A stretch of DNA of 45,645 nt from Ilumatobacteraceae bacterium (GTDB taxonomy: Bacteria > Actinomycetota > Acidimicrobiia > Acidimicrobiales > Iamiaceae). The DNA is taken from the NCBI GenBank assembly GCA_025463265.1, contig JAOBWH010000029.1, positions 1-45,645 on the forward strand. Reading direction: 5' to 3'. Position 1 is the first letter of the stretch. Each line of letters opens with the position of its first letter. A program made the translations under genes and the position numbers. This document shows, piece by piece, positions 1 through 45,645 of the stretch. The notes beneath the pieces were generated by a model that was not told the DNA's origin, ran no database searches, and saw only the letters and a list, made by a program, of their open reading frames with translations.

Positions 1-1386
1 GCCTGGTCGTTCCTCACCATCGGCATCATCCTCGGCGCCTGGTGGTCCCACGAGGTCCTCGGGTGGGGCGGGTACTGGGCGTGGGACCCGGTGGAGAACG
101 CCTCGTTCCTGCCGTGGCTCACCGGCACCGCCTTCATCCACTCGGTCATGGTCCAGGAGCGGCGGGGGATGCTCCGGGTCTGGAACCTGTCGCTGCTCTG
201 CGCCACGTTCTCGCTCACCATCTTGGGGACGTTCCTCACCCGGTCCGGTGTCTTGGACTCGGTCCACGCGTTCAGCGACGGGTCCATCGGCAAGCTGCTG
301 CTCGGGTTCTTCGCCCTGACCGTCGGTGTCACCGTCGGGCTCATCGCGTGGCGCGGCGACCGCTTGCGCTCACCGGCCCGCATCGACTCGCCTGCGTCTC
401 GGGAGGGCGCGTTCCTGCTGAACAACATCGTGTTCGCCGCGTTCGCGTTCGTGGTGCTGCTCGGCACGGTGTTCCCCCTGATCGCCGAATCGCTGAACGG
501 GGACCGGGTCACCGTGGGCGTCCCGTACTTCGAGCGGATGACTATGCCCATCGGCATCGTCTTGTTGTTCCTCATGGCCATCGCGCCGGTCCTGCCGTGG
601 CGGAAGGCCTCGGCGGAGACGCTCCGAACCCGGCTGCTGTGGCCGGGCTGGATCGGCACCGGCGCCCTCCTGCTCGCCATCGCGCTCGGGGCCCGCGGGT
701 TCTCCCCGCTGCTGGCCTTCTTCCTCGCCGGCTTCGCCGCCGGCTCGGCGCTGCGCCAGCTCGTCCTCGCCACCCGGCGCCAGGGGTTCCGCGGCCTGCT
801 CGGGCGCACCAACGGCGGCATGATCGTGCATCTCGGCGTGATCATGCTCGCCGTCGCGTTCACCGCCTCCAACGCCTACCAGTCCGAGCGCGAGGCCCGG
901 ATGTGCGTGACGCCGAAGGAGGCGTGCCCGTCCACCATCACCGTGGCCGGCCACGACATCACCTACCTCGGCCCGGTCGACCGCTCCACCGCCGCACGCA
1001 GCCAGGTCAGCGCCCGCCTCCTGATCGACGGCAAGGAGTACCAGCCCGGGATCCAGCAGTTCCCCAACGGCAACCAGCAGATCGGCAAGCCCACCGTCCG
1101 CAACTCGCCGCGCGACAGCCTGCTCATCGCCCTGTTGAACCTGCCCACCGGGTCGGGCGACGCCAGCACCGTGCAGATCCGCGTCGTGCACCAGCCGCTC
1201 ATCGTCTGGCTGTGGACCGGTGGCGCCATCATGGCGTTCGGCTCGCTCCTCGCGGCGTTCCCCGGCAAGCGCCGCAACCCCATCGACCCGGTGTCCGCAC
1301 CCGTCGCCGCGGGCGGCACACCGCCGGACCCGGACCTCACGCCCGAGCCCGATCCCGCGCCCGAGCCCGTGGGGGCCGGCGCATGA
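1..1386 (+). CDS. ccmF: Cytochrome c maturation protein CcmF, 5'-truncated by the window edge
   Basis: The frame is open from base 1, so the true start lies upstream; 461 codons are present. The haem-handling tryptophan-rich segment of CcmF/CcmC proteins (WGGYWAWDPVENASFLPWL) is at codons 22-40. It is followed by several hydrophobic membrane segments, a hydrophilic domain around codons 290-380 and a last membrane segment near codon 405. The C-terminus is a Pro/Glu/Asp-rich tail. CcmF belongs to the System I haem lyase that attaches haem to apocytochrome c outside the cytoplasmic membrane. Its stop overlaps the next start (ATGA), so the genes are probably translationally coupled. Family assignment is firm. 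Confidence 0.93.
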   Translation, partial: AWSFLTIGIILGAWWSHEVLGWGGYWAWDPVENASFLPWLTGTAFIHSVMVQERRGMLRVWNLSLLCATFSLTILGTFLTRSGVLDSVHAFSDGSIGKLLLGFFALTVGVTVGLIAWRGDRLRSPARIDSPASREGAFLLNNIVFAAFAFVVLLGTVFPLIAESLNGDRVTVGVPYFERMTMPIGIVLLFLMAIAPVLPWRKASAETLRTRLLWPGWIGTGALLLAIALGARGFSPLLAFFLAGFAAGSALRQLVLATRRQGFRGLLGRTNGGMIVHLGVIMLAVAFTASNAYQSEREARMCVTPKEACPSTITVAGHDITYLGPVDRSTAARSQVSARLLIDGKEYQPGIQQFPNGNQQIGKPTVRNSPRDSLLIALLNLPTGSGDASTVQIRVVHQPLIVWLWTGGAIMAFGSLLAAFPGKRRNPIDPVSAPVAAGGTPPDPDLTPEPDPAPEPVGAGA

Positions 1387-1994
1387 CCGCTCCCGCTGCG
1401 GCTCCCCGCCGCTCGCGCACGGTGATGATCGCCGCCTTGTCGGTCGGCGTGGTCGTGCTGCTGCTCGCGCTGCTCCTGGTCACCCGCAAGAACGCCGAGG
1501 AGCGCTCCACGGAGAGCCCGGTCCTCGGCAAGACGGCGCCGGCGCTCAGCGGCAAGGCGCTCCAGGGCGAGGCGTTCGACATCGGCACCACCGACCGGTG
1601 GCTGCTCGTCAACTTCTTCGCCACCTGGTGCGTGCCCTGCGTCGAGGAGCACCCCCAGCTCCGCAAGCTGGCCGAGGATGGCCAGGAGTCCGGCAATCTC
1701 GAGGTCGTGAGCGTCGTCTACGGCGACCAGGCGTCCGACGTGCGGAGGTTCTTCGAAGCCAAGGGCGGCGACTGGACCGTCCTCGACTCCGACGACGGGC
1801 GCACGGCCCTCGACTGGGGCGTCGCCAAGGTGCCCGAGTCGTTCCTGGTCTCGCCGAGCGGGGTCGTGGTCGAGCGGTTCCAGGGTGGCGTGGTGGCCAC
1901 GGACATCGAGGATGTCATCGCACGCATCGAGGAGCAGGCCGCCTCGGGCACGAGCGCCGGCTCGGGCTCCGACCCGGCCGGTGGCGGGTCGTGA
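1383..1994 (+). CDS. Membrane-anchored thioredoxin-like protein (CcmG/DsbE/ResA/TlpA type)
   Basis: This is a 203-residue protein starting at the ATG that overlaps the ccmF stop. One membrane anchor lies at about residues 13-33, followed by an extracytoplasmic redoxin domain. The active site is FFATWCVPC (Cys83 and Cys86), and the cis-proline loop appears as KVPESFLV. In System I such proteins keep the CXXCH cysteines of apocytochrome c reduced. A Gly/Ser-rich tail ends the protein. The GTGA overlap with the next gene (start 1991) supports one operon. CcmG is the likeliest role from context; fold and active site are certain. Confidence 0.88.
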   Translation: MTAPAAAPRRSRTVMIAALSVGVVVLLLALLLVTRKNAEERSTESPVLGKTAPALSGKALQGEAFDIGTTDRWLLVNFFATWCVPCVEEHPQLRKLAEDGQESGNLEVVSVVYGDQASDVRRFFEAKGGDWTVLDSDDGRTALDWGVAKVPESFLVSPSGVVVERFQGGVVATDIEDVIARIEEQAASGTSAGSGSDPAGGGS

Positions 1995-2509
1995 CCGCAC
2001 CCGCGTCGAAGGCGCCGGCGTCGGGCCTGCGCGCCTGGGGCCCGTGGCTCGCCATGGCGATCGTGGTGGTCGTGGCCCTCGCCATCGGCACGCTGGCGCA
2101 GTCCGAGCCCACCCCCGAGGAGCGGGCCCAGAACATCGCCGAGACCATCCGCTGCCCCAGCTGCAAGAGCCAGTCGGTGGCCTCGTCGGACACGCCGTCG
2201 TCGCAGGGCGTGCGCCTGCTCATCGTGGAGCGCATCGCCGCCGGCGACACCGACGAGCAGATCCGCGACTTCGTCGCCTCCCGCTACACGCGGGAGATCC
2301 TGCTCGACCCGGAGGGCAGCGGCTTCGGCACCCTCGTGTGGGCGCTACCGGTGATGTTCGTGATCGTGGCCGTCGCCGGTCTGGTGTACCGGTTCCGCGA
2401 CTACCGGCCCGGCGACCGCAAGGTCACCCAGGCGGACCGGGCCCTCGTCGCCGAGGCCCTGGCCGCTCCCGGTGACCGGGCGCCGGAGCCTGCCGAGGAC
2501 CTGGTGTGA
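1991..2509 (+). CDS. ccmH: Cytochrome c maturation protein CcmH/CycL-like
   Basis: This 172-residue protein starts at GTG 1991, overlapping the previous TGA. A membrane segment at about residues 16-35 is followed by the family signature IRCPSCKSQSV (Cys55 and Cys58). That RCxxC motif is the thiol-redox site which, with CcmG, prepares apocytochrome c. A second membrane segment is near residues 115-138 and a short charged tail follows. The length and the motif-between-two-helices layout match CcmH/CycL. The gene overlaps the next one by GTGA. Confidence 0.9.
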   Translation: MTAPASKAPASGLRAWGPWLAMAIVVVVALAIGTLAQSEPTPEERAQNIAETIRCPSCKSQSVASSDTPSSQGVRLLIVERIAAGDTDEQIRDFVASRYTREILLDPEGSGFGTLVWALPVMFVIVAVAGLVYRFRDYRPGDRKVTQADRALVAEALAAPGDRAPEPAEDLV

Positions 2510-3345
2510 CCGCACCGGCCGCGCCCGAGAAGCGCCCGTCGAAGCGGGCGGTGCTCGATCCCGACGAGCTCGCCGCCCTGGAGGAGCAGCGGGACTTCCT
2601 GCTGCGATCGCTGGCCGACCTCGATCGCGAGCACGACGCCGGTGACCTCGAGGACGACGACTACCAGACGCTCAAGGACGACTACACGGCTCGCGCCGCC
2701 GACGTCCTCCGGGCCATCGACGAGCAGCGGGCGGCGTTCTCCTACGCGCGCGGGTCCCGCGGCCTCGGCCGCACGCTGGCGTGGGCCGCCGGCATCGCGG
2801 TGTTCGCCATCGTCGCCGGCGTGACGGTGGCCGGTGCCATGGGCGCCCGCAAGGCGGGGGAGTCGTCGTCGGGTGGCGTGTCGGTCGCGCAGACGGCCAC
2901 GCAGCGGGCCAACGAGTGCATCCCCAAGATGCAGACCGACCCCGATGCAGCGTCGAAGTGCTTCGAGGCGATCATCAAGGAGGACAACGGCAACGTCGTC
3001 GCCAACACGTGGTCCGCCTGGCTCTACTCGCTCGCCTCCGAGAACCTCGACGGGTCCGACAAGCGCACCTACCAGGCGCTCGCCGCAGTGCGCCTGGACA
3101 CGGCGGTGGAGAGCGATCCGGACTACAGCTACGCCCGGGCGTTCCGGGCGATCGTCGCCTACCGCAACGGCCGGTACCAGGACGCCGAGCAGTACCTCCA
3201 GGAGTTCAAGGACCACAACCCGGCCGCCGATGCCAGCGCGATCATCCAGCAGATGGACCTCGAGGCCAACCTGGGCAAGGCCCTCGCCGACGCTGCCGAC
3301 ACCACCGACCCCGCCCCGGCGACGTCGACCACGACCACCCCCTGA
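2506..3345 (+). CDS. CcmI-like cytochrome c biogenesis protein with TPR-like region
   Basis: This 279-residue protein starts at GTG 2506 and overlaps the ccmH stop. The N-terminal 65 residues (DELAALEEQRDFLLRSL and following) are a charged helical segment typical of CcmI N-termini. A membrane helix (about residues 88-110) follows, then an outer domain with TPR-like helices (for example AFRAIVAYRNGRYQDAEQYL). The tail is Thr-rich low complexity. CcmI-type proteins hold apocytochrome c for the CcmF/CcmH lyase. It is the last gene of the cluster; the facing gene ends 18 bases downstream. Confidence 0.75.
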   Translation: MTAPAAPEKRPSKRAVLDPDELAALEEQRDFLLRSLADLDREHDAGDLEDDDYQTLKDDYTARAADVLRAIDEQRAAFSYARGSRGLGRTLAWAAGIAVFAIVAGVTVAGAMGARKAGESSSGGVSVAQTATQRANECIPKMQTDPDAASKCFEAIIKEDNGNVVANTWSAWLYSLASENLDGSDKRTYQALAAVRLDTAVESDPDYSYARAFRAIVAYRNGRYQDAEQYLQEFKDHNPAADASAIIQQMDLEANLGKALADAADTTDPAPATSTTTTP

Positions 3346-3363
3346 CGGGTCCCCGACGTTGGG

Positions 3364-4212
3364 TCACGGCAGCGGCGGCAGGCCCATGGGGTTCGGATAG
3401 CGGAGGATGCCGGCGCCCGACACCGCCGTGGCGGCCGGGTCCAGCAGCTCGACCAGACGGGTGCGCTCGACCTCGTCGAGGTGCTGCCAGGGGCGGGCGG
3501 CGAGGTGATCGGTGGTGTGCTCGACGGAGGCCCTCAGGTCTCGTCCGTCCGACGTGAGCCGGCCGTCACCGTCGACGAGGTTGCGGTGGCGCAGGCGGTC
3601 GACGGCGGCGGCCCAGTCGCTTTCGGTCCACCCGCGGGTGCGCTGGAGGTCGAGCGGGTCGCTGCCCTGATCGAGGGCGATCAGGACGTGGGCCTCGATG
3701 CCGTCGACGCCAGCTGCTGCGAGCGCAGCCACATGGCCGTCGCCCCGGTGCTCGCGGATGGTGGTGCAGCGCTGCCAGAGCGCCTCGACCGGATCGTCGG
3801 GGAGCGCCAGGTCCCGGTTGGCGGCGAACAGCGGGCGCCCCGCCGCCACGCCGGCGGCGATGGCGGCGTCGAGGAACGGGGCCGCCGCCGCCGCGGTCGC
3901 CTCGATGCCGGGTGCGGCCCGTCGCAGGGTGGCGGCCGCCGCCGAGCTGCGCTGCACCACCAGCGTGGTCGGCTCCGCGACGGTCCACACGTCGGGAACC
4001 CAGCGGCGGACGAAGGTCGGTGCGAAGTTGGAGAACGCCGCCTCGACGACTCCCGGCTCGACCGCTCCGAGCGGGGCGGCGCGGAAGCCGAAGTAGCCCA
4101 TCCAGAACCCGCCCAGCCCGAGCTCGGAGCCTGCCGCCAGCGTCTCCTCGCCGAAGTAGGTGACGGCGTGCAGGGTCTCGTTGCGCAGCCAGAGCGAGCG
4201 GGCGAAGTACAC
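3364..4212 (-). CDS. SCO6745-like family protein
   Basis: This 282-residue protein starts at GTG 4212 (VYFARSLWLRNETLHAVTYF). The N-terminal part ...LHAVTYFGEE..., the Ala-rich middle helices and the C-terminal winged-helix-like part (DWAAAVDRLRHRNLVDGDG) match my memory of the actinobacterial SCO6745 family, whose biochemical role is unknown to me. No signal peptide or membrane segment is seen. It is first in a minus-strand group with a phosphatase and a cysteine desulfurase upstream, with 41 bases between it and the phosphatase stop. The family name rests on recall, not a search. Confidence 0.6.
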   Translation of the reverse strand: MYFARSLWLRNETLHAVTYFGEETLAAGSELGLGGFWMGYFGFRAAPLGAVEPGVVEAAFSNFAPTFVRRWVPDVWTVAEPTTLVVQRSSAAAATLRRAAPGIEATAAAAAPFLDAAIAAGVAAGRPLFAANRDLALPDDPVEALWQRCTTIREHRGDGHVAALAAAGVDGIEAHVLIALDQGSDPLDLQRTRGWTESDWAAAVDRLRHRNLVDGDGRLTSDGRDLRASVEHTTDHLAARPWQHLDEVERTRLVELLDPAATAVSGAGILRYPNPMGLPPLP

Positions 4213-4253
4213 GGGTAACTCCGAGGGAGAGTCGGGTCAGGGCGCAAGGGTGT

Positions 4254-4730
4254 TCAGGCGGTCCCGTCGGGCGCAGCTACGGCGTGGATGTGGCTGACCT
4301 GGCCGTCGGTCACGGTGCAGACGTAGCGGCCGCCCTTGCTGATGGCTCGGGGGCCATCGATGTCGGCTCCCCGCCGCGTGGCGGTGGCGACCACCGCAGG
4401 GATCACGTCGCCGTGGCTGCAGACCGCCACGGTCCGGCCTTCCGCGGCGGCGGCGAGGAGGGCGTCGAGGGCGGGCGGGCCGTCGTTGCCCTCGTCGAAC
4501 ACGTCGACCACTCGGACCTCGAGGCCGGTGGCCTCGGCCAGGGGGATCAGCGTCTGGCGGCAGCGCAGCGACGGGCTGGTCCACAGCTCGTCGATGCCGG
4601 CGTCGGCCAGGGCGCCGGCGACGGCCTTCGCCTGGTCTTCGCCTCGGGGCGAGAGAGGACGCTTGTGGTCGGCCTTGTCCCAGGCCGAGCGGCTGCCGGC
4701 GTGAGCGTGGCGGATGAGGTGGATGAGCAT
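4254..4730 (-). CDS. SixA-like histidine phosphatase family protein
   Basis: This compact 158-residue protein starts with MLIHLIRHAHAG. The RHA catalytic motif at residues 7-9 carries the phospho-accepting histidine, and a second histidine lies in CSHGDVIP (about residue 125). The small size, LIRHAHAG start and PLSPRGEDQA segment are typical of the SixA branch, which removes phosphate from phosphohistidine. The substrate cannot be told here. The start is ATG 4730, 60 bases after the cysteine desulfurase stop, so the two may share a transcript. Confidence 0.8.
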   Translation of the reverse strand: MLIHLIRHAHAGSRSAWDKADHKRPLSPRGEDQAKAVAGALADAGIDELWTSPSLRCRQTLIPLAEATGLEVRVVDVFDEGNDGPPALDALLAAAAEGRTVAVCSHGDVIPAVVATATRRGADIDGPRAISKGGRYVCTVTDGQVSHIHAVAAPDGTA

Positions 4731-4790
4731 CGGTTCCGACTCGTGGGGGCGATGGAGGGGATGGGGGTGGCAGGGGCGGGGCGGGTGAGG

Positions 4791-5957
4791 TCAGCCTGAC
4801 CCATCGGGGGTGGTCCCGGCCAGCGAGCGCAACCGCTCGATGGTGGCGGGCAGGGCGGCGAGGAAGCGGTCGACGTCGGCGTCGGTGGTGTTCCAGCCGA
4901 CCGAGGCGCGCAGCGATCGGTGGGCGTCGACGCCCATGGCGGCGAGCACGGGCGACGGCTCGAGCGACTCGGTGGCGCACGCGCTGCCCGAGTGGGCGGC
5001 GACACCGGCGCGATCGAGCCCGAGCAGCACGCCCTGGGGCTCGATCCCCTCGATGCCGAGGCACACCAGGTGGGGCAGCCGGTGGTCGGGGTCGCCGTAG
5101 GTCTCGATGCCGGGAAGCTCGGTGACCGCGGCACGGATCCGGTCGGTCAGGCGGACCGCAGCGGCCGCTTCTCCGGGGAGCGCAGCCGTGAGCTCCTCGG
5201 CGGCGGCGCCGAGCCCGACCAGCGCGGCGACGGGCTCGAGTCCCGCTCGTCGGGCTCGTTCCTGGTCCCCGCCGAGCAGGAGGGGCGCCAACCGCAACCC
5301 GCGGCGCACGAGGAGCGCGCCCGCGCCGGGCGGCCCGCCGAGCTTGTGGCCGCTGAGCGACAGGAGGTCGGCGCCGAGGTCGTCGAACGCGATCGGCACC
5401 CGCCCCACCGCCTGGGCGGCGTCGACGTGCACCAGCACCCTTCGCTCCCGGCACCCGGCCACCACCTCGGCCACGGGTTGGACGGTCCCGACCTCGTGGT
5501 TGCCCCACTGCACGTGCACCGCCGCGGTGGCCGGGGTGATGGCCGCCAGGACCTCGTCGGCTGCGACGCGACCGTGGCGGTCGACCGGCACGACGGTGAC
5601 GCTCCCGGCACGCTCGGCGTCGAAGCGGACGGCCGAGTGCTCGACGGCCGTCACGACCTGGTGCGTCCGCCCGTCGGCGCCGGCCAGGCCCTGGTCCCGC
5701 GCCCGGTCCGCCGCGCCGAACACGGCGGCGGCGATGGACTCGGTGGCACCCGAGGTGAACACCACCTCCCGGCTGCGGGCCCCGACCAGCGCCGCCACCT
5801 GCTCGCGCGCCTGCTCGAGCGCGATCCGTGACGCCATGCCCTCTTCGTGGATGCGTCCGGGGTCGCCGCCGAGGTCGGTGAGCGCGGCGATCATCGCTTC
5901 GCGGGCCACGGGGCGGATCGGCGAGGTGGACGCGTGGTCGAGGTACGCCCGGGTCAC
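4791..5957 (-). CDS. Cysteine desulfurase (NifS/IscS-like, class V aminotransferase fold)
   Basis: This 388-residue PLP enzyme would take sulfur from cysteine for Fe-S clusters or thiolation. Visible motifs are AYLDHASTSP at the N-terminus, the TSGATES phosphate-binding loop (68-74), EHSAV with His107, VHVDAAQA (Asp179, Gln182), the Schiff-base lysine in SGHKLGG (Lys205) and the catalytic cysteine in SGSACATES (Cys327). I chose GTG 5957 because VTRAYLDHAS is the normal family beginning; the frame is open for 88 codons upstream but reads like noise. No scaffold protein (IscU/SufU) or MnmA is adjacent. Confidence 0.9.
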   Translation of the reverse strand: MTRAYLDHASTSPIRPVAREAMIAALTDLGGDPGRIHEEGMASRIALEQAREQVAALVGARSREVVFTSGATESIAAAVFGAADRARDQGLAGADGRTHQVVTAVEHSAVRFDAERAGSVTVVPVDRHGRVAADEVLAAITPATAAVHVQWGNHEVGTVQPVAEVVAGCRERRVLVHVDAAQAVGRVPIAFDDLGADLLSLSGHKLGGPPGAGALLVRRGLRLAPLLLGGDQERARRAGLEPVAALVGLGAAAEELTAALPGEAAAAVRLTDRIRAAVTELPGIETYGDPDHRLPHLVCLGIEGIEPQGVLLGLDRAGVAAHSGSACATESLEPSPVLAAMGVDAHRSLRASVGWNTTDADVDRFLAALPATIERLRSLAGTTPDGSG

Positions 5958-5967
5958 GGGGTGGACC

Positions 5968-7725
5968 CTACGGGGTGGCGCGCAGGACGCGGCCGTAGCC
6001 GCGCTGGTCGCCGAAGCCCTCGGCGAAGGCTCCGTCGTGCCACGTGATCCGGCCGTTGACCAGGACCGTCGTGACGCACGCGTCGTGGCGGCGGACCAGG
6101 CGGTCGAGGCCGGGCATGCCCACCATCTCCTCTTCCGTGATGGCGTCGAGGCGCTCGTCGAGGGTGGCTGGGTCGACCACCACCAGGTCGGCGCGGCGGC
6201 CGACCTCCAGGCGCCCGGCATCGATGCCGAGGTAGTCGGCGATCTCGCCGGTGAGCCGGTGCACCGCCTGCTCCCGGGTCATCAGCGTGCGACCCTCGGC
6301 CTCGGCGTTCAGGACCAGGCGGAGCAGGTGGAGCGGGAAGTCGTAGTACGCCATGTTCCGCAGGTGGGCGCCGGCGTCGGAGAACCCGATCAGCACTGTC
6401 GGGTGGGTGACCACGTACTCCAGCTCCCGGATCCGGTCGTTGCCGACGACCGTGTACCAGCGCAGGTCGTTGCCGAACTCGGTCTGGAGGTCCAAGAAGC
6501 AGTCGAGCGGATCGATGCCGCGCTCGGCGGCGACCGAGGCGAACGACCGCCCGATCAGGGCCGGGTCCGGGCAGTCGATGATCTTCGGTTCGTCGAGGTC
6601 GCGGTGCCACGCCTTGGGAGCCAGCGGGTTCGTCCACTGCTTCTTGAACATCTCGCGCCACGCCGGGTCGGCGAGGAGGGCCCTGCGGGTCTCCAGGTCG
6701 GTCTCGTGGAGCGCCTGGGTGCCGGCACCGAGCTCCTCCATGACCGGCACCTCCATGCCGTCGACCCACAGCTCGAAGGGGAGGGGGAGCGACTGCCAGC
6801 GCATCTCGGCGTGCAGGCGGTCGTTGAGGAACGAGGTCATGGCGCCGGCCATGCGGTGCGTGCCGCGCATGGCGACCGAGTCGACCATCGAGATCACCAT
6901 CATCTTGAGCGACTTGCGACCGATTCCGGTCGACATGACGCCGATCAGGGGGATGTTCCAGCGGCCGGCGAGGTCCGGGACCATCTGCATCACGCGGTCG
7001 CGGCCCCGCAGCACCTTGGCGAAGTGCCGGTACTCCTTCCACTTGGCGTACACCGATGGCGTGCTCTTGGACCGGTACCGGTCGCCGTCGAGCTTGTCCC
7101 AGGGCAGCGTGTTGAAGCTCATGCCGAGGTAGCCGGCGTCGAGCGCGTCGTCGAGCTCCTTGGTCATGGCGGCCATCTCCCGGACCGTGGGCCGCGCCGC
7201 GTCGTCCACCGACCGGCCGAGGCCCATCACCGCGGAGCGGACCGCGGAGTGGCCGAACATGGCGGTGACGTTCGGACCGAGCGGCAGCGAGTCGAGGTGG
7301 TCGAGGTACTCGGCGGGCGTCTCCCAGTCCTTGATCTTCTCGAGCAGCGGAAGGACCGTCTCGTAGGGCACCGCCTCCACGCGGCAGAACTGGTCGGCGA
7401 GGTCCTCCGGCGTCCCCATGGCGAACGACAGGCCGCAGGAGCCCACCAGCACCGAGGTGACGCCGTGGCGCACGGACTCGCCCAGCGCGGGGGCCATCTC
7501 GATCTCGGCGTCGTAGTGCGTGTGCAGGTCGATGAACCCGGGTGTGACCCACCGGCCGCCGGCCTCGATGACGGTCGCCCCCTCGGGCACGGGCAGGTCG
7601 ATGCCGATCTGGGCGATGATCCCGTCGCGCACCAGCACGTCGGCGTCGAGGCCGGGGCGCTGCCCGGACCCGTCGAACACCGTGCCGCCGCGGACCAGGA
7701 CAGGGGGAGGGGTGCCGTCAGCCAT
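5968..7725 (-). CDS. D-aminoacylase-like amidohydrolase (N-acyl-D-amino-acid deacylase family)
   Basis: This 585-residue protein starts at ATG 7725 (MADGTPPPVLVRGGTVFDGS). The metal site appears as GFIDLHTHYD (His68 and His70), with GSCGLS (Cys97) and a late SDAGAH motif. The C-terminus has the composite beta-domain signature EVGRRADLVVVDP. The family hydrolyses N-acyl-D-amino acids or related amides; the true substrate is not predictable. A TAGCCT hexamer 7 nt before the ATG and no Shine-Dalgarno sequence suggest a leaderless transcript. A perfect 10-bp dyad (7751-7774) lies just upstream, shared with the divergent HNH gene. The desulfurase start lies 11 bases past its stop. Confidence 0.82.
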   Translation of the reverse strand: MADGTPPPVLVRGGTVFDGSGQRPGLDADVLVRDGIIAQIGIDLPVPEGATVIEAGGRWVTPGFIDLHTHYDAEIEMAPALGESVRHGVTSVLVGSCGLSFAMGTPEDLADQFCRVEAVPYETVLPLLEKIKDWETPAEYLDHLDSLPLGPNVTAMFGHSAVRSAVMGLGRSVDDAARPTVREMAAMTKELDDALDAGYLGMSFNTLPWDKLDGDRYRSKSTPSVYAKWKEYRHFAKVLRGRDRVMQMVPDLAGRWNIPLIGVMSTGIGRKSLKMMVISMVDSVAMRGTHRMAGAMTSFLNDRLHAEMRWQSLPLPFELWVDGMEVPVMEELGAGTQALHETDLETRRALLADPAWREMFKKQWTNPLAPKAWHRDLDEPKIIDCPDPALIGRSFASVAAERGIDPLDCFLDLQTEFGNDLRWYTVVGNDRIRELEYVVTHPTVLIGFSDAGAHLRNMAYYDFPLHLLRLVLNAEAEGRTLMTREQAVHRLTGEIADYLGIDAGRLEVGRRADLVVVDPATLDERLDAITEEEMVGMPGLDRLVRRHDACVTTVLVNGRITWHDGAFAEGFGDQRGYGRVLRATP

Positions 7726-7750
7726 GACCGGCAGGCTACGGCCGATCCCC

Positions 7751-7774
7751 GAACTTGACCAGTGGGTCAAGTTC
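7751..7774. promoter_or_regulatory. Perfect inverted repeat between divergent genes, candidate operator
   Basis: Left arm GAACTTGACC (7751-7760) and right arm GGTCAAGTTC (7765-7774) are perfect complements separated by AGTG. The repeat sits between the amidohydrolase start (7725, minus) and the HNH gene start (7798, plus). Putative -10 hexamers flank it: TAGCCT (7738 to 7733, minus) and TACCCT (7784-7789, plus). It therefore covers the region expected to hold both -35 contacts, as an operator would. A hairpin or terminator is less likely because no gene ends here. Confidence 0.6.
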
Positions 7775-7797
7775 GGCGTGGCGTACCCTCCCCCCGC

Positions 7798-8523
7798 ATG
7801 GGGGCGCGGCGAGGGAGCCGAAGGAGCCGCGCCGCGCTCACGGTGTCGGTGCTCGTCGGGCTCGCCGTGGTCTGGTCTCTTGCCCACGGCGATGACGGTG
7901 GCGGTGCCGAGCCCGAGCGCTCTCCCTCGTCCACGTCCGTGTCGACGTCCGGGTCCACGTCCGGGTCCACGTCCTCCACGGCGGCGCCGGTCGAGGAGCA
8001 GCTCGCCGGTCTGGTCGTGCGGACCGGCGATCCGGCAGCGCCGTACGTCCGCGACCTCATGGACGGCGGGGACTGGGCGTACGACCCGGCGACGGGGTGC
8101 AACACGCGGGAGCTCGTCCTGATCGACGAGTCGCTCATCGAGCCGGAGGTCGACGACCGGTGCCGGACCACCGACGGGCGGTGGCGGTCCCTCTACGACG
8201 GGATCGTGACCGACGATCCGGCCGACCTGCAGATCGACCACTTCGTCCCGCTCGCCGAGGCCTGGCGCTCCGGCGCGGCGGCGTGGACGCCCGATCGACG
8301 GCTGGCGTTCGCGAACGACCGCTCCAGCCCCGACACCCTGATCGCCGTGACGGGGTCGCTCAACCAGTCGAAGGGCGACTCGACCCCCGACGAGTGGCTG
8401 CCGCCCGATCGGGGCTCGTGGTGCGCCTACGCCCGCATGTGGGTGGGGGTGAAGGCGTCGTGGCACCTGTCGGTGACCGCCCCCGAACGAGCTCGCCTCG
8501 TGGACCTGCTCGCCGCCTGCTGA
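7798..8523 (+). CDS. Secreted or membrane-anchored HNH endonuclease family protein
   Basis: This 241-residue protein starts at ATG 7798. A basic N-terminus and one hydrophobic segment (LTVSVLVGLAVVWSL) look like a signal or anchor. A Ser/Thr/Gly linker with repeated SGST units, encoded by near-identical 12-base repeats around 7948-7975, follows. The rest matches the actinobacterial HNH family related to DUF1524/GmrSD C-termini: CNTRELVLIDES, the catalytic-type QIDHFVPLAEAW, then SLNQSKGDSTPDEWLPP. A role in extracellular DNA degradation is plausible but inferred. TACCCT lies 8 nt before the start and no Shine-Dalgarno sequence is seen. Confidence 0.8.
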   Translation: MGARRGSRRSRAALTVSVLVGLAVVWSLAHGDDGGGAEPERSPSSTSVSTSGSTSGSTSSTAAPVEEQLAGLVVRTGDPAAPYVRDLMDGGDWAYDPATGCNTRELVLIDESLIEPEVDDRCRTTDGRWRSLYDGIVTDDPADLQIDHFVPLAEAWRSGAAAWTPDRRLAFANDRSSPDTLIAVTGSLNQSKGDSTPDEWLPPDRGSWCAYARMWVGVKASWHLSVTAPERARLVDLLAAC

Positions 8524-8530
8524 AGGCGGG

Positions 8531-9253
8531 TCAGCCGGTGATGGCGGTGATGCAGGTGGGGTCGCCGCCGGGGCGCGAAGCCTCCGTGAGGGCGGTGGCG
8601 TCGCCGTAGAGCGACTCGAGCATGCCCCGGACCATGCCGCGGTCGACCGCGCAGATCACCGGGTGCTCCACCGCGGCGTCGCCGAAGGGGCAGTGCTCCG
8701 AGATGATGCGCAGCTCGTCGCCGTGCTGCTCGGCGTGGGCGGCGAAGCCGTGGGCGCTCAGGGCGTCGGCCACCGCGTGCAGGGCGGTCCGGAAGGAGCG
8801 GTGGACGTCGCCGACCTCGCCCATGGCCCGGGCCATGGTGCGGCCGTACTCCATGCCGACCTCCTCGGCCATGGCCTCGGCTTGCTCGGCCGGGAGCATG
8901 GCGAGGGCTCGGCCGAGGAGCGTGATCAACACGTCGTCGTGGCGGACCGGGAGGTCGAGCTCGACCGCGTCGCCGTGGGTCCGGTAGCGCTTCGACGGGC
9001 GGCCGGCGCCGGGAGACCCCTGGCTGCGAGCGGTGGACACCTCGATGTGGCCGCCGGCGGCCAGCTTGTCGAGGTGGTGGCGAGCGACGTTGGGGTGCAG
9101 GTCGAAGTGGTCGGCGACCTCGCTGGCGGTGACGCCCTCGGGATGCTCGTGGGCCAGCAGGTAGATCTGGCGCCGGGTGGGGTCGCCGAACGCCGAGGTG
9201 ATGGCGGTGACCGCGGAGGAGAACTCGGTCGGACTGAGGGTCTCGCGGGTCAC
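8531..9253 (-). CDS. SufR-like iron-sulfur winged-helix transcriptional repressor
   Basis: This 240-residue protein starts at GTG 9253. The N-terminal winged helix reads AFGDPTRRQIYLLAHEHPEG...TASEVADHFDLHPNVARHHLDKL, and the basic wing GRPSKRYR follows. The C-terminal half carries three cysteines, Cys188 (EHCPF), Cys201 (ICAVD) and Cys234 (DPTCI). The C-x12-C spacing of the first two is that of SufR-type repressors, which bind an Fe-S cluster and control suf genes. It is divergent from mrp, an Fe-S carrier gene, which supports the role. No suf operon is in view. TAGAAT lies 6 nt before the GTG, so it may be leaderless and autoregulated. Confidence 0.75.
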   Translation of the reverse strand: MTRETLSPTEFSSAVTAITSAFGDPTRRQIYLLAHEHPEGVTASEVADHFDLHPNVARHHLDKLAAGGHIEVSTARSQGSPGAGRPSKRYRTHGDAVELDLPVRHDDVLITLLGRALAMLPAEQAEAMAEEVGMEYGRTMARAMGEVGDVHRSFRTALHAVADALSAHGFAAHAEQHGDELRIISEHCPFGDAAVEHPVICAVDRGMVRGMLESLYGDATALTEASRPGGDPTCITAITG

Positions 9254-9259
9254 ATCAGT

Positions 9260-9279
9260 ATTCTACCTATGCGCGTAGG
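9260..9279. promoter_or_regulatory. Divergent sufR-like/mrp control region: -10 box plus dyad
   Basis: On the minus strand TAGAAT (9265 to 9260) is a good -10 hexamer placed 6 nt before the GTG of the SufR-like gene. Directly next to it, 9266-9279 reads CCTATGCGCGTAGG, a 14-bp dyad with one mismatched pair, in the spacer of that promoter. This is where an autorepressor would bind. It does not match the published cyanobacterial SufR box as I recall it. Confidence 0.5.
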
Positions 9280-9325
9280 GGAAATCCCTGGCCGCCTGAA
9301 CCGACCGAGACACCGAGGACCCGCT

Positions 9326-10471
9326 GTGCCCACCGAAGCCGAGATCATCGAGGCGCTCCGCCCCGTCGAAGACCCGGAGCTGCACCGCAGCATCGTCGAC
9401 CTCGGCATGGTCAAGGAGGTGGCGCAGGCGGGCGGCAACGTCCGCGTGATGATCGCCCTCACCACCCCGGGCTGCCCGCTCAAGAACGAGATCAACAGCC
9501 GGGTGCGCTCGGCGGTCATCGAGCTCGGCGGCGTCGATGCGGTCCAGGTCGACTTCACCGCCATGACGCCCGACGAGCTGGCCCGCCTCCGCCAGGAGCT
9601 GCACGGCGACCCCGCCGCCACCGCCGGTTCCCAGCCCGCCCACGGCCACGCCGAGGGCCGGGCCATCCCGTTCTCGGAGGCCGGCTCGCGGACCCGGGTC
9701 CTGCTCATCGCGTCGGGCAAGGGCGGCGTCGGCAAGTCGTCGGTCTCCACCAACCTGGCCATCTCGCTCGCCAACCGCGGCAAGAAGGTGGCGCTCGTCG
9801 ACGCCGACGTGTGGGGCTTCTCGATCCCGCGGATGCTCGGCATCTCGCACCCGCCCACGGTCATCGACTCCATGCTCATCCCGCCGGAGGCGCACGGCGT
9901 CCGCTGCATCTCCATGGGCTTCTTCGCCGAGGAGGACCAGGCCGTCATCTGGCGGGGCCCGATGCTGCACAAGGCGCTCGAGCAGTTCCTCACCGACGTG
10001 TACTGGGACGACCCGGACTACCTGCTGATCGATCTGCCCCCGGGCACCGGCGACATCTCCATCTCCATCGCCCAGTTCCTGCCCCGGGCCGAGGTCCTCG
10101 TGGTCACCACCCCGCAGCCGGCGGCCCAGCGCGTCGCCCAGCGGGCGGCCGCCATGGCCGAGAAGGTCAACCTGCAGGTGCGCGGCGTCATCGAGAACAT
10201 GTCGTGGTTCACCGGTGACGACGGCCAGCGCTACGAGATCTTCGGCGCCGGCGGCGGCCGGGAGCTGGCCGACAAGCTCGACGTCCCGCTGGTCGGCCAG
10301 ATCCCGCTCCTGCAGGACCTGCGCGAGGGGTCCGATGAGGGCAAGCCGGTGGCGGCCATCGACCCCGACGGCGAGGCCGGGCGGGCGTTCGCCGCCATCG
10401 CCGAGCAGGTCGACGTCGCCCTCGCTCCGAAGCGCCGCTACAACGCCGGCCTGAAGCTCATCGACAGCTGA
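9326..10471 (+). CDS. mrp: Mrp/ApbC/NBP35-family Fe-S cluster carrier ATPase
   Basis: This 381-residue protein starts at GTG 9326, with GAGGAC about 8 nt upstream. Residues 1-90 form a MIP18/DUF59-like domain (PVEDPELHRSIVDLGMV and TTPGCPLK). A P-loop ATPase follows with the deviant Walker A GKGGVGKSS and DLPPGTGD. The family loads Fe-S clusters onto apoproteins. The C-terminal CPxC motif of many Mrp proteins is absent: the stretch after ENMSWF reads TGDDGQRYEIFG, as I recall for mycobacterial Mrp. The 3' end overlaps the convergent membrane-protein gene by 34 bases. Confidence 0.92.
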   Translation: MPTEAEIIEALRPVEDPELHRSIVDLGMVKEVAQAGGNVRVMIALTTPGCPLKNEINSRVRSAVIELGGVDAVQVDFTAMTPDELARLRQELHGDPAATAGSQPAHGHAEGRAIPFSEAGSRTRVLLIASGKGGVGKSSVSTNLAISLANRGKKVALVDADVWGFSIPRMLGISHPPTVIDSMLIPPEAHGVRCISMGFFAEEDQAVIWRGPMLHKALEQFLTDVYWDDPDYLLIDLPPGTGDISISIAQFLPRAEVLVVTTPQPAAQRVAQRAAAMAEKVNLQVRGVIENMSWFTGDDGQRYEIFGAGGGRELADKLDVPLVGQIPLLQDLREGSDEGKPVAAIDPDGEAGRAFAAIAEQVDVALAPKRRYNAGLKLIDS

Positions 10472-10974
10472 TCGATCCCCGCCGCCACCAGCCGCGCCTG
10501 CGGCTGGCGGTCGAGGGTCAGGTGGGTGCCGTCCGCCAGCCAGATCCGAGGGACGCCGCCCGCCTCGCGGTAGCCGTCGACGCCGGTGACCGCAGACAGG
10601 GGCACGGTGCCGCCTCGGCGCAGGGTCCGCCAGTGGACCCCGTCGTCGTCGACCGACACCCAGCGCAGGCCGCCGAACCGGTCGTAGCGGGTGGCCACGT
10701 ACCCGGCCGCGCCCGCGTACAGGAGGGGCACCAGGGCGACGGCATCGAGCGCCCGGCCGACCCACACCAGCAGCGGCAGCACGATCAGCGCGGCCAGCAC
10801 GATCGACCCCCACGGCTCCAACGGCTCCCGCATCCACACCGCGGGGTGGGGCTCGAACCCCCGGCGCTTCACCGCGGCCACCGCCGCCACCACCATCGCC
10901 GCCACCGCCACCACCGCCGCGATGGCGGTGAACCCCACCAGCTCGGGCGGGATGGACGCGGAACGAGAAGACAC
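10438..10974 (-). CDS. Hypothetical membrane protein, PH-like C-terminal domain
   Basis: This 178-residue protein starts at GTG 10974. Two hydrophobic helices are clear (about residues 10-35 and 55-90). A soluble C-terminal part (WVSVDDDGVHWRTLRRGG...VPLSAVTGVDGY...WLADGTHLTL) resembles small bacterial PH-like membrane proteins. The stop codon lies inside mrp, giving a 34-base tail-to-tail overlap. I do not recognise a specific family, so the function is unknown. Confidence 0.65.
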   Translation of the reverse strand: MSSRSASIPPELVGFTAIAAVVAVAAMVVAAVAAVKRRGFEPHPAVWMREPLEPWGSIVLAALIVLPLLVWVGRALDAVALVPLLYAGAAGYVATRYDRFGGLRWVSVDDDGVHWRTLRRGGTVPLSAVTGVDGYREAGGVPRIWLADGTHLTLDRQPQARLVAAGIDQLSMSFRPAL

Positions 10975-11087
10975 GGCCTCTGTCCATCGGCCGCTGGTCG
11001 CCTGCCGTGAAGGACTGCGGGTGGGAGGGCGAGCAGGCGCAGCCCCTACGATGACCGCGGATCACCGACCCTCAGGAGACGCAGGCC

Positions 11088-11318
11088 GTGGACGTTCGCA
11101 TCGGAGTCAGCCACACCGCCAAGGAGCTCGACGTCGAGCTGCCCGACGGCGCGGATGCCGAGAGGATCAAGGCCGACATCGACAAGGCGATCAAGGACGG
11201 CACCACCCTGTGGCTCACCGACCGCAAGGGTCGCCAGGTCGGGGTCCCCGCCGAGAAGATCGCCTACTTCGAGATCGGCCGCCCCGACGACGGCCGCCAC
11301 ATCGGCTTCGGGTCCTGA
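11088..11318 (+). CDS. DUF3107 family small protein
   Basis: This 76-residue protein begins MDVRIGVSHTAKELDVELPDG and ends KIAYFEIGRPDDGRHIGFG. It matches the actinobacterial DUF3107 family (TB9.4-like) in size and in the VRIGV, LWLTDRKGR and EKIAYVEIG-like blocks. The role is unknown. The start GTG 11088 has AGGAG (about 11074-11078) at a good distance. TACGAT at 11048-11053 could be its -10, so this gene looks leadered, unlike many neighbours. Confidence 0.82.
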   Translation: MDVRIGVSHTAKELDVELPDGADAERIKADIDKAIKDGTTLWLTDRKGRQVGVPAEKIAYFEIGRPDDGRHIGFGS

Positions 11319-11398
11319 GCCACCGGCCCCAGACGGTCCTCGCGTGGCAGTGGTCACGCAGCGGCTCGCCGGCAGCATCACCGGGTAGGAACCCCGAC

Positions 11399-11422
11399 AT
11401 GACTTCCTGGCACCACCCATGA
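11399..11422 (+). CDS. Possible 7-codon leader ORF coupled to the first Get3-like gene
   Basis: ATG 11399 opens a frame encoding MTSWHHP whose TGA (11420-11422) overlaps the ATG of the next gene (11419-11421). AGGA lies 8 nt before this ATG, whereas the ATPase gene has no clear Shine-Dalgarno sequence of its own. Translation of this mini-ORF could deliver ribosomes to the ATPase start. A chance ORF is the alternative. Confidence 0.3.
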   Translation: MTSWHHP

Positions 11423-12360
11423 CCGCACTGCTCGACCGGAAGCTGCTGTTCGTCACCGGCAAGGGCGGCGTCGGCAAGTCCACCATCGCCGCCTCGCTCG
11501 GCCTGCTCGCCGCGGAACAGGGCAAGCGCACCCTCGTGTGCGAGGTCGACGCCAAGGGCAACCTCGCCGACTTCTACGAGGCGGGGGAGACGGCGTTCGC
11601 AGCACGAGAGCTCCAGCCCGACCTGTGGGCGATGTCGATGAACACCGAGGAGTCGCTCAAGGAGTACCTGAGCCTCCAGCTCAAGATCCCGCTCCTCGCC
11701 AAGATCGGGCCGCTCGCCCGGACGTTCGACTTCATCGCCAACGCCGCCCCCGGGGTCAAGGAGATCCTCACCATCGGGAAGGTGGCGTGGGAGGTCAAGG
11801 AGCGCCACTACGACCTCGTCGTGGTCGACTCCGTCGCCAGCGGCCACATCATCGGCCAGCTCACCGCGCCGCAGGGCATCAACGAACTGGTCCAGGTCGG
11901 CATGGTCCGCAACCAGACGCAGTGGATGCTCGACATCCTCACCGACCCGGCCCAGACCGGTGTCGTCATCGTCTCGGCCCCGGAGGAGATGCCCGTCGCC
12001 GAGACCATCGAGCTCGCCGAACGGCTGAACACCGAGACCCAGGTCGATCTGGCCGCCGTCGTGGTGAACCGGGTGCTTCCGGAGCTCTTCACCGAGCGCG
12101 AGGAAGCGCTGTTCGACTCGCTCCGTTCGCCCGAGCGCGTCGAGGCGCTCACCGCCGCTGCAGGTGGTGATGTCACCCCCGTGCTGGACGCCGCCGAGCT
12201 GGCGGTCACCTTGCGCCGCACCCGTGCCGGGCACCTCGCCACCCTCCGCGGCGCGCTCGATCCGGCGCTGCCCCTGATCTACGTGCCGTACCTCTTCACC
12301 CGCAGCCACGGCGCCCGGGCCACCCGCAAGGTCGCCGAGATGCTGTCCGAGGAGCTCTGA
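11419..12360 (+). CDS. ArsA/Get3-like ATPase, first of pair
   Basis: This 313-residue P-loop ATPase of the ArsA/Get3/MinD group has its deviant Walker A, TGKGGVGKST (13-22), with both lysines present. VVVDSVASGH is the switch II region and CEVDAKGNLADFYE follows the first strand. No arsenic-binding cysteines or other ars genes are present, so arsenite export is unlikely. Tandem pairs like this are known in mycobacteria (Rv3679/Rv3680, BagA/BagB), where they act as Get3-like proteins. The stop overlaps the start of the second gene by one base. Confidence 0.85.
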   Translation: MTALLDRKLLFVTGKGGVGKSTIAASLGLLAAEQGKRTLVCEVDAKGNLADFYEAGETAFAARELQPDLWAMSMNTEESLKEYLSLQLKIPLLAKIGPLARTFDFIANAAPGVKEILTIGKVAWEVKERHYDLVVVDSVASGHIIGQLTAPQGINELVQVGMVRNQTQWMLDILTDPAQTGVVIVSAPEEMPVAETIELAERLNTETQVDLAAVVVNRVLPELFTEREEALFDSLRSPERVEALTAAAGGDVTPVLDAAELAVTLRRTRAGHLATLRGALDPALPLIYVPYLFTRSHGARATRKVAEMLSEEL

Positions 12361-13562
12361 TGGCCGCCAACAGCCGCAAGGCCGAGCCCGCACCGAGCAC
12401 CGGGACCCCCACCGAGCGGGCCCGCACGCTCGAGCAGCTGCTCGCCACGAAGGAGATCGTCATCTCCTGCGGCTCCGGCGGAGTGGGCAAGACCACCACC
12501 GCGGCGGCGGCAGCGGCCATGGCCGCCACGCACCTCGGCGGCAAGGTGCTCGTGCTCACCGTCGACCCGGCCAAGCGGCTGGCGAACGCCCTGGGTCTCG
12601 AGCGCTTCGGCAACGTCGAGACCCGTGTGCCCGACAGCGCGTTCGCGGCCGCCGGGATCGAGCCCCGCGGCGAGCTGTGGGCCGCCATGCTCGACACCAA
12701 GCAGTCCTGGGACGACCTGATCGCCCGCCACGCCCCCGACACCAAGACCCGCGAGGCGATCCTCGCCAACTCGATCTACCAGAACATCTCCGGGCGCTTC
12801 GTGCAGAGCCACGACTACATCGCCATGGAGCGGCTCTACGAGATCCACTCGTCGGGGACCTACGACCTGATCGTCGTGGACACGCCGCCCACCCGCAACG
12901 CCATCGACTTCCTCGAGGCGCCGGACCGGATGGCCGACTTCTTCTCGTCGAAGCTCCTGCGCTGGCTCACCGCCCCATCCAAGAGCCGGGTGATGAACTT
13001 CGCGTCGAAGCCCTTCTACACCGTTGCGGACCGCATCCTCGGGTCGCAGTTCCTGGCCGACATCGCTGAGTTCTTCGGGCTGTTCCAGGCCATGGCCCCC
13101 GGGTTCGTCGAGCGAGCCGATGCCGTCACCAAGATCCTCGCCGACAAGCGGACCACGTTCGTGGTGGTCTCCACGCTGGAGGCGGCGCCGCTCCACGAGG
13201 CCGAGTTCTTCATCGACGCCCTCGATGAGCGGAAGCTCCACCTCGGCGCCCTCGTGCTCAACAAGGTGCTGCCCGCGTACCTGCGGCGCACCGCCACCAC
13301 CGGCGTCGCCAAGCGGCTCTGCGCCGATGCCGACGAGCTGGCGGCCTCGGTGCCCGATGCCGGCGATGCCGCCGACACCGCCCGCGTGCTCGCCACCATC
13401 GGCGAGAGCTTCCTCAACTACCAGGTCGTCGCCAAGCGGGAGGCCGAGCAGCGCGCCAGCCTCGCCCGCACCCCCGACGTGGTGGCGGCGGTCCCGTACT
13501 TCGACGCCGACATCCACGACCTCGCGGGTCTCCTGCAGCTCGGCGACCAGATCTGGCGGTAG
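12360..13562 (+). CDS. ArsA/Get3-like ATPase, second of pair
   Basis: This 400-residue protein has a P-loop CGSGGVGKTTT (37-47). The signature lysine that completes the deviant Walker A in Get3/ArsA (GKGGVGKT) is replaced by serine. Other landmarks are TVDPAKRLANALGL and VVDTPPTRNAIDFLEAP, and a long alpha-helical central region containing FFSSKLLRWLTAP, which could hold a hydrophobic groove. It is translationally coupled to the preceding ATPase, so a heteromeric complex is likely. By analogy with the mycobacterial pair, a chaperone-like membrane or lipid role is possible; this is inference. Confidence 0.85.
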   Translation: MAANSRKAEPAPSTGTPTERARTLEQLLATKEIVISCGSGGVGKTTTAAAAAAMAATHLGGKVLVLTVDPAKRLANALGLERFGNVETRVPDSAFAAAGIEPRGELWAAMLDTKQSWDDLIARHAPDTKTREAILANSIYQNISGRFVQSHDYIAMERLYEIHSSGTYDLIVVDTPPTRNAIDFLEAPDRMADFFSSKLLRWLTAPSKSRVMNFASKPFYTVADRILGSQFLADIAEFFGLFQAMAPGFVERADAVTKILADKRTTFVVVSTLEAAPLHEAEFFIDALDERKLHLGALVLNKVLPAYLRRTATTGVAKRLCADADELAASVPDAGDAADTARVLATIGESFLNYQVVAKREAEQRASLARTPDVVAAVPYFDADIHDLAGLLQLGDQIWR

Positions 13563-13588
13563 GCCTGAGCCCGGTTGCGGCCGCCCGC

Positions 13589-14035
13589 TCAGGGGCCGAC
13601 GTCCTCCGTCGGTCCGATCGGCGGGGTGCTGGGGAGGGCGTAGGTGCAGCTGCTGCTGGCGACGATCTCGTCGTCTGCCGTCGAGTAGATGCGGATGCTG
13701 ACGACGGCCTGGCGGCGGCCCCGCTTCAGCACCTCGCCGGTGGCGCGCAGGTCCGCCGCCGGCGGCTTGCGGAGGAAGTCGATGTCGAGGTGGCTCGTCA
13801 CCGTCAGGAACTGGGGGCCGATCTGGGCCACGACCGCGACGTAGGCCACGGTGTCGGCCAGCGTCATCAGGGTGGGGCCCGACAGCGTGCCGCCCGGCCG
13901 CAGCTGGTTCTCGTGGTACGGCCAGGTCACCTCGACGCCGCCGGCGTCGGACCGGGTGACCCGCATCGGGAGCTGGGCCTGCGGAAACGCCGCCGCGAGG
14001 AAGTCGTTCAGCTCGTCCGGACCCATGGCGACCAT
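13589..14035 (-). CDS. PaaI-type hotdog-fold thioesterase
   Basis: This 148-residue protein starts at ATG 14035 (MVAMGPDELNDFL; ATG 14026 is an alternative). Hotdog-fold landmarks are NQLRPGGTLSGPTLMTLADTVAYVAV (the loop and central helix of PaaI-like thioesterases), then HLDIDFLRKPPAADLRATGEVLKRGRRQAVVSI. Such enzymes hydrolyse acyl-CoA thioesters; the substrate is unknown. The start is only 24 bases from the divergent histidine kinase start, and the -10 hexamers of the two genes overlap. Confidence 0.8.
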   Translation of the reverse strand: MVAMGPDELNDFLAAAFPQAQLPMRVTRSDAGGVEVTWPYHENQLRPGGTLSGPTLMTLADTVAYVAVVAQIGPQFLTVTSHLDIDFLRKPPAADLRATGEVLKRGRRQAVVSIRIYSTADDEIVASSSCTYALPSTPPIGPTEDVGP

Positions 14036-14043
14036 GGCCGGGC

Positions 14044-14053
14044 ACCCTAACCT
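14044..14053. promoter_or_regulatory. Overlapping divergent -10 elements
   Basis: In the 24-base gap between the thioesterase ATG (14035, minus) and the kinase GTG (14060, plus), TAACCT (14048-14053, plus) lies 6 nt before the GTG. TAGGGT (14049 to 14044, minus) lies 8 nt before the ATG. The two hexamers share bases, so both transcripts would be leaderless and polymerase could serve only one at a time. Confidence 0.5.
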
Positions 14054-14059
14054 CAGCCT

Positions 14060-15556
14060 GTGGCATCGCTCGCCGAGATCGTCCGGACCCGTTCGCGGCT
14101 CTCGCTGTCCGAGCTGGTCCACCTCCAGCGCCTCGTCGCGTCGTGGAACATGCTCGCCGACTTCTGCTTCTCGGACCTGCTGCTGTTCGTGCCGCTCAGC
14201 CCCGAGGACGCGGACGCCGACCCCGACGACACCGAGTTCGTGGTGGTCGGCCACGTCCGGCCGTCCACCACCCAGACCCTCTACCGCCACGACCTCATCG
14301 GCGAACAGCTCGACGAGAGCGAGCGCCCGCTGGTCGCCCGGGCGATGCGGCTGGGCGAGATCATCGAGGGCGAGATCACCATCGCCGTCATCCGCGAGCG
14401 GGTGCGGGTCCTGTGCATCCCCGTCCGGCTCAACGGCAAGACCATCGCCGTGCTGTCGCGGGAGTCGACGCCGTCGGTGGGCCGTTCGCCTGGCGAGCTC
14501 GAGCGCACGTACGTCGACATCTTCAACCGCTTCGCCCGGATGATCGCCGCCGGCCAGTTCCCGTTCGCCGCCGACGACAGCGATTCCAAGGAGTCGCCGC
14601 GCGTCGGCGACGGGGTCGTCGTGCTCGGTCGGGCTGCGGCCGTGGAGTACGCCTCGCCCAACGCGGTGTCGGCCCTGCACCGGATGGGCGTCCACGCGTC
14701 GCTCGACGGGATGCGGCTGGGCGAGCTCGGTCTCGACGATGAGCCCATGCGCGACGCGTTCGGCGTCGGCAAGCCGGTCACCGAAGAGGTCGAGCGAGGT
14801 GACGTCATCATCTTGGTCAAGACCATCCCGATGCGCGACGCCCAGGGCGTGTCCGGCGCGGTGGTGCTGTTCCGCGACGTGACCGAGGTCCGCCAGCGCG
14901 ACCGCCTGCTGCTCTCCAAGGACGCGACGATCCGCGAGATCCACCACCGGGTCAAGAACAACCTGCAGACCATCTCGTCGCTGCTCCAGCTCCAGGCCCG
15001 CCGAACCGGCTCCGACGAGGCGAAGGAGGCGGTGGCCGAGTCCGTCCGCCGGATCCAGTCGATCGCGCTCGTGCACGAGACCCTGTCTCGCGAGGCCGGG
15101 GAGGACGTGGCCTTCACCGAGATCCTGCGGCCCCTCGTGCATATGGTGGCCGCCGCGGTGTCGTCGCCGGACCGCCAGATCGACTTCGAGGTGCGGGGCG
15201 AGGCCGGCACCCTCCCCGCCGAGGTGGCCACGCCCATGGCCGTCGTCCTCACCGAGCTGCTCCAGAACACCGCCGACCACGCCTTTCCCGCCGAGGCACC
15301 CACCGACGCGCACTACCGCGTGGTGGTCGAGCTCGCGGAAGGCGCCGACGAGTTCGTGATCCGCGTCATCGACAACGGCGTCGGGGTCCCGCCCGACTTC
15401 AGCGTCGAGAAGGCCACGGGCCTGGGCCTCTCGATCGTTCGGGCCCTCGTGACGTCCGACCTGCGGGGCACCATCGACATCTTCGGCCCGCCCGACGGCT
15501 CGCCCGGCACCATCGTCGAGCTCCGGGTTCCCACCGACGTCGCCACCGCGGGCTGA
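14060..15556 (+). CDS. pdtaS: PdtaS-like cytosolic sensor histidine kinase (HisKA_2 family)
   Basis: This 498-residue protein starts at GTG 14060. A GAF-like N-terminal domain (about 20-165) and a PAS-like domain (about 185-285, ending VVLFRDVTEVRQRD) precede the HisKA_2 phosphoacceptor region EIHHRVKNNLQTISSLLQLQ. The phosphoacceptor is His295 or His296. A HATPase domain follows (NTADHAFP N-box, VIDNGVGVP G1, GLGLSIV G2). No membrane segment is seen. In mycobacteria PdtaS signals to the ANTAR regulator PdtaR, which is not in this window. whiB lies convergent downstream, as in the mycobacterial pdtaS-whiB1 pair. Confidence 0.88.
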   Translation: MASLAEIVRTRSRLSLSELVHLQRLVASWNMLADFCFSDLLLFVPLSPEDADADPDDTEFVVVGHVRPSTTQTLYRHDLIGEQLDESERPLVARAMRLGEIIEGEITIAVIRERVRVLCIPVRLNGKTIAVLSRESTPSVGRSPGELERTYVDIFNRFARMIAAGQFPFAADDSDSKESPRVGDGVVVLGRAAAVEYASPNAVSALHRMGVHASLDGMRLGELGLDDEPMRDAFGVGKPVTEEVERGDVIILVKTIPMRDAQGVSGAVVLFRDVTEVRQRDRLLLSKDATIREIHHRVKNNLQTISSLLQLQARRTGSDEAKEAVAESVRRIQSIALVHETLSREAGEDVAFTEILRPLVHMVAAAVSSPDRQIDFEVRGEAGTLPAEVATPMAVVLTELLQNTADHAFPAEAPTDAHYRVVVELAEGADEFVIRVIDNGVGVPPDFSVEKATGLGLSIVRALVTSDLRGTIDIFGPPDGSPGTIVELRVPTDVATAG

Positions 15557-15583
15557 GCTTCGGCGGGCCGACCCCAGACGCGA

Positions 15584-15608
15584 CGATGCCGGCCTGAGGC
15601 CGGCATCG
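15584..15608. terminator. Bidirectional hairpin terminator between pdtaS and whiB
   Basis: CGATGCCGGCC (15584-15594) and GGCCGGCATCG (15598-15608) form a perfect 11-bp stem with a TGA loop. It lies in the 74-base gap between two convergent genes. No U-tract follows, as is usual for hairpin terminators in GC-rich actinobacteria. Confidence 0.8.
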
Positions 15609-15630
15609 GGCGTACTGCGGAGGTGGTGGG

Positions 15631-15927
15631 TCAGGCGGTGCGGCGCTGACGAGCGGCGTACTGCTTGCGCAGCTTGCGGCGCTCCTCCTCCGAGGTGCCG
15701 CCCCAGATGCCGGAGTCCTGGTTGGTGGCGAGGGCGAACTCGAGACAGTCGCGCTGGGCGTCGCACTGGCGGCAGACGGCCTTGGCGTTCTCGATCTGCT
15801 CGATGGCCGGACCGGTGGTGCCGACGGGGAAGAACAGGTCCGGGTCGGTGTCACGGCAGGCAGCGGTGCGGCGCCACTCGTCAGATGCGATGGTGAGCGA
15901 GAGCAGGTGAGCAGAACTCAAAGCCAC
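15631..15927 (-). CDS. whiB1: WhiB-family iron-sulfur transcription factor, WhiB1-like
   Basis: This 98-residue protein has four cluster-binding cysteines: AACRDTDPDLFFP (Cys24), then VCRQCDAQRDC with Cys52, Cys55 and Cys61. The family turn GIWGGTSEEERRKLR and a basic tail QYAARQRR follow. The long FFPVGTTGP block and GIWGG turn are closest to WhiB1, the essential NO-responsive member. The start is GTG 15927 with GGAGG upstream. A strong-looking promoter at 16032-16060 gives a leader of nearly 100 nt with a dyad at 15952-15971. The neighbourhood with pdtaS supports WhiB1 over other WhiB types. Confidence 0.9.
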   Translation of the reverse strand: MALSSAHLLSLTIASDEWRRTAACRDTDPDLFFPVGTTGPAIEQIENAKAVCRQCDAQRDCLEFALATNQDSGIWGGTSEEERRKLRKQYAARQRRTA

Positions 15928-15951
15928 AGGGGGTGCCTCCAGACACAGGGT

Positions 15952-15971
15952 GTCACGACGAAGTTCGTGAC
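15952..15971 (-). promoter_or_regulatory. Dyad in the whiB 5' leader
   Basis: GTCACGA (15952-15958) pairs with TCGTGAC (15965-15971) around a 6-base loop. The element lies 25-44 bases before the whiB start codon and downstream of the predicted start point, so it could be an RNA hairpin or an operator. Confidence 0.4.
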
Positions 15972-16031
15972 TCGATTCACATACCGTTCCGCTCTACCGG
16001 GGGAGAGATGCGGGTCGGTGGGCCGGGTTCA

Positions 16032-16060
16032 ACGGTAGGCGCGGATGCTGCCTCCTGCAA
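16032..16060 (-). promoter_or_regulatory. whiB promoter with A-tract upstream element
   Basis: On the minus strand TTGCAG (16060 to 16055), a 17-base spacer and TACCGT (16037 to 16032) form a good -35/-10 pair. Immediately upstream (16061-16085) the minus strand has A-tracts, including TTGTAAAAATTGTG and CGAAAAAG, resembling an UP element. Transcription would start near 16025. Confidence 0.6.
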
Positions 16061-16328
16061 GCACTTTTTCGCACAATTTTTACAATCTGGCCACATACGG
16101 CTAAGGGGCCGGCAACCTGCGTCGGAAAAGGTGGCCTGCGACTGTCGTGACCTGCATGTTCGTTCCGGGTCCATCGGCAACGCCGATGCCGTGGATCGCT
16201 CGCTGCGTCGTCACGTGACCGACATCACTCGCCGAAACGGCCCGCGAGCCGCCGATGGCGTGCCGAAGCTCGGAGATCCGTGCGATGGTGGGGAGCGGTC
16301 GAGCCCGGCCGAACAGGTGGCGGGAACC

Positions 16329-16334
16329 TACGCT
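16329..16334 (+). promoter_or_regulatory. -10 hexamer of a probable leaderless GDPD transcript
   Basis: TACGCT lies 6 nt before ATG 16341 and no Shine-Dalgarno sequence is seen, matching the pattern at many starts in this window. Confidence 0.45.
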
Positions 16335-16340
16335 CCGGCC

Positions 16341-17033
16341 ATGGTCCGAGTCATCGCCCACCGGGGCGCCTCCGCTGCCGCCCCCGAGAACACCGTCGAG
16401 GCCTTCCACCTCGCCCGCGAGCTGGGGGCGGACTGGGTCGAGCTCGACGCCCGGCGCACCGCCGACGGCCAGGTGATCGTCCACCACGACGCCGTGCTGG
16501 CCGACGGGCGGGTCATCGTCGAGCGGGAGCGGGCGGAGCTGCCCTCGGCGGTGTGCGACCTGACCGACGCGCTCGACGCGTGCGAGGGCATGAGCATCAA
16601 CATCGAGATCAAGAACTGGCCCGCCGACCCCGACTTCGACGAGACCGAAGCCGTGGCCCGCTCCGTCGTCGCCCTCGTCCAAGCGCGCTCGCTCCACGAG
16701 CGCGTCCTCATCTCGTGCTTCCACTACCCCACGATCCAGCTCGTCCGCGAGCTCGACCCGACCATCCCCACCGCGTTCCTCCACCTGCTGATCGACCGGT
16801 CCTGGGAGGAGCTCGCCGCCGATGTCGCCGCCGCCGGCCACACCGCGCTCCACCCCTGGGACGGCCTCGTCGACGAGTCGCTGGTGGCGGCCGCCACCGC
16901 TCACGGCCTCGAGGTCAACGTCTGGACCGTCGACGACCCCGAGCGCATGGCCCAGCTCATCGCCCTCGGCGTGCACGGCCTCTGCACCAACACCCCCGAC
17001 GTCGCCCGCCGGATCGTCGACCAGACCGCCTGA
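16341..17033 (+). CDS. Glycerophosphodiester phosphodiesterase family protein
   Basis: This 230-residue protein starts at ATG 16341. The family start VIAHRGASAAAPENTVEAF carries the catalytic HRG and ENT motifs; LGADWVELDARRTADGQVIVHHDAVL adds ELD and the second histidine (HHD). NIEIKNWP follows, and the C-terminus reads VWTVDDPERMAQLIALGVHGLCTNTPD. These are all the residues expected of a GDPD TIM barrel that cleaves glycerophosphodiesters to glycerol 3-phosphate and an alcohol. No signal peptide is seen, so it is cytoplasmic. Confidence 0.92.
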   Translation: MVRVIAHRGASAAAPENTVEAFHLARELGADWVELDARRTADGQVIVHHDAVLADGRVIVERERAELPSAVCDLTDALDACEGMSINIEIKNWPADPDFDETEAVARSVVALVQARSLHERVLISCFHYPTIQLVRELDPTIPTAFLHLLIDRSWEELAADVAAAGHTALHPWDGLVDESLVAAATAHGLEVNVWTVDDPERMAQLIALGVHGLCTNTPDVARRIVDQTA

Positions 17034-17082
17034 CCGCCTGACCACCTGAGCACCGGGCTCGGCGGGCTGGAGGGGGCCGGCG

Positions 17083-18018
17083 TCAGGACCCGGTGGCGAC
17101 GGGGAGCACGAGGTTCATGATGGCGGGGTTGTGGCGGAGCTCGATGCGGTGGATGTCGCCCAGGTAGTCGCCGTCGATCTGGTACGGGAACGGCCGGCCG
17201 TCGAGGGCTTCGACCACGAGCTCGTCGACGTCCGGGCGGTAGTGGACCCAGCGGTCCTCCTGGAGCGAGCCGTCGGCGCGCAGCGCCTTGTACATGACTC
17301 CGAGGAAGCGCCCCGGCCGCAGCGAGCGCACCGTCACCATGGCGAGGCCGTTGTCGAGGTGGGCGTCGGGGGCGATGTCGAAGGGCATGTTGCCGACGTA
17401 GGTGTACGGGTTCGTGTTGCAGCACACGGCGAAGTAGCCGTCGTCCACCCGGTCGCCGTCGGGGTAGGCGACGCTGAAGTGCGGCGCCTTGCGGTCGTAG
17501 TGGCGGAAGAAGGTGGTGAGGCCGGCGTAGATGAAGAGGGGGTGCCCGGCCCAGCGCTTGAGGCCGGAGCGGCGCTCCACCTGCTCCACGAGGGCGGCGT
17601 CGTACCCGAGCCCGACGTGGAAGCAGAAGTAGCGGCCGTTGGCCGAGCCCAGCCCGACCCGTTCGATCGATCCGGCCGCCATGGCCTCGAGGAGTCGGGT
17701 GGTCGCTGCGATCGGGTCGTTCGGGAGCCCGATGCTGCGGGCGAACACGTTCGTGGACCCGCCGGGCAGCACCCCGAGCGCGGTGTCCGTCTCGGCCAGG
17801 CCGTTGGCCGCTTCGTTGACGGTGCCGTCGCCGCCGAGGACCACCACGACGTCGACGCCGTCGGCGGCGGCGCCCTGGGCGAGCCGGGTGGCGTGGTTGC
17901 GGCGTGCGGTCTCGACGAGCTCCACCTCGTGCTCGCCGGCGAGGGCCTTGCGGATCAGCACGCGCGTGCGCGCGGTGACCGAGGAGGAGAACGGGTTGAC
18001 GAGCAGCAGGATCTTCAC
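17083..18018 (-). CDS. Diacylglycerol kinase family lipid kinase
   Basis: This 311-residue protein starts at GTG 18018 (MKILLLVNPFSSSVTARTRV). The catalytic-domain signature VVLGGDGTVNEAANGL is at about 60-74, and GVLPGGSTNVFARSIGLP is the second conserved block. The C-terminal beta domain ends with FPYQIDGDYLG. The family phosphorylates diacylglycerol, sphingosine or related lipids, or contributes to phosphatidylinositol mannoside and phospholipid turnover; the exact lipid cannot be told. TACCGT lies 9 nt upstream of the start. Confidence 0.88.
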   Translation of the reverse strand: MKILLLVNPFSSSVTARTRVLIRKALAGEHEVELVETARRNHATRLAQGAAADGVDVVVVLGGDGTVNEAANGLAETDTALGVLPGGSTNVFARSIGLPNDPIAATTRLLEAMAAGSIERVGLGSANGRYFCFHVGLGYDAALVEQVERRSGLKRWAGHPLFIYAGLTTFFRHYDRKAPHFSVAYPDGDRVDDGYFAVCCNTNPYTYVGNMPFDIAPDAHLDNGLAMVTVRSLRPGRFLGVMYKALRADGSLQEDRWVHYRPDVDELVVEALDGRPFPYQIDGDYLGDIHRIELRHNPAIMNLVLPVATGS

Positions 18019-18155
18019 GCACCGGCGACGGTAGGCGAGCGACCGGCCAGCAGGCGAGGTCGATCGCCCGCAGGTGGTCTCTGGTGGTTCGTCCGAAGTA
18101 GCGTGGTCGCCGGGAGCGCGGCCTCGGGGGCCCGCGACACGATGGGGAGATCGAG

Positions 18156-18971
18156 ATGATGGGTTCGAACACGATGGCGCGCCGCCGCGCCGGGGCCGTC
18201 CGCACGGGTGCGGTGATGATCGTCGCCACCCTGCTGGCCCTCGGTGCGACGGCCTGCGAGCCGCCCCGCGCCCCGGCCAAGGACCGGGTGGTGATCTTCG
18301 TGCACGGCTGGTCGGCCCTCGGCGCCGGCAACGACTGCAACGGGAACTTCGGGTCGTTGAAGACGGCGCTGCGCAACCAGGGCTTCACCGGAGCGATGGT
18401 GACGATCGGGTACTACGACAGCGACAAGAACTGCGATGTGAACCTGCGCAGCTGGGGCGACGTGGACAACTCGACGTCGTGGAAGGACCTGTCGAAGGTC
18501 TTCTCGAAGTACGTCTACGAGACCTACACGAAGAAGGGCATCGCGGTGGACCTGGTGGGCCACTCCATGGGCGGCCTCATCACCCGGGGAGCGATCCAGG
18601 GCGCCCAGGGCCGCGAGGCCGGCTTCTCCGCACCGCTCAACGTCGAGGACTCCGTCACGCTCGCCGCGCCCTTCCAGGGCGCAGCGTGGTTCTCGACCGG
18701 CTGCCTCTTCGGGCAGTGCAGCGGCCTGAAGCCGGGCGCTGCGGACATCAAGTGGCTGCTGACGAACGGGGCGCCCCAAGGGGTGAACGGCACGGACTGG
18801 ACGGCGTTCGGATCCACGAACGACGACACCGTGCCCGACGCGTCGGCGCTGGCCATCGGCGTGCCGGCCGCTCGGAAGGTCCTCTACACGAACCTCGAGC
18901 ACAGCGACTACATGGGCAACGGTGCGGTGCAGGTGCGCGCCGCGAAGGCCCTGGCCGAGGTCGACAGCTGA
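18156..18971 (+). CDS. Secreted lipase/esterase, alpha/beta-hydrolase fold
   Basis: This is a 271-residue protein with a signal sequence (basic start, then VMIVATLLALGATAC). Cys34 might be lipidated, although the -3 residue is not the usual Leu. The mature part has VVIFVHGWSALGAGND (oxyanion region), the nucleophile elbow GHSMGG (Ser137), NDDTVPD (acid) and LEHSDYMGN (His), as in bacterial class 2 lipases. Paired cysteines suggest disulfides. Starts at 18156, 18159 and 18174 are all possible. The following etfB gene is 76 bases away. Confidence 0.83.
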   Translation: MMGSNTMARRRAGAVRTGAVMIVATLLALGATACEPPRAPAKDRVVIFVHGWSALGAGNDCNGNFGSLKTALRNQGFTGAMVTIGYYDSDKNCDVNLRSWGDVDNSTSWKDLSKVFSKYVYETYTKKGIAVDLVGHSMGGLITRGAIQGAQGREAGFSAPLNVEDSVTLAAPFQGAAWFSTGCLFGQCSGLKPGAADIKWLLTNGAPQGVNGTDWTAFGSTNDDTVPDASALAIGVPAARKVLYTNLEHSDYMGNGAVQVRAAKALAEVDS

Positions 18972-19047
18972 CCGCCAGCAGGCCGTCCGCTGACCGGCGG
19001 TTCGTCCGGATTTGTGGCGACCGGCCCCGCCGAACAGACTCGCCGAC

Positions 19048-19827
19048 ATGAACGTCGTCGTCTGTGTCAAGCAGATCCCCGATCCCGCCGATCCCGGCGC
19101 GCTGAACGCGGATCACACCCTCAAGCGCGATGGAAAGCTCATCCTCGACGAGTCCGATTCGTACGGCGTCGAGATGGCTCTCCAGCTGGTCGACAAGGCC
19201 GGGGACGGCGAGGTCACCCTCGTCTCCATGGCCCCGAACGGTGAGGTCTCCGGTCTGCGCACCGCCCTCGCGATGGGCGCCGCCAAGGCCATCCTCGTGA
19301 GCGACGACGCCCTCAAGGGCGCCGGTGCGCTCGACACCGCCAAGGTCCTCGCCGCCGCCATCGGGCGGGTCGAGGGAGCGGACCTGATCCTGGCCGCCAC
19401 CGAGTCGTCCGACGGCTACACCGGCACCGTGCCCGAGCAGATCGCAGCGATCCTCGACCTCCCGTCGATCACCTTCGCCAAGTCGGTCGAGATCGCCGAC
19501 GGCACCGTCAAGGTCCAGCGCCAGACCGAGGCCGGCTACGACGAGTGCGAGTCGCCCCTCCCGGCGCTCGTGTCCGTGACCGCTGGTGTGGTCGAGCCCC
19601 GCTACCCCTCGTTCAAGGGGATCATGGCGGCCAAGTCCAAGCCCGTCGACACCGTGACCGTCGCCGACCTCGGCATCGACTCCGCCCTCGTCGGCTGGGC
19701 CGGCGCCGGCCAGGAGATCGTCGCCGTCGATGCCGCCCCCGAGCGCGAAGCCGGCGAGGTCATCGAAGACGACGGCGAAGCCCACCTGAAGATCGTCGAG
19801 TTCCTCGACGGCCTCAAGGTCCTCTGA
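19048..19827 (+). CDS. etfB: Electron transfer flavoprotein beta subunit
   Basis: This 259-residue protein begins MNVVVCVKQIPDPADPGALN, the standard EtfB start. It has LILAATESSDGYTGTVPEQIA (nucleotide-binding region) and LPALVSVTAGVVEPRYPSFKGIMAAKSKP, the EtfB signature block. With EtfA it carries electrons from acyl-CoA dehydrogenases to the quinone pool through ETF dehydrogenase. Start ATG 19048. The gene is 25 bases from etfA, in one operon. Confidence 0.95.
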   Translation: MNVVVCVKQIPDPADPGALNADHTLKRDGKLILDESDSYGVEMALQLVDKAGDGEVTLVSMAPNGEVSGLRTALAMGAAKAILVSDDALKGAGALDTAKVLAAAIGRVEGADLILAATESSDGYTGTVPEQIAAILDLPSITFAKSVEIADGTVKVQRQTEAGYDECESPLPALVSVTAGVVEPRYPSFKGIMAAKSKPVDTVTVADLGIDSALVGWAGAGQEIVAVDAAPEREAGEVIEDDGEAHLKIVEFLDGLKVL

Positions 19828-19852
19828 CCCACCGATCGATAGGAACGTAGAC

Positions 19853-20818
19853 ATGGCTCTTTCCAAGGTGTGGGTCCACGCCGAACTGACCCCTGAAGGC
19901 AACCTGGCGCCGATCTCGCTCGAGATCCTCGCCAAGGCCCGCGAGATCGCCGACACCGTCGAGGTCTTCACCGGCTCCGACGGCTCGGCCGTCGCCGCCA
20001 CGGCCGGCGCCCACGGCGCCACCAAGGTGCTCGCCACGGGCGACCTGAGCGGCAAGCTCCAGGGCGTCCACGTGGCTGCCGCGCTCGCCGCCGCCATCGA
20101 GGCCGGCGACGCGCCGGATCTCATCTTGGCCGGCACCACCTACGACGGCCGCGACATCGCCGGCCGCCTCTCGGTGAAGCTCGACAAGCCGGTGCTGACC
20201 AACAACGTCGACATCGACGTCACCGACGGCATCGTCGTCACGACGCCGATCTTCGGTGGCACGCAGCTGGTCAAGACCAAGTTCGCAGCCGGCGCTCCCG
20301 CCATCGCCCTCTTCCGCCCGAAGTCCTTCGTGGCCGAGGAGTCCGGTGGTGGCGCTGCCGAGGTGACCACCATCGCCGTGCCCGACACCGGTGCGGCCGG
20401 TGCCGCCAAGATGATCGACCGCCACGTCGAGGAGACCACCGGTCCCAAGCTCGACGAGGCTGCGGTCGTCGTCGCCGGCGGACGTGGCCTGGGCGAGGCG
20501 TCCAAGTTCGAGCTCATCGAGGATCTGGCCAAGTCGCTCAAGGGTGCGCCCGGCGCCTCCCGTGCCATCGTCGATGCCGGCTGGGTGCCCTACAGCTACC
20601 AGGTCGGTCAGACCGGCAAGGTCGTCAAGCCCACCGTCTACATCGCTGCGGGCATCTCCGGTGCCACCCAGCACATGGTGGGCATGAAGGGCTCCAAGAA
20701 CATCATCGCGATCAACAAGGACCCGGAGGCCCCGATCTTCGGTGTCGCCGACCTCGGCATCGTGGGCGACGTGCACAAGGTGCTGCCCAAGCTGCTCGAG
20801 GCCCTGCAGGCCCGCTGA
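19853..20818 (+). CDS. etfA: Electron transfer flavoprotein alpha subunit
   Basis: This 321-residue protein has the FAD-binding C-terminal domain clear: [36 protein letters not shown], then [17 protein letters not shown] and ...[23 protein letters not shown]. The N-terminal domain pairs with EtfB. ATG 19853 has AGGAA (about 19841) upstream. A GC-rich hairpin at 20842-20867 ends the etfBA operon. Confidence 0.96.
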
Positions 20819-20841
20819 TCCGAGCACACATGACGACGAGT

Positions 20842-20867
20842 GGGCCCCGGCCGTCGCGCCGGGGCCC
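20842..20867 (+). terminator. etfBA terminator hairpin
   Basis: GGGCCCCGGC (20842-20851) and GCCGGGGCCC (20858-20867) form a perfect 10-bp stem with a CGTCGC loop, 24 bases after the etfA stop. Confidence 0.75.
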
Positions 20868-20900
20868 GTTCGCGTCACCGGGTCGGAGCCAGGAGCAGCC

Positions 20901-21323
20901 GTGAGCCTCCGGGACCGGCTGAGGAACCGGAGGAACGACGGCGCCCTGCGAGCCACGCTCAGCCAGGGCGGGCCGGTGCGCGTCCCGTGCCGCCTGCGCC
21001 GCACGTCGGCGCGCGGCTGGGGCCCGTGGACCGAGGGGGCGCTCACGCTCGGCGCCATCCCCGACGGCGAGGCCCGCTGGCTCACCGACGACCCGGTGGC
21101 GGTCGGTTTCGCCTCCACCAACTCCCACGTCGACCTCCCGTTCGAGGAGGTGTCCGACGTCTACCTGCGCTCGGTCCGGTTCCGGACGGAGGCGTTCTGG
21201 GGGATGGAGAACGACATCATCGTCGTCGCCAGCGAGCGGGGCACGGTGGAGGTCGCGGTGCCCCCGGGCGACGCCGAAGCGGTCGCCTCGCGCTTGGCGG
21301 AACTGGTCCAGCCGACGTCGTGA
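20901..21323 (+). CDS. Hypothetical protein, conserved-looking soluble protein
   Basis: This 140-residue protein starts at GTG 20901 with AGGAGC 6 nt upstream. A basic N-terminus (SLRDRLRNRRNDGALRATLSQ) is followed by a beta-rich domain with WLTDDPVAVGFA, VSDVYLRSVRFRTEAFWGMEND and a C-terminal helix. It is reminiscent of DUF2550-type actinobacterial proteins but lacks an obvious membrane anchor. I do not assign a function. It lies between etfA and a MerR-like gene on the same strand. Confidence 0.65.
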   Translation: MSLRDRLRNRRNDGALRATLSQGGPVRVPCRLRRTSARGWGPWTEGALTLGAIPDGEARWLTDDPVAVGFASTNSHVDLPFEEVSDVYLRSVRFRTEAFWGMENDIIVVASERGTVEVAVPPGDAEAVASRLAELVQPTS

Positions 21324-21372
21324 CCAGGGACGTCGTCCCGGTCGGGCCGGTCCGGCGGGTAGCGTGCCCGGC

Positions 21373-22047
21373 GTGACGGGCGAGGATCTGACCATCGACC
21401 AGCTCGCGTCCGAAGTCGACATGACGGTGCGCAACATCCGCGCCCACCAAGCTCGGGGGCTGCTGCCGCCTCCGACGATCAAGGGCCGGATCGGGTACTA
21501 CGGCCCGCTGCACCGGCGCCGGCTCCAGCAGATCCGGGCGATGCAGGACGAGGGTCTGAACCTGGCAGCCATCGCCAAGGTGGTCAACGACGGCCAGCTC
21601 ACCGCGGTCACCACCGAGGTCTTCACCGATTCGGGTCCGGCGTGGTTCGAGGCCGATGAGCTGCTGGGTCGCCTGGGGACCACGCTCGACGATGGGACGG
21701 CCGCTCGGGCCGTCGAGCTCGGGCTCATCGTGGTCGACGGCGACCGGGTCCGCATGGACATGCCGGGCCTGTTGTCGCTCGCGGAGGAGTTCCTGGCGAT
21801 GGGTGTCCCGCTCGCCGCCCAGCTCGATGCCCTCGCCGAGGTCCAGTCCGCCACCGAGCAGGTGGCGGCGGCGTACCTCCAGCTGGCCGACGAGCACCTG
21901 ATCGCCCGCGTGGCGGTGGATTCGGGCGGCGACCTGGACGCCATCCGGGAGTCGGTGGCTCGCCTGCGCGACCTGGCCCGGGTTGCGCTGGACGCGTCGT
22001 TCAACCACGCCATGTCCGAGGCCCTGCGGGTCCACTTCGATGGCTAG
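21373..22047 (+). CDS. MerR-family transcriptional regulator
   Basis: This 224-residue protein has a winged-helix N-terminus: LTIDQLASEVDMTVRNIRAHQARGLLPPP, then GRIGYYGPLHRRRLQQIRAMQDEGLNLAAIAKVV, the MerR DNA-binding unit. The C-terminal 150 residues are helical and have no metal-binding cysteines, so the effector is probably organic or unknown. I chose GTG 21373 because TAGCGT (21360-21365) lies 7 nt upstream; GTG 21364 would start inside that hexamer. It faces the glycosyltransferase pair, which ends 24 bases beyond. Confidence 0.78.
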   Translation: MTGEDLTIDQLASEVDMTVRNIRAHQARGLLPPPTIKGRIGYYGPLHRRRLQQIRAMQDEGLNLAAIAKVVNDGQLTAVTTEVFTDSGPAWFEADELLGRLGTTLDDGTAARAVELGLIVVDGDRVRMDMPGLLSLAEEFLAMGVPLAAQLDALAEVQSATEQVAAAYLQLADEHLIARVAVDSGGDLDAIRESVARLRDLARVALDASFNHAMSEALRVHFDG

Positions 22048-22071
22048 GCCCCGCCAGCGGGTGCGGCGCGG

Positions 22072-23532
22072 TCAGGTGCCGTCGGTGGCCTCGAGCACGT
22101 CGACCCCGTGGATGGTGGCGACGCGGCGGTAGTGGCGGCGGACGGCGGCGCCAAGGCGCCCGGACGGGTCGCAGCGCGCGATCGGTTGGTGGATCGCGAG
22201 GTAGGTGGGGCGGCCGGGGCCGTCGACGAGCGCGATGATCTGGTCCAGGGCGCCTCGGGCGAAGCGGACGTGGTCGACCCACAGGTACGGGGTGCGGGGG
22301 AGCTGCCCGGCATCGGGGTACCAGGTGACGCTCGCGCACAGGGGGAGCAGATCGTCGCCGGCCGACGCCCGGTGGACCTGGTACCAGCGGGCGATGGCGG
22401 CGTCGGCGTCCAGCCGGGGGTCGCGCTCCCACGTGGGCCGGGCGATGAGCGCCACCGAGATCACCAGGGGCAGGGCGAGCGCGGCGGCGGTGGTGCGGAC
22501 CAGCTGGCGCGCTTCCTGCCGGGGGCCGGCGGTGAGGCCGATGGCGACGGCGCTGGCCACGGGGATGGCGATCTGGATCCAGTAGTGGCGGTGGTAGTTG
22601 CCTCCGGCGAAGAAGCCGGCGGCGGCGACGGCGGTCCACACCAGCACGAGAGCGTGGCCCGGCTGGACCCGGGCGGCCAAGGGGCGCGTGACGAGCCGGA
22701 GGCGTCGGACCGCCAGCACGACGGCCGGACCCAGCAGCGCAAAGGCGACCAGGGACGTGAGCACCATCCGGCTGGCCTGCGGGCCGGCCACGGCGCTGCG
22801 GGCGTGCAACCGGAACCCGTACAGGGCGTACGCGTAGGCGTCCCAGCCGAGGGTGGTGGCGTGCCAGACGGCGAGGCCGACGACGGCGCCCGACCCGGCG
22901 ACGAGCCAGCCGAGCAGCGCCGCTGCCTCCCGCGGCGTCCGCCACCGCCGCCACACGGCGACCAGGATCCAAGCGCCGAGGGCGACCAGGACGTCGAAGG
23001 CCGATTGCTTGACCGTGATCCCCGCGGCGGCGAGCATCCCGGCGGCGAGCAGCCAGGGCGGCGGGAGGCGGCGGACGGCGACGAGGGCGCCCACGGCCAT
23101 CGCCGGGATGGTGGCGGCCGCGGCGAGCAGCTCGCCGTTGGCCGCGTAGCCCTCGATGGCAGGCGAGGAGGTGACCACGGCGACGAGCCACGCCGCCACC
23201 ACGGCTGCCGACCAGCGTCCCGAGGCGGCCCGGACCGCGAGCGCGCTGGCGACGACGACGGCGACGCCGGCGATCACGGCGAGCGACCGGATCGCGGCCG
23301 GGCTGCCGCCGGTCAGCGCGTCCCACCGCTGGAACACCGCCACGACCCCCTGCGGCCGGTCGATGAACGTGTCGACGTACAGGCGCTGGCCGGCGGCCCA
23401 GCTGCGCGCGACGGTGAGGGCGCCGGCCTCGTCGACGCTCAGCGGCGTGCGCAGCGATGGCAGTCGCAGGGCGACCGAGGTGAGGGCGGCAGCCCCGACC
23501 CACCAGCTGGCGCGGCGCCGCTCGTCGGTCAC
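22072..23532 (-). CDS. Polytopic membrane glycosyltransferase (GT39/ArnT-like)
   Basis: This 486-residue protein begins VTDERRRASWWVGAAALTSVALRLPSL, followed by TPLSVDEAGALTVARSWAAGQRLYVD. The Asp-Glu pair after the first helix is typical of GT-C transferases. There are about ten hydrophobic segments, with AGGNYHRHYWIQIAIP near the ninth. The C-terminal soluble part is about 110 residues. Such enzymes move a sugar from a polyprenyl-phosphate donor to lipid, protein or polymer outside the membrane. The start GTGA overlap with the preceding GT2 gene suggests that the GT2 makes its lipid-linked donor. Confidence 0.75.
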   Translation of the reverse strand: MTDERRRASWWVGAAALTSVALRLPSLRTPLSVDEAGALTVARSWAAGQRLYVDTFIDRPQGVVAVFQRWDALTGGSPAAIRSLAVIAGVAVVVASALAVRAASGRWSAAVVAAWLVAVVTSSPAIEGYAANGELLAAAATIPAMAVGALVAVRRLPPPWLLAAGMLAAAGITVKQSAFDVLVALGAWILVAVWRRWRTPREAAALLGWLVAGSGAVVGLAVWHATTLGWDAYAYALYGFRLHARSAVAGPQASRMVLTSLVAFALLGPAVVLAVRRLRLVTRPLAARVQPGHALVLVWTAVAAAGFFAGGNYHRHYWIQIAIPVASAVAIGLTAGPRQEARQLVRTTAAALALPLVISVALIARPTWERDPRLDADAAIARWYQVHRASAGDDLLPLCASVTWYPDAGQLPRTPYLWVDHVRFARGALDQIIALVDGPGRPTYLAIHQPIARCDPSGRLGAAVRRHYRRVATIHGVDVLEATDGT

Positions 23533-24266
23533 GCCGACGTGCGCCGGGCAGCGGCCAGGCGGGCGACGCCACGCAGGTCCGCCAGGGCGGTGGGCACGAT
23601 CCGCACGCTGCTGCGGGGGTCGTCGGTCCAGCGCACCGGGAGCTCCTCGATCCGCAGGCCCCGCCGTTGGGCCACCACGAGCAGCTCGGTGTCGAAGAAC
23701 CAGCCCTCGTCCCGCACGAGCGGCAGCAGCAGCGCCGCCGTGTCGCGCCGGATGGCCTTGAAGCCGCACTGGGCGTCTCGGAACCGGGCACCGAGGACCG
23801 ACCGGACGATCCCGTTGTAGGTGCGCGACAGCGCCTCGCGCCCGAGGCGCCGCTCGACCGTCGAGCCCGGAACCAGCCGGCTGCCGATGGCCAGCTCGGC
23901 GCGGCCAGAGGCGATGACCTCGACCAGCGGACCGACGGCTGCCAGATCGGTGGACAGGTCGGCGTCCATATAGACCAGCACCTCAGCGTCCGACGTGGTC
24001 CACGCCTGCCGCAGCGCTCGGCCCCGGCCGGGCACGCCCACGTGCAGCGCCCGCACGCCGGTCCGGTCCGCAGCCAGGCGGTCGGCCTCGGCGGCGGTGC
24101 CATCGGAGCTGGCGTTCTCGGCGATGGTGATCTGCCAGGGCCGGTCGAGGTGCTCGGTCAGGTGCCGGTGGAGGGCGTCGATCGTGGCGGCGAGGACGGC
24201 GAGCTCGTCGTGCGCCGGCACGACGACGTCGACCCGGGCATCGTCGGCAAGGGGGAGGGGCGCCAT
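23529..24266 (-). CDS. Family 2 glycosyltransferase, polyprenyl-phosphate sugar synthase-like
   Basis: This 245-residue GT-A protein has VDVVVPAHDELAVLAATI (nucleotide binding), ENASSDGTAAEADRL, and the acidic motifs VYMDADLSTD and IGSRLVPGS. RDAQCGFKAIRRDTAALLLP and WFFDTELLVVAQRRGLRIEELPVRW are characteristic of the dolichyl-phosphate mannose/glucose synthase branch. It would charge polyprenyl phosphate with a sugar on the cytoplasmic face. No C-terminal membrane anchor is seen. It overlaps the downstream GT-C gene, so the two likely act in one envelope glycosylation step. Confidence 0.85.
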   Translation of the reverse strand: MAPLPLADDARVDVVVPAHDELAVLAATIDALHRHLTEHLDRPWQITIAENASSDGTAAEADRLAADRTGVRALHVGVPGRGRALRQAWTTSDAEVLVYMDADLSTDLAAVGPLVEVIASGRAELAIGSRLVPGSTVERRLGREALSRTYNGIVRSVLGARFRDAQCGFKAIRRDTAALLLPLVRDEGWFFDTELLVVAQRRGLRIEELPVRWTDDPRSSVRIVPTALADLRGVARLAAARRTSA

Positions 24267-24343
24267 GGCCCGCCAACGCTACCGACCGAGCGCGTCGCGG
24301 TCGGTCAGCAGCGACCGGGGCCGGTCGCTGCATGGTGGCGGCG

Positions 24344-25351
24344 TCAGGCGGCGGCGACGTCGGCGGCCGGGGCGGTCTGCTCGGTGGCCTTGCCGTCGTC
24401 CTCGTAGATCCCGCAGGCCTTCCAGATCGCCTTGGCGGCGGGCGACATGAGGCCCAGCTCCCGGCAGAGGCGGCGGAGCTTGGCCACCGACTCCTTGCGG
24501 AGCTGGCGGCCCTGGGCGCTGCGCCGCGCTTCGCGCAGCACGGCCTTGGGCACGCCGTGGTGGCGGTTCAGCTCGGCCGACGGGTCGACCATCAGCGGCG
24601 CCATGATCCACAGCACGAGGGGCGTGCGGATGGCCATCATCTGACGGCGGATCCAGCTCAACCGGGGGACGAGGTCCTTGAGGTAGGTCCGGGCGAAGGC
24701 GATGTGGCGCGCTTCTTCGGTGATGTGGATCTTCATGATCTGCTCGATGAGCGGGTGCGTGGTGCCCTCGCGCAGCTGCCGGCGCTGGAGGTAGTCGACC
24801 GGGTCCTCGCCGCCGAGCACCAGGATGAAGAACTGCTCGGGGAGGAGCCGCTGGAAGACGGGCACGATGATCGTCGCCGTGAACCGCAGCCACAGGGGCA
24901 TGCCCCGGACGGGGAGGCCGCTGCGGTTCACCAGCTCCTGGAACATGAGCGAGTGCTGGGACTCCTCGATGATCTCGTGGTGGAGGTAGCGGTACTCGGG
25001 TGCGCCGTTCGGAAGCCGGAAGGCGTAGGACAGCAGGCCCCGCTGGAGGAGGTTCTCGAACTGCATGCCGACCTTGAAGGCGCAGCAGATGCGGTGCAGG
25101 CCGACCTTCGCCTGCACCTCCGGGGTCTGGCTGCGGTACCACTCGGTCTGGGCGAGCGGATCGAACTCGAAGAGGCCGCAACGGGCGTCGTCCGGACCGA
25201 TCTGCAGCTCCGGGTCGTCCCAGTCGATGTCGAGGTAGGCGTCGGATCGCTTCTCGACCGACTGGCGGTTCAGCCGGGGGATCAGGGTGGGAAGCTTGCG
25301 AGCGGGGCGCTCGGTCGTGGACTCGGTGGGGGGAGTGAGGATCGCCGTCAT
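24344..25351 (-). CDS. AurF-like diiron oxygenase
   Basis: This 335-residue helical protein has two ExxH metal motifs, EIIEESQHS (Glu130, His133) and ITEEARHIAF (Glu213, His216), plus Glu99 in QFENLL. These are the ligands expected in AurF-type diiron N-oxygenases and related ferritin-like desaturases. QTEWY, YRYLHHE and FFILVLGGEDPVDYLQR lie between them. The substrate is unknown; nitro-forming amine oxidation is known only for characterised relatives. ATG 25351 has AGGAG 6 nt upstream. The promoter carries a clear operator (25393-25410), so expression is likely repressed by an unlinked regulator. Confidence 0.82.
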   Translation of the reverse strand: MTAILTPPTESTTERPARKLPTLIPRLNRQSVEKRSDAYLDIDWDDPELQIGPDDARCGLFEFDPLAQTEWYRSQTPEVQAKVGLHRICCAFKVGMQFENLLQRGLLSYAFRLPNGAPEYRYLHHEIIEESQHSLMFQELVNRSGLPVRGMPLWLRFTATIIVPVFQRLLPEQFFILVLGGEDPVDYLQRRQLREGTTHPLIEQIMKIHITEEARHIAFARTYLKDLVPRLSWIRRQMMAIRTPLVLWIMAPLMVDPSAELNRHHGVPKAVLREARRSAQGRQLRKESVAKLRRLCRELGLMSPAAKAIWKACGIYEDDGKATEQTAPAADVAAA

Positions 25352-25381
25352 GGGGTGCTCCTGAGGGAGGCGGACATGCTC

Positions 25382-25411
25382 ATGATTTCATGTGACATCA
25401 AACGATGTCAA
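25382..25411 (-). promoter_or_regulatory. AurF-like gene promoter with operator dyad
   Basis: On the minus strand a perfect TTGACA (25411 to 25406) and AATCAT (25387 to 25382), spaced 18 bases, form the promoter. TGACATC (25393-25399) and GATGTCA (25404-25410) are perfect inverted repeats separated by AAAC. They cover most of the -35 box and the upstream part of the spacer, a typical TetR/GntR-type repression position. Confidence 0.7.
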
Positions 25412-25417
25412 CGTTGC

Positions 25418-25430
25418 ACCTGTCACAGGT
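25418..25430. promoter_or_regulatory. Second small dyad upstream of the AurF-like promoter
   Basis: ACCTG (25418-25422) and CAGGT (25426-25430) flank TCA. It lies just upstream of the -35 box and could be a second regulator site; 5-bp arms are weak evidence. Confidence 0.25.
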
Positions 25431-25453
25431 AGCGGCTGACCTGGGAATCTTCG

Positions 25454-25470
25454 ACCGGGAACCACCCGGT
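25454..25470 (-). terminator. Probable terminator of the SCO1664 operon
   Basis: ACCGGG (25454-25459) and CCCGGT (25465-25470) form a 6-bp stem with a 5-base loop, 18 bases beyond the stop of the last operon gene. Confidence 0.4.
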
Positions 25471-25487
25471 GGGGTGACCCGAGGGGC

Positions 25488-26309
25488 TCAGACCAGCGGC
25501 CAGGGCACCCGCTGCCCGGTGTGGTCCACGGGGAACCGGCCTTCGGCCACGAGCGCCCGCGCCCGGGTCCGCAGCGCGTCGCGCTCGAGGGGATCGAGCA
25601 GGTCGGCGAGCGCCTCGGGCAGCGGGCGCTCGACGAAGGCGCACAGGTCCTCCGCGAGATCGGCTGGCAGCGGCTCCCCGCCGAACTCCCAGATGACCGT
25701 CCTGAGCTTGAACTCGGCGTGGAGGCACAGGCCGTTGTCGATGCCCCACAGGTGGCCGCCGCCGTCGATGAGGACGTGGCCGCCTTTGCGGTCGGTGCTG
25801 TTGGCGACGATGTCGAAGGCGCACATCCGCATCAGCTGGGGATGGTTCGCCTCGTCCTCGACGAGCGTGAAGTGGTGCTGCTCGAAGTCGGCGTCGATGA
25901 ACTGCTGCACGGAGCCGATGCCGAAGGGCCCGCTGCGCTCGACGGTGGGCGGCACCACATCCCACCGGATCGCGCGAGCGAGCTCGTACGCCGCGACCTC
26001 GCGCCGGTAGAGCCCGTCGGGGAAGTCCCAGAGCGGACGCTCGCCCGCATGGGGTTTGTAGATCGCCCGGGCGAGCGCCTCGGACTCCGGGTCGATGGGT
26101 GCGACGCCGTCGTCGTCTCCGTCGCCGCCGTCGTGGTCCTCGTCGGCGGGCAGCCCTCCGTCGGGGCGGCGGCCCGGCTCGTGGACCTCGCACAGGAACG
26201 TGGCGTTCGAGCTCCACGGCATCCGGCCCTCGATGACGAGGTCGCCGGTGCGGAGCAGCTCGTCGGGGTCCGCCGGATGGGCCCGGTCAGTTGAGCCGGG
26301 GGCAGGCAT
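25488..26309 (-). CDS. SCO1664-family protein with PI4-kinase-like motifs
   Basis: This 273-residue protein is the third gene of a conserved actinobacterial module. Kinase-like landmarks are visible: a lysine in AIYKPHAGERPLWDFPDG (Lys85), REVAAYELARAI, an active-site-like DIVANSTDRKGGHVLID (Asp166, Asn170, Asp173) and WGIDNGLCLH (Asp191). The last parallels the AIDNGLAF segment of type II phosphatidylinositol 4-kinases. An acidic low-complexity insert occupies about 44-70. No substrate is known. The 23-base overlap with the DUF3090 gene suggests coupling; the conserved N-terminal DELLRTGDLVIEGRM block supports the long start. Confidence 0.8.
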   Translation of the reverse strand: MPAPGSTDRAHPADPDELLRTGDLVIEGRMPWSSNATFLCEVHEPGRRPDGGLPADEDHDGGDGDDDGVAPIDPESEALARAIYKPHAGERPLWDFPDGLYRREVAAYELARAIRWDVVPPTVERSGPFGIGSVQQFIDADFEQHHFTLVEDEANHPQLMRMCAFDIVANSTDRKGGHVLIDGGGHLWGIDNGLCLHAEFKLRTVIWEFGGEPLPADLAEDLCAFVERPLPEALADLLDPLERDALRTRARALVAEGRFPVDHTGQRVPWPLV

Positions 26310-26784
26310 GGCCGCTCGGGTCGATGGGGGCGTCGCAGAGCCGGCAGATCGGACGGCTCGTGGCGAGCAGCGCCTCCACCTGGGCGACGTACGCCTGCAC
26401 CTGCTGCGGCGAGATGCGCAACCGGACCTGGGCCGGCTCTGCGGTCAGCTCGCCCTCGTCGTCGGGCTCCACCATCTCCTCGAACATGACGAGCAGGCGC
26501 CGCTCGTCCCGGTCGACGCCGAGGCTGATGGAGCCGACCGGCCAGAGGAGCTCGGTGGGCGGAAGGGCCTCGGCGGCGGACGCGGCCGCGGCGGCGTCGT
26601 GCGGAAGGTCGTCGAGCAGGCGTTCGAGGTGCTCGGCCAGCGCCTGCGCCTGCTGCTTCTCGCACTTCACCGCGACCTCGACCCCGTCCGCGAACACCTG
26701 GAAGTAGAACACCCGACGCCCCGGCTCCCCGATGGCCCCGACGGTGAAGCGCCCGACGTCGCGCAGATCGTGCGACTCGCTCAC
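26287..26784 (-). CDS. DUF3090 family protein with C-terminal zinc-knuckle motif
   Basis: This 165-residue protein starts at GTG 26784, overlapping the TGA of the phosphomutase gene. A beta-rich N-terminus (RFTVGAIGEPGRRVFYFQV) precedes a long helix, a strand pair (SISLGVDRDERRLLVMFEEM) and the C-terminal ICRLCDAPIDPSGHACPRLN, where Cys147, Cys150, His159 and Cys161 could bind zinc. DUF3090 is known as the middle partner of a three-gene actinobacterial system of unknown function. The preserved gene order and overlapping starts suggest a complex or one pathway. Confidence 0.85.
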   Translation of the reverse strand: MSESHDLRDVGRFTVGAIGEPGRRVFYFQVFADGVEVAVKCEKQQAQALAEHLERLLDDLPHDAAAAASAAEALPPTELLWPVGSISLGVDRDERRLLVMFEEMVEPDDEGELTAEPAQVRLRISPQQVQAYVAQVEALLATSRPICRLCDAPIDPSGHACPRLN

Positions 26785-27443
26785 GACGGGACCAGGACCT
26801 TCAGGTCGTCGCCGGTGGAGTTCACGGCGAGCACGATCGGCGGACCGGCCGAGATCAGGATCGCCGACACCGAGCAGGGGGAGATCACGATGCGCTGGAA
26901 CAGGTCGAGGTGGGTGCCGAGGGCGTGGGCCACCGCCGCCTTGATCGGGTCTGCGTGCGACACCGCCACCACCGTCTCACCCCGGTGCGCAGCGGCGAGG
27001 CGATCGAGCGCGGAGGTCATCCGGGTCTGCATCTCGGTGAACGACTCCCCGCCCGGGAAGCGGAAGCCGCTCGGGTGGCGCTGCACCGCGTCCCACTCGG
27101 CCTTCTTGCGCAGGTCGGACAACTTGGCGCCGGTCCACTCGCCGAACTCGCACTCGAGCAGGCCGCGATCGGTCTTGACCTTGAGCCCGAGCGCCTTGGC
27201 GATGGGCGCTGCGGTCTCCCGCGTCCGCTCCAGCGGTGAGGCGTAGACCGCGGAGACGTTGCGGAGCCCGGCGATGCGGGCGGCCACCGCACCAGCCTGG
27301 GCCCGGCCCGTCTCCGCCAGGTGGAGGCCCTTGGCCCGTCCCGGGAGCGTGGCGCCGGTGGTGGGCGTCTGGCCGTGGCGCACCAGCAGGAGCAGCGTGG
27401 CGGCGGGCGGGGCGGGGGGCTTGGAGCGAGCGGTGGCAGCCAT
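26781..27443 (-). CDS. MSMEG_4193-family phosphomutase-like histidine phosphatase
   Basis: This 220-residue protein has LLLVRHGQTPTTG with the catalytic His23, GRAKGLHLAETGRAQA, YASPLERTRETA (Arg73), LLECEFGEWTGAKL (Glu97) and the second histidine in VAVSHADPIK (His163). These are the standard histidine phosphatase residues, and the KGLHLAETGRAQA and ECEFGEW versions fit the MSMEG_4193 branch. It heads the three-gene module. ATG 27443 is preferred: TAGCGT (27459 to 27454) is a likely -10, and GTG 27455 would overlap it. Confidence 0.85.
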   Translation of the reverse strand: MAATARSKPPAPPAATLLLLVRHGQTPTTGATLPGRAKGLHLAETGRAQAGAVAARIAGLRNVSAVYASPLERTRETAAPIAKALGLKVKTDRGLLECEFGEWTGAKLSDLRKKAEWDAVQRHPSGFRFPGGESFTEMQTRMTSALDRLAAAHRGETVVAVSHADPIKAAVAHALGTHLDLFQRIVISPCSVSAILISAGPPIVLAVNSTGDDLKVLVPS

Positions 27444-27453
27444 CGGTCGGCTC

Positions 27454-27481
27454 ACGCTATCGGCTGACCTGCGGGTACCGT
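27454..27481. promoter_or_regulatory. Divergent -10 hexamers for the phosphomutase and udgB genes
   Basis: TAGCGT on the minus strand (27459 to 27454) lies 10 nt before ATG 27443. TACCGT on the plus strand (27476-27481) lies 7 nt before GTG 27489. Neither start has a Shine-Dalgarno sequence, so both transcripts are probably leaderless or nearly so. Confidence 0.5.
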
Positions 27482-27488
27482 CGCCGCC

Positions 27489-28154
27489 GTGGACAGCCTC
27501 GAGCAGGTGTGCGGTGACGTGGTCTCGTGCTGCGCCTGCCCTCGCCTGGTGGCCTGGCGGGAGGAGGTCGGCCGCGTGAAGCGGGCGGCCTTCCGGGACC
27601 AGGAGTACTGGGCCCGGCCGGTTCCCGGGTTCGGCGATCCGGCCGCAGGGCTCGTGGTGGTCGGCCTGGCCCCGGCTGCGCACGGGGCGAACCGGACCGG
27701 CCGCATGTTCACCGGTGACCGCTCCGGGGACTTCCTCTACGCCGCGCTCCACCGAGCGGGGTTCGCCAACCAGCCCCACAGCGTGAGCATCGACGACGGC
27801 CTCGTGCTGGACGGTGCCTGGATCACGGCGCCCGTGCGGTGCGCGCCGCCGGCCAACAAGCCCACGATCGAGGAGCGCGACACCTGCCGGCCGTTCCTCG
27901 AGCGCGAGCTGGCGCTCCTCCCGCAGGCGACGGTGTTCCTGGTGCTGGGCCAGTTCGGGTACCAGGGGCTGGCCCGGTTCCTGGGCCTGCGGCCCCGGCC
28001 GCCGTTCGGCCACGGGGTCGAGGTGCCGCTCGACGACGGCCGCACCATCTTGTGCAGCTACCACGTGAGCCAGCAGAACACCTTCACGGGGAAGCTCACC
28101 CCCGAGATGCTCGACGCCGTCCTCGAGCGGGCGAACGAGCTGCTCGGCCGCTGA
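27489..28154 (+). CDS. udgB: Family 5 uracil-DNA glycosylase (UdgB type, Fe-S)
   Basis: This 221-residue repair glycosylase has motif A, GLAPAAHGANRTGRMFTGD (59-77), with the GLAPA form typical of family 5, and a second motif CSYHVSQQNTFTG. Cysteines are arranged as Cys14-x2-Cys17 ... Cys118-x14-Cys133, the Fe-S pattern of family 4/5 enzymes. It removes uracil and other damaged bases in GC-rich organisms, where cytosine deamination is a heavy load. GTG 27489 is 7 nt after TACCGT. No LexA box is seen here. Confidence 0.92.
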   Translation: MDSLEQVCGDVVSCCACPRLVAWREEVGRVKRAAFRDQEYWARPVPGFGDPAAGLVVVGLAPAAHGANRTGRMFTGDRSGDFLYAALHRAGFANQPHSVSIDDGLVLDGAWITAPVRCAPPANKPTIEERDTCRPFLERELALLPQATVFLVLGQFGYQGLARFLGLRPRPPFGHGVEVPLDDGRTILCSYHVSQQNTFTGKLTPEMLDAVLERANELLGR

Positions 28155-28204
28155 TCGGCTGCGCGCCATCGTGGAGATCCAGCAGACACGAGGGTCTCTC
28201 CGAC

Positions 28205-28220
28205 GGCCGCTGCGGCGGCC
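28205..28220 (+). terminator. Short hairpin after udgB
   Basis: GGCCGC (28205-28210) and GCGGCC (28215-28220) flank TGCG, 50 bases past the udgB stop and before the metG promoter. Stem is short; weak terminator candidate. Confidence 0.35.
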
Positions 28221-28251
28221 AACGCCCGACGGGGCGCAGGGGGCGCCTCGC

Positions 28252-28257
28252 TAGGGT
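28252..28257 (+). promoter_or_regulatory. -10 hexamer of a probable leaderless metG transcript
   Basis: TAGGGT lies 6 nt before GTG 28264, with no Shine-Dalgarno sequence. Confidence 0.45.
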
Positions 28258-28263
28258 GATCCG

Positions 28264-29796
28264 GTGCCCGGCCGCTACTTCTTGACCACCCCGATCTACT
28301 ACGTGAACGACGTGCCCCACATCGGCCACGCCTACACGACGGTCACCGCCGATGCGCTGGCGCGCTGGCACCGGCTGCTCGGCGATGACGTCTACTTCCT
28401 CACCGGCACCGACGAGCACGGCCTCAAGATCGCCCGGGCCGCAGAGGCCAACGGCATCACCCCGCAGGAGCAGGCCGACCGCACGTCGGCCCGCTTCAAG
28501 GAGACCTGGGACCTGCTCGACATCGCGCCGGACCGCTTCATCCGCACCACGGACCCGGACCACTACGAAGCGGTCCAGGCGTTCCTCCAGAAGATCCACG
28601 ACAACGGGCACCTCTACAAGGCCGAGTACGCCGGCTGGTACTGCGTGGCCTGCGAGGCGTACTACGAGGAGGAGGACCTCCTCCCCAACGACGAGGGCGG
28701 CAACGGCCTGGACCCGGTCCACAAGCGGCCCGTCGAGTGGTTCGAGGAGGAGAACTGGTTCTTCGCGCTGGAGTCGTTCACCCAGCCGCTCCTCGACTGG
28801 TACGAGGCCCACCCCGACGCCGTGTCGCCCAGCGGCAAGCGCAACGAGGCGCTCGGCATCATCAAGCACGGGCTCAAGGACATCTCGATCACGCGGACCT
28901 CCATCGACTGGGGCGTGCCGGTCCCGTGGGATCCGGGCCACGTCTTCTACGTCTGGTACGACGCCCTCATCAACTACGCCACGGCGGTCGGCTACGGCTC
29001 GGACCCGGAGCGCTTCTCCGCCTGGTGGCCCCACGCCCACCACCTCCTGGCCAAGGACATCATCCGGTTCCACGCGGTGTACTGGCCGGCGATGCTCATG
29101 GCGGCGGGTGAGGCGCCCCCGGCGCACCTCGACATCCACGGCTACCTGACGGTGGGCGGCGAGAAGATGAGCAAGACGAGCCTCAACCAGATCTTCCCGA
29201 AGGACCTGGTCGACGACTTCGGCGTCGACGGGTTCCGCTACCACTTCCTGCGCGACAACTCGTTCGGCCCCGACGGGGACTTCAGCTACGAGGGGATGGT
29301 CGCCCGCTACAACGCGGATCTGGCCAACAACTTCGGCAACCTGCTCAGCCGGGTGGCCACCGTGGTGGCCAAGAAGTGCGACGGCATCGGTCCGGCGCCG
29401 CGCCCCGACAGCCCGCTGGCACCGATCGCCGAGGAGGCGTACCGGGACGCGGCCGCGGCGTGGGAGGCGGTCCAGCCGTCGGTCGCCCTCGACGCCACAT
29501 GGCGCCTCATCCGCGAGGCGAACGCCCTGCTGGAACAGGCCGAGCCGTGGAAGGCCGATCCGGGTCCGGAGGTCGACGGGGTCCTGGGCGACGCGCTCGA
29601 GGTCCTGCGCCTCGTGTGCATCCTGGCCAGCCCGGCCCTCACCACCTCGGCCGAGCAGGCCTGGCGCCGCATCGGGCTGGACGGCTCGCCTGCGGACCAG
29701 CGCCTTCCCGACGCGGCGGTGTGGGGCGGCTATCCCGGCGGTCTCGCCGTCGAGAAGGGTGAACCGCTGTTCCCCCGGTTCAAGCCGGCCTCGTGA
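28264..29796 (+). CDS. metG: Methionine--tRNA ligase
   Basis: This 510-residue class I synthetase has the HIGH motif at 19-22 (VPHIGHAYT), KMSKT at 301-305 and the anticodon-binding C-terminus ending VEKGEPLFPRFKPAS. The connective peptide has one CxxC (YCVAC, Cys127 and Cys130) but the matching second cysteine pair is missing (LLPNDEGG...KRPVEWF), as in MetRS forms with a reduced zinc knuckle. No C-terminal tRNA-binding domain is present. It charges tRNA-Met. It starts the metG-tatD-rsmA-ispE run known from other actinobacteria. Confidence 0.96.
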   Translation: MPGRYFLTTPIYYVNDVPHIGHAYTTVTADALARWHRLLGDDVYFLTGTDEHGLKIARAAEANGITPQEQADRTSARFKETWDLLDIAPDRFIRTTDPDHYEAVQAFLQKIHDNGHLYKAEYAGWYCVACEAYYEEEDLLPNDEGGNGLDPVHKRPVEWFEEENWFFALESFTQPLLDWYEAHPDAVSPSGKRNEALGIIKHGLKDISITRTSIDWGVPVPWDPGHVFYVWYDALINYATAVGYGSDPERFSAWWPHAHHLLAKDIIRFHAVYWPAMLMAAGEAPPAHLDIHGYLTVGGEKMSKTSLNQIFPKDLVDDFGVDGFRYHFLRDNSFGPDGDFSYEGMVARYNADLANNFGNLLSRVATVVAKKCDGIGPAPRPDSPLAPIAEEAYRDAAAAWEAVQPSVALDATWRLIREANALLEQAEPWKADPGPEVDGVLGDALEVLRLVCILASPALTTSAEQAWRRIGLDGSPADQRLPDAAVWGGYPGGLAVEKGEPLFPRFKPAS

Positions 29797-29940
29797 TCCC
29801 GCCGGACCAGTGCCGGAGGCCGACCGGCGCCGAGATGGCCCTGGGACCACCCCGGCGCACCGGGATCGCCGCGCTCGGGGCAGTGTCCCCTGCGCACCCC
29901 AGTGGTAAACGCCCGTGTTCGACAATGGGCCGGTCGGCCC

Positions 29941-30726
29941 ATGTCTGACCCGGTCCGCTGGACGGACAACCACTGCCACCTGCACTTCCGCGACGCAGAC
30001 GCCGCCTCGGTGACCCACGCCATCGCCGCGGGGCGCGACGCCGGCGTGGAGCGCTTCATTACGGTCGGCTGCGACGTGGCCGACTCCGAGGCCGCCATCG
30101 CCGTCGCCCGGGCGCACGACGGCGTGTGGGCCACCGCCGGGGTGCACCCCCACGAGGCCGAGCGGGGGATCGACGGGCTGGAGGCGCTCCTGGCCGAGCC
30201 GGGCGTGGTCGCCGTCGGCGAGTGCGGCCTCGACTACCACTACGACCACTCGCTCCGACCGGTCCAGCGGGACGTGTTCGCCGCCCAGATCGCCCTCGCC
30301 GAGGCGCACGGGCTGGCGCTGGTGATCCACGCCCGTTCCGCGTGGGAGGACACGTTCGACGTCCTCGCCGCCGAGGGCGTGCCCGCCCGCACGGTGTTCC
30401 ACTGCTTCACGGGCGGGGCGGACGAGGCCAAGCGGTGCTTGGACCTGGGCGCGCACCTGTCCATCAGCGGCATCGTCACCTTCAAGACCGCCCAGGACGT
30501 CCGCGACGCCGTCGCCATCTGCCCCCCGGACCGGCTGCTCGTGGAGACCGACACGCCCTACCTGGCGCCCGTGCCGCACCGGGGCGAGACCAACCGGCCG
30601 GCGCTCGTACCGCTCGTCGGGGCTGCGGTCGCCGCGGTCCAGGGCCGGACGGTGGCCGAGGTGGCGGCATCGAGCTGGGATGCGGCCACCCACCTGTACC
30701 GCCTTCCGAACCCGAACGAGCTGTGA
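29941..30726 (+). CDS. tatD: TatD-family metal-dependent hydrolase/DNase
   Basis: This 261-residue TIM barrel starts MSDPVRWTDNHCHLHF (metal HxH). Further metal and catalytic blocks are GVHPHEAE, VGECGLDYHYDHS, LVIHARSAWEDTFD, FHCFTGG and VETDTPYLAP. The family includes 3'-5' DNases and is widely conserved. I chose ATG 29941; an upstream open frame lacks TatD similarity. GACAAT 14 nt before the start could be a -10. Its stop overlaps the rsmA GTG (GTGA). Confidence 0.93.
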   Translation: MSDPVRWTDNHCHLHFRDADAASVTHAIAAGRDAGVERFITVGCDVADSEAAIAVARAHDGVWATAGVHPHEAERGIDGLEALLAEPGVVAVGECGLDYHYDHSLRPVQRDVFAAQIALAEAHGLALVIHARSAWEDTFDVLAAEGVPARTVFHCFTGGADEAKRCLDLGAHLSISGIVTFKTAQDVRDAVAICPPDRLLVETDTPYLAPVPHRGETNRPALVPLVGAAVAAVQGRTVAEVAASSWDAATHLYRLPNPNEL

Positions 30727-31541
30727 CCCACACGCGCACGCAGATCAACGCGCTGCTGGCGTCTCACGACCTCGGGCCCAGCCGGGCGCTCGGCCAGAAC
30801 TTCGTCGCCGATCCCAACACGGTGCGGAGGATCGCCCGGCTCGCCGGGGTGGGCCCGGGCACGCCGGTGGTGGAGATCGGCGCCGGTCTGGGCTCGCTCA
30901 CCCTCGCCCTGGCCGAGACCGGGGCCCCCGTGACCGCCGTCGAGATCGACCGGCACCTCCGGCCGATCCTCGAGGAGGTCGTCGCCGGGCTCGACGTCAC
31001 GGTGGTGGCGGGCGACGCGATGGCGCTCGATTGGGGCGAGCTGCTGGCCGGACACGAGCGGTGGGTCTTGGTGGCGAACCTGCCCTACAACGTGGCCACC
31101 CCGCTGGTGCTCGACCTGCTCGCCGGCGTGCCCGCCATCGCCCGCATGCTGGTGATGGTCCAGCTCGAGGCGGGGGAGCGGCTGGTGGCCGGGCCGGGCT
31201 CGGGGGCCTACGGGATCCCGTCGGTCAAGGTCGCCCTGCGCGCCGAAGCACGCCTCGTCGGCAAGGTCAGCCCCGAGGTGTTCGTCCCGAAGCCGCGGGT
31301 GGACTCCGCCCTCGTCGAGATCGTGCGCCGGCCCGAGCTGGCGACCGATGCCGACCCGGACCAGCTGGTGGCGCTGGTCGAGCGGGCGTTCAACCAGCGC
31401 CGCAAGATGCTCCGCCGCTCCCTGTCCGAGCTGGTCACCCCCGAGCAGTTCGAGTCCGCCGGCATCGACCCGCAGGACCGCCCCGAGCGCCTGTCGGTCC
31501 AGGACTGGGGCCGGCTGACCCGTGCGGTCCACCCGTCGTAG
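30723..31541 (+). CDS. rsmA: 16S rRNA (adenine-N6,N6)-dimethyltransferase
   Basis: This 272-residue SAM methyltransferase starts at GTG 30723. It has SRALGQNFVADPNTVRRIA (family start), VVEIGAGLGSLTLAL (SAM loop), AVEIDRHL, VANLPYNVATPL (catalytic NLPY), VFVPKPRVDSALVEI and FNQRRKMLRRSL. RsmA/KsgA dimethylates two adjacent adenines in helix 45 of 16S rRNA late in small-subunit assembly. In mycobacteria rpfB sits between tatD and ksgA; here the genes overlap directly, so rpfB is absent. Confidence 0.95.
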   Translation: MTHTRTQINALLASHDLGPSRALGQNFVADPNTVRRIARLAGVGPGTPVVEIGAGLGSLTLALAETGAPVTAVEIDRHLRPILEEVVAGLDVTVVAGDAMALDWGELLAGHERWVLVANLPYNVATPLVLDLLAGVPAIARMLVMVQLEAGERLVAGPGSGAYGIPSVKVALRAEARLVGKVSPEVFVPKPRVDSALVEIVRRPELATDADPDQLVALVERAFNQRRKMLRRSLSELVTPEQFESAGIDPQDRPERLSVQDWGRLTRAVHPS

Positions 31542-31554
31542 CCTCCGCCCGGTG

Positions 31555-32289
31555 ATGGACGCCGTCGTGATCGCTCCCGCCAAGCTCACCGTCTCGCTGC
31601 GCATCACCGGCGTCCGCGACGACGGCTACCACCTGATCGACGCCGAGATGGTGTCGATCGACCTGGCCGACGAGCTGCGCTTCACCGAGGGCGATGGCCT
31701 CGACGTGATCGGCGCCAGCGGACTGGCCGTCCCGGCCGACGACGACAACCTGGTCCGGCGGGCCCTGCGCCTGGTGGAGCGCACCGCGCACGTCACCCTC
31801 ACCAAGCAGATCCCGGCGGGCGCCGGGCTCGGTGGCGGCTCGGCCGATGCAGCCGCAGTCCTGCGCTGGGCCGCGTTCGACGACCCGGAGCGGGCCGCCG
31901 CACTGGGAGCCGACGTCCCGTTCTGCGTTCGAGGCGGCCGGGCTCGCGTGACCGGGATCGGCGAAGTCCTCGAACCGCTTCCGCACGTCGCCCGCACGTT
32001 CACGCTGGTCACCCCGCCCTTCGGCTGCTCGACCCCGGCCGTGTACCGGGCGTGGGACGACCTCGGTGGACCCCGAGCCGATGGGCCCAACGACCTGGAG
32101 GCCGCCGCCCTGGTGGTGGCGCCGGAACTGGCGGTCTGGCGCGACCGCCTCGCCGACGCGACGGGTCGGGTGCCGGTGCTGGCGGGCTCGGGGAGCACCT
32201 GGTTCGTCGACGGCGGGTTCCCCGACGCAGGCCGGGTCGTGCACACGCTGCCGGCGGCGGGTTTGGCGGGGCCGGTGGCCTCGCCCTAG
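31555..32289 (+). CDS. ispE: 4-diphosphocytidyl-2-C-methyl-D-erythritol kinase
   Basis: This GHMP kinase of the MEP isoprenoid pathway phosphorylates CDP-ME. It has VIAPAKLTVSLRITGVRDDGYH, DNLVRRALRL, the ATP loop IPAGAGLGGGSADAAAVLRW and VTPPFGCSTPAVYRAWD. At 244 residues it is short for IspE (usually about 280-310), mainly in the C-terminal half. ATG 31555 is preceded in frame by GTG 31552, which is 7 nt after TAGCCT (31539-31544) and may be the real leaderless start. That hexamer uses the rsmA TAG stop. Confidence 0.9.
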   Translation: MDAVVIAPAKLTVSLRITGVRDDGYHLIDAEMVSIDLADELRFTEGDGLDVIGASGLAVPADDDNLVRRALRLVERTAHVTLTKQIPAGAGLGGGSADAAAVLRWAAFDDPERAAALGADVPFCVRGGRARVTGIGEVLEPLPHVARTFTLVTPPFGCSTPAVYRAWDDLGGPRADGPNDLEAAALVVAPELAVWRDRLADATGRVPVLAGSGSTWFVDGGFPDAGRVVHTLPAAGLAGPVASP

Positions 32290-32301
32290 GTTGGCCTCAC
32301 C

Positions 32302-32403
32302 ATGGGTTCACTGATCAAGAAGCGCCGTAAGCGCATGCGCAAGAAGAAGCACAAGAAGATGCTGAAGCGGACTCGCTGGCAGCGTCGAGCCGCCGGCAAG
32401 TAG
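32302..32403 (+). CDS. bS22-type small ribosomal protein (AURKAIP1/COX24-like)
   Basis: This 33-residue, extremely basic peptide begins MGSLIKKRRKRMRKKKHKKM and ends RWQRRAAGK. It is nearly the mycobacterial bS22 sequence pattern (MGS-IKKRRKRM-KKKH--L---R-QRR--GK), a small-subunit ribosomal protein related to the mitochondrial COX24/AURKAIP1 domain. TAGGTT (32287-32292) lies 9 nt upstream and includes the ispE stop codon. A strong hairpin terminator (32450-32477) follows. It is easily missed because of its size. Confidence 0.9.
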   Translation: MGSLIKKRRKRMRKKKHKKMLKRTRWQRRAAGK

Positions 32404-32449
32404 CCGACGGCCGCCCGGCTCGCCCGGGTGGTGCCCACCAACGTTCTCT

Positions 32450-32477
32450 CCACGACCGCCCCACGGGGCGGTCGTGG
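32450..32477 (+). terminator. Strong hairpin terminator after the bS22 gene
   Basis: CCACGACCGCCC (32450-32461) and GGGCGGTCGTGG (32466-32477) form a perfect 12-bp stem around a CACG loop, 46 bases past the stop codon. Confidence 0.8.
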
Positions 32478-32677
32478 CGCGTTCCAGCCCAGGCCAGAGG
32501 TGCAATCGGACGGAGGGTCCGGCGTCGAACGGGAGTTGCCCATGACCGCCGGCGCCCGGCCGCTTGGCCGCCGCCTCCGATGCGTGCTTCCCGGACCTCA
32601 CGAGCACCAGCCGACGCAACGGCGGCAACGGGCGCAGGGCGCTGCAGGGCCGTCCCCTATCGTGGACCCTCGCACGA

Positions 32678-32753
32678 TCGGGGATAGTTCAGTTGGTAGA
32701 ACACCGACCTTTGGAGTCGGCTGTCGCAGGTTCGAGCCCTGCTCCCCGAGCCA
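32678..32753 (+). tRNA. tRNA-Gln (anticodon TTG), CCA encoded
   Basis: The cloverleaf folds fully. Acceptor TCGGGGA (32678-32684) pairs with TCCCCGA (32743-32749); the D arm is GTTC/GAAC with loop AGTTGGTA. The anticodon stem CCGAC/GTCGG holds loop CTTTGGA with TTG at 32711-32713, and the T arm GCAGG/CCTGC has loop TTCGAGC. The discriminator is G and CCA (32751-32753) is encoded. T33 and a purine at 37 are present. Confidence 0.97.
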
Positions 32754-32998
32754 GCCCCCGGCGGGTCTGCCGGTCGTCAACAAGCGGGGTGGAGCAGGGA
32801 GCTGACCCGGTCGGGCGATGGAGGTGTCGTTGCTGACGACGCTGCCGCCCTCCGACCGAAGGCCGAGGTGGTAGGTCGAACCCTCGTCCCTGGGAACCTG
32901 AAGCCGATGCGGAAGGTGCCGTCGGCCTGGACGTGGAATCGGACATAGGTGGGGCTGATCGGACACCCGAGATCGATCGGAAGAACCATCGCAAACCA
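32754..32998 (-). pseudogene. Possible degraded coding remnant next to tRNA-Gln
   Basis: On the minus strand two frames have coding-like high GC at third positions in succession. From ATG 32989 the frame reads MVLPIDLGCPISPTYVRF, then HVQADGTFRIGF. After about 32905 the next frame continues with VPRDEGSTYHLGLRSEGG and SVVSNDTSIARPG, running without a stop into the tRNA. This could be a frameshifted remnant of a small gene. I recognise no family, and chance is possible in GC-rich DNA. Confidence 0.25.
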
Positions 32999-33014
32999 TC
33001 GAACAGGTGTTCGA
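32999..33014. promoter_or_regulatory. LexA-type SOS box
   Basis: TCGAACAGGTGTTCGA is a perfect 7-2-7 palindrome and fits the actinobacterial/mycobacterial LexA consensus TCGAAC-N4-GTTCGA. It overlaps the probable -35 (TTCGAC, 33010-33015) of the HNH gene. The -10 TACAAT (33033-33038) is 17 bases further, so LexA binding would block polymerase. Confidence 0.85.
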
Positions 33015-33032
33015 CTCGGGACCTGCACCGGG

Positions 33033-33038
33033 TACAAT
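33033..33038 (+). promoter_or_regulatory. -10 box of the SOS-controlled HNH gene
   Basis: TACAAT lies 7 nt before ATG 33046 and 17 bases after TTCGAC. The transcript would be leaderless. Confidence 0.65.
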
Positions 33039-33045
33039 GGGGCCC

Positions 33046-34511
33046 ATGGCCCCGCCTCGCAGCATCGACGCCGAACCGGCGGGCGAGGTGTGCGCCGAGG
33101 CGGCCTATGACGCGGTGGTGGCGGAGCTGGCGGAGGTGGTGGGGGTCATCAACGCAGCGGAGGGCCGGGTGGTGGCGCTCACGGCTCGGGCGCTCGAGTT
33201 GGGGGTGTCGGGTGGGTCACATCTGACACCGGAGCGGTGGCTGGAGTGGCAGACCGGGGTGACGCCGGGTCGTGCCGCGGATGTGGTGAAGCTCGCTGGT
33301 CGTCGCGCGGAGCTGCCGCACACGATCGCAGCGTTGGAGGCGGGCGGGTTGTCGGTGGATCAAGCCGCTGCGGTGGCGCGGTTCGTGCCGGGCCGGTTCG
33401 ATGCGTCGGCGTCGCGGGTGGCGTCGTGTTGCACGGTGCGGCAGCTGCGCCAGGCCCTGCCGTGGTTCCGCGACCCCGAACCCGACGGCGCCGGTGGTGG
33501 TGATCGGCGGAGTGTGTCGACGGGGTCGATGAGCAGGGTTGGTGGATCCGTGGCCGGCTGCCTGAGGCTGAGGGTGCGGTGGTGGATCAGGCGCTCAAGG
33601 CGATGCGCGAGGACCTCAAGCGCCAAGCCCAGGCCGACTCCGTCGACGGCGCCGAGCCCCAGCGGGTCACCGCGGCTGATGCGCTCGTCGCCTTGGCCGA
33701 AACCGCGCTTGCGGCAGGGGAGGCGGTGCGACCTGGTTCGGACCGCTATCTGGTGCACGTGCACCTCCAAGCCGGTGCCGCCGGGACCGTCGAGCTCATG
33801 ACCCACCTCGGGGTCCGGTTGCCCGATGGGCAGCGCCGCCACCTGCTCTGCGACACCCGCCTCCGAGCTCTGGTGCACGACGGCACCATTCCGGTGGGGA
33901 CCGGGCGGGTCACGCGCACCATCAACCGGCGGCTGCGCCGAGCCATCGAGCACCGCGACCGCGGCTGCACCGTGCCGGGTTGTGGTGCGACGCGTGGCCT
34001 GGAGATCCACCACATCTGGCACTGGGAAGACGGCGGCCCCACCGAAACCTGGAACCTCATCGCCCTCTGCGCCCGCCACCACACCCTCCACCACCAAGGA
34101 CTCCTCGGCATCGACGGCAACGCCGACCAACCCCGCGACAGCCCCGACAGCATCGTGTTCACCGACCGATGGGGACGACCCCTCAACCCGACCGGCCAAC
34201 CCGTGCCACCCCAGCCCCCGGCCACCTCGGCGACGCCATCGGAGTACGTCGCGGCGACCGCGTCGGCCATCGGCATCACCGCTGCCCCCTACGCCGGGCC
34301 CACCGGCGAACGCCTCGACCGCTGGGGCTTCCACCTCCAAGCCGACCCACCCGACCCCTTCGACGCCCGCCCGCACGACGTCGACGAAGACGGCGAGGAA
34401 CCGCCGCCTGAGCTGGCGGCCGGCCGCTCCAGCGCCATCGCTGCGGATCCCGCCGGTCCCGTGGGCGGTGCGCCCATCGACCCCAACCGTGCCGGTCCCG
34501 CGCGGGCCTGA
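33046..34511 (+). pseudogene. 13E12-repeat/DUF222 HNH endonuclease gene, interrupted by one frameshift
   Basis: The first frame (33046 to about 33525) has the DUF222 N-terminal part: AYDAVVAELAEVVGVINAAEGRVVALTARALEL, HLTPERWLEWQTGVTPGRAADVV, GLSVDQAAAVARFVPGRFD. Around 33525-33528 (GGGGTCGAT) one base is missing. From there the other frame gives DEQGWWIRGRLPEAEGAVV, then DQALKAMREDLKRQAQADS, and the HNH module GCTVPGCGATRGLEIHHIWHWEDGGPTETWNL...CARHHTLHH. Restoring one base yields one protein of about 489 residues. It is either a real mutation, a sequencing error or a programmed shift. The SOS box upstream is intact. Confidence 0.85.
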
Positions 34512-34698
34512 AACGGTCTCGCCGTTGGCGGCCCACAGTTCCCATCCGCCCCGCAACCCGGCTCACGCCGGGTCGTCGGCGCGTCCTCGGACGGCCCGTC
34601 GTCGTCTCACCGTGCGGTCACGGCCGCACCGAGGTGGACCCGGAGCCGCAGCGATCGGCGGGGTGGTTCTCGGTGGCCGCGACGGGGCAGTGGCGGCC

Positions 34699-35232
34699 AT
34701 GCGAACCTCCGTCCACCTGAACCGCCCTGCTCCGCCTGCGCTCCGGCCACGACACGGTCTGGTCGCCGTCCTGCTGGCAGCGGGGGTGCTCGTCGGGTGC
34801 GGATCGTCGGCGAAACCCACCTCCCAGACCGGAGACGCCACGTTCTGCGCCGCCATCGATGACTTCGTCGAGGCGTCCAAGACCGGAGACCGGACCACGA
34901 TGGCCGATGTCCTCGACGGGACGGTCGAGGGGCTTCCGACCGAGGGCCGCGAGAAGGTGAGCGCCTACGTGACGGCGCTGCGGTCGTCACCGGCCAACGA
35001 CGCACCCGACGGCGACGGCGTGGAGTCCGATGCGACCGACACGGCCTTCCGGGACTACGTGGCCGAAGCCTGCGGCGCCGACGTCGAGCTGCCCGGGGAG
35101 CTCGATGCCACGACCACGACGGCGGCACCGCCGAGCTCGGGCAGCGGCTCCACCGACGGCACGTCCATGGACGGCGGACCGGTCGACGGCGCCGGCGACA
35201 CCGGAACCGGCGGCGGCTCGGGCACCCCCTGA
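34699..35232 (+). CDS. Putative lipoprotein, unknown function
   Basis: This 177-residue protein starts at ATG 34699. The signal peptide ends in the lipobox VLVGC, so the mature protein should be lipid-anchored outside the membrane. The mature part has a helical domain (FCAAIDDFVEASKTGDRTTMADVLDG...YVTALRSSP...FRDYVAEACGADVELP) with a cysteine pair, then a Thr/Ser/Gly/Asp-rich disordered tail. Small Mycobacterium-like lipoproteins of this layout are common, but I assign no role. In-frame GTGs upstream are less likely starts. Confidence 0.7.
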   Translation: MRTSVHLNRPAPPALRPRHGLVAVLLAAGVLVGCGSSAKPTSQTGDATFCAAIDDFVEASKTGDRTTMADVLDGTVEGLPTEGREKVSAYVTALRSSPANDAPDGDGVESDATDTAFRDYVAEACGADVELPGELDATTTTAAPPSSGSGSTDGTSMDGGPVDGAGDTGTGGGSGTP

Positions 35233-35243
35233 GCTGCGGAGCG

Positions 35244-35456
35244 CTACAGCCCGCCGGCTCGGGGCAGGTCGACGCCCATGATGCGCTGGAGCTTCTTCAT
35301 CGAGGACGCGTCGCTGATGTAGCAGATCATCCCGGACCGAAGGGTGAGGGCGGCGTAGGGCGGTTCGGGCGTCTCGTTGACGTCGCAGCGCTCGACGTGC
35401 TCGCTGGCCACCCACGACTTGATGCCCTGCTTGTTCGAGTCCACCTCGATCCACAT
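35244..35456 (-). CDS. Small conserved-looking protein, FlbD-like in outline
   Basis: This 70-residue protein starts at ATG 35456: MWIEVDSNKQGIKSWVASEH, then VERCDVNETPEPPYAALTLRSGMICYISDASSMKKLQRIMGVD. Its layout (strand, HVE.., hydrophobic strand, glycine turn, YISD helix) recalls small FlbD-type proteins, but no flagellar gene is near and identity is weak. AAGGGG lies about 8 nt upstream. Codon use is typical of real genes here. It ends 12 bases after the lipoprotein stop, convergently. Confidence 0.6.
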   Translation of the reverse strand: MWIEVDSNKQGIKSWVASEHVERCDVNETPEPPYAALTLRSGMICYISDASSMKKLQRIMGVDLPRAGGL

Positions 35457-35555
35457 GTGCTCGCCCCTTCGCGTCGTCTGGGTGGGCAACGTACCGCACG
35501 GGGTGGCCGACGAGAACGGGTACCGGTCGGTGCCGCGATCCGCTAGACCGGACCC

Positions 35556-36665
35556 ATGTCCGAGCGCAGCCTGTCCGCGATCGTCCTCGCCGCCGGTGCC
35601 GGCACCCGGATGAAGTCCGCCCGACCCAAGCCGCTGCACCTGCTGGCCGGCCGCACGATGCTCCAGTACATGCTCGACTCCCTCGCCGACTGCCGCACCG
35701 GGCACGTGGTCGTGGTCGTCGGCCACGGCGCCGAGCGGGTCACCAAGAAGCTCCAGGCGGCAGAGCCGGACCTGCACCTCACGTTCGTCGAGCAGCACCA
35801 GCAGCTCGGAACGGGCGACGCCGCCAGCGTCGGCCTCACCGGGCTGCCCGAGGACGACGGCCCCGACGCCGACGACCACGATGTGCTGGTGCTCCCGGGC
35901 GACATGCCGCTGCTGCGCCCGTCCAGCATCGCCGAGCTGGTGCGGGTCCACCGCGAGACGGGGGCGGCCTGCACCGTGCTCACCGCGGTCGTCGACGATC
36001 CCGGCCGCCTCGGCCGCATCGTGCGGGGCAGGGACGACCAGGTCACCAGGATCGTCGAGGCAGCGGACGCTTCGCCCGAGGAGGCGGAGATCTGCGAGAT
36101 CAACACGGCGGTCTACGTCTTCCGCCAGTCGCTGCTGGCTCCCGCGCTGCGGCGGATCACACCGGAGAACGCCCAGGGCGAGTACTACCTGACCGACGTG
36201 GTCGGCGTGCTCCGCGACGCCGGCTACACCGTCGCGGCCGTGCAGGTGGGCGACCCGGCCGAGGGCGAGGGCATCAACGACCGCGAGCAGCTCGCCAGCG
36301 CTGAGGCCGAGCTCCGGCGCCGCACCAACGAGCAGTGGCTCCGGGCCGGCGTGACCCTCGTCGATCCGGCCAGCACCTACCTGGACTCCACCGTCCAGCT
36401 CGGGCCCGACGTCACCCTCTTCCCGGGCACCATCCTCCAGGGCGACACCGTGATCGGCGCCGGATCCGAGATCGGCCCCAACACCCGGCTGGTCGATTGC
36501 GTGGTCGGCGCCGGCAGCGTCGTGGAGCAGTCGAACGGGCGCGACGCCGAGATCGGTGCCGGTGCCGTGGTCGGTCCGTTCGCCGTGCTCGCGCCCGGCG
36601 CGTCGATCCCTGACGAGACGGTGACCGGTCCGTTCTATGCTGCGAGCGGTCCCGACGACGCCTGA
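35556..36665 (+). CDS. glmU: N-acetylglucosamine-1-phosphate uridylyltransferase (GlmU-like, short)
   Basis: At 369 residues this is about 90-110 shorter than bifunctional GlmU. The uridylyltransferase domain is complete: AIVLAAGAGTRMKSARPKPLHLLAG, EQHQQLGTGDAA, VLPGDMPLL, INTAVYVF and EYYLTDVVGVL. A left-handed beta-helix begins at about 255 but stops after VVGPFAVLAPGASI. The acetyltransferase active-site segments are missing, and the Arg of the usual PFARLRPG is replaced (PFAVLAPG). The protein should make UDP-GlcNAc from UTP and GlcNAc-1-P but probably cannot acetylate GlcN-1-P. prs follows 30 bases later. Confidence 0.88.
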   Translation: MSERSLSAIVLAAGAGTRMKSARPKPLHLLAGRTMLQYMLDSLADCRTGHVVVVVGHGAERVTKKLQAAEPDLHLTFVEQHQQLGTGDAASVGLTGLPEDDGPDADDHDVLVLPGDMPLLRPSSIAELVRVHRETGAACTVLTAVVDDPGRLGRIVRGRDDQVTRIVEAADASPEEAEICEINTAVYVFRQSLLAPALRRITPENAQGEYYLTDVVGVLRDAGYTVAAVQVGDPAEGEGINDREQLASAEAELRRRTNEQWLRAGVTLVDPASTYLDSTVQLGPDVTLFPGTILQGDTVIGAGSEIGPNTRLVDCVVGAGSVVEQSNGRDAEIGAGAVVGPFAVLAPGASIPDETVTGPFYAASGPDDA

Positions 36666-36695
36666 GGTCTCGGGGCCTTCGCGAAAGGCACGCGG

Positions 36696-37691
36696 TTGAG
36701 CACCACCAAGACCCTGGAAGCCGTCACCCGCAAGAGGCTGGAGATCTTCGCGGGTGGAGCCCATCCGGAGCTCGCCCAGGAGATCGCGGACCACCTGGGG
36801 GTGGAGCTCGGCGAGCCGAACCTCCGGCAGTTCGCCAACGGGGAGATGCACTGCCGCTACGGCGAGTCCATCCGCGGCTCCGACGTGTTCATCATCCAGA
36901 CCCACGCCGGGCCGCAGGTCAGCGACTCGCTGATGCAGCAGCTGATCATGATCGACGCCGCCAAGCGGGCGTCCGCCAAGCGCATCACCGCGGTGGCGCC
37001 GTACTACGGGTACGCCCGCCAGGACCGCAAGGCGGAGGGCCGCGAGCCCATCACCGCCAAGCTCGTCGCCGACATGCTGGTGGCGGCCGGTGCCGACCGG
37101 GTGGTCTCGGTCGATCTCCACAGCGGGCAGATCCAGGGCTTCTTCGACGTCCCGGTGGACCACCTGACGGCGCTGCCGATCCTCATCGAGTGCTGCAAGA
37201 CAGCCGGCAACGTGGAGGACCTGGTCATCGTCTCGCCCGACGCCGGCGGCGTGAAGGCGGCCAAGCGCTTCGCCAACCACCTCGGCGCGGACCTGGCGTT
37301 CGTCAACAAGATCCGCCCGAAGGGCGTGGCGAACGTGGTCGAGGCGTCCAACGTGATCGGCCACGTCGACGGGAAGCGCTGCATCCTGCTCGACGACATG
37401 ATCGACACGGCCGGCACCATCGTCGCCGCCGCAGATCTGCTCAAGGAGCAGGGGGCCACAGAGGTGTGGGCCATGGCCACGCACGGTGTGCTGTCGGACC
37501 CCGCCACCGAGCGGTTGAAGAACTCCGTCATCGAGAAGGTCGTCATCACCAACACGCTCCCGCTCCCGTCGGAGAAGCGCATCGACAAGATCGAGGTGCT
37601 CTCCATCGCCCCGCTGGTGGCCAACGCCATCTCGGCGGTGTTCGAGGACGAGTCGGTCAGCGAGATCTTCGGCGGCGAGAACCAGAAGTAG
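36696..37691 (+). CDS. prs: Ribose-phosphate pyrophosphokinase
   Basis: This 331-residue PRPP synthase has RLEIFAGGAHPELAQEIADHLG, FANGEMHCRYGESIRG, APYYGYARQDRKAEGREPITAKL, VDLHSGQIQGFF and the PRPP loop CILLDDMIDTAGTI. It makes PRPP from ribose 5-phosphate and ATP for nucleotides, histidine and tryptophan. The start appears to be TTG 36696 (with AAAGG upstream); no better ATG/GTG gives the normal N-terminus. The glmU-prs pair is a standard bacterial neighbourhood. Confidence 0.95.
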   Translation: MSTTKTLEAVTRKRLEIFAGGAHPELAQEIADHLGVELGEPNLRQFANGEMHCRYGESIRGSDVFIIQTHAGPQVSDSLMQQLIMIDAAKRASAKRITAVAPYYGYARQDRKAEGREPITAKLVADMLVAAGADRVVSVDLHSGQIQGFFDVPVDHLTALPILIECCKTAGNVEDLVIVSPDAGGVKAAKRFANHLGADLAFVNKIRPKGVANVVEASNVIGHVDGKRCILLDDMIDTAGTIVAAADLLKEQGATEVWAMATHGVLSDPATERLKNSVIEKVVITNTLPLPSEKRIDKIEVLSIAPLVANAISAVFEDESVSEIFGGENQK

Positions 37692-37802
37692 CCCTCCTCG
37701 GGACCGGCCGGACTGGGTGGCCCGGGACCGCGGCCCCTAGGATCATCAGCCGTCCACACAACCGAAAGCGCTCCGGCGCGATCTCTGAAGTAGGAGCTAC
37801 CG

Positions 37803-38453
37803 ATGGCTGAGATCAACCTGAAGGCCAGCACTGGCCGTGAACTGGGCTCCGGCCCGTCCAAGCGGATCCGCGCCGAGGGCAACGTCCCCGGCGTCGTGTA
37901 CGGCCTCGATGCCGACCCGATCCCGGTGACCGTCGAGTGGCGGCCGCTGCGCGAAGCCCTCACCACCGACGCCGGTCTCAACGCCCTCATCGACCTCGAC
38001 GTCGACGGCGAGACCGCCCTCACCGTGGTCAAGGAGCTGCAGCGGCACCCGATCCGCGGCAACGTCATCCACATCGACTTCCTGCGGGTCAGCGCCGACG
38101 CCGAGATCACCGTCGAGGTGCCGATCATCCTCGAGGGCGAGGCCAAGGCCGTGCTGTCCGAGGGCGGCACCGTCGACCAGCTGCTCTACGCGCTGGCCAT
38201 CAACGCCAAGCCGGCCGACATCCCCAACGAGCTCATCGTGGACGTGTCCGATCTCGTCATCGGCGAGGCCATCCACGTCGGGGCGATCAAGCTCCCGAGC
38301 GGTGTCTCCACCGACGTCGATCCCGAGGAGTCGGTCGCCGCTGGCAACCAGGCCTCGGTCGAGGCCCTGCCCGAGCCCGCCGAGGGCGAAGGCGAAGGCG
38401 GCGAGGCGGCTGCGGCCGCCGATGCGCCCGCCGAGGGCGACGGCGAGGGCTGA
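37803..38453 (+). CDS. rplY: 50S ribosomal protein bL25 (Ctc form)
   Basis: This 216-residue protein has the L25 5S-rRNA-binding domain (INLKASTGRELGSGPSKRIRAEG...PGVVYGLD...LRRHP-like ELQRHPIRGNVIHIDFLRV). The Ctc-type C-terminal beta domain (VEVPIILEGEAKAVLSEGG...DLVIGEAIHVGAIKLPSGV) and an acidic Gly/Glu/Ala tail follow. AGGAG sits 8 nt before ATG 37803, one of the clearest Shine-Dalgarno sites here. TAGGAT at 37738-37743 is a possible -10. Confidence 0.94.
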   Translation: MAEINLKASTGRELGSGPSKRIRAEGNVPGVVYGLDADPIPVTVEWRPLREALTTDAGLNALIDLDVDGETALTVVKELQRHPIRGNVIHIDFLRVSADAEITVEVPIILEGEAKAVLSEGGTVDQLLYALAINAKPADIPNELIVDVSDLVIGEAIHVGAIKLPSGVSTDVDPEESVAAGNQASVEALPEPAEGEGEGGEAAAAADAPAEGDGEG

Positions 38454-38476
38454 CGCCCCCGTCGGAGGGTGACGCC

Positions 38477-39091
38477 GTGGCGTTCCGACGCTCGCCGGAA
38501 CGGCGAGGGACACCCGCAGATCTGGTGGTGCTCGGCCTCGGGAACCCCGGGGCCGAGTACGCCCACTCGCGCCACAACGTCGGCGCGGACGTCGTCGAGC
38601 TGCTCGCCGAGCGGCACGGCGGCCGCCTGAAGGCGTCCACCAAGGAGCGGTCGCTGGTGGCCGAGGTCCGCATCGGCACCGCCCGGGTGGCGCTCGCCTT
38701 CCCGCAGACCTTCTACAACGAGGCCGGCAACGCCGCCCGCCTGCTGCTGGAGCGCCACGGCATCGACGACCTCCACCGGCTGGTGGTCGTCCACGACGAG
38801 ATGGACCTGCCGCCCGGCAAGCTCAAGGTGAAGATCGGCGGGGGGCTGGCGGGCAACAACGGGCTCAGGTCCATCAAGGCCCACCTGAAGACCGAGGACT
38901 TCGTGCGGGTCCGGGTCGGCATCGGCAAGCCGCCCGGTCGCCAGGAGGGCGTCGACCACGTGCTGCGCCGCCCCGGCAAGGCCGAGAAGGCCGAGCTCGA
39001 CGTGGCGATGCAGCTGGCGGCGGACGCCGTCGAGGCCATCCTCGCCGAGGGCCCCGAGCTGGCCCAGACCCGCTTCAACGCCCGCTCGTAG
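38477..39091 (+). CDS. pth: Peptidyl-tRNA hydrolase
   Basis: This 204-residue enzyme frees tRNA from stalled peptidyl-tRNA. It has VLGLGNPGAEYAHSRHNVGADVVELLA (catalytic Asn and His), AFPQTFYNEAGNAARLLL, VVHDEMDLPPGKLKVKIGGG and GNNGLRSIKAHLKTEDFVRVRVGIGKPPG. The usual HNGL is NNGL here. GTG 38477 is chosen because the preceding codons lack similarity. It follows rplY by 23 bases, the same pair as in mycobacteria. Confidence 0.94.
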   Translation: MAFRRSPERRGTPADLVVLGLGNPGAEYAHSRHNVGADVVELLAERHGGRLKASTKERSLVAEVRIGTARVALAFPQTFYNEAGNAARLLLERHGIDDLHRLVVVHDEMDLPPGKLKVKIGGGLAGNNGLRSIKAHLKTEDFVRVRVGIGKPPGRQEGVDHVLRRPGKAEKAELDVAMQLAADAVEAILAEGPELAQTRFNARS

Positions 39092-39097
39092 CCCCGC

Positions 39098-39116
39098 GCG
39101 TCGCGGCAGGCGACGC
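39098..39116. terminator. Hairpin terminator between convergent pth and DUF6159 genes
   Basis: GCGTCGC (39098-39104) and GCGACGC (39110-39116) form a 7-bp stem with a 5-base loop, filling most of the 25-base gap between two convergent stop codons. Confidence 0.65.
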
Positions 39117-39989
39117 TCAGCTGCCGCCGAAGCCGAAGCGGCTCGCCGCGGACTTCTTGGGGCCGAAGGCACCACCCAGATCGACCTGGGCGAACTCCGA
39201 CGGGAGGGGAGCCTGGGTGGCGTAGCGGTAGAGCGCCAGCTGGAACACGGCGGTCATGGCCGACGACCAGCAGCTCACGCCGATGATCCAGACCGCACCG
39301 ACCGCCACGGCCGCCACGATGATCGGCACGCTGCCGGTGACGAAGCCGCCGACGATCACGAGGATGGCCGGCAAGGTGAGCACCATGGCGATGAGGCCGA
39401 TGCCGAGGTTGACGATGAGGTTCTCGCCCCAGGTCCGCTTGAGCATCTCCGTCGAGCGCTTGATGGCGGTGCCCACGCCGACGTCCTCGAACACCACGAT
39501 CGGCAGCACGAGGAAGGTGACCACGGCCCAGGCCATGCCCACCAGCCCGATGACGATGCGGCCCAGGATCCCCGCCCGCTCCTCGAGCGACCGGAGGATC
39601 ACCGACACCGTGGCGGTGACGATCGCCCACGGCAGGATCTTCCCGGCCCGGCTCATGGCACCGGACAGGGCAGATCCCAGGGTGGGCTCGCCGCCCTGCA
39701 TCCGCTCGTCGGCGCCGCACAGCATCGCCGTCTTGAAGAAGATCGCGACGTACGCCAGCACCAGGTACATCAGGAACAGCACGAGGTAGCCGACGGGCTT
39801 CATCTCGAGGCTGGTGGATCCGCCGACGCTCCTGGTCTCCGAGCTCAGGTAGAGGGGCAACAAGAAGGTGGCGGCGATCGCGAGCGAGGCGATGCCCGAG
39901 ATCAGCGGCAGGAACAGCAGCTCCTTGTCGTGGCGGAGCAGGCCCCACGATGCGCTCGCCAGCTGCTTCGATCGTTCCCAACGTCCCAT
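39117..39989 (-). CDS. DUF6159-like multi-pass membrane protein
   Basis: This 290-residue protein starts at ATG 39989 (MGRWERSKQLASASWGLLRHDKELLFLPLISG). About six membrane segments are visible, with GNLIVNLG-like ENLIVNLGIGLIAMVLTLPAIL and a C-terminal FGPKKSAASRFGFGGS. The start WERSKQLASASWGLLRHDKELL is typical of the DUF6159 family of actinobacterial membrane proteins; its function is unknown. It is divergent from mfd. Confidence 0.72.
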   Translation of the reverse strand: MGRWERSKQLASASWGLLRHDKELLFLPLISGIASLAIAATFLLPLYLSSETRSVGGSTSLEMKPVGYLVLFLMYLVLAYVAIFFKTAMLCGADERMQGGEPTLGSALSGAMSRAGKILPWAIVTATVSVILRSLEERAGILGRIVIGLVGMAWAVVTFLVLPIVVFEDVGVGTAIKRSTEMLKRTWGENLIVNLGIGLIAMVLTLPAILVIVGGFVTGSVPIIVAAVAVGAVWIIGVSCWSSAMTAVFQLALYRYATQAPLPSEFAQVDLGGAFGPKKSAASRFGFGGS

Positions 39990-40079
39990 GACCGCTCCTA
40001 TCGGCTCGTCTGGCCCCAGTCTGCACCGGTTCCTCCGCCAGATGTGCGCACCGGTGGGGGATGCGCGGGACCGGGTCGG

Positions 40080-40085
40080 TAGCGT
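40080..40085 (+). promoter_or_regulatory. Possible mfd -10 hexamer
   Basis: TAGCGT would start transcription near 40092, giving mfd a leader of about 75 nt. An AAGGA sequence lies 12-16 nt before the ATG. Confidence 0.35.
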
Positions 40086-40165
40086 GGCTGCGCTTTCGCG
40101 ACCCCGGTGCTGCGCATCGAGGGCGCGCTGGCGCGCGTTGCCCACCTCGAAGGACCCCCTCCGCC

Positions 40166-43100
40166 ATGGCGCTCACCGACCTGCCCGCCCTGCTCCGCGA
40201 CGAGCCCGCGCTCACCGGGGTGCTCGGCCGCTCGGCGGCGCTGCTCGCCGTGCCCGAGCCGGCCCGGCCGCTCACGATCGCCGGCCTGGCCACGATCGGG
40301 AGCCGGCGGCCGATCCTGGTGGCGGTGCCCACCACGGCCGAGGCCGAGCGCCTGGTCCACGACCTCGGGACCTACCTCGGTCCCGACGCCGCCGAGCTGT
40401 TCCCGGCCTGGGAGACGCTGCCGTTCGAACGGGTCAGCCCCAACATCGAGACGATGGGCCGCCGCTTGCGCACCATCTGGCGCCTGCGCGACGTCGACGC
40501 CCCCACGCCGCAGGTGGTCGTGGCCCCCGTCCGGGCCCTCGTCCAGCGCCTCGGCCCCCACGTGGACGAGACCGCACCGCTCGCGATCCGCCCCGGCGAG
40601 CAGCGCGACCAGGCGGCCCTCGTCGGGTGGCTCGGGGAGCACGGCTACCGGCGCGAGGGACAGGTGGAGCACCGAGGCGAGTTCGCCGTGCGCGGCTCCA
40701 TCGTGGACGTCTTCGGATCCACGGCCGACGTCCCCGTGCGCATCGACCTCTGGGGCGACGAGGTCGACCGCCTCACCGCCTTCTCGGTCAGCGATCAGCG
40801 CTCCACCGAGGACCTCGACCACGTCGAGGTGTTCCCGTGCCGGGAGCTGCTGCCCACCGACGACGTGCGCGAGCGGGCTGCGGCACTCGTCGCAGCTGAG
40901 CCGTGGGGCCGCGAGCAGTGGGAGCGCTTCGCCGAGGGCCAGCTGTTCGACGGGATGGAGAGCTGGCTGCCCTGGCTCACCGACGACCACCGCACCATCG
41001 TCGACCTCCTGCCGCCGGACTCCCTCGTGCTGGTGGTGGAGCCCCGCCGGCTGCGCGACCGGGCGGCGGATCTGCTGGCCGAGGAGGCCGACCTGGCGGC
41101 CTCGCTCGCCCGGACCTGGGAGGTCGGCGACGACCGTGCCTTCCCGCAGCTCCACGCCGAGTTCGGCGAGCTGTTCGCCGCCACCGACCTGCCGGTCTGG
41201 TCCGTGACGGTCACCCCCGACGGTCCCGACGTCGCCACCGTCGCCGCCATGGGGTGGAACCCGGTGGTGGGCGGTGGCGAGGGACTGGTCAACCAGCTCC
41301 GCCAGCTGCTCGACGACGGCTACCGCATCGTGGTGGCGGCCGACGGCGAGGGCTCCGCGGCCCGGCTCGGCGATCTGCTCCGGGACCAGGGCGTGGCGCT
41401 CGACGTGGAGGTCGGCGCGCTCGACCGCGGCGTCATCCTCACCGGGGTGAAGCTGGCCGTGCTGGCCGAGGCCGACCTCACCGGCCGGCGCCGCGCCCAT
41501 CGCGCCCCCCGCCCCCGCAAGCGCGACACCGCCGGCTTCTTCGACGACCTCAAGCCCGGCGACTACGTCGTGCACCACCAGCACGGCGTCGGACGCTACG
41601 GCGGCATGGTGAAGCGGGCCATCGGCGGCGTCGACCGCGACTACCTGCTGCTCGAGTACAAGGGCGCCGACAAGCTCTACGTCCCGTCGGACCAGATCGA
41701 CGCCGTGCGCCACTACACCGGCGGCGACAGCCCAGCGCTCTCCAAGCTGGGCGGCGGCGACTGGTCCAAGACCAAGGCCCGGGTCAAGAGCGAGGTCCAA
41801 GCGGTGGCCCAGGAGCTGGTGGTGCTCTACCAGAAGCGCCTGCACGCCCCGGGCCACCCGTTCCCGATGGACACGCCCTGGCAGCGCGAGCTCGAGGACG
41901 CCTTCCCGTACCGGGAGACACCCGACCAGCTCAAGGCCATCGACGACGTCAAGGCCGACATGGAGGCCGACCGGCCGATGGACCGGCTGGTCTGCGGCGA
42001 CGTCGGCTTCGGCAAGACCGAGGTGGCGGTGCGCGCCGCGTTCAAGGCCATCCAGGACGGCAAGCAGGTGGCGGTGCTGGTGCCCACCACGCTGCTCGCC
42101 ACCCAGCACTTCCAGACCTTCAGCGAGCGCTTCGCCGCCTTCCCGGTGCGGGTCGAGGTCCTGTCCCGCTTCCTCACGGCCACCCAGTCGAAGGCGGTCG
42201 CCGAGGGCGTGCGCTCGGGCGAGGTCGACCTCGTGATCGGCACCCACCGGCTGCTCTCGGACGACATCGAGTACAAGGACCTCGGCCTGCTGGTGGTCGA
42301 CGAGGAGCAGCGCTTCGGCGTCTCCCACAAGGAGCAGATCAAGCAGTTCACCAACAACGTGGACGTGCTGACCCTGTCGGCGACGCCGATCCCCCGGACG
42401 CTCGAGCTCAGCCTCACCGGCATCCGCGACCTGACCCTGCTCAACACGCCGCCCGCCGAGCGCCAGCCGATCCTCACCTACGTCGGGGAGTACGACGACC
42501 GGGCCGTCGCCGAGGCCATCCGGCGCGAGCTGCTGCGCGAGGGCCAGGTGTTCTTCGTGCACAACCGGGTCCGCGACATCGAGGACAAGGCACGCGAGCT
42601 GCGGGAGCTGGTGCCCGAGGCGCGGGTGGCGGTGGCCCACGGGCAGATGGACGAGGGGACCCTCGAGCGCGTCGTCCTCGACTTCTGGGAGGGCGAGTTC
42701 GACGTCCTCGTCTGCACCACCATCATCGAGTCCGGCATCGACATGCCCTCGGTGAACACGCTCGTCGTCGACCGGGCGGAACGCCTCGGCCTCGGCCAGC
42801 TCCACCAGCTGCGCGGCCGGGTGGGCCGGTCCGGCCAGCGGGCCTACGCCTACCTGTTCCACCCGCGGGACATGGCCCTCAGCGAGGACGCCTACGAGCG
42901 GCTCAAGACCATCGGCGAGGCCACCGAGCTGGGCTCGGGCTTCCGCATCGCCATGCGGGACCTGGAGATCCGCGGTGCCGGCACGCTCCTCGGCACCGGC
43001 CAGAGCGGCCACATCTCTGCGGTGGGCTACGACCTGTACGTCTCGATGGTCCACGAGGCCGTGCAGGAGCTGAAGGGCGAGCCGATCCGCGAGCCCGCCG

Positions 43101-43552
43101 AGGTCAAGCTCGACCTGCCCCTCGACGCCAACCTGCCGGCCGACTACGTCCCCAAGGAGGAGCTGCGCCTCGAGGCGTACCGCCGCCTCGCCGAGGTCAC
43201 CACCGACGCCCAAGTCGACGACATCCGCACCGAGTGGGAGGACCGCTTCGGCCCCGTCCCCGAGGAGGCCGTCCGCCTCCTCGACGTCGCCCGCCTGCGC
43301 GCCGAGGCCCACCGCCTCGGTGTCCGGGAGATCAACGTCACCAAGGGCCCGGCGTTCGGCGGCCCGGCCTGGACCGCCCGGATCTCACCCATCCGCCTCA
43401 AGACCAGCCAGCAGATCCGCCTCCAGCGCCTCCACAAGGCCGCGGTCTACAAGGAGCAGGTGGAGCAGCTCATGCTCCCCATCCCCAAGACCCCCGACCT
43501 GGCCGGCACCCTGGTCGATCTGTTGAGGAACCTCATCCCGCCCGCCGACTGA
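40166..43552 (+). CDS. mfd: Transcription-repair coupling factor
   Basis: This 1128-residue Mfd starts at ATG 40166. The UvrB-like N-terminal domains come first. The RNA-polymerase-interacting domain begins near residue 450 ([21 protein letters not shown]). The RecG-like translocase has Walker [18 protein letters not shown] (about 608-624), [12 protein letters not shown] (about 711), [11 protein letters not shown], and [18 protein letters not shown]. The regulatory D7 domain is C-terminal. Mfd removes stalled RNA polymerase and recruits the UvrA2B excision complex. It lies next to pth/rplY/prs/glmU, a recurrent actinobacterial neighbourhood. Confidence 0.97.
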
Positions 43553-43608
43553 GCGCGAGGTCGGACGCGTCCCCGACGACACGACGTCGACCGTGGAACA
43601 CTGCGGCG

Positions 43609-45168
43609 ATGGGGGATCGACGGGTTCGGTTGACGGCGGTGGCGGCGGGGCTGGCGCTCGTGGGGGTGTCCTGTTCCGGTTCCTCGGGCGGGAGCGACGG
43701 CGCCTCGAAGCAGACGACCTCGACGAAGGCTCAGGCCGCAGCGGCGGAGGCGCCGGAGTTCGTCGAAGGCGATTGCTGGTGGGACCGGCCCGAGGGCCTG
43801 CCTGCGGCGATCTCGGTGACGTGCGGGACGATCGAGGTCCCTGCCGACCACGACGACCCCGGGTCCGAGCCGCTGCACCTGGCGGTGGCGCGGTTCCACC
43901 ACTCGGCGGCGGACGCCGACGAGCCGCCGCTGGTGTTCCTCCACGGCGGTCCCGGCGGCGACAACCTGTCGCTCGCCCCGCCGGTGGAGGCCCTGCCGCT
44001 CGACGGGCTCGAGCAGCGGGACCTGATCCTCTACGACCAGCGCGGGGCCGGTCGGTCCACGCCCAGCCTCGACTGCCCGGAGAAGGAGCAGGCCACGCTG
44101 GAGGCGCTCACCACCGCGGATCCGTGGGACGAGGAGTTCCTGAAGGTGGAGGCCGGAGCCAAGGCGTGTCGAGACCGGCTCACCGCGGAGGGCGTCGACC
44201 TCGCTGACTACACCACCCCGGATTCGGTGGAGGACCTGGAGTCGGTCCGCCAGGCGTTCGGCGCGGAGACGTGGAACGTGTCGGGCCGCTCCTACGGCAC
44301 CCGCCTCGGCCTGGCGTACGCCCGGGCCCATCCGGACCGGGTGCGCACGCTCACGCTGGACTCGGTGTACTCGCCCGACGTGGGCGGCGTGGAGCGGAGC
44401 CAGGGCCTGCCCGACCAGGCCATCGCCACCCTCACCGAGGCGTGCGGTGCGCAGCCCGGGTGCCTCGCCGCGAACGGCCAGGTCGACGAGCAGCTGGCGA
44501 GGGCGGTGGCCGCGTTCGACGCCGATCCGGCCACGGCCGACGGCACCGCCACCGTCGACGGCGAGGAAGGGGACTGGACGTTCCTGCTCGACGGCGGGGA
44601 TCTGAAGGGCGGCATGTTCGCCGCGCAGTACCGCGCCCAGTACCTGCCGCTGCTCCCATCGATCATCGCCGGGCTCGCCGCGGGCGACCGCTCCGTGGTG
44701 CCCGCGTTCATCGAGAGCGGCGTGCCCAACCTGTTGAACATGAGCGAGGGAGCGTTCTTCTCCTTCGAGTGCGCCGACAACGGCCTGCTCCTCGGGGAGG
44801 ACGGCCCGGCGGCGATGCGGGAGGACCCGGGCGACGACACGCTCTACGCGCTGGGGACGGCGGAACCGTTCTGCCAGGTCTGGGACGTGCCGCCGGTCGA
44901 CGCGGCCTTCAACGAGCCGGTCACCGTCGACGTCCCCACCCTCGTCTTCGCCGGCACGCTCGACCCCATCACGCCCTACGCCGAGTCGAAGGCGCAGGCC
45001 GAGCGCATGCCCGACGCCCGGCTGGTGACGGTCCCCGGGGGAGGCCACGGCGACCAGAACTTCGACGACTGCACCCGGTCGGCGGCGACGGCGTTCTGGG
45101 CCGACCCCGCCGCCGACCTCCCGGCGTGCGTCGACGACCTGGTCATCCCGCCCTTCAGCGCCGGGTGA
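43609..45168 (+). CDS. Secreted alpha/beta hydrolase, tripeptidyl/prolyl aminopeptidase-like
   Basis: This 519-residue protein has a signal peptide (LTAVAAGLALVGVSC, possibly lipidated at the cysteine) and a Ser/Ala linker. CTGTIEVPADHDDP-like CGTIEVPADHDDP precedes the hydrolase core: LVFLHGGPGGDNLS, YDQRGAGRSTPSLDCPE, the nucleophile elbow SGRSYGTRLGLAYA, VPTLVFAGTLDPITPYAESKAQ (acid) and VPGGGHGDQNFDDC (His). The C-terminal part matches TAP-like domains of actinobacterial secreted peptidases. It probably trims N-terminal residues from extracellular peptides; specificity is unknown. Several cysteines suggest disulfides. Confidence 0.85.
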   Translation: MGDRRVRLTAVAAGLALVGVSCSGSSGGSDGASKQTTSTKAQAAAAEAPEFVEGDCWWDRPEGLPAAISVTCGTIEVPADHDDPGSEPLHLAVARFHHSAADADEPPLVFLHGGPGGDNLSLAPPVEALPLDGLEQRDLILYDQRGAGRSTPSLDCPEKEQATLEALTTADPWDEEFLKVEAGAKACRDRLTAEGVDLADYTTPDSVEDLESVRQAFGAETWNVSGRSYGTRLGLAYARAHPDRVRTLTLDSVYSPDVGGVERSQGLPDQAIATLTEACGAQPGCLAANGQVDEQLARAVAAFDADPATADGTATVDGEEGDWTFLLDGGDLKGGMFAAQYRAQYLPLLPSIIAGLAAGDRSVVPAFIESGVPNLLNMSEGAFFSFECADNGLLLGEDGPAAMREDPGDDTLYALGTAEPFCQVWDVPPVDAAFNEPVTVDVPTLVFAGTLDPITPYAESKAQAERMPDARLVTVPGGGHGDQNFDDCTRSAATAFWADPAADLPACVDDLVIPPFSAG

Positions 45169-45174
45169 CCGGGG

Positions 45175-45645
45175 TCAGCCGGGGTCCAGGATCCAGCGCT
45201 TGTGCCAGGGCGTGCGCGGCTCGGCGGCCAGGTCCACGTCGGGGTCGATCCACCGCTGGGCGGGCCGGCCGTTGAGGCTGAGCCAGGCGTCGACGTGGAC
45301 CTCCACCTGGTGGCCCTCGGCGGCCTCGTGGGCGGCGATGGCGCGTGCCGCCTGCTGGATGAGGTCCGGCTCGCTGCGCATCACCCGCAGCTGGGCGGGG
45401 GTGTAGAGGCGGTCCGGGTCGAACGTCGTGGTGCGGCCGGTGGCGGGATCGTGGACCAGGAACGTCACCGACGCCATCCGCTCCACCAGCAGCACGTTCC
45501 ACCCGAACCGGTAGCCCTCGCCGGTCCACCGGTGGTCGCCGGGGTAGGCGAGGTGGCGGAGCGGCAGCGCGAGCTGGATGACGACCCAGGCGACGGCGCC
45601 GGCGGCGAGGAGCCGCGTGCGCCACGCAGCCCGCGGTGGGCCGGC
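45175..45645 (-). CDS. HTTM/VKGC-like membrane protein, C-terminal part only
   Basis: The frame is open to the window edge, so the start lies beyond; 156 codons and the stop are present. A membrane segment (LLAAGAVAWVVIQLALPLRHL) is followed by GEGYRFGWNVLLVERM, DPATGRTTTFDPDRLYTPAQLRVMRSEPDLIQQ and DAWLSLNGRPAQRWIDPDVDLA. These blocks match the C-terminus of HTTM-domain proteins related to vitamin K-dependent gamma-carboxylase. Bacterial members are mostly uncharacterised. It is convergent with the hydrolase gene, the stops being 6 bases apart. Confidence 0.78.
   Translation of the reverse strand, partial: AGPPRAAWRTRLLAAGAVAWVVIQLALPLRHLAYPGDHRWTGEGYRFGWNVLLVERMASVTFLVHDPATGRTTTFDPDRLYTPAQLRVMRSEPDLIQQAARAIAAHEAAEGHQVEVHVDAWLSLNGRPAQRWIDPDVDLAAEPRTPWHKRWILDPG

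Follow-up and report, generated by a model that had tools for sequence, protein, structure and literature searches.

The closest described relatives of the locus analysed here are three catalogued protein families, TIGR03843, TIGR03847 and TIGR03848, which we take, with most of their locus tags, to be SCO1664-1666 of Streptomyces and Rv2133c-2135c of mycobacteria. The NCBI family note, as we understand it, places them in a system of three genes, one of which encodes a relative of PI-kinases, and Rv2135c is presumably the mycobacterial orthologue of the phosphatase. Type II PI4-kinases (PI4K II) carry a palmitoylated, Cys-rich anchor motif of the CCPCC type, HipA toxin kinases have an N-terminal HipA-coupled domain and a HipB partner, and PUR-alpha binds single-stranded nucleic acids. 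In the accessible passages of the literature, SCO1664 is 'invariably closely linked' to the mycothiol gene mshC (PMC4255298). MshA makes GlcNAc-Ins-P, from which MshA2 must remove the phosphate (PMC4360819), and these passages mention MshA2, as a gene or a reaction step, with no locus tag. The synthesis of phosphatidylinositol (PI) likewise needs a phosphatase to take the 3'-phosphate off the inositol of PIP, an enzyme that the accessible text calls 'yet-unidentified' (PMC6506517). Mycothiol and a histidine phosphatase were not found together in a literature search outside which most subscription papers lay.

The window, a stretch of 45,645 nucleotides from an Ilumatobacteraceae bacterium, holds all three genes together and in their usual order (Table 1), and each product scores above the curated NCBIfam cut-off, which identifies the three-gene module: 224 bits for the phosphatase (TIGR03848, cut-off 203.85), 127 bits for the DUF3090 protein (TIGR03847, 117.25) and 248 bits for the SCO1664 protein (TIGR03843, 172.4). 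The corresponding Pfam scores are 178 bits (His_Phos_1) and 122 bits (DUF3090) for the first two. A preliminary description of this DNA had named the same families, both gene overlaps and the motifs Lys85, NSTDRKGGH, WGIDNGL and C-x2-C...H-x-C, all of which we recovered. It also spoke of a three-gene set with no known role, which holds, and of an undescribed pathway, which was too strong, since the families are catalogued and PMC4255298, PMC3866925 and PMC9425974 are in print. The trio is a known, uncharacterised gene set of which the window holds an ordinary member; because the set was already known, this is a new member and not a new system. What is new here are the predicted folds, the association with mshA and the natural variants. 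The trio promoter probably lies in the 45-base gap upstream of the phosphatase or inside the divergent UDG-like gene; a consensus scan of that gap found no sigma-70-like site.

Table 1. Features of the three-gene locus, in window coordinates.
Feature	Position	Strand	Details
Histidine phosphatase (TIGR03848, MSMEG_4193 family)	26781-27443	minus	220 aa; ATG at 27443
DUF3090 protein (TIGR03847 / PF11290)	26287-26784	minus	165 aa; GTG start
SCO1664-family kinase (TIGR03843), predicted type II PI4-kinase-like fold	25488-26309	minus	273 aa; ATG start
GTGA stop/start overlap, phosphatase to DUF3090	26781-26784	minus	
23-base overlap, DUF3090 to kinase	26287-26309	minus	
45-base gap before divergent UDG-like gene	27444-27488		
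Lys85 codon, predicted ATP-binding lysine	26055-26057	minus	invariant 96/96
Asp173 codon of NxTDR motif, predicted catalytic Asp	25791-25793	minus	invariant 96/96; aligned with NTDR of PI4K2B
Asp191 codon of GIDNG motif, predicted metal-binding Asp	25737-25739	minus	invariant 96/96; aligned with IDNGLAF of PI4K2B, weak separate stretch
C-x2-C...H-x-C putative metal knuckle of DUF3090, codons 147-161	26302-26346	minus	C147-x2-C150...H159-x-C161

The AlphaFold model of the SCO1664 protein (pLDDT 87.2) settles its predicted fold as PI4K-II-like, with a kinase ATP site, which bears out the likeness that the preliminary description had read from the motifs. The first seven Foldseek matches are all PI4K II structures (E 1e-7 to 7e-6), and VIA-align places PI4K II beta (9hhm_B) at Z 18.8 over 219 aligned residues (rmsd 3.3 A, 17% identity), with Fam20 (Z 15.3), CtkA (13.4), HipA (11.5) and PI4K III beta (9.6) scoring lower. 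K85, E104, D173, H178 and D191 are invariant in all 96 SCO1664-family sequences compared. In the window protein, NSTDRKGGH spans residues 170-178 and WGIDNGL residues 188-194; Lys85 is equated with the ATP lysine of PI4K II by position only. Sequence searches gave fainter signals. A profile of 22 SCO1664 proteins found PI4K2B first in the PDB at just E 0.026 and FAM20A at E 0.074, and a PDB search with the window kinase as single sequence returned no match at E up to 10. Pfam PI3_PI4_kinase is matched by 21 of the 22 family members at E up to 1 (best 6e-8); the window kinase reaches 20 bits, under the 27.1 cut-off. A Pfam scan of the window kinase gave no Fam20 or HipA match, and among the 22 members there were weak matches to HipA_2 in four (best E 0.065) and to Fam20C in one (E 0.037). 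A CC pair is absent from 95 of 95 SCO1664-family kinases, and these therefore have no CCPCC-type anchor as in PI4K II. We regard the protein as a PI4K II relative by predicted fold and do not claim PI4K II membership, because it scores below the Pfam gathering threshold and has no cysteine anchor motif; an inositol-lipid substrate is neither supported nor refuted. Compared with 21 other aligned family sequences, the window kinase carries an acidic insert at about residues 48-78, which in theirs is short or missing.

The model of the DUF3090 protein (pLDDT 91.7) consists of two beta3-alpha repeats. Five PURA entries lead its VIA-align matches at Z 8.5-8.9 and 10-14% identity (8chu_A: Z 8.9, rmsd 3.5, 113 aligned), ahead of the next non-PUR entry at 6.1, and even Z 8.9 barely exceeds the level reached by models without clear relatives. 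The best Foldseek match is also a PUR-alpha (3k44, E 1.8e-3), with no match at 0.001 or better. The modelled likeness to PUR-alpha repeats I-II is thus suggestive only. In the PDB, a single-sequence search gave no match at E up to 10 and a profile search found solely two nucleoporin SEH1 chains (E 0.95 and 2), and the accessible parts of the literature naming DUF3090 hold no mention of PUR. The cysteines of the putative knuckle, a motif already in print in the accessible text of PMC9425974, are invariant in both alignments (26 and 58 sequences); H159 is at least 90% conserved in the former and not in the latter.

The phosphatase has the hallmarks of histidine phosphatase branch 1, namely the RHG/A motif, a second Arg, an acid residue and a second His. 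All 91 sequences compared share R22-H23, R73 and H163, and position 97 is E in 89 and D in two. Its solved sequence relatives include phosphoserine phosphatases and CobC, and 60 of the 97 listed are metabolite phosphatases or mutases. In the text available, Rv2135c has weak acid phosphatase but no phosphoglycerate mutase activity; its Km was 8-14 mM for the compounds that it cleaved, and ADP, 3-phosphoglycerate and glucose-6-phosphate were left intact; inositol phosphates lie outside its substrate table (PMC3866925).

Profile searches covered 153 loci (L001-L080 and L101-L173). Both enzymes are present in 146, and in 143 of these the order is phosphatase, DUF3090, kinase on one strand, an arrangement that is not due to chance. 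The three exceptions are a locus at a contig edge where another phosphatase match was taken (L054), one with the same order and the kinase 1.5 kb beyond the phosphatase (L163), and one without DUF3090 (L108). Seven loci lack one enzyme: the kinase in L173, at a contig end, and the phosphatase in L044, L055, L058, L071, L114 and L131. Many of the 80 closest loci are titled Acidimicrobiales, Acidimicrobiia, Microthrix or Ilumatobacteraceae, and others carry the title Actinomycetota only or a discordant one (Rokuibacteriota, Acidobacteria, Bifidobacterium breve). Among 197 genomes of the phylum, SCO1664 was found in 82 (one of them, G165, at E 9e-4, was dropped), DUF3090 in 82 and, at a threshold of E 1e-40, the phosphatase in 90. 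DUF3090 is present in all 81 kinase genomes. The families separate in this sample only where contigs end: DUF3090 occurs without the kinase in G163, whose contig ends 5 bases after it, and without the phosphatase in G150, whose contig starts 19 bases before it. Nine further phosphatase matches, of 140-157 bits, score under the family cut-off. The preliminary description had named a fold without a kinase ATP site, or frequent separate occurrence of the families, as grounds for giving up its proposal; neither appeared, since the predicted fold has such a site and separate occurrence is rare. Its interpretation is partly borne out: the PI4K-II likeness, the tight coupling and the co-occurrence hold, and an inositol-lipid substrate, zinc binding and a phosphorylation cycle keep the rank of proposals.

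Natural variants show which parts are separable. The control Corynebacterium glutamicum has kinase and phosphatase matches and no DUF3090 match, and a second copy in G008 likewise consists of phosphatase and kinase, so the enzyme pair can do without DUF3090. In G246, the genes for UppP, phosphatase, DUF3090 and MshC stand in a row with a 71-base gap in place of the absent kinase gene; the phosphatase can therefore do without the kinase. This one genome would fit a needed phosphatase and a dispensable kinase.

The trio co-occurs with the first gene of mycothiol synthesis. mshA (at least 360 bits) is found in 74 of 82 trio genomes versus 3 of 115 others (phi 0.885, 197 genomes), a threshold to be read with the fact that 27 of the 197 genomes exceed the curated mshA cut-off and most matches outside the class of G023 fall below it. 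Read the other way, 74 of the 77 genomes with mshA at this score have the trio, and trio and mshA agree, by majority, in 52 of 56 families. The association is weaker for mshC or mshC-like genes (phi 0.586) and for inositol-1-phosphate synthase (phi 0.492). There are exceptions in both directions: the trio without mshA at 360 bits (G007, G017, G028, G061, G067, G077, G179 and G188) and mshA without the trio (G044, G055 and G193). Within families, agreements (f34, and G103 in f17) are fewer than exceptions (G007, G017, G067, G179, G061, G028 and G193), and the co-occurrence is largely deep shared ancestry. Neighbourhoods of mshA were drawn from 14 genomes, in five of which the wrong ORF was marked mshA (L190, L196, L198, L199 and L200); in G044 and G055, the three mshA neighbours scanned (asparaginase II, a GNAT protein and a glyoxalase-like protein) included no phosphatase. 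The window genome has an inositol-phosphate synthase and mshA-like (412 bits), mshC-like (417) and PIP-synthase-like (135) genes, all three below the curated cut-offs.

Among the genomes compared, close linkage to mshC was seen in one class. The class sample comprises 118 genomes of the mshC-bearing class of G023, which is taken to be Actinomycetes, and there the kinase occurs in 110; mshC and the phosphatase occupy an identical set of 111 genomes, with one mshC match and five phosphatase matches scoring under their cut-offs. The kinase lies less than 5 kb from mshC in 100 of the 110 and less than 500 bases away in 85; the remaining ten retain both genes despite their separation, by about 550 kb in three and onto different contigs in seven. 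Two genomes (G214 and G296) have mshA and PIP synthase above cut-offs with neither mshC nor the trio seen, which may be an assembly gap of the linked block or a real absence. Five of the seven class genomes without both phosphatase and mshC belong to family f80, where mshA is unmatched at E 1e-60 and the PIP-synthase model is matched only weakly. Outside this class, 23 of the 25 genomes with the trio and an mshC-like gene were compared and in none are the two close: six have them on one contig at least 107 kb apart, and 17, including the window genome, on different contigs. Two other accounts of the distribution were set aside. That the trio is strict mshC machinery was rejected as a rule for the whole phylum, an mshC-like gene being absent from 40 of the 82 trio genomes; that it follows inositol-phosphate synthase fares less well, the synthase being present in 58 of 115 trio-less genomes.

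We tentatively favour, as a possibility well short of an established role, that the trio is a soluble kinase/phosphatase pair acting on an inositol-phosphate intermediate of mycothiol synthesis, with the phosphatase as candidate MshA2. The gene order, the overlaps, the family assignments, the predicted folds, the conserved catalytic residues and the co-occurrence are observed; we infer the substrate, the direction of the kinase step, the role of DUF3090, its metal binding and the solubility. The histidine phosphatase would remove the phosphate from GlcNAc-inositol-phosphate, the MshA product, and perhaps the equivalent 3-phosphate from phosphatidylinositol phosphate; following mshA in distribution and adjoining mshC, it is a fair candidate for MshA2, and perhaps also for the PIP phosphatase. 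The PI4K-II-like kinase, by its fold and its place beside the phosphatase, could act on the same ring, where phosphorylation of one of the inositol hydroxyls in this pool would set the flow towards mycothiol. The DUF3090 protein, usually present, would be a small adaptor or regulator that uses its predicted PUR-like body and putative metal knuckle to hold or regulate both enzymes. The kinase fold, the invariant residues of both enzymes, the mshA/mshC distribution, the natural variants and the mycothiol-type genes of the window genome argue for the mycothiol reading; the weak activity of Rv2135c, the exceptions both ways, shared ancestry, the trio genomes without an mshC-like gene, the distance from mshC outside the class of G023 and UppP as another neighbour weaken it. 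A bolder version, which we consider unlikely, combines the missing MshA2 with a PI4K-II-type kinase that phosphorylates the soluble pseudodisaccharide handled by MshA2 on its inositol ring, and with a PUR-fold, metal-binding DUF3090 sensor. Together they would form a valve, working through inositol phosphates, on the principal actinobacterial thiol and might serve phosphatidylinositol synthesis too, since both phosphatases act on an inositol-phosphate ester.

The structural neighbours of the kinase bring in a different account, one that is doubtful though it has to be weighed, in which a HipA/CtkA/Fam20-like kinase phosphorylates a protein and the histidine phosphatase reverses this; the target would perhaps be DUF3090, if it is a nucleic-acid-binding regulator. 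Fam20, CtkA and HipA are indeed next after PI4K II, and DUF3090 resembles PUR-alpha in its model. MSMEG_4192, which its locus number, like that of Rv2134c, suggests to be a DUF3090 gene, appears in the accessible literature among the interactors of ClpC1 and in the results of a transposon screen. Such a protein switch sits poorly, however, with the mostly metabolite-directed relatives of the phosphatase and with the variants, in which kinase and phosphatase persist without DUF3090 (G008 second copy, C. glutamicum) and phosphatase and DUF3090 persist without the kinase (G246).

A bacterial phosphoinositide cycle, with the kinase acting on membrane phosphatidylinositol or its mannoside and the phosphatase dephosphorylating that product or PIP, seems to us decidedly improbable. 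PI4K II is the best fold match, Rv2135c was found with membrane fractions (PMC3866925, in the text available), and the PIP-synthase model was matched in 78 of 79 genomes tested, all trio genomes included. But only 9 of the 79 pass the cut-off of that model, where weak matches may represent other enzymes of the CDP-alcohol type, the kinases have no CC pair, and G214 and G296, if not gaps, have PIP synthase and no trio.

Among 44 of the closest loci, those flanked by over 5 kb at both ends, the window's AurF-like gene recurs near the trio in two and its GT2 and PMT-like genes in none (E 1e-20), and these genes were therefore not counted as parts of a conserved wider operon. A conserved-looking opposite-strand cluster (cluster 7) that overlies DUF3090 was taken as an antisense ORF of the crude gene caller. 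A defence or phage system was also set aside: PADLOC gave no hit, and the phosphatase alone matched a PHROGs family, one without assigned function. Plasmid collections yielded two records (an 11.85-Mb 'plasmid' and a 33.5-kb record whose genes include metH and dapA), phage collections one unverified faecal 'phage' record, and viral contigs three pattern matches, none confirmed. UppP (undecaprenyl-diphosphate phosphatase) is a frequent neighbour, and a role with it in envelope metabolism unrelated to mycothiol is very unlikely: UppP adjoins trio genes in G246 (family scan), lies near the trio in Tsukamurella (annotation), was identified by visual inspection in a six-locus cluster and is discussed for Rv2135c/Rv2136c (PMC3866925, in the text available), and MSMEG_4192 and Rv2134c appear, in the passages accessible, in dibucaine and rifampicin screens, but the commonest real-looking neighbour family reaches just 17 loci (68 of 73 neighbourhoods anchored) and UppP is absent from the seven neighbours scanned in the window.

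For MshA2 and the PIP phosphatase, both of them named steps in the inositol metabolism of Actinobacteria, a conserved phosphatase of matching distribution opens the way to direct tests in harmless laboratory species. That a widespread bacterial operon encodes a PI4K-II-like kinase would, moreover, bear on the origin of this kinase family and on its first substrate.

Set beside the known systems, the window trio matches the TIGR03843/TIGR03847/TIGR03848 set in gene order and in passing all cut-offs, and differs in not adjoining mshC. With respect to mycothiol biosynthesis (MshA, MshA2, MshB, MshC and MshD), the trio goes with mshA and adjoins mshC in the class of G023, but it shows exceptions in both directions, and the link to the pathway seen here is one of co-occurrence and gene adjacency. 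The two beta3-alpha repeats of the DUF3090 model suggest, at low confidence, the single-strand-binding fold of PUR-alpha and Whirly, and the protein departs from PUR-alpha in its extra Cys/His knuckle and low identity. The wider kinase fold is common to the SCO1664 kinase and Fam20, HipA and CtkA, at scores below that of PI4K II. PI4K2A and PI4K2B come closest, alike in predicted fold, in the Lys/Asp/Asp active-site pattern and in the NTDR and IDNG motifs, whereas the SCO1664 kinase, at 17% identity, 273 aa and with no CC pair, places His178 opposite an Asn of PI4K2B when the two are aligned by HMM, and is a bacterial protein whose operon is shared with a phosphatase.

Among 44 related loci, 30 have a homologue of the uracil-DNA-glycosylase-superfamily gene that neighbours the trio (histidine phosphatase, DUF3090 protein and SCO1664-family kinase), and 29 of these 30 homologues run on the opposite strand from the trio. 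The AurF-like gene, which is separated from the trio by a promoter-like site, adjoins it in only 2/44.

Features of the window and of compared loci
Feature	Position	Strand	Remark
AurF-like N-oxygenase gene	24344-25351	-	window neighbour of trio
Promoter-like site TTGACA-18-AATCAT	25411-25382		between AurF-like N-oxygenase gene and trio
Uracil-DNA-glycosylase-superfamily gene	27489-28154	+	divergent from trio; 45 bases from phosphatase start
Second phosphatase-kinase pair	L108 8930-10263 (genome G008)		DUF3090 absent; profile matches separated by 25 bases
mshA, then directly PIG-L deacetylase gene	L192 6343-8342 (genome G013)		

Sequence identities of 66% and 49% to the window proteins suggest that G008 may have gained its second pair from some relative of the class to which the window belongs. 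An SCO1664-like gene also occurs on MT835969.1 (locus L187), an unverified faecal "Bacteriophage sp." record that is probably a bacterial contig.

In ten genomes of the window's class (G016, G031, G066, G077, G099, G110, G129, G139, G149, and G158), 2.7-6.7 kb lie between the mshC-like and PIP-synthase-like genes, a proximity that fits an inositol role for the mshC-like gene. The two genes are 3.1 Mb apart in G114, which belongs to another class, and are on different contigs in the other 11 genomes that have both.

G044 and G055 have mshA-like genes (422 and 417 bits) but neither the trio nor an mshC-like gene, and are candidate cases of another phosphatase or another product. In G013, which has no mshC-like gene, mshA scores 505 bits, over its cut-off, and the best score of the adjacent PIG-L deacetylase is to bacillithiol BshB1 (107 bits, below the cut-off); together, these two genes perhaps represent a variant thiol route.
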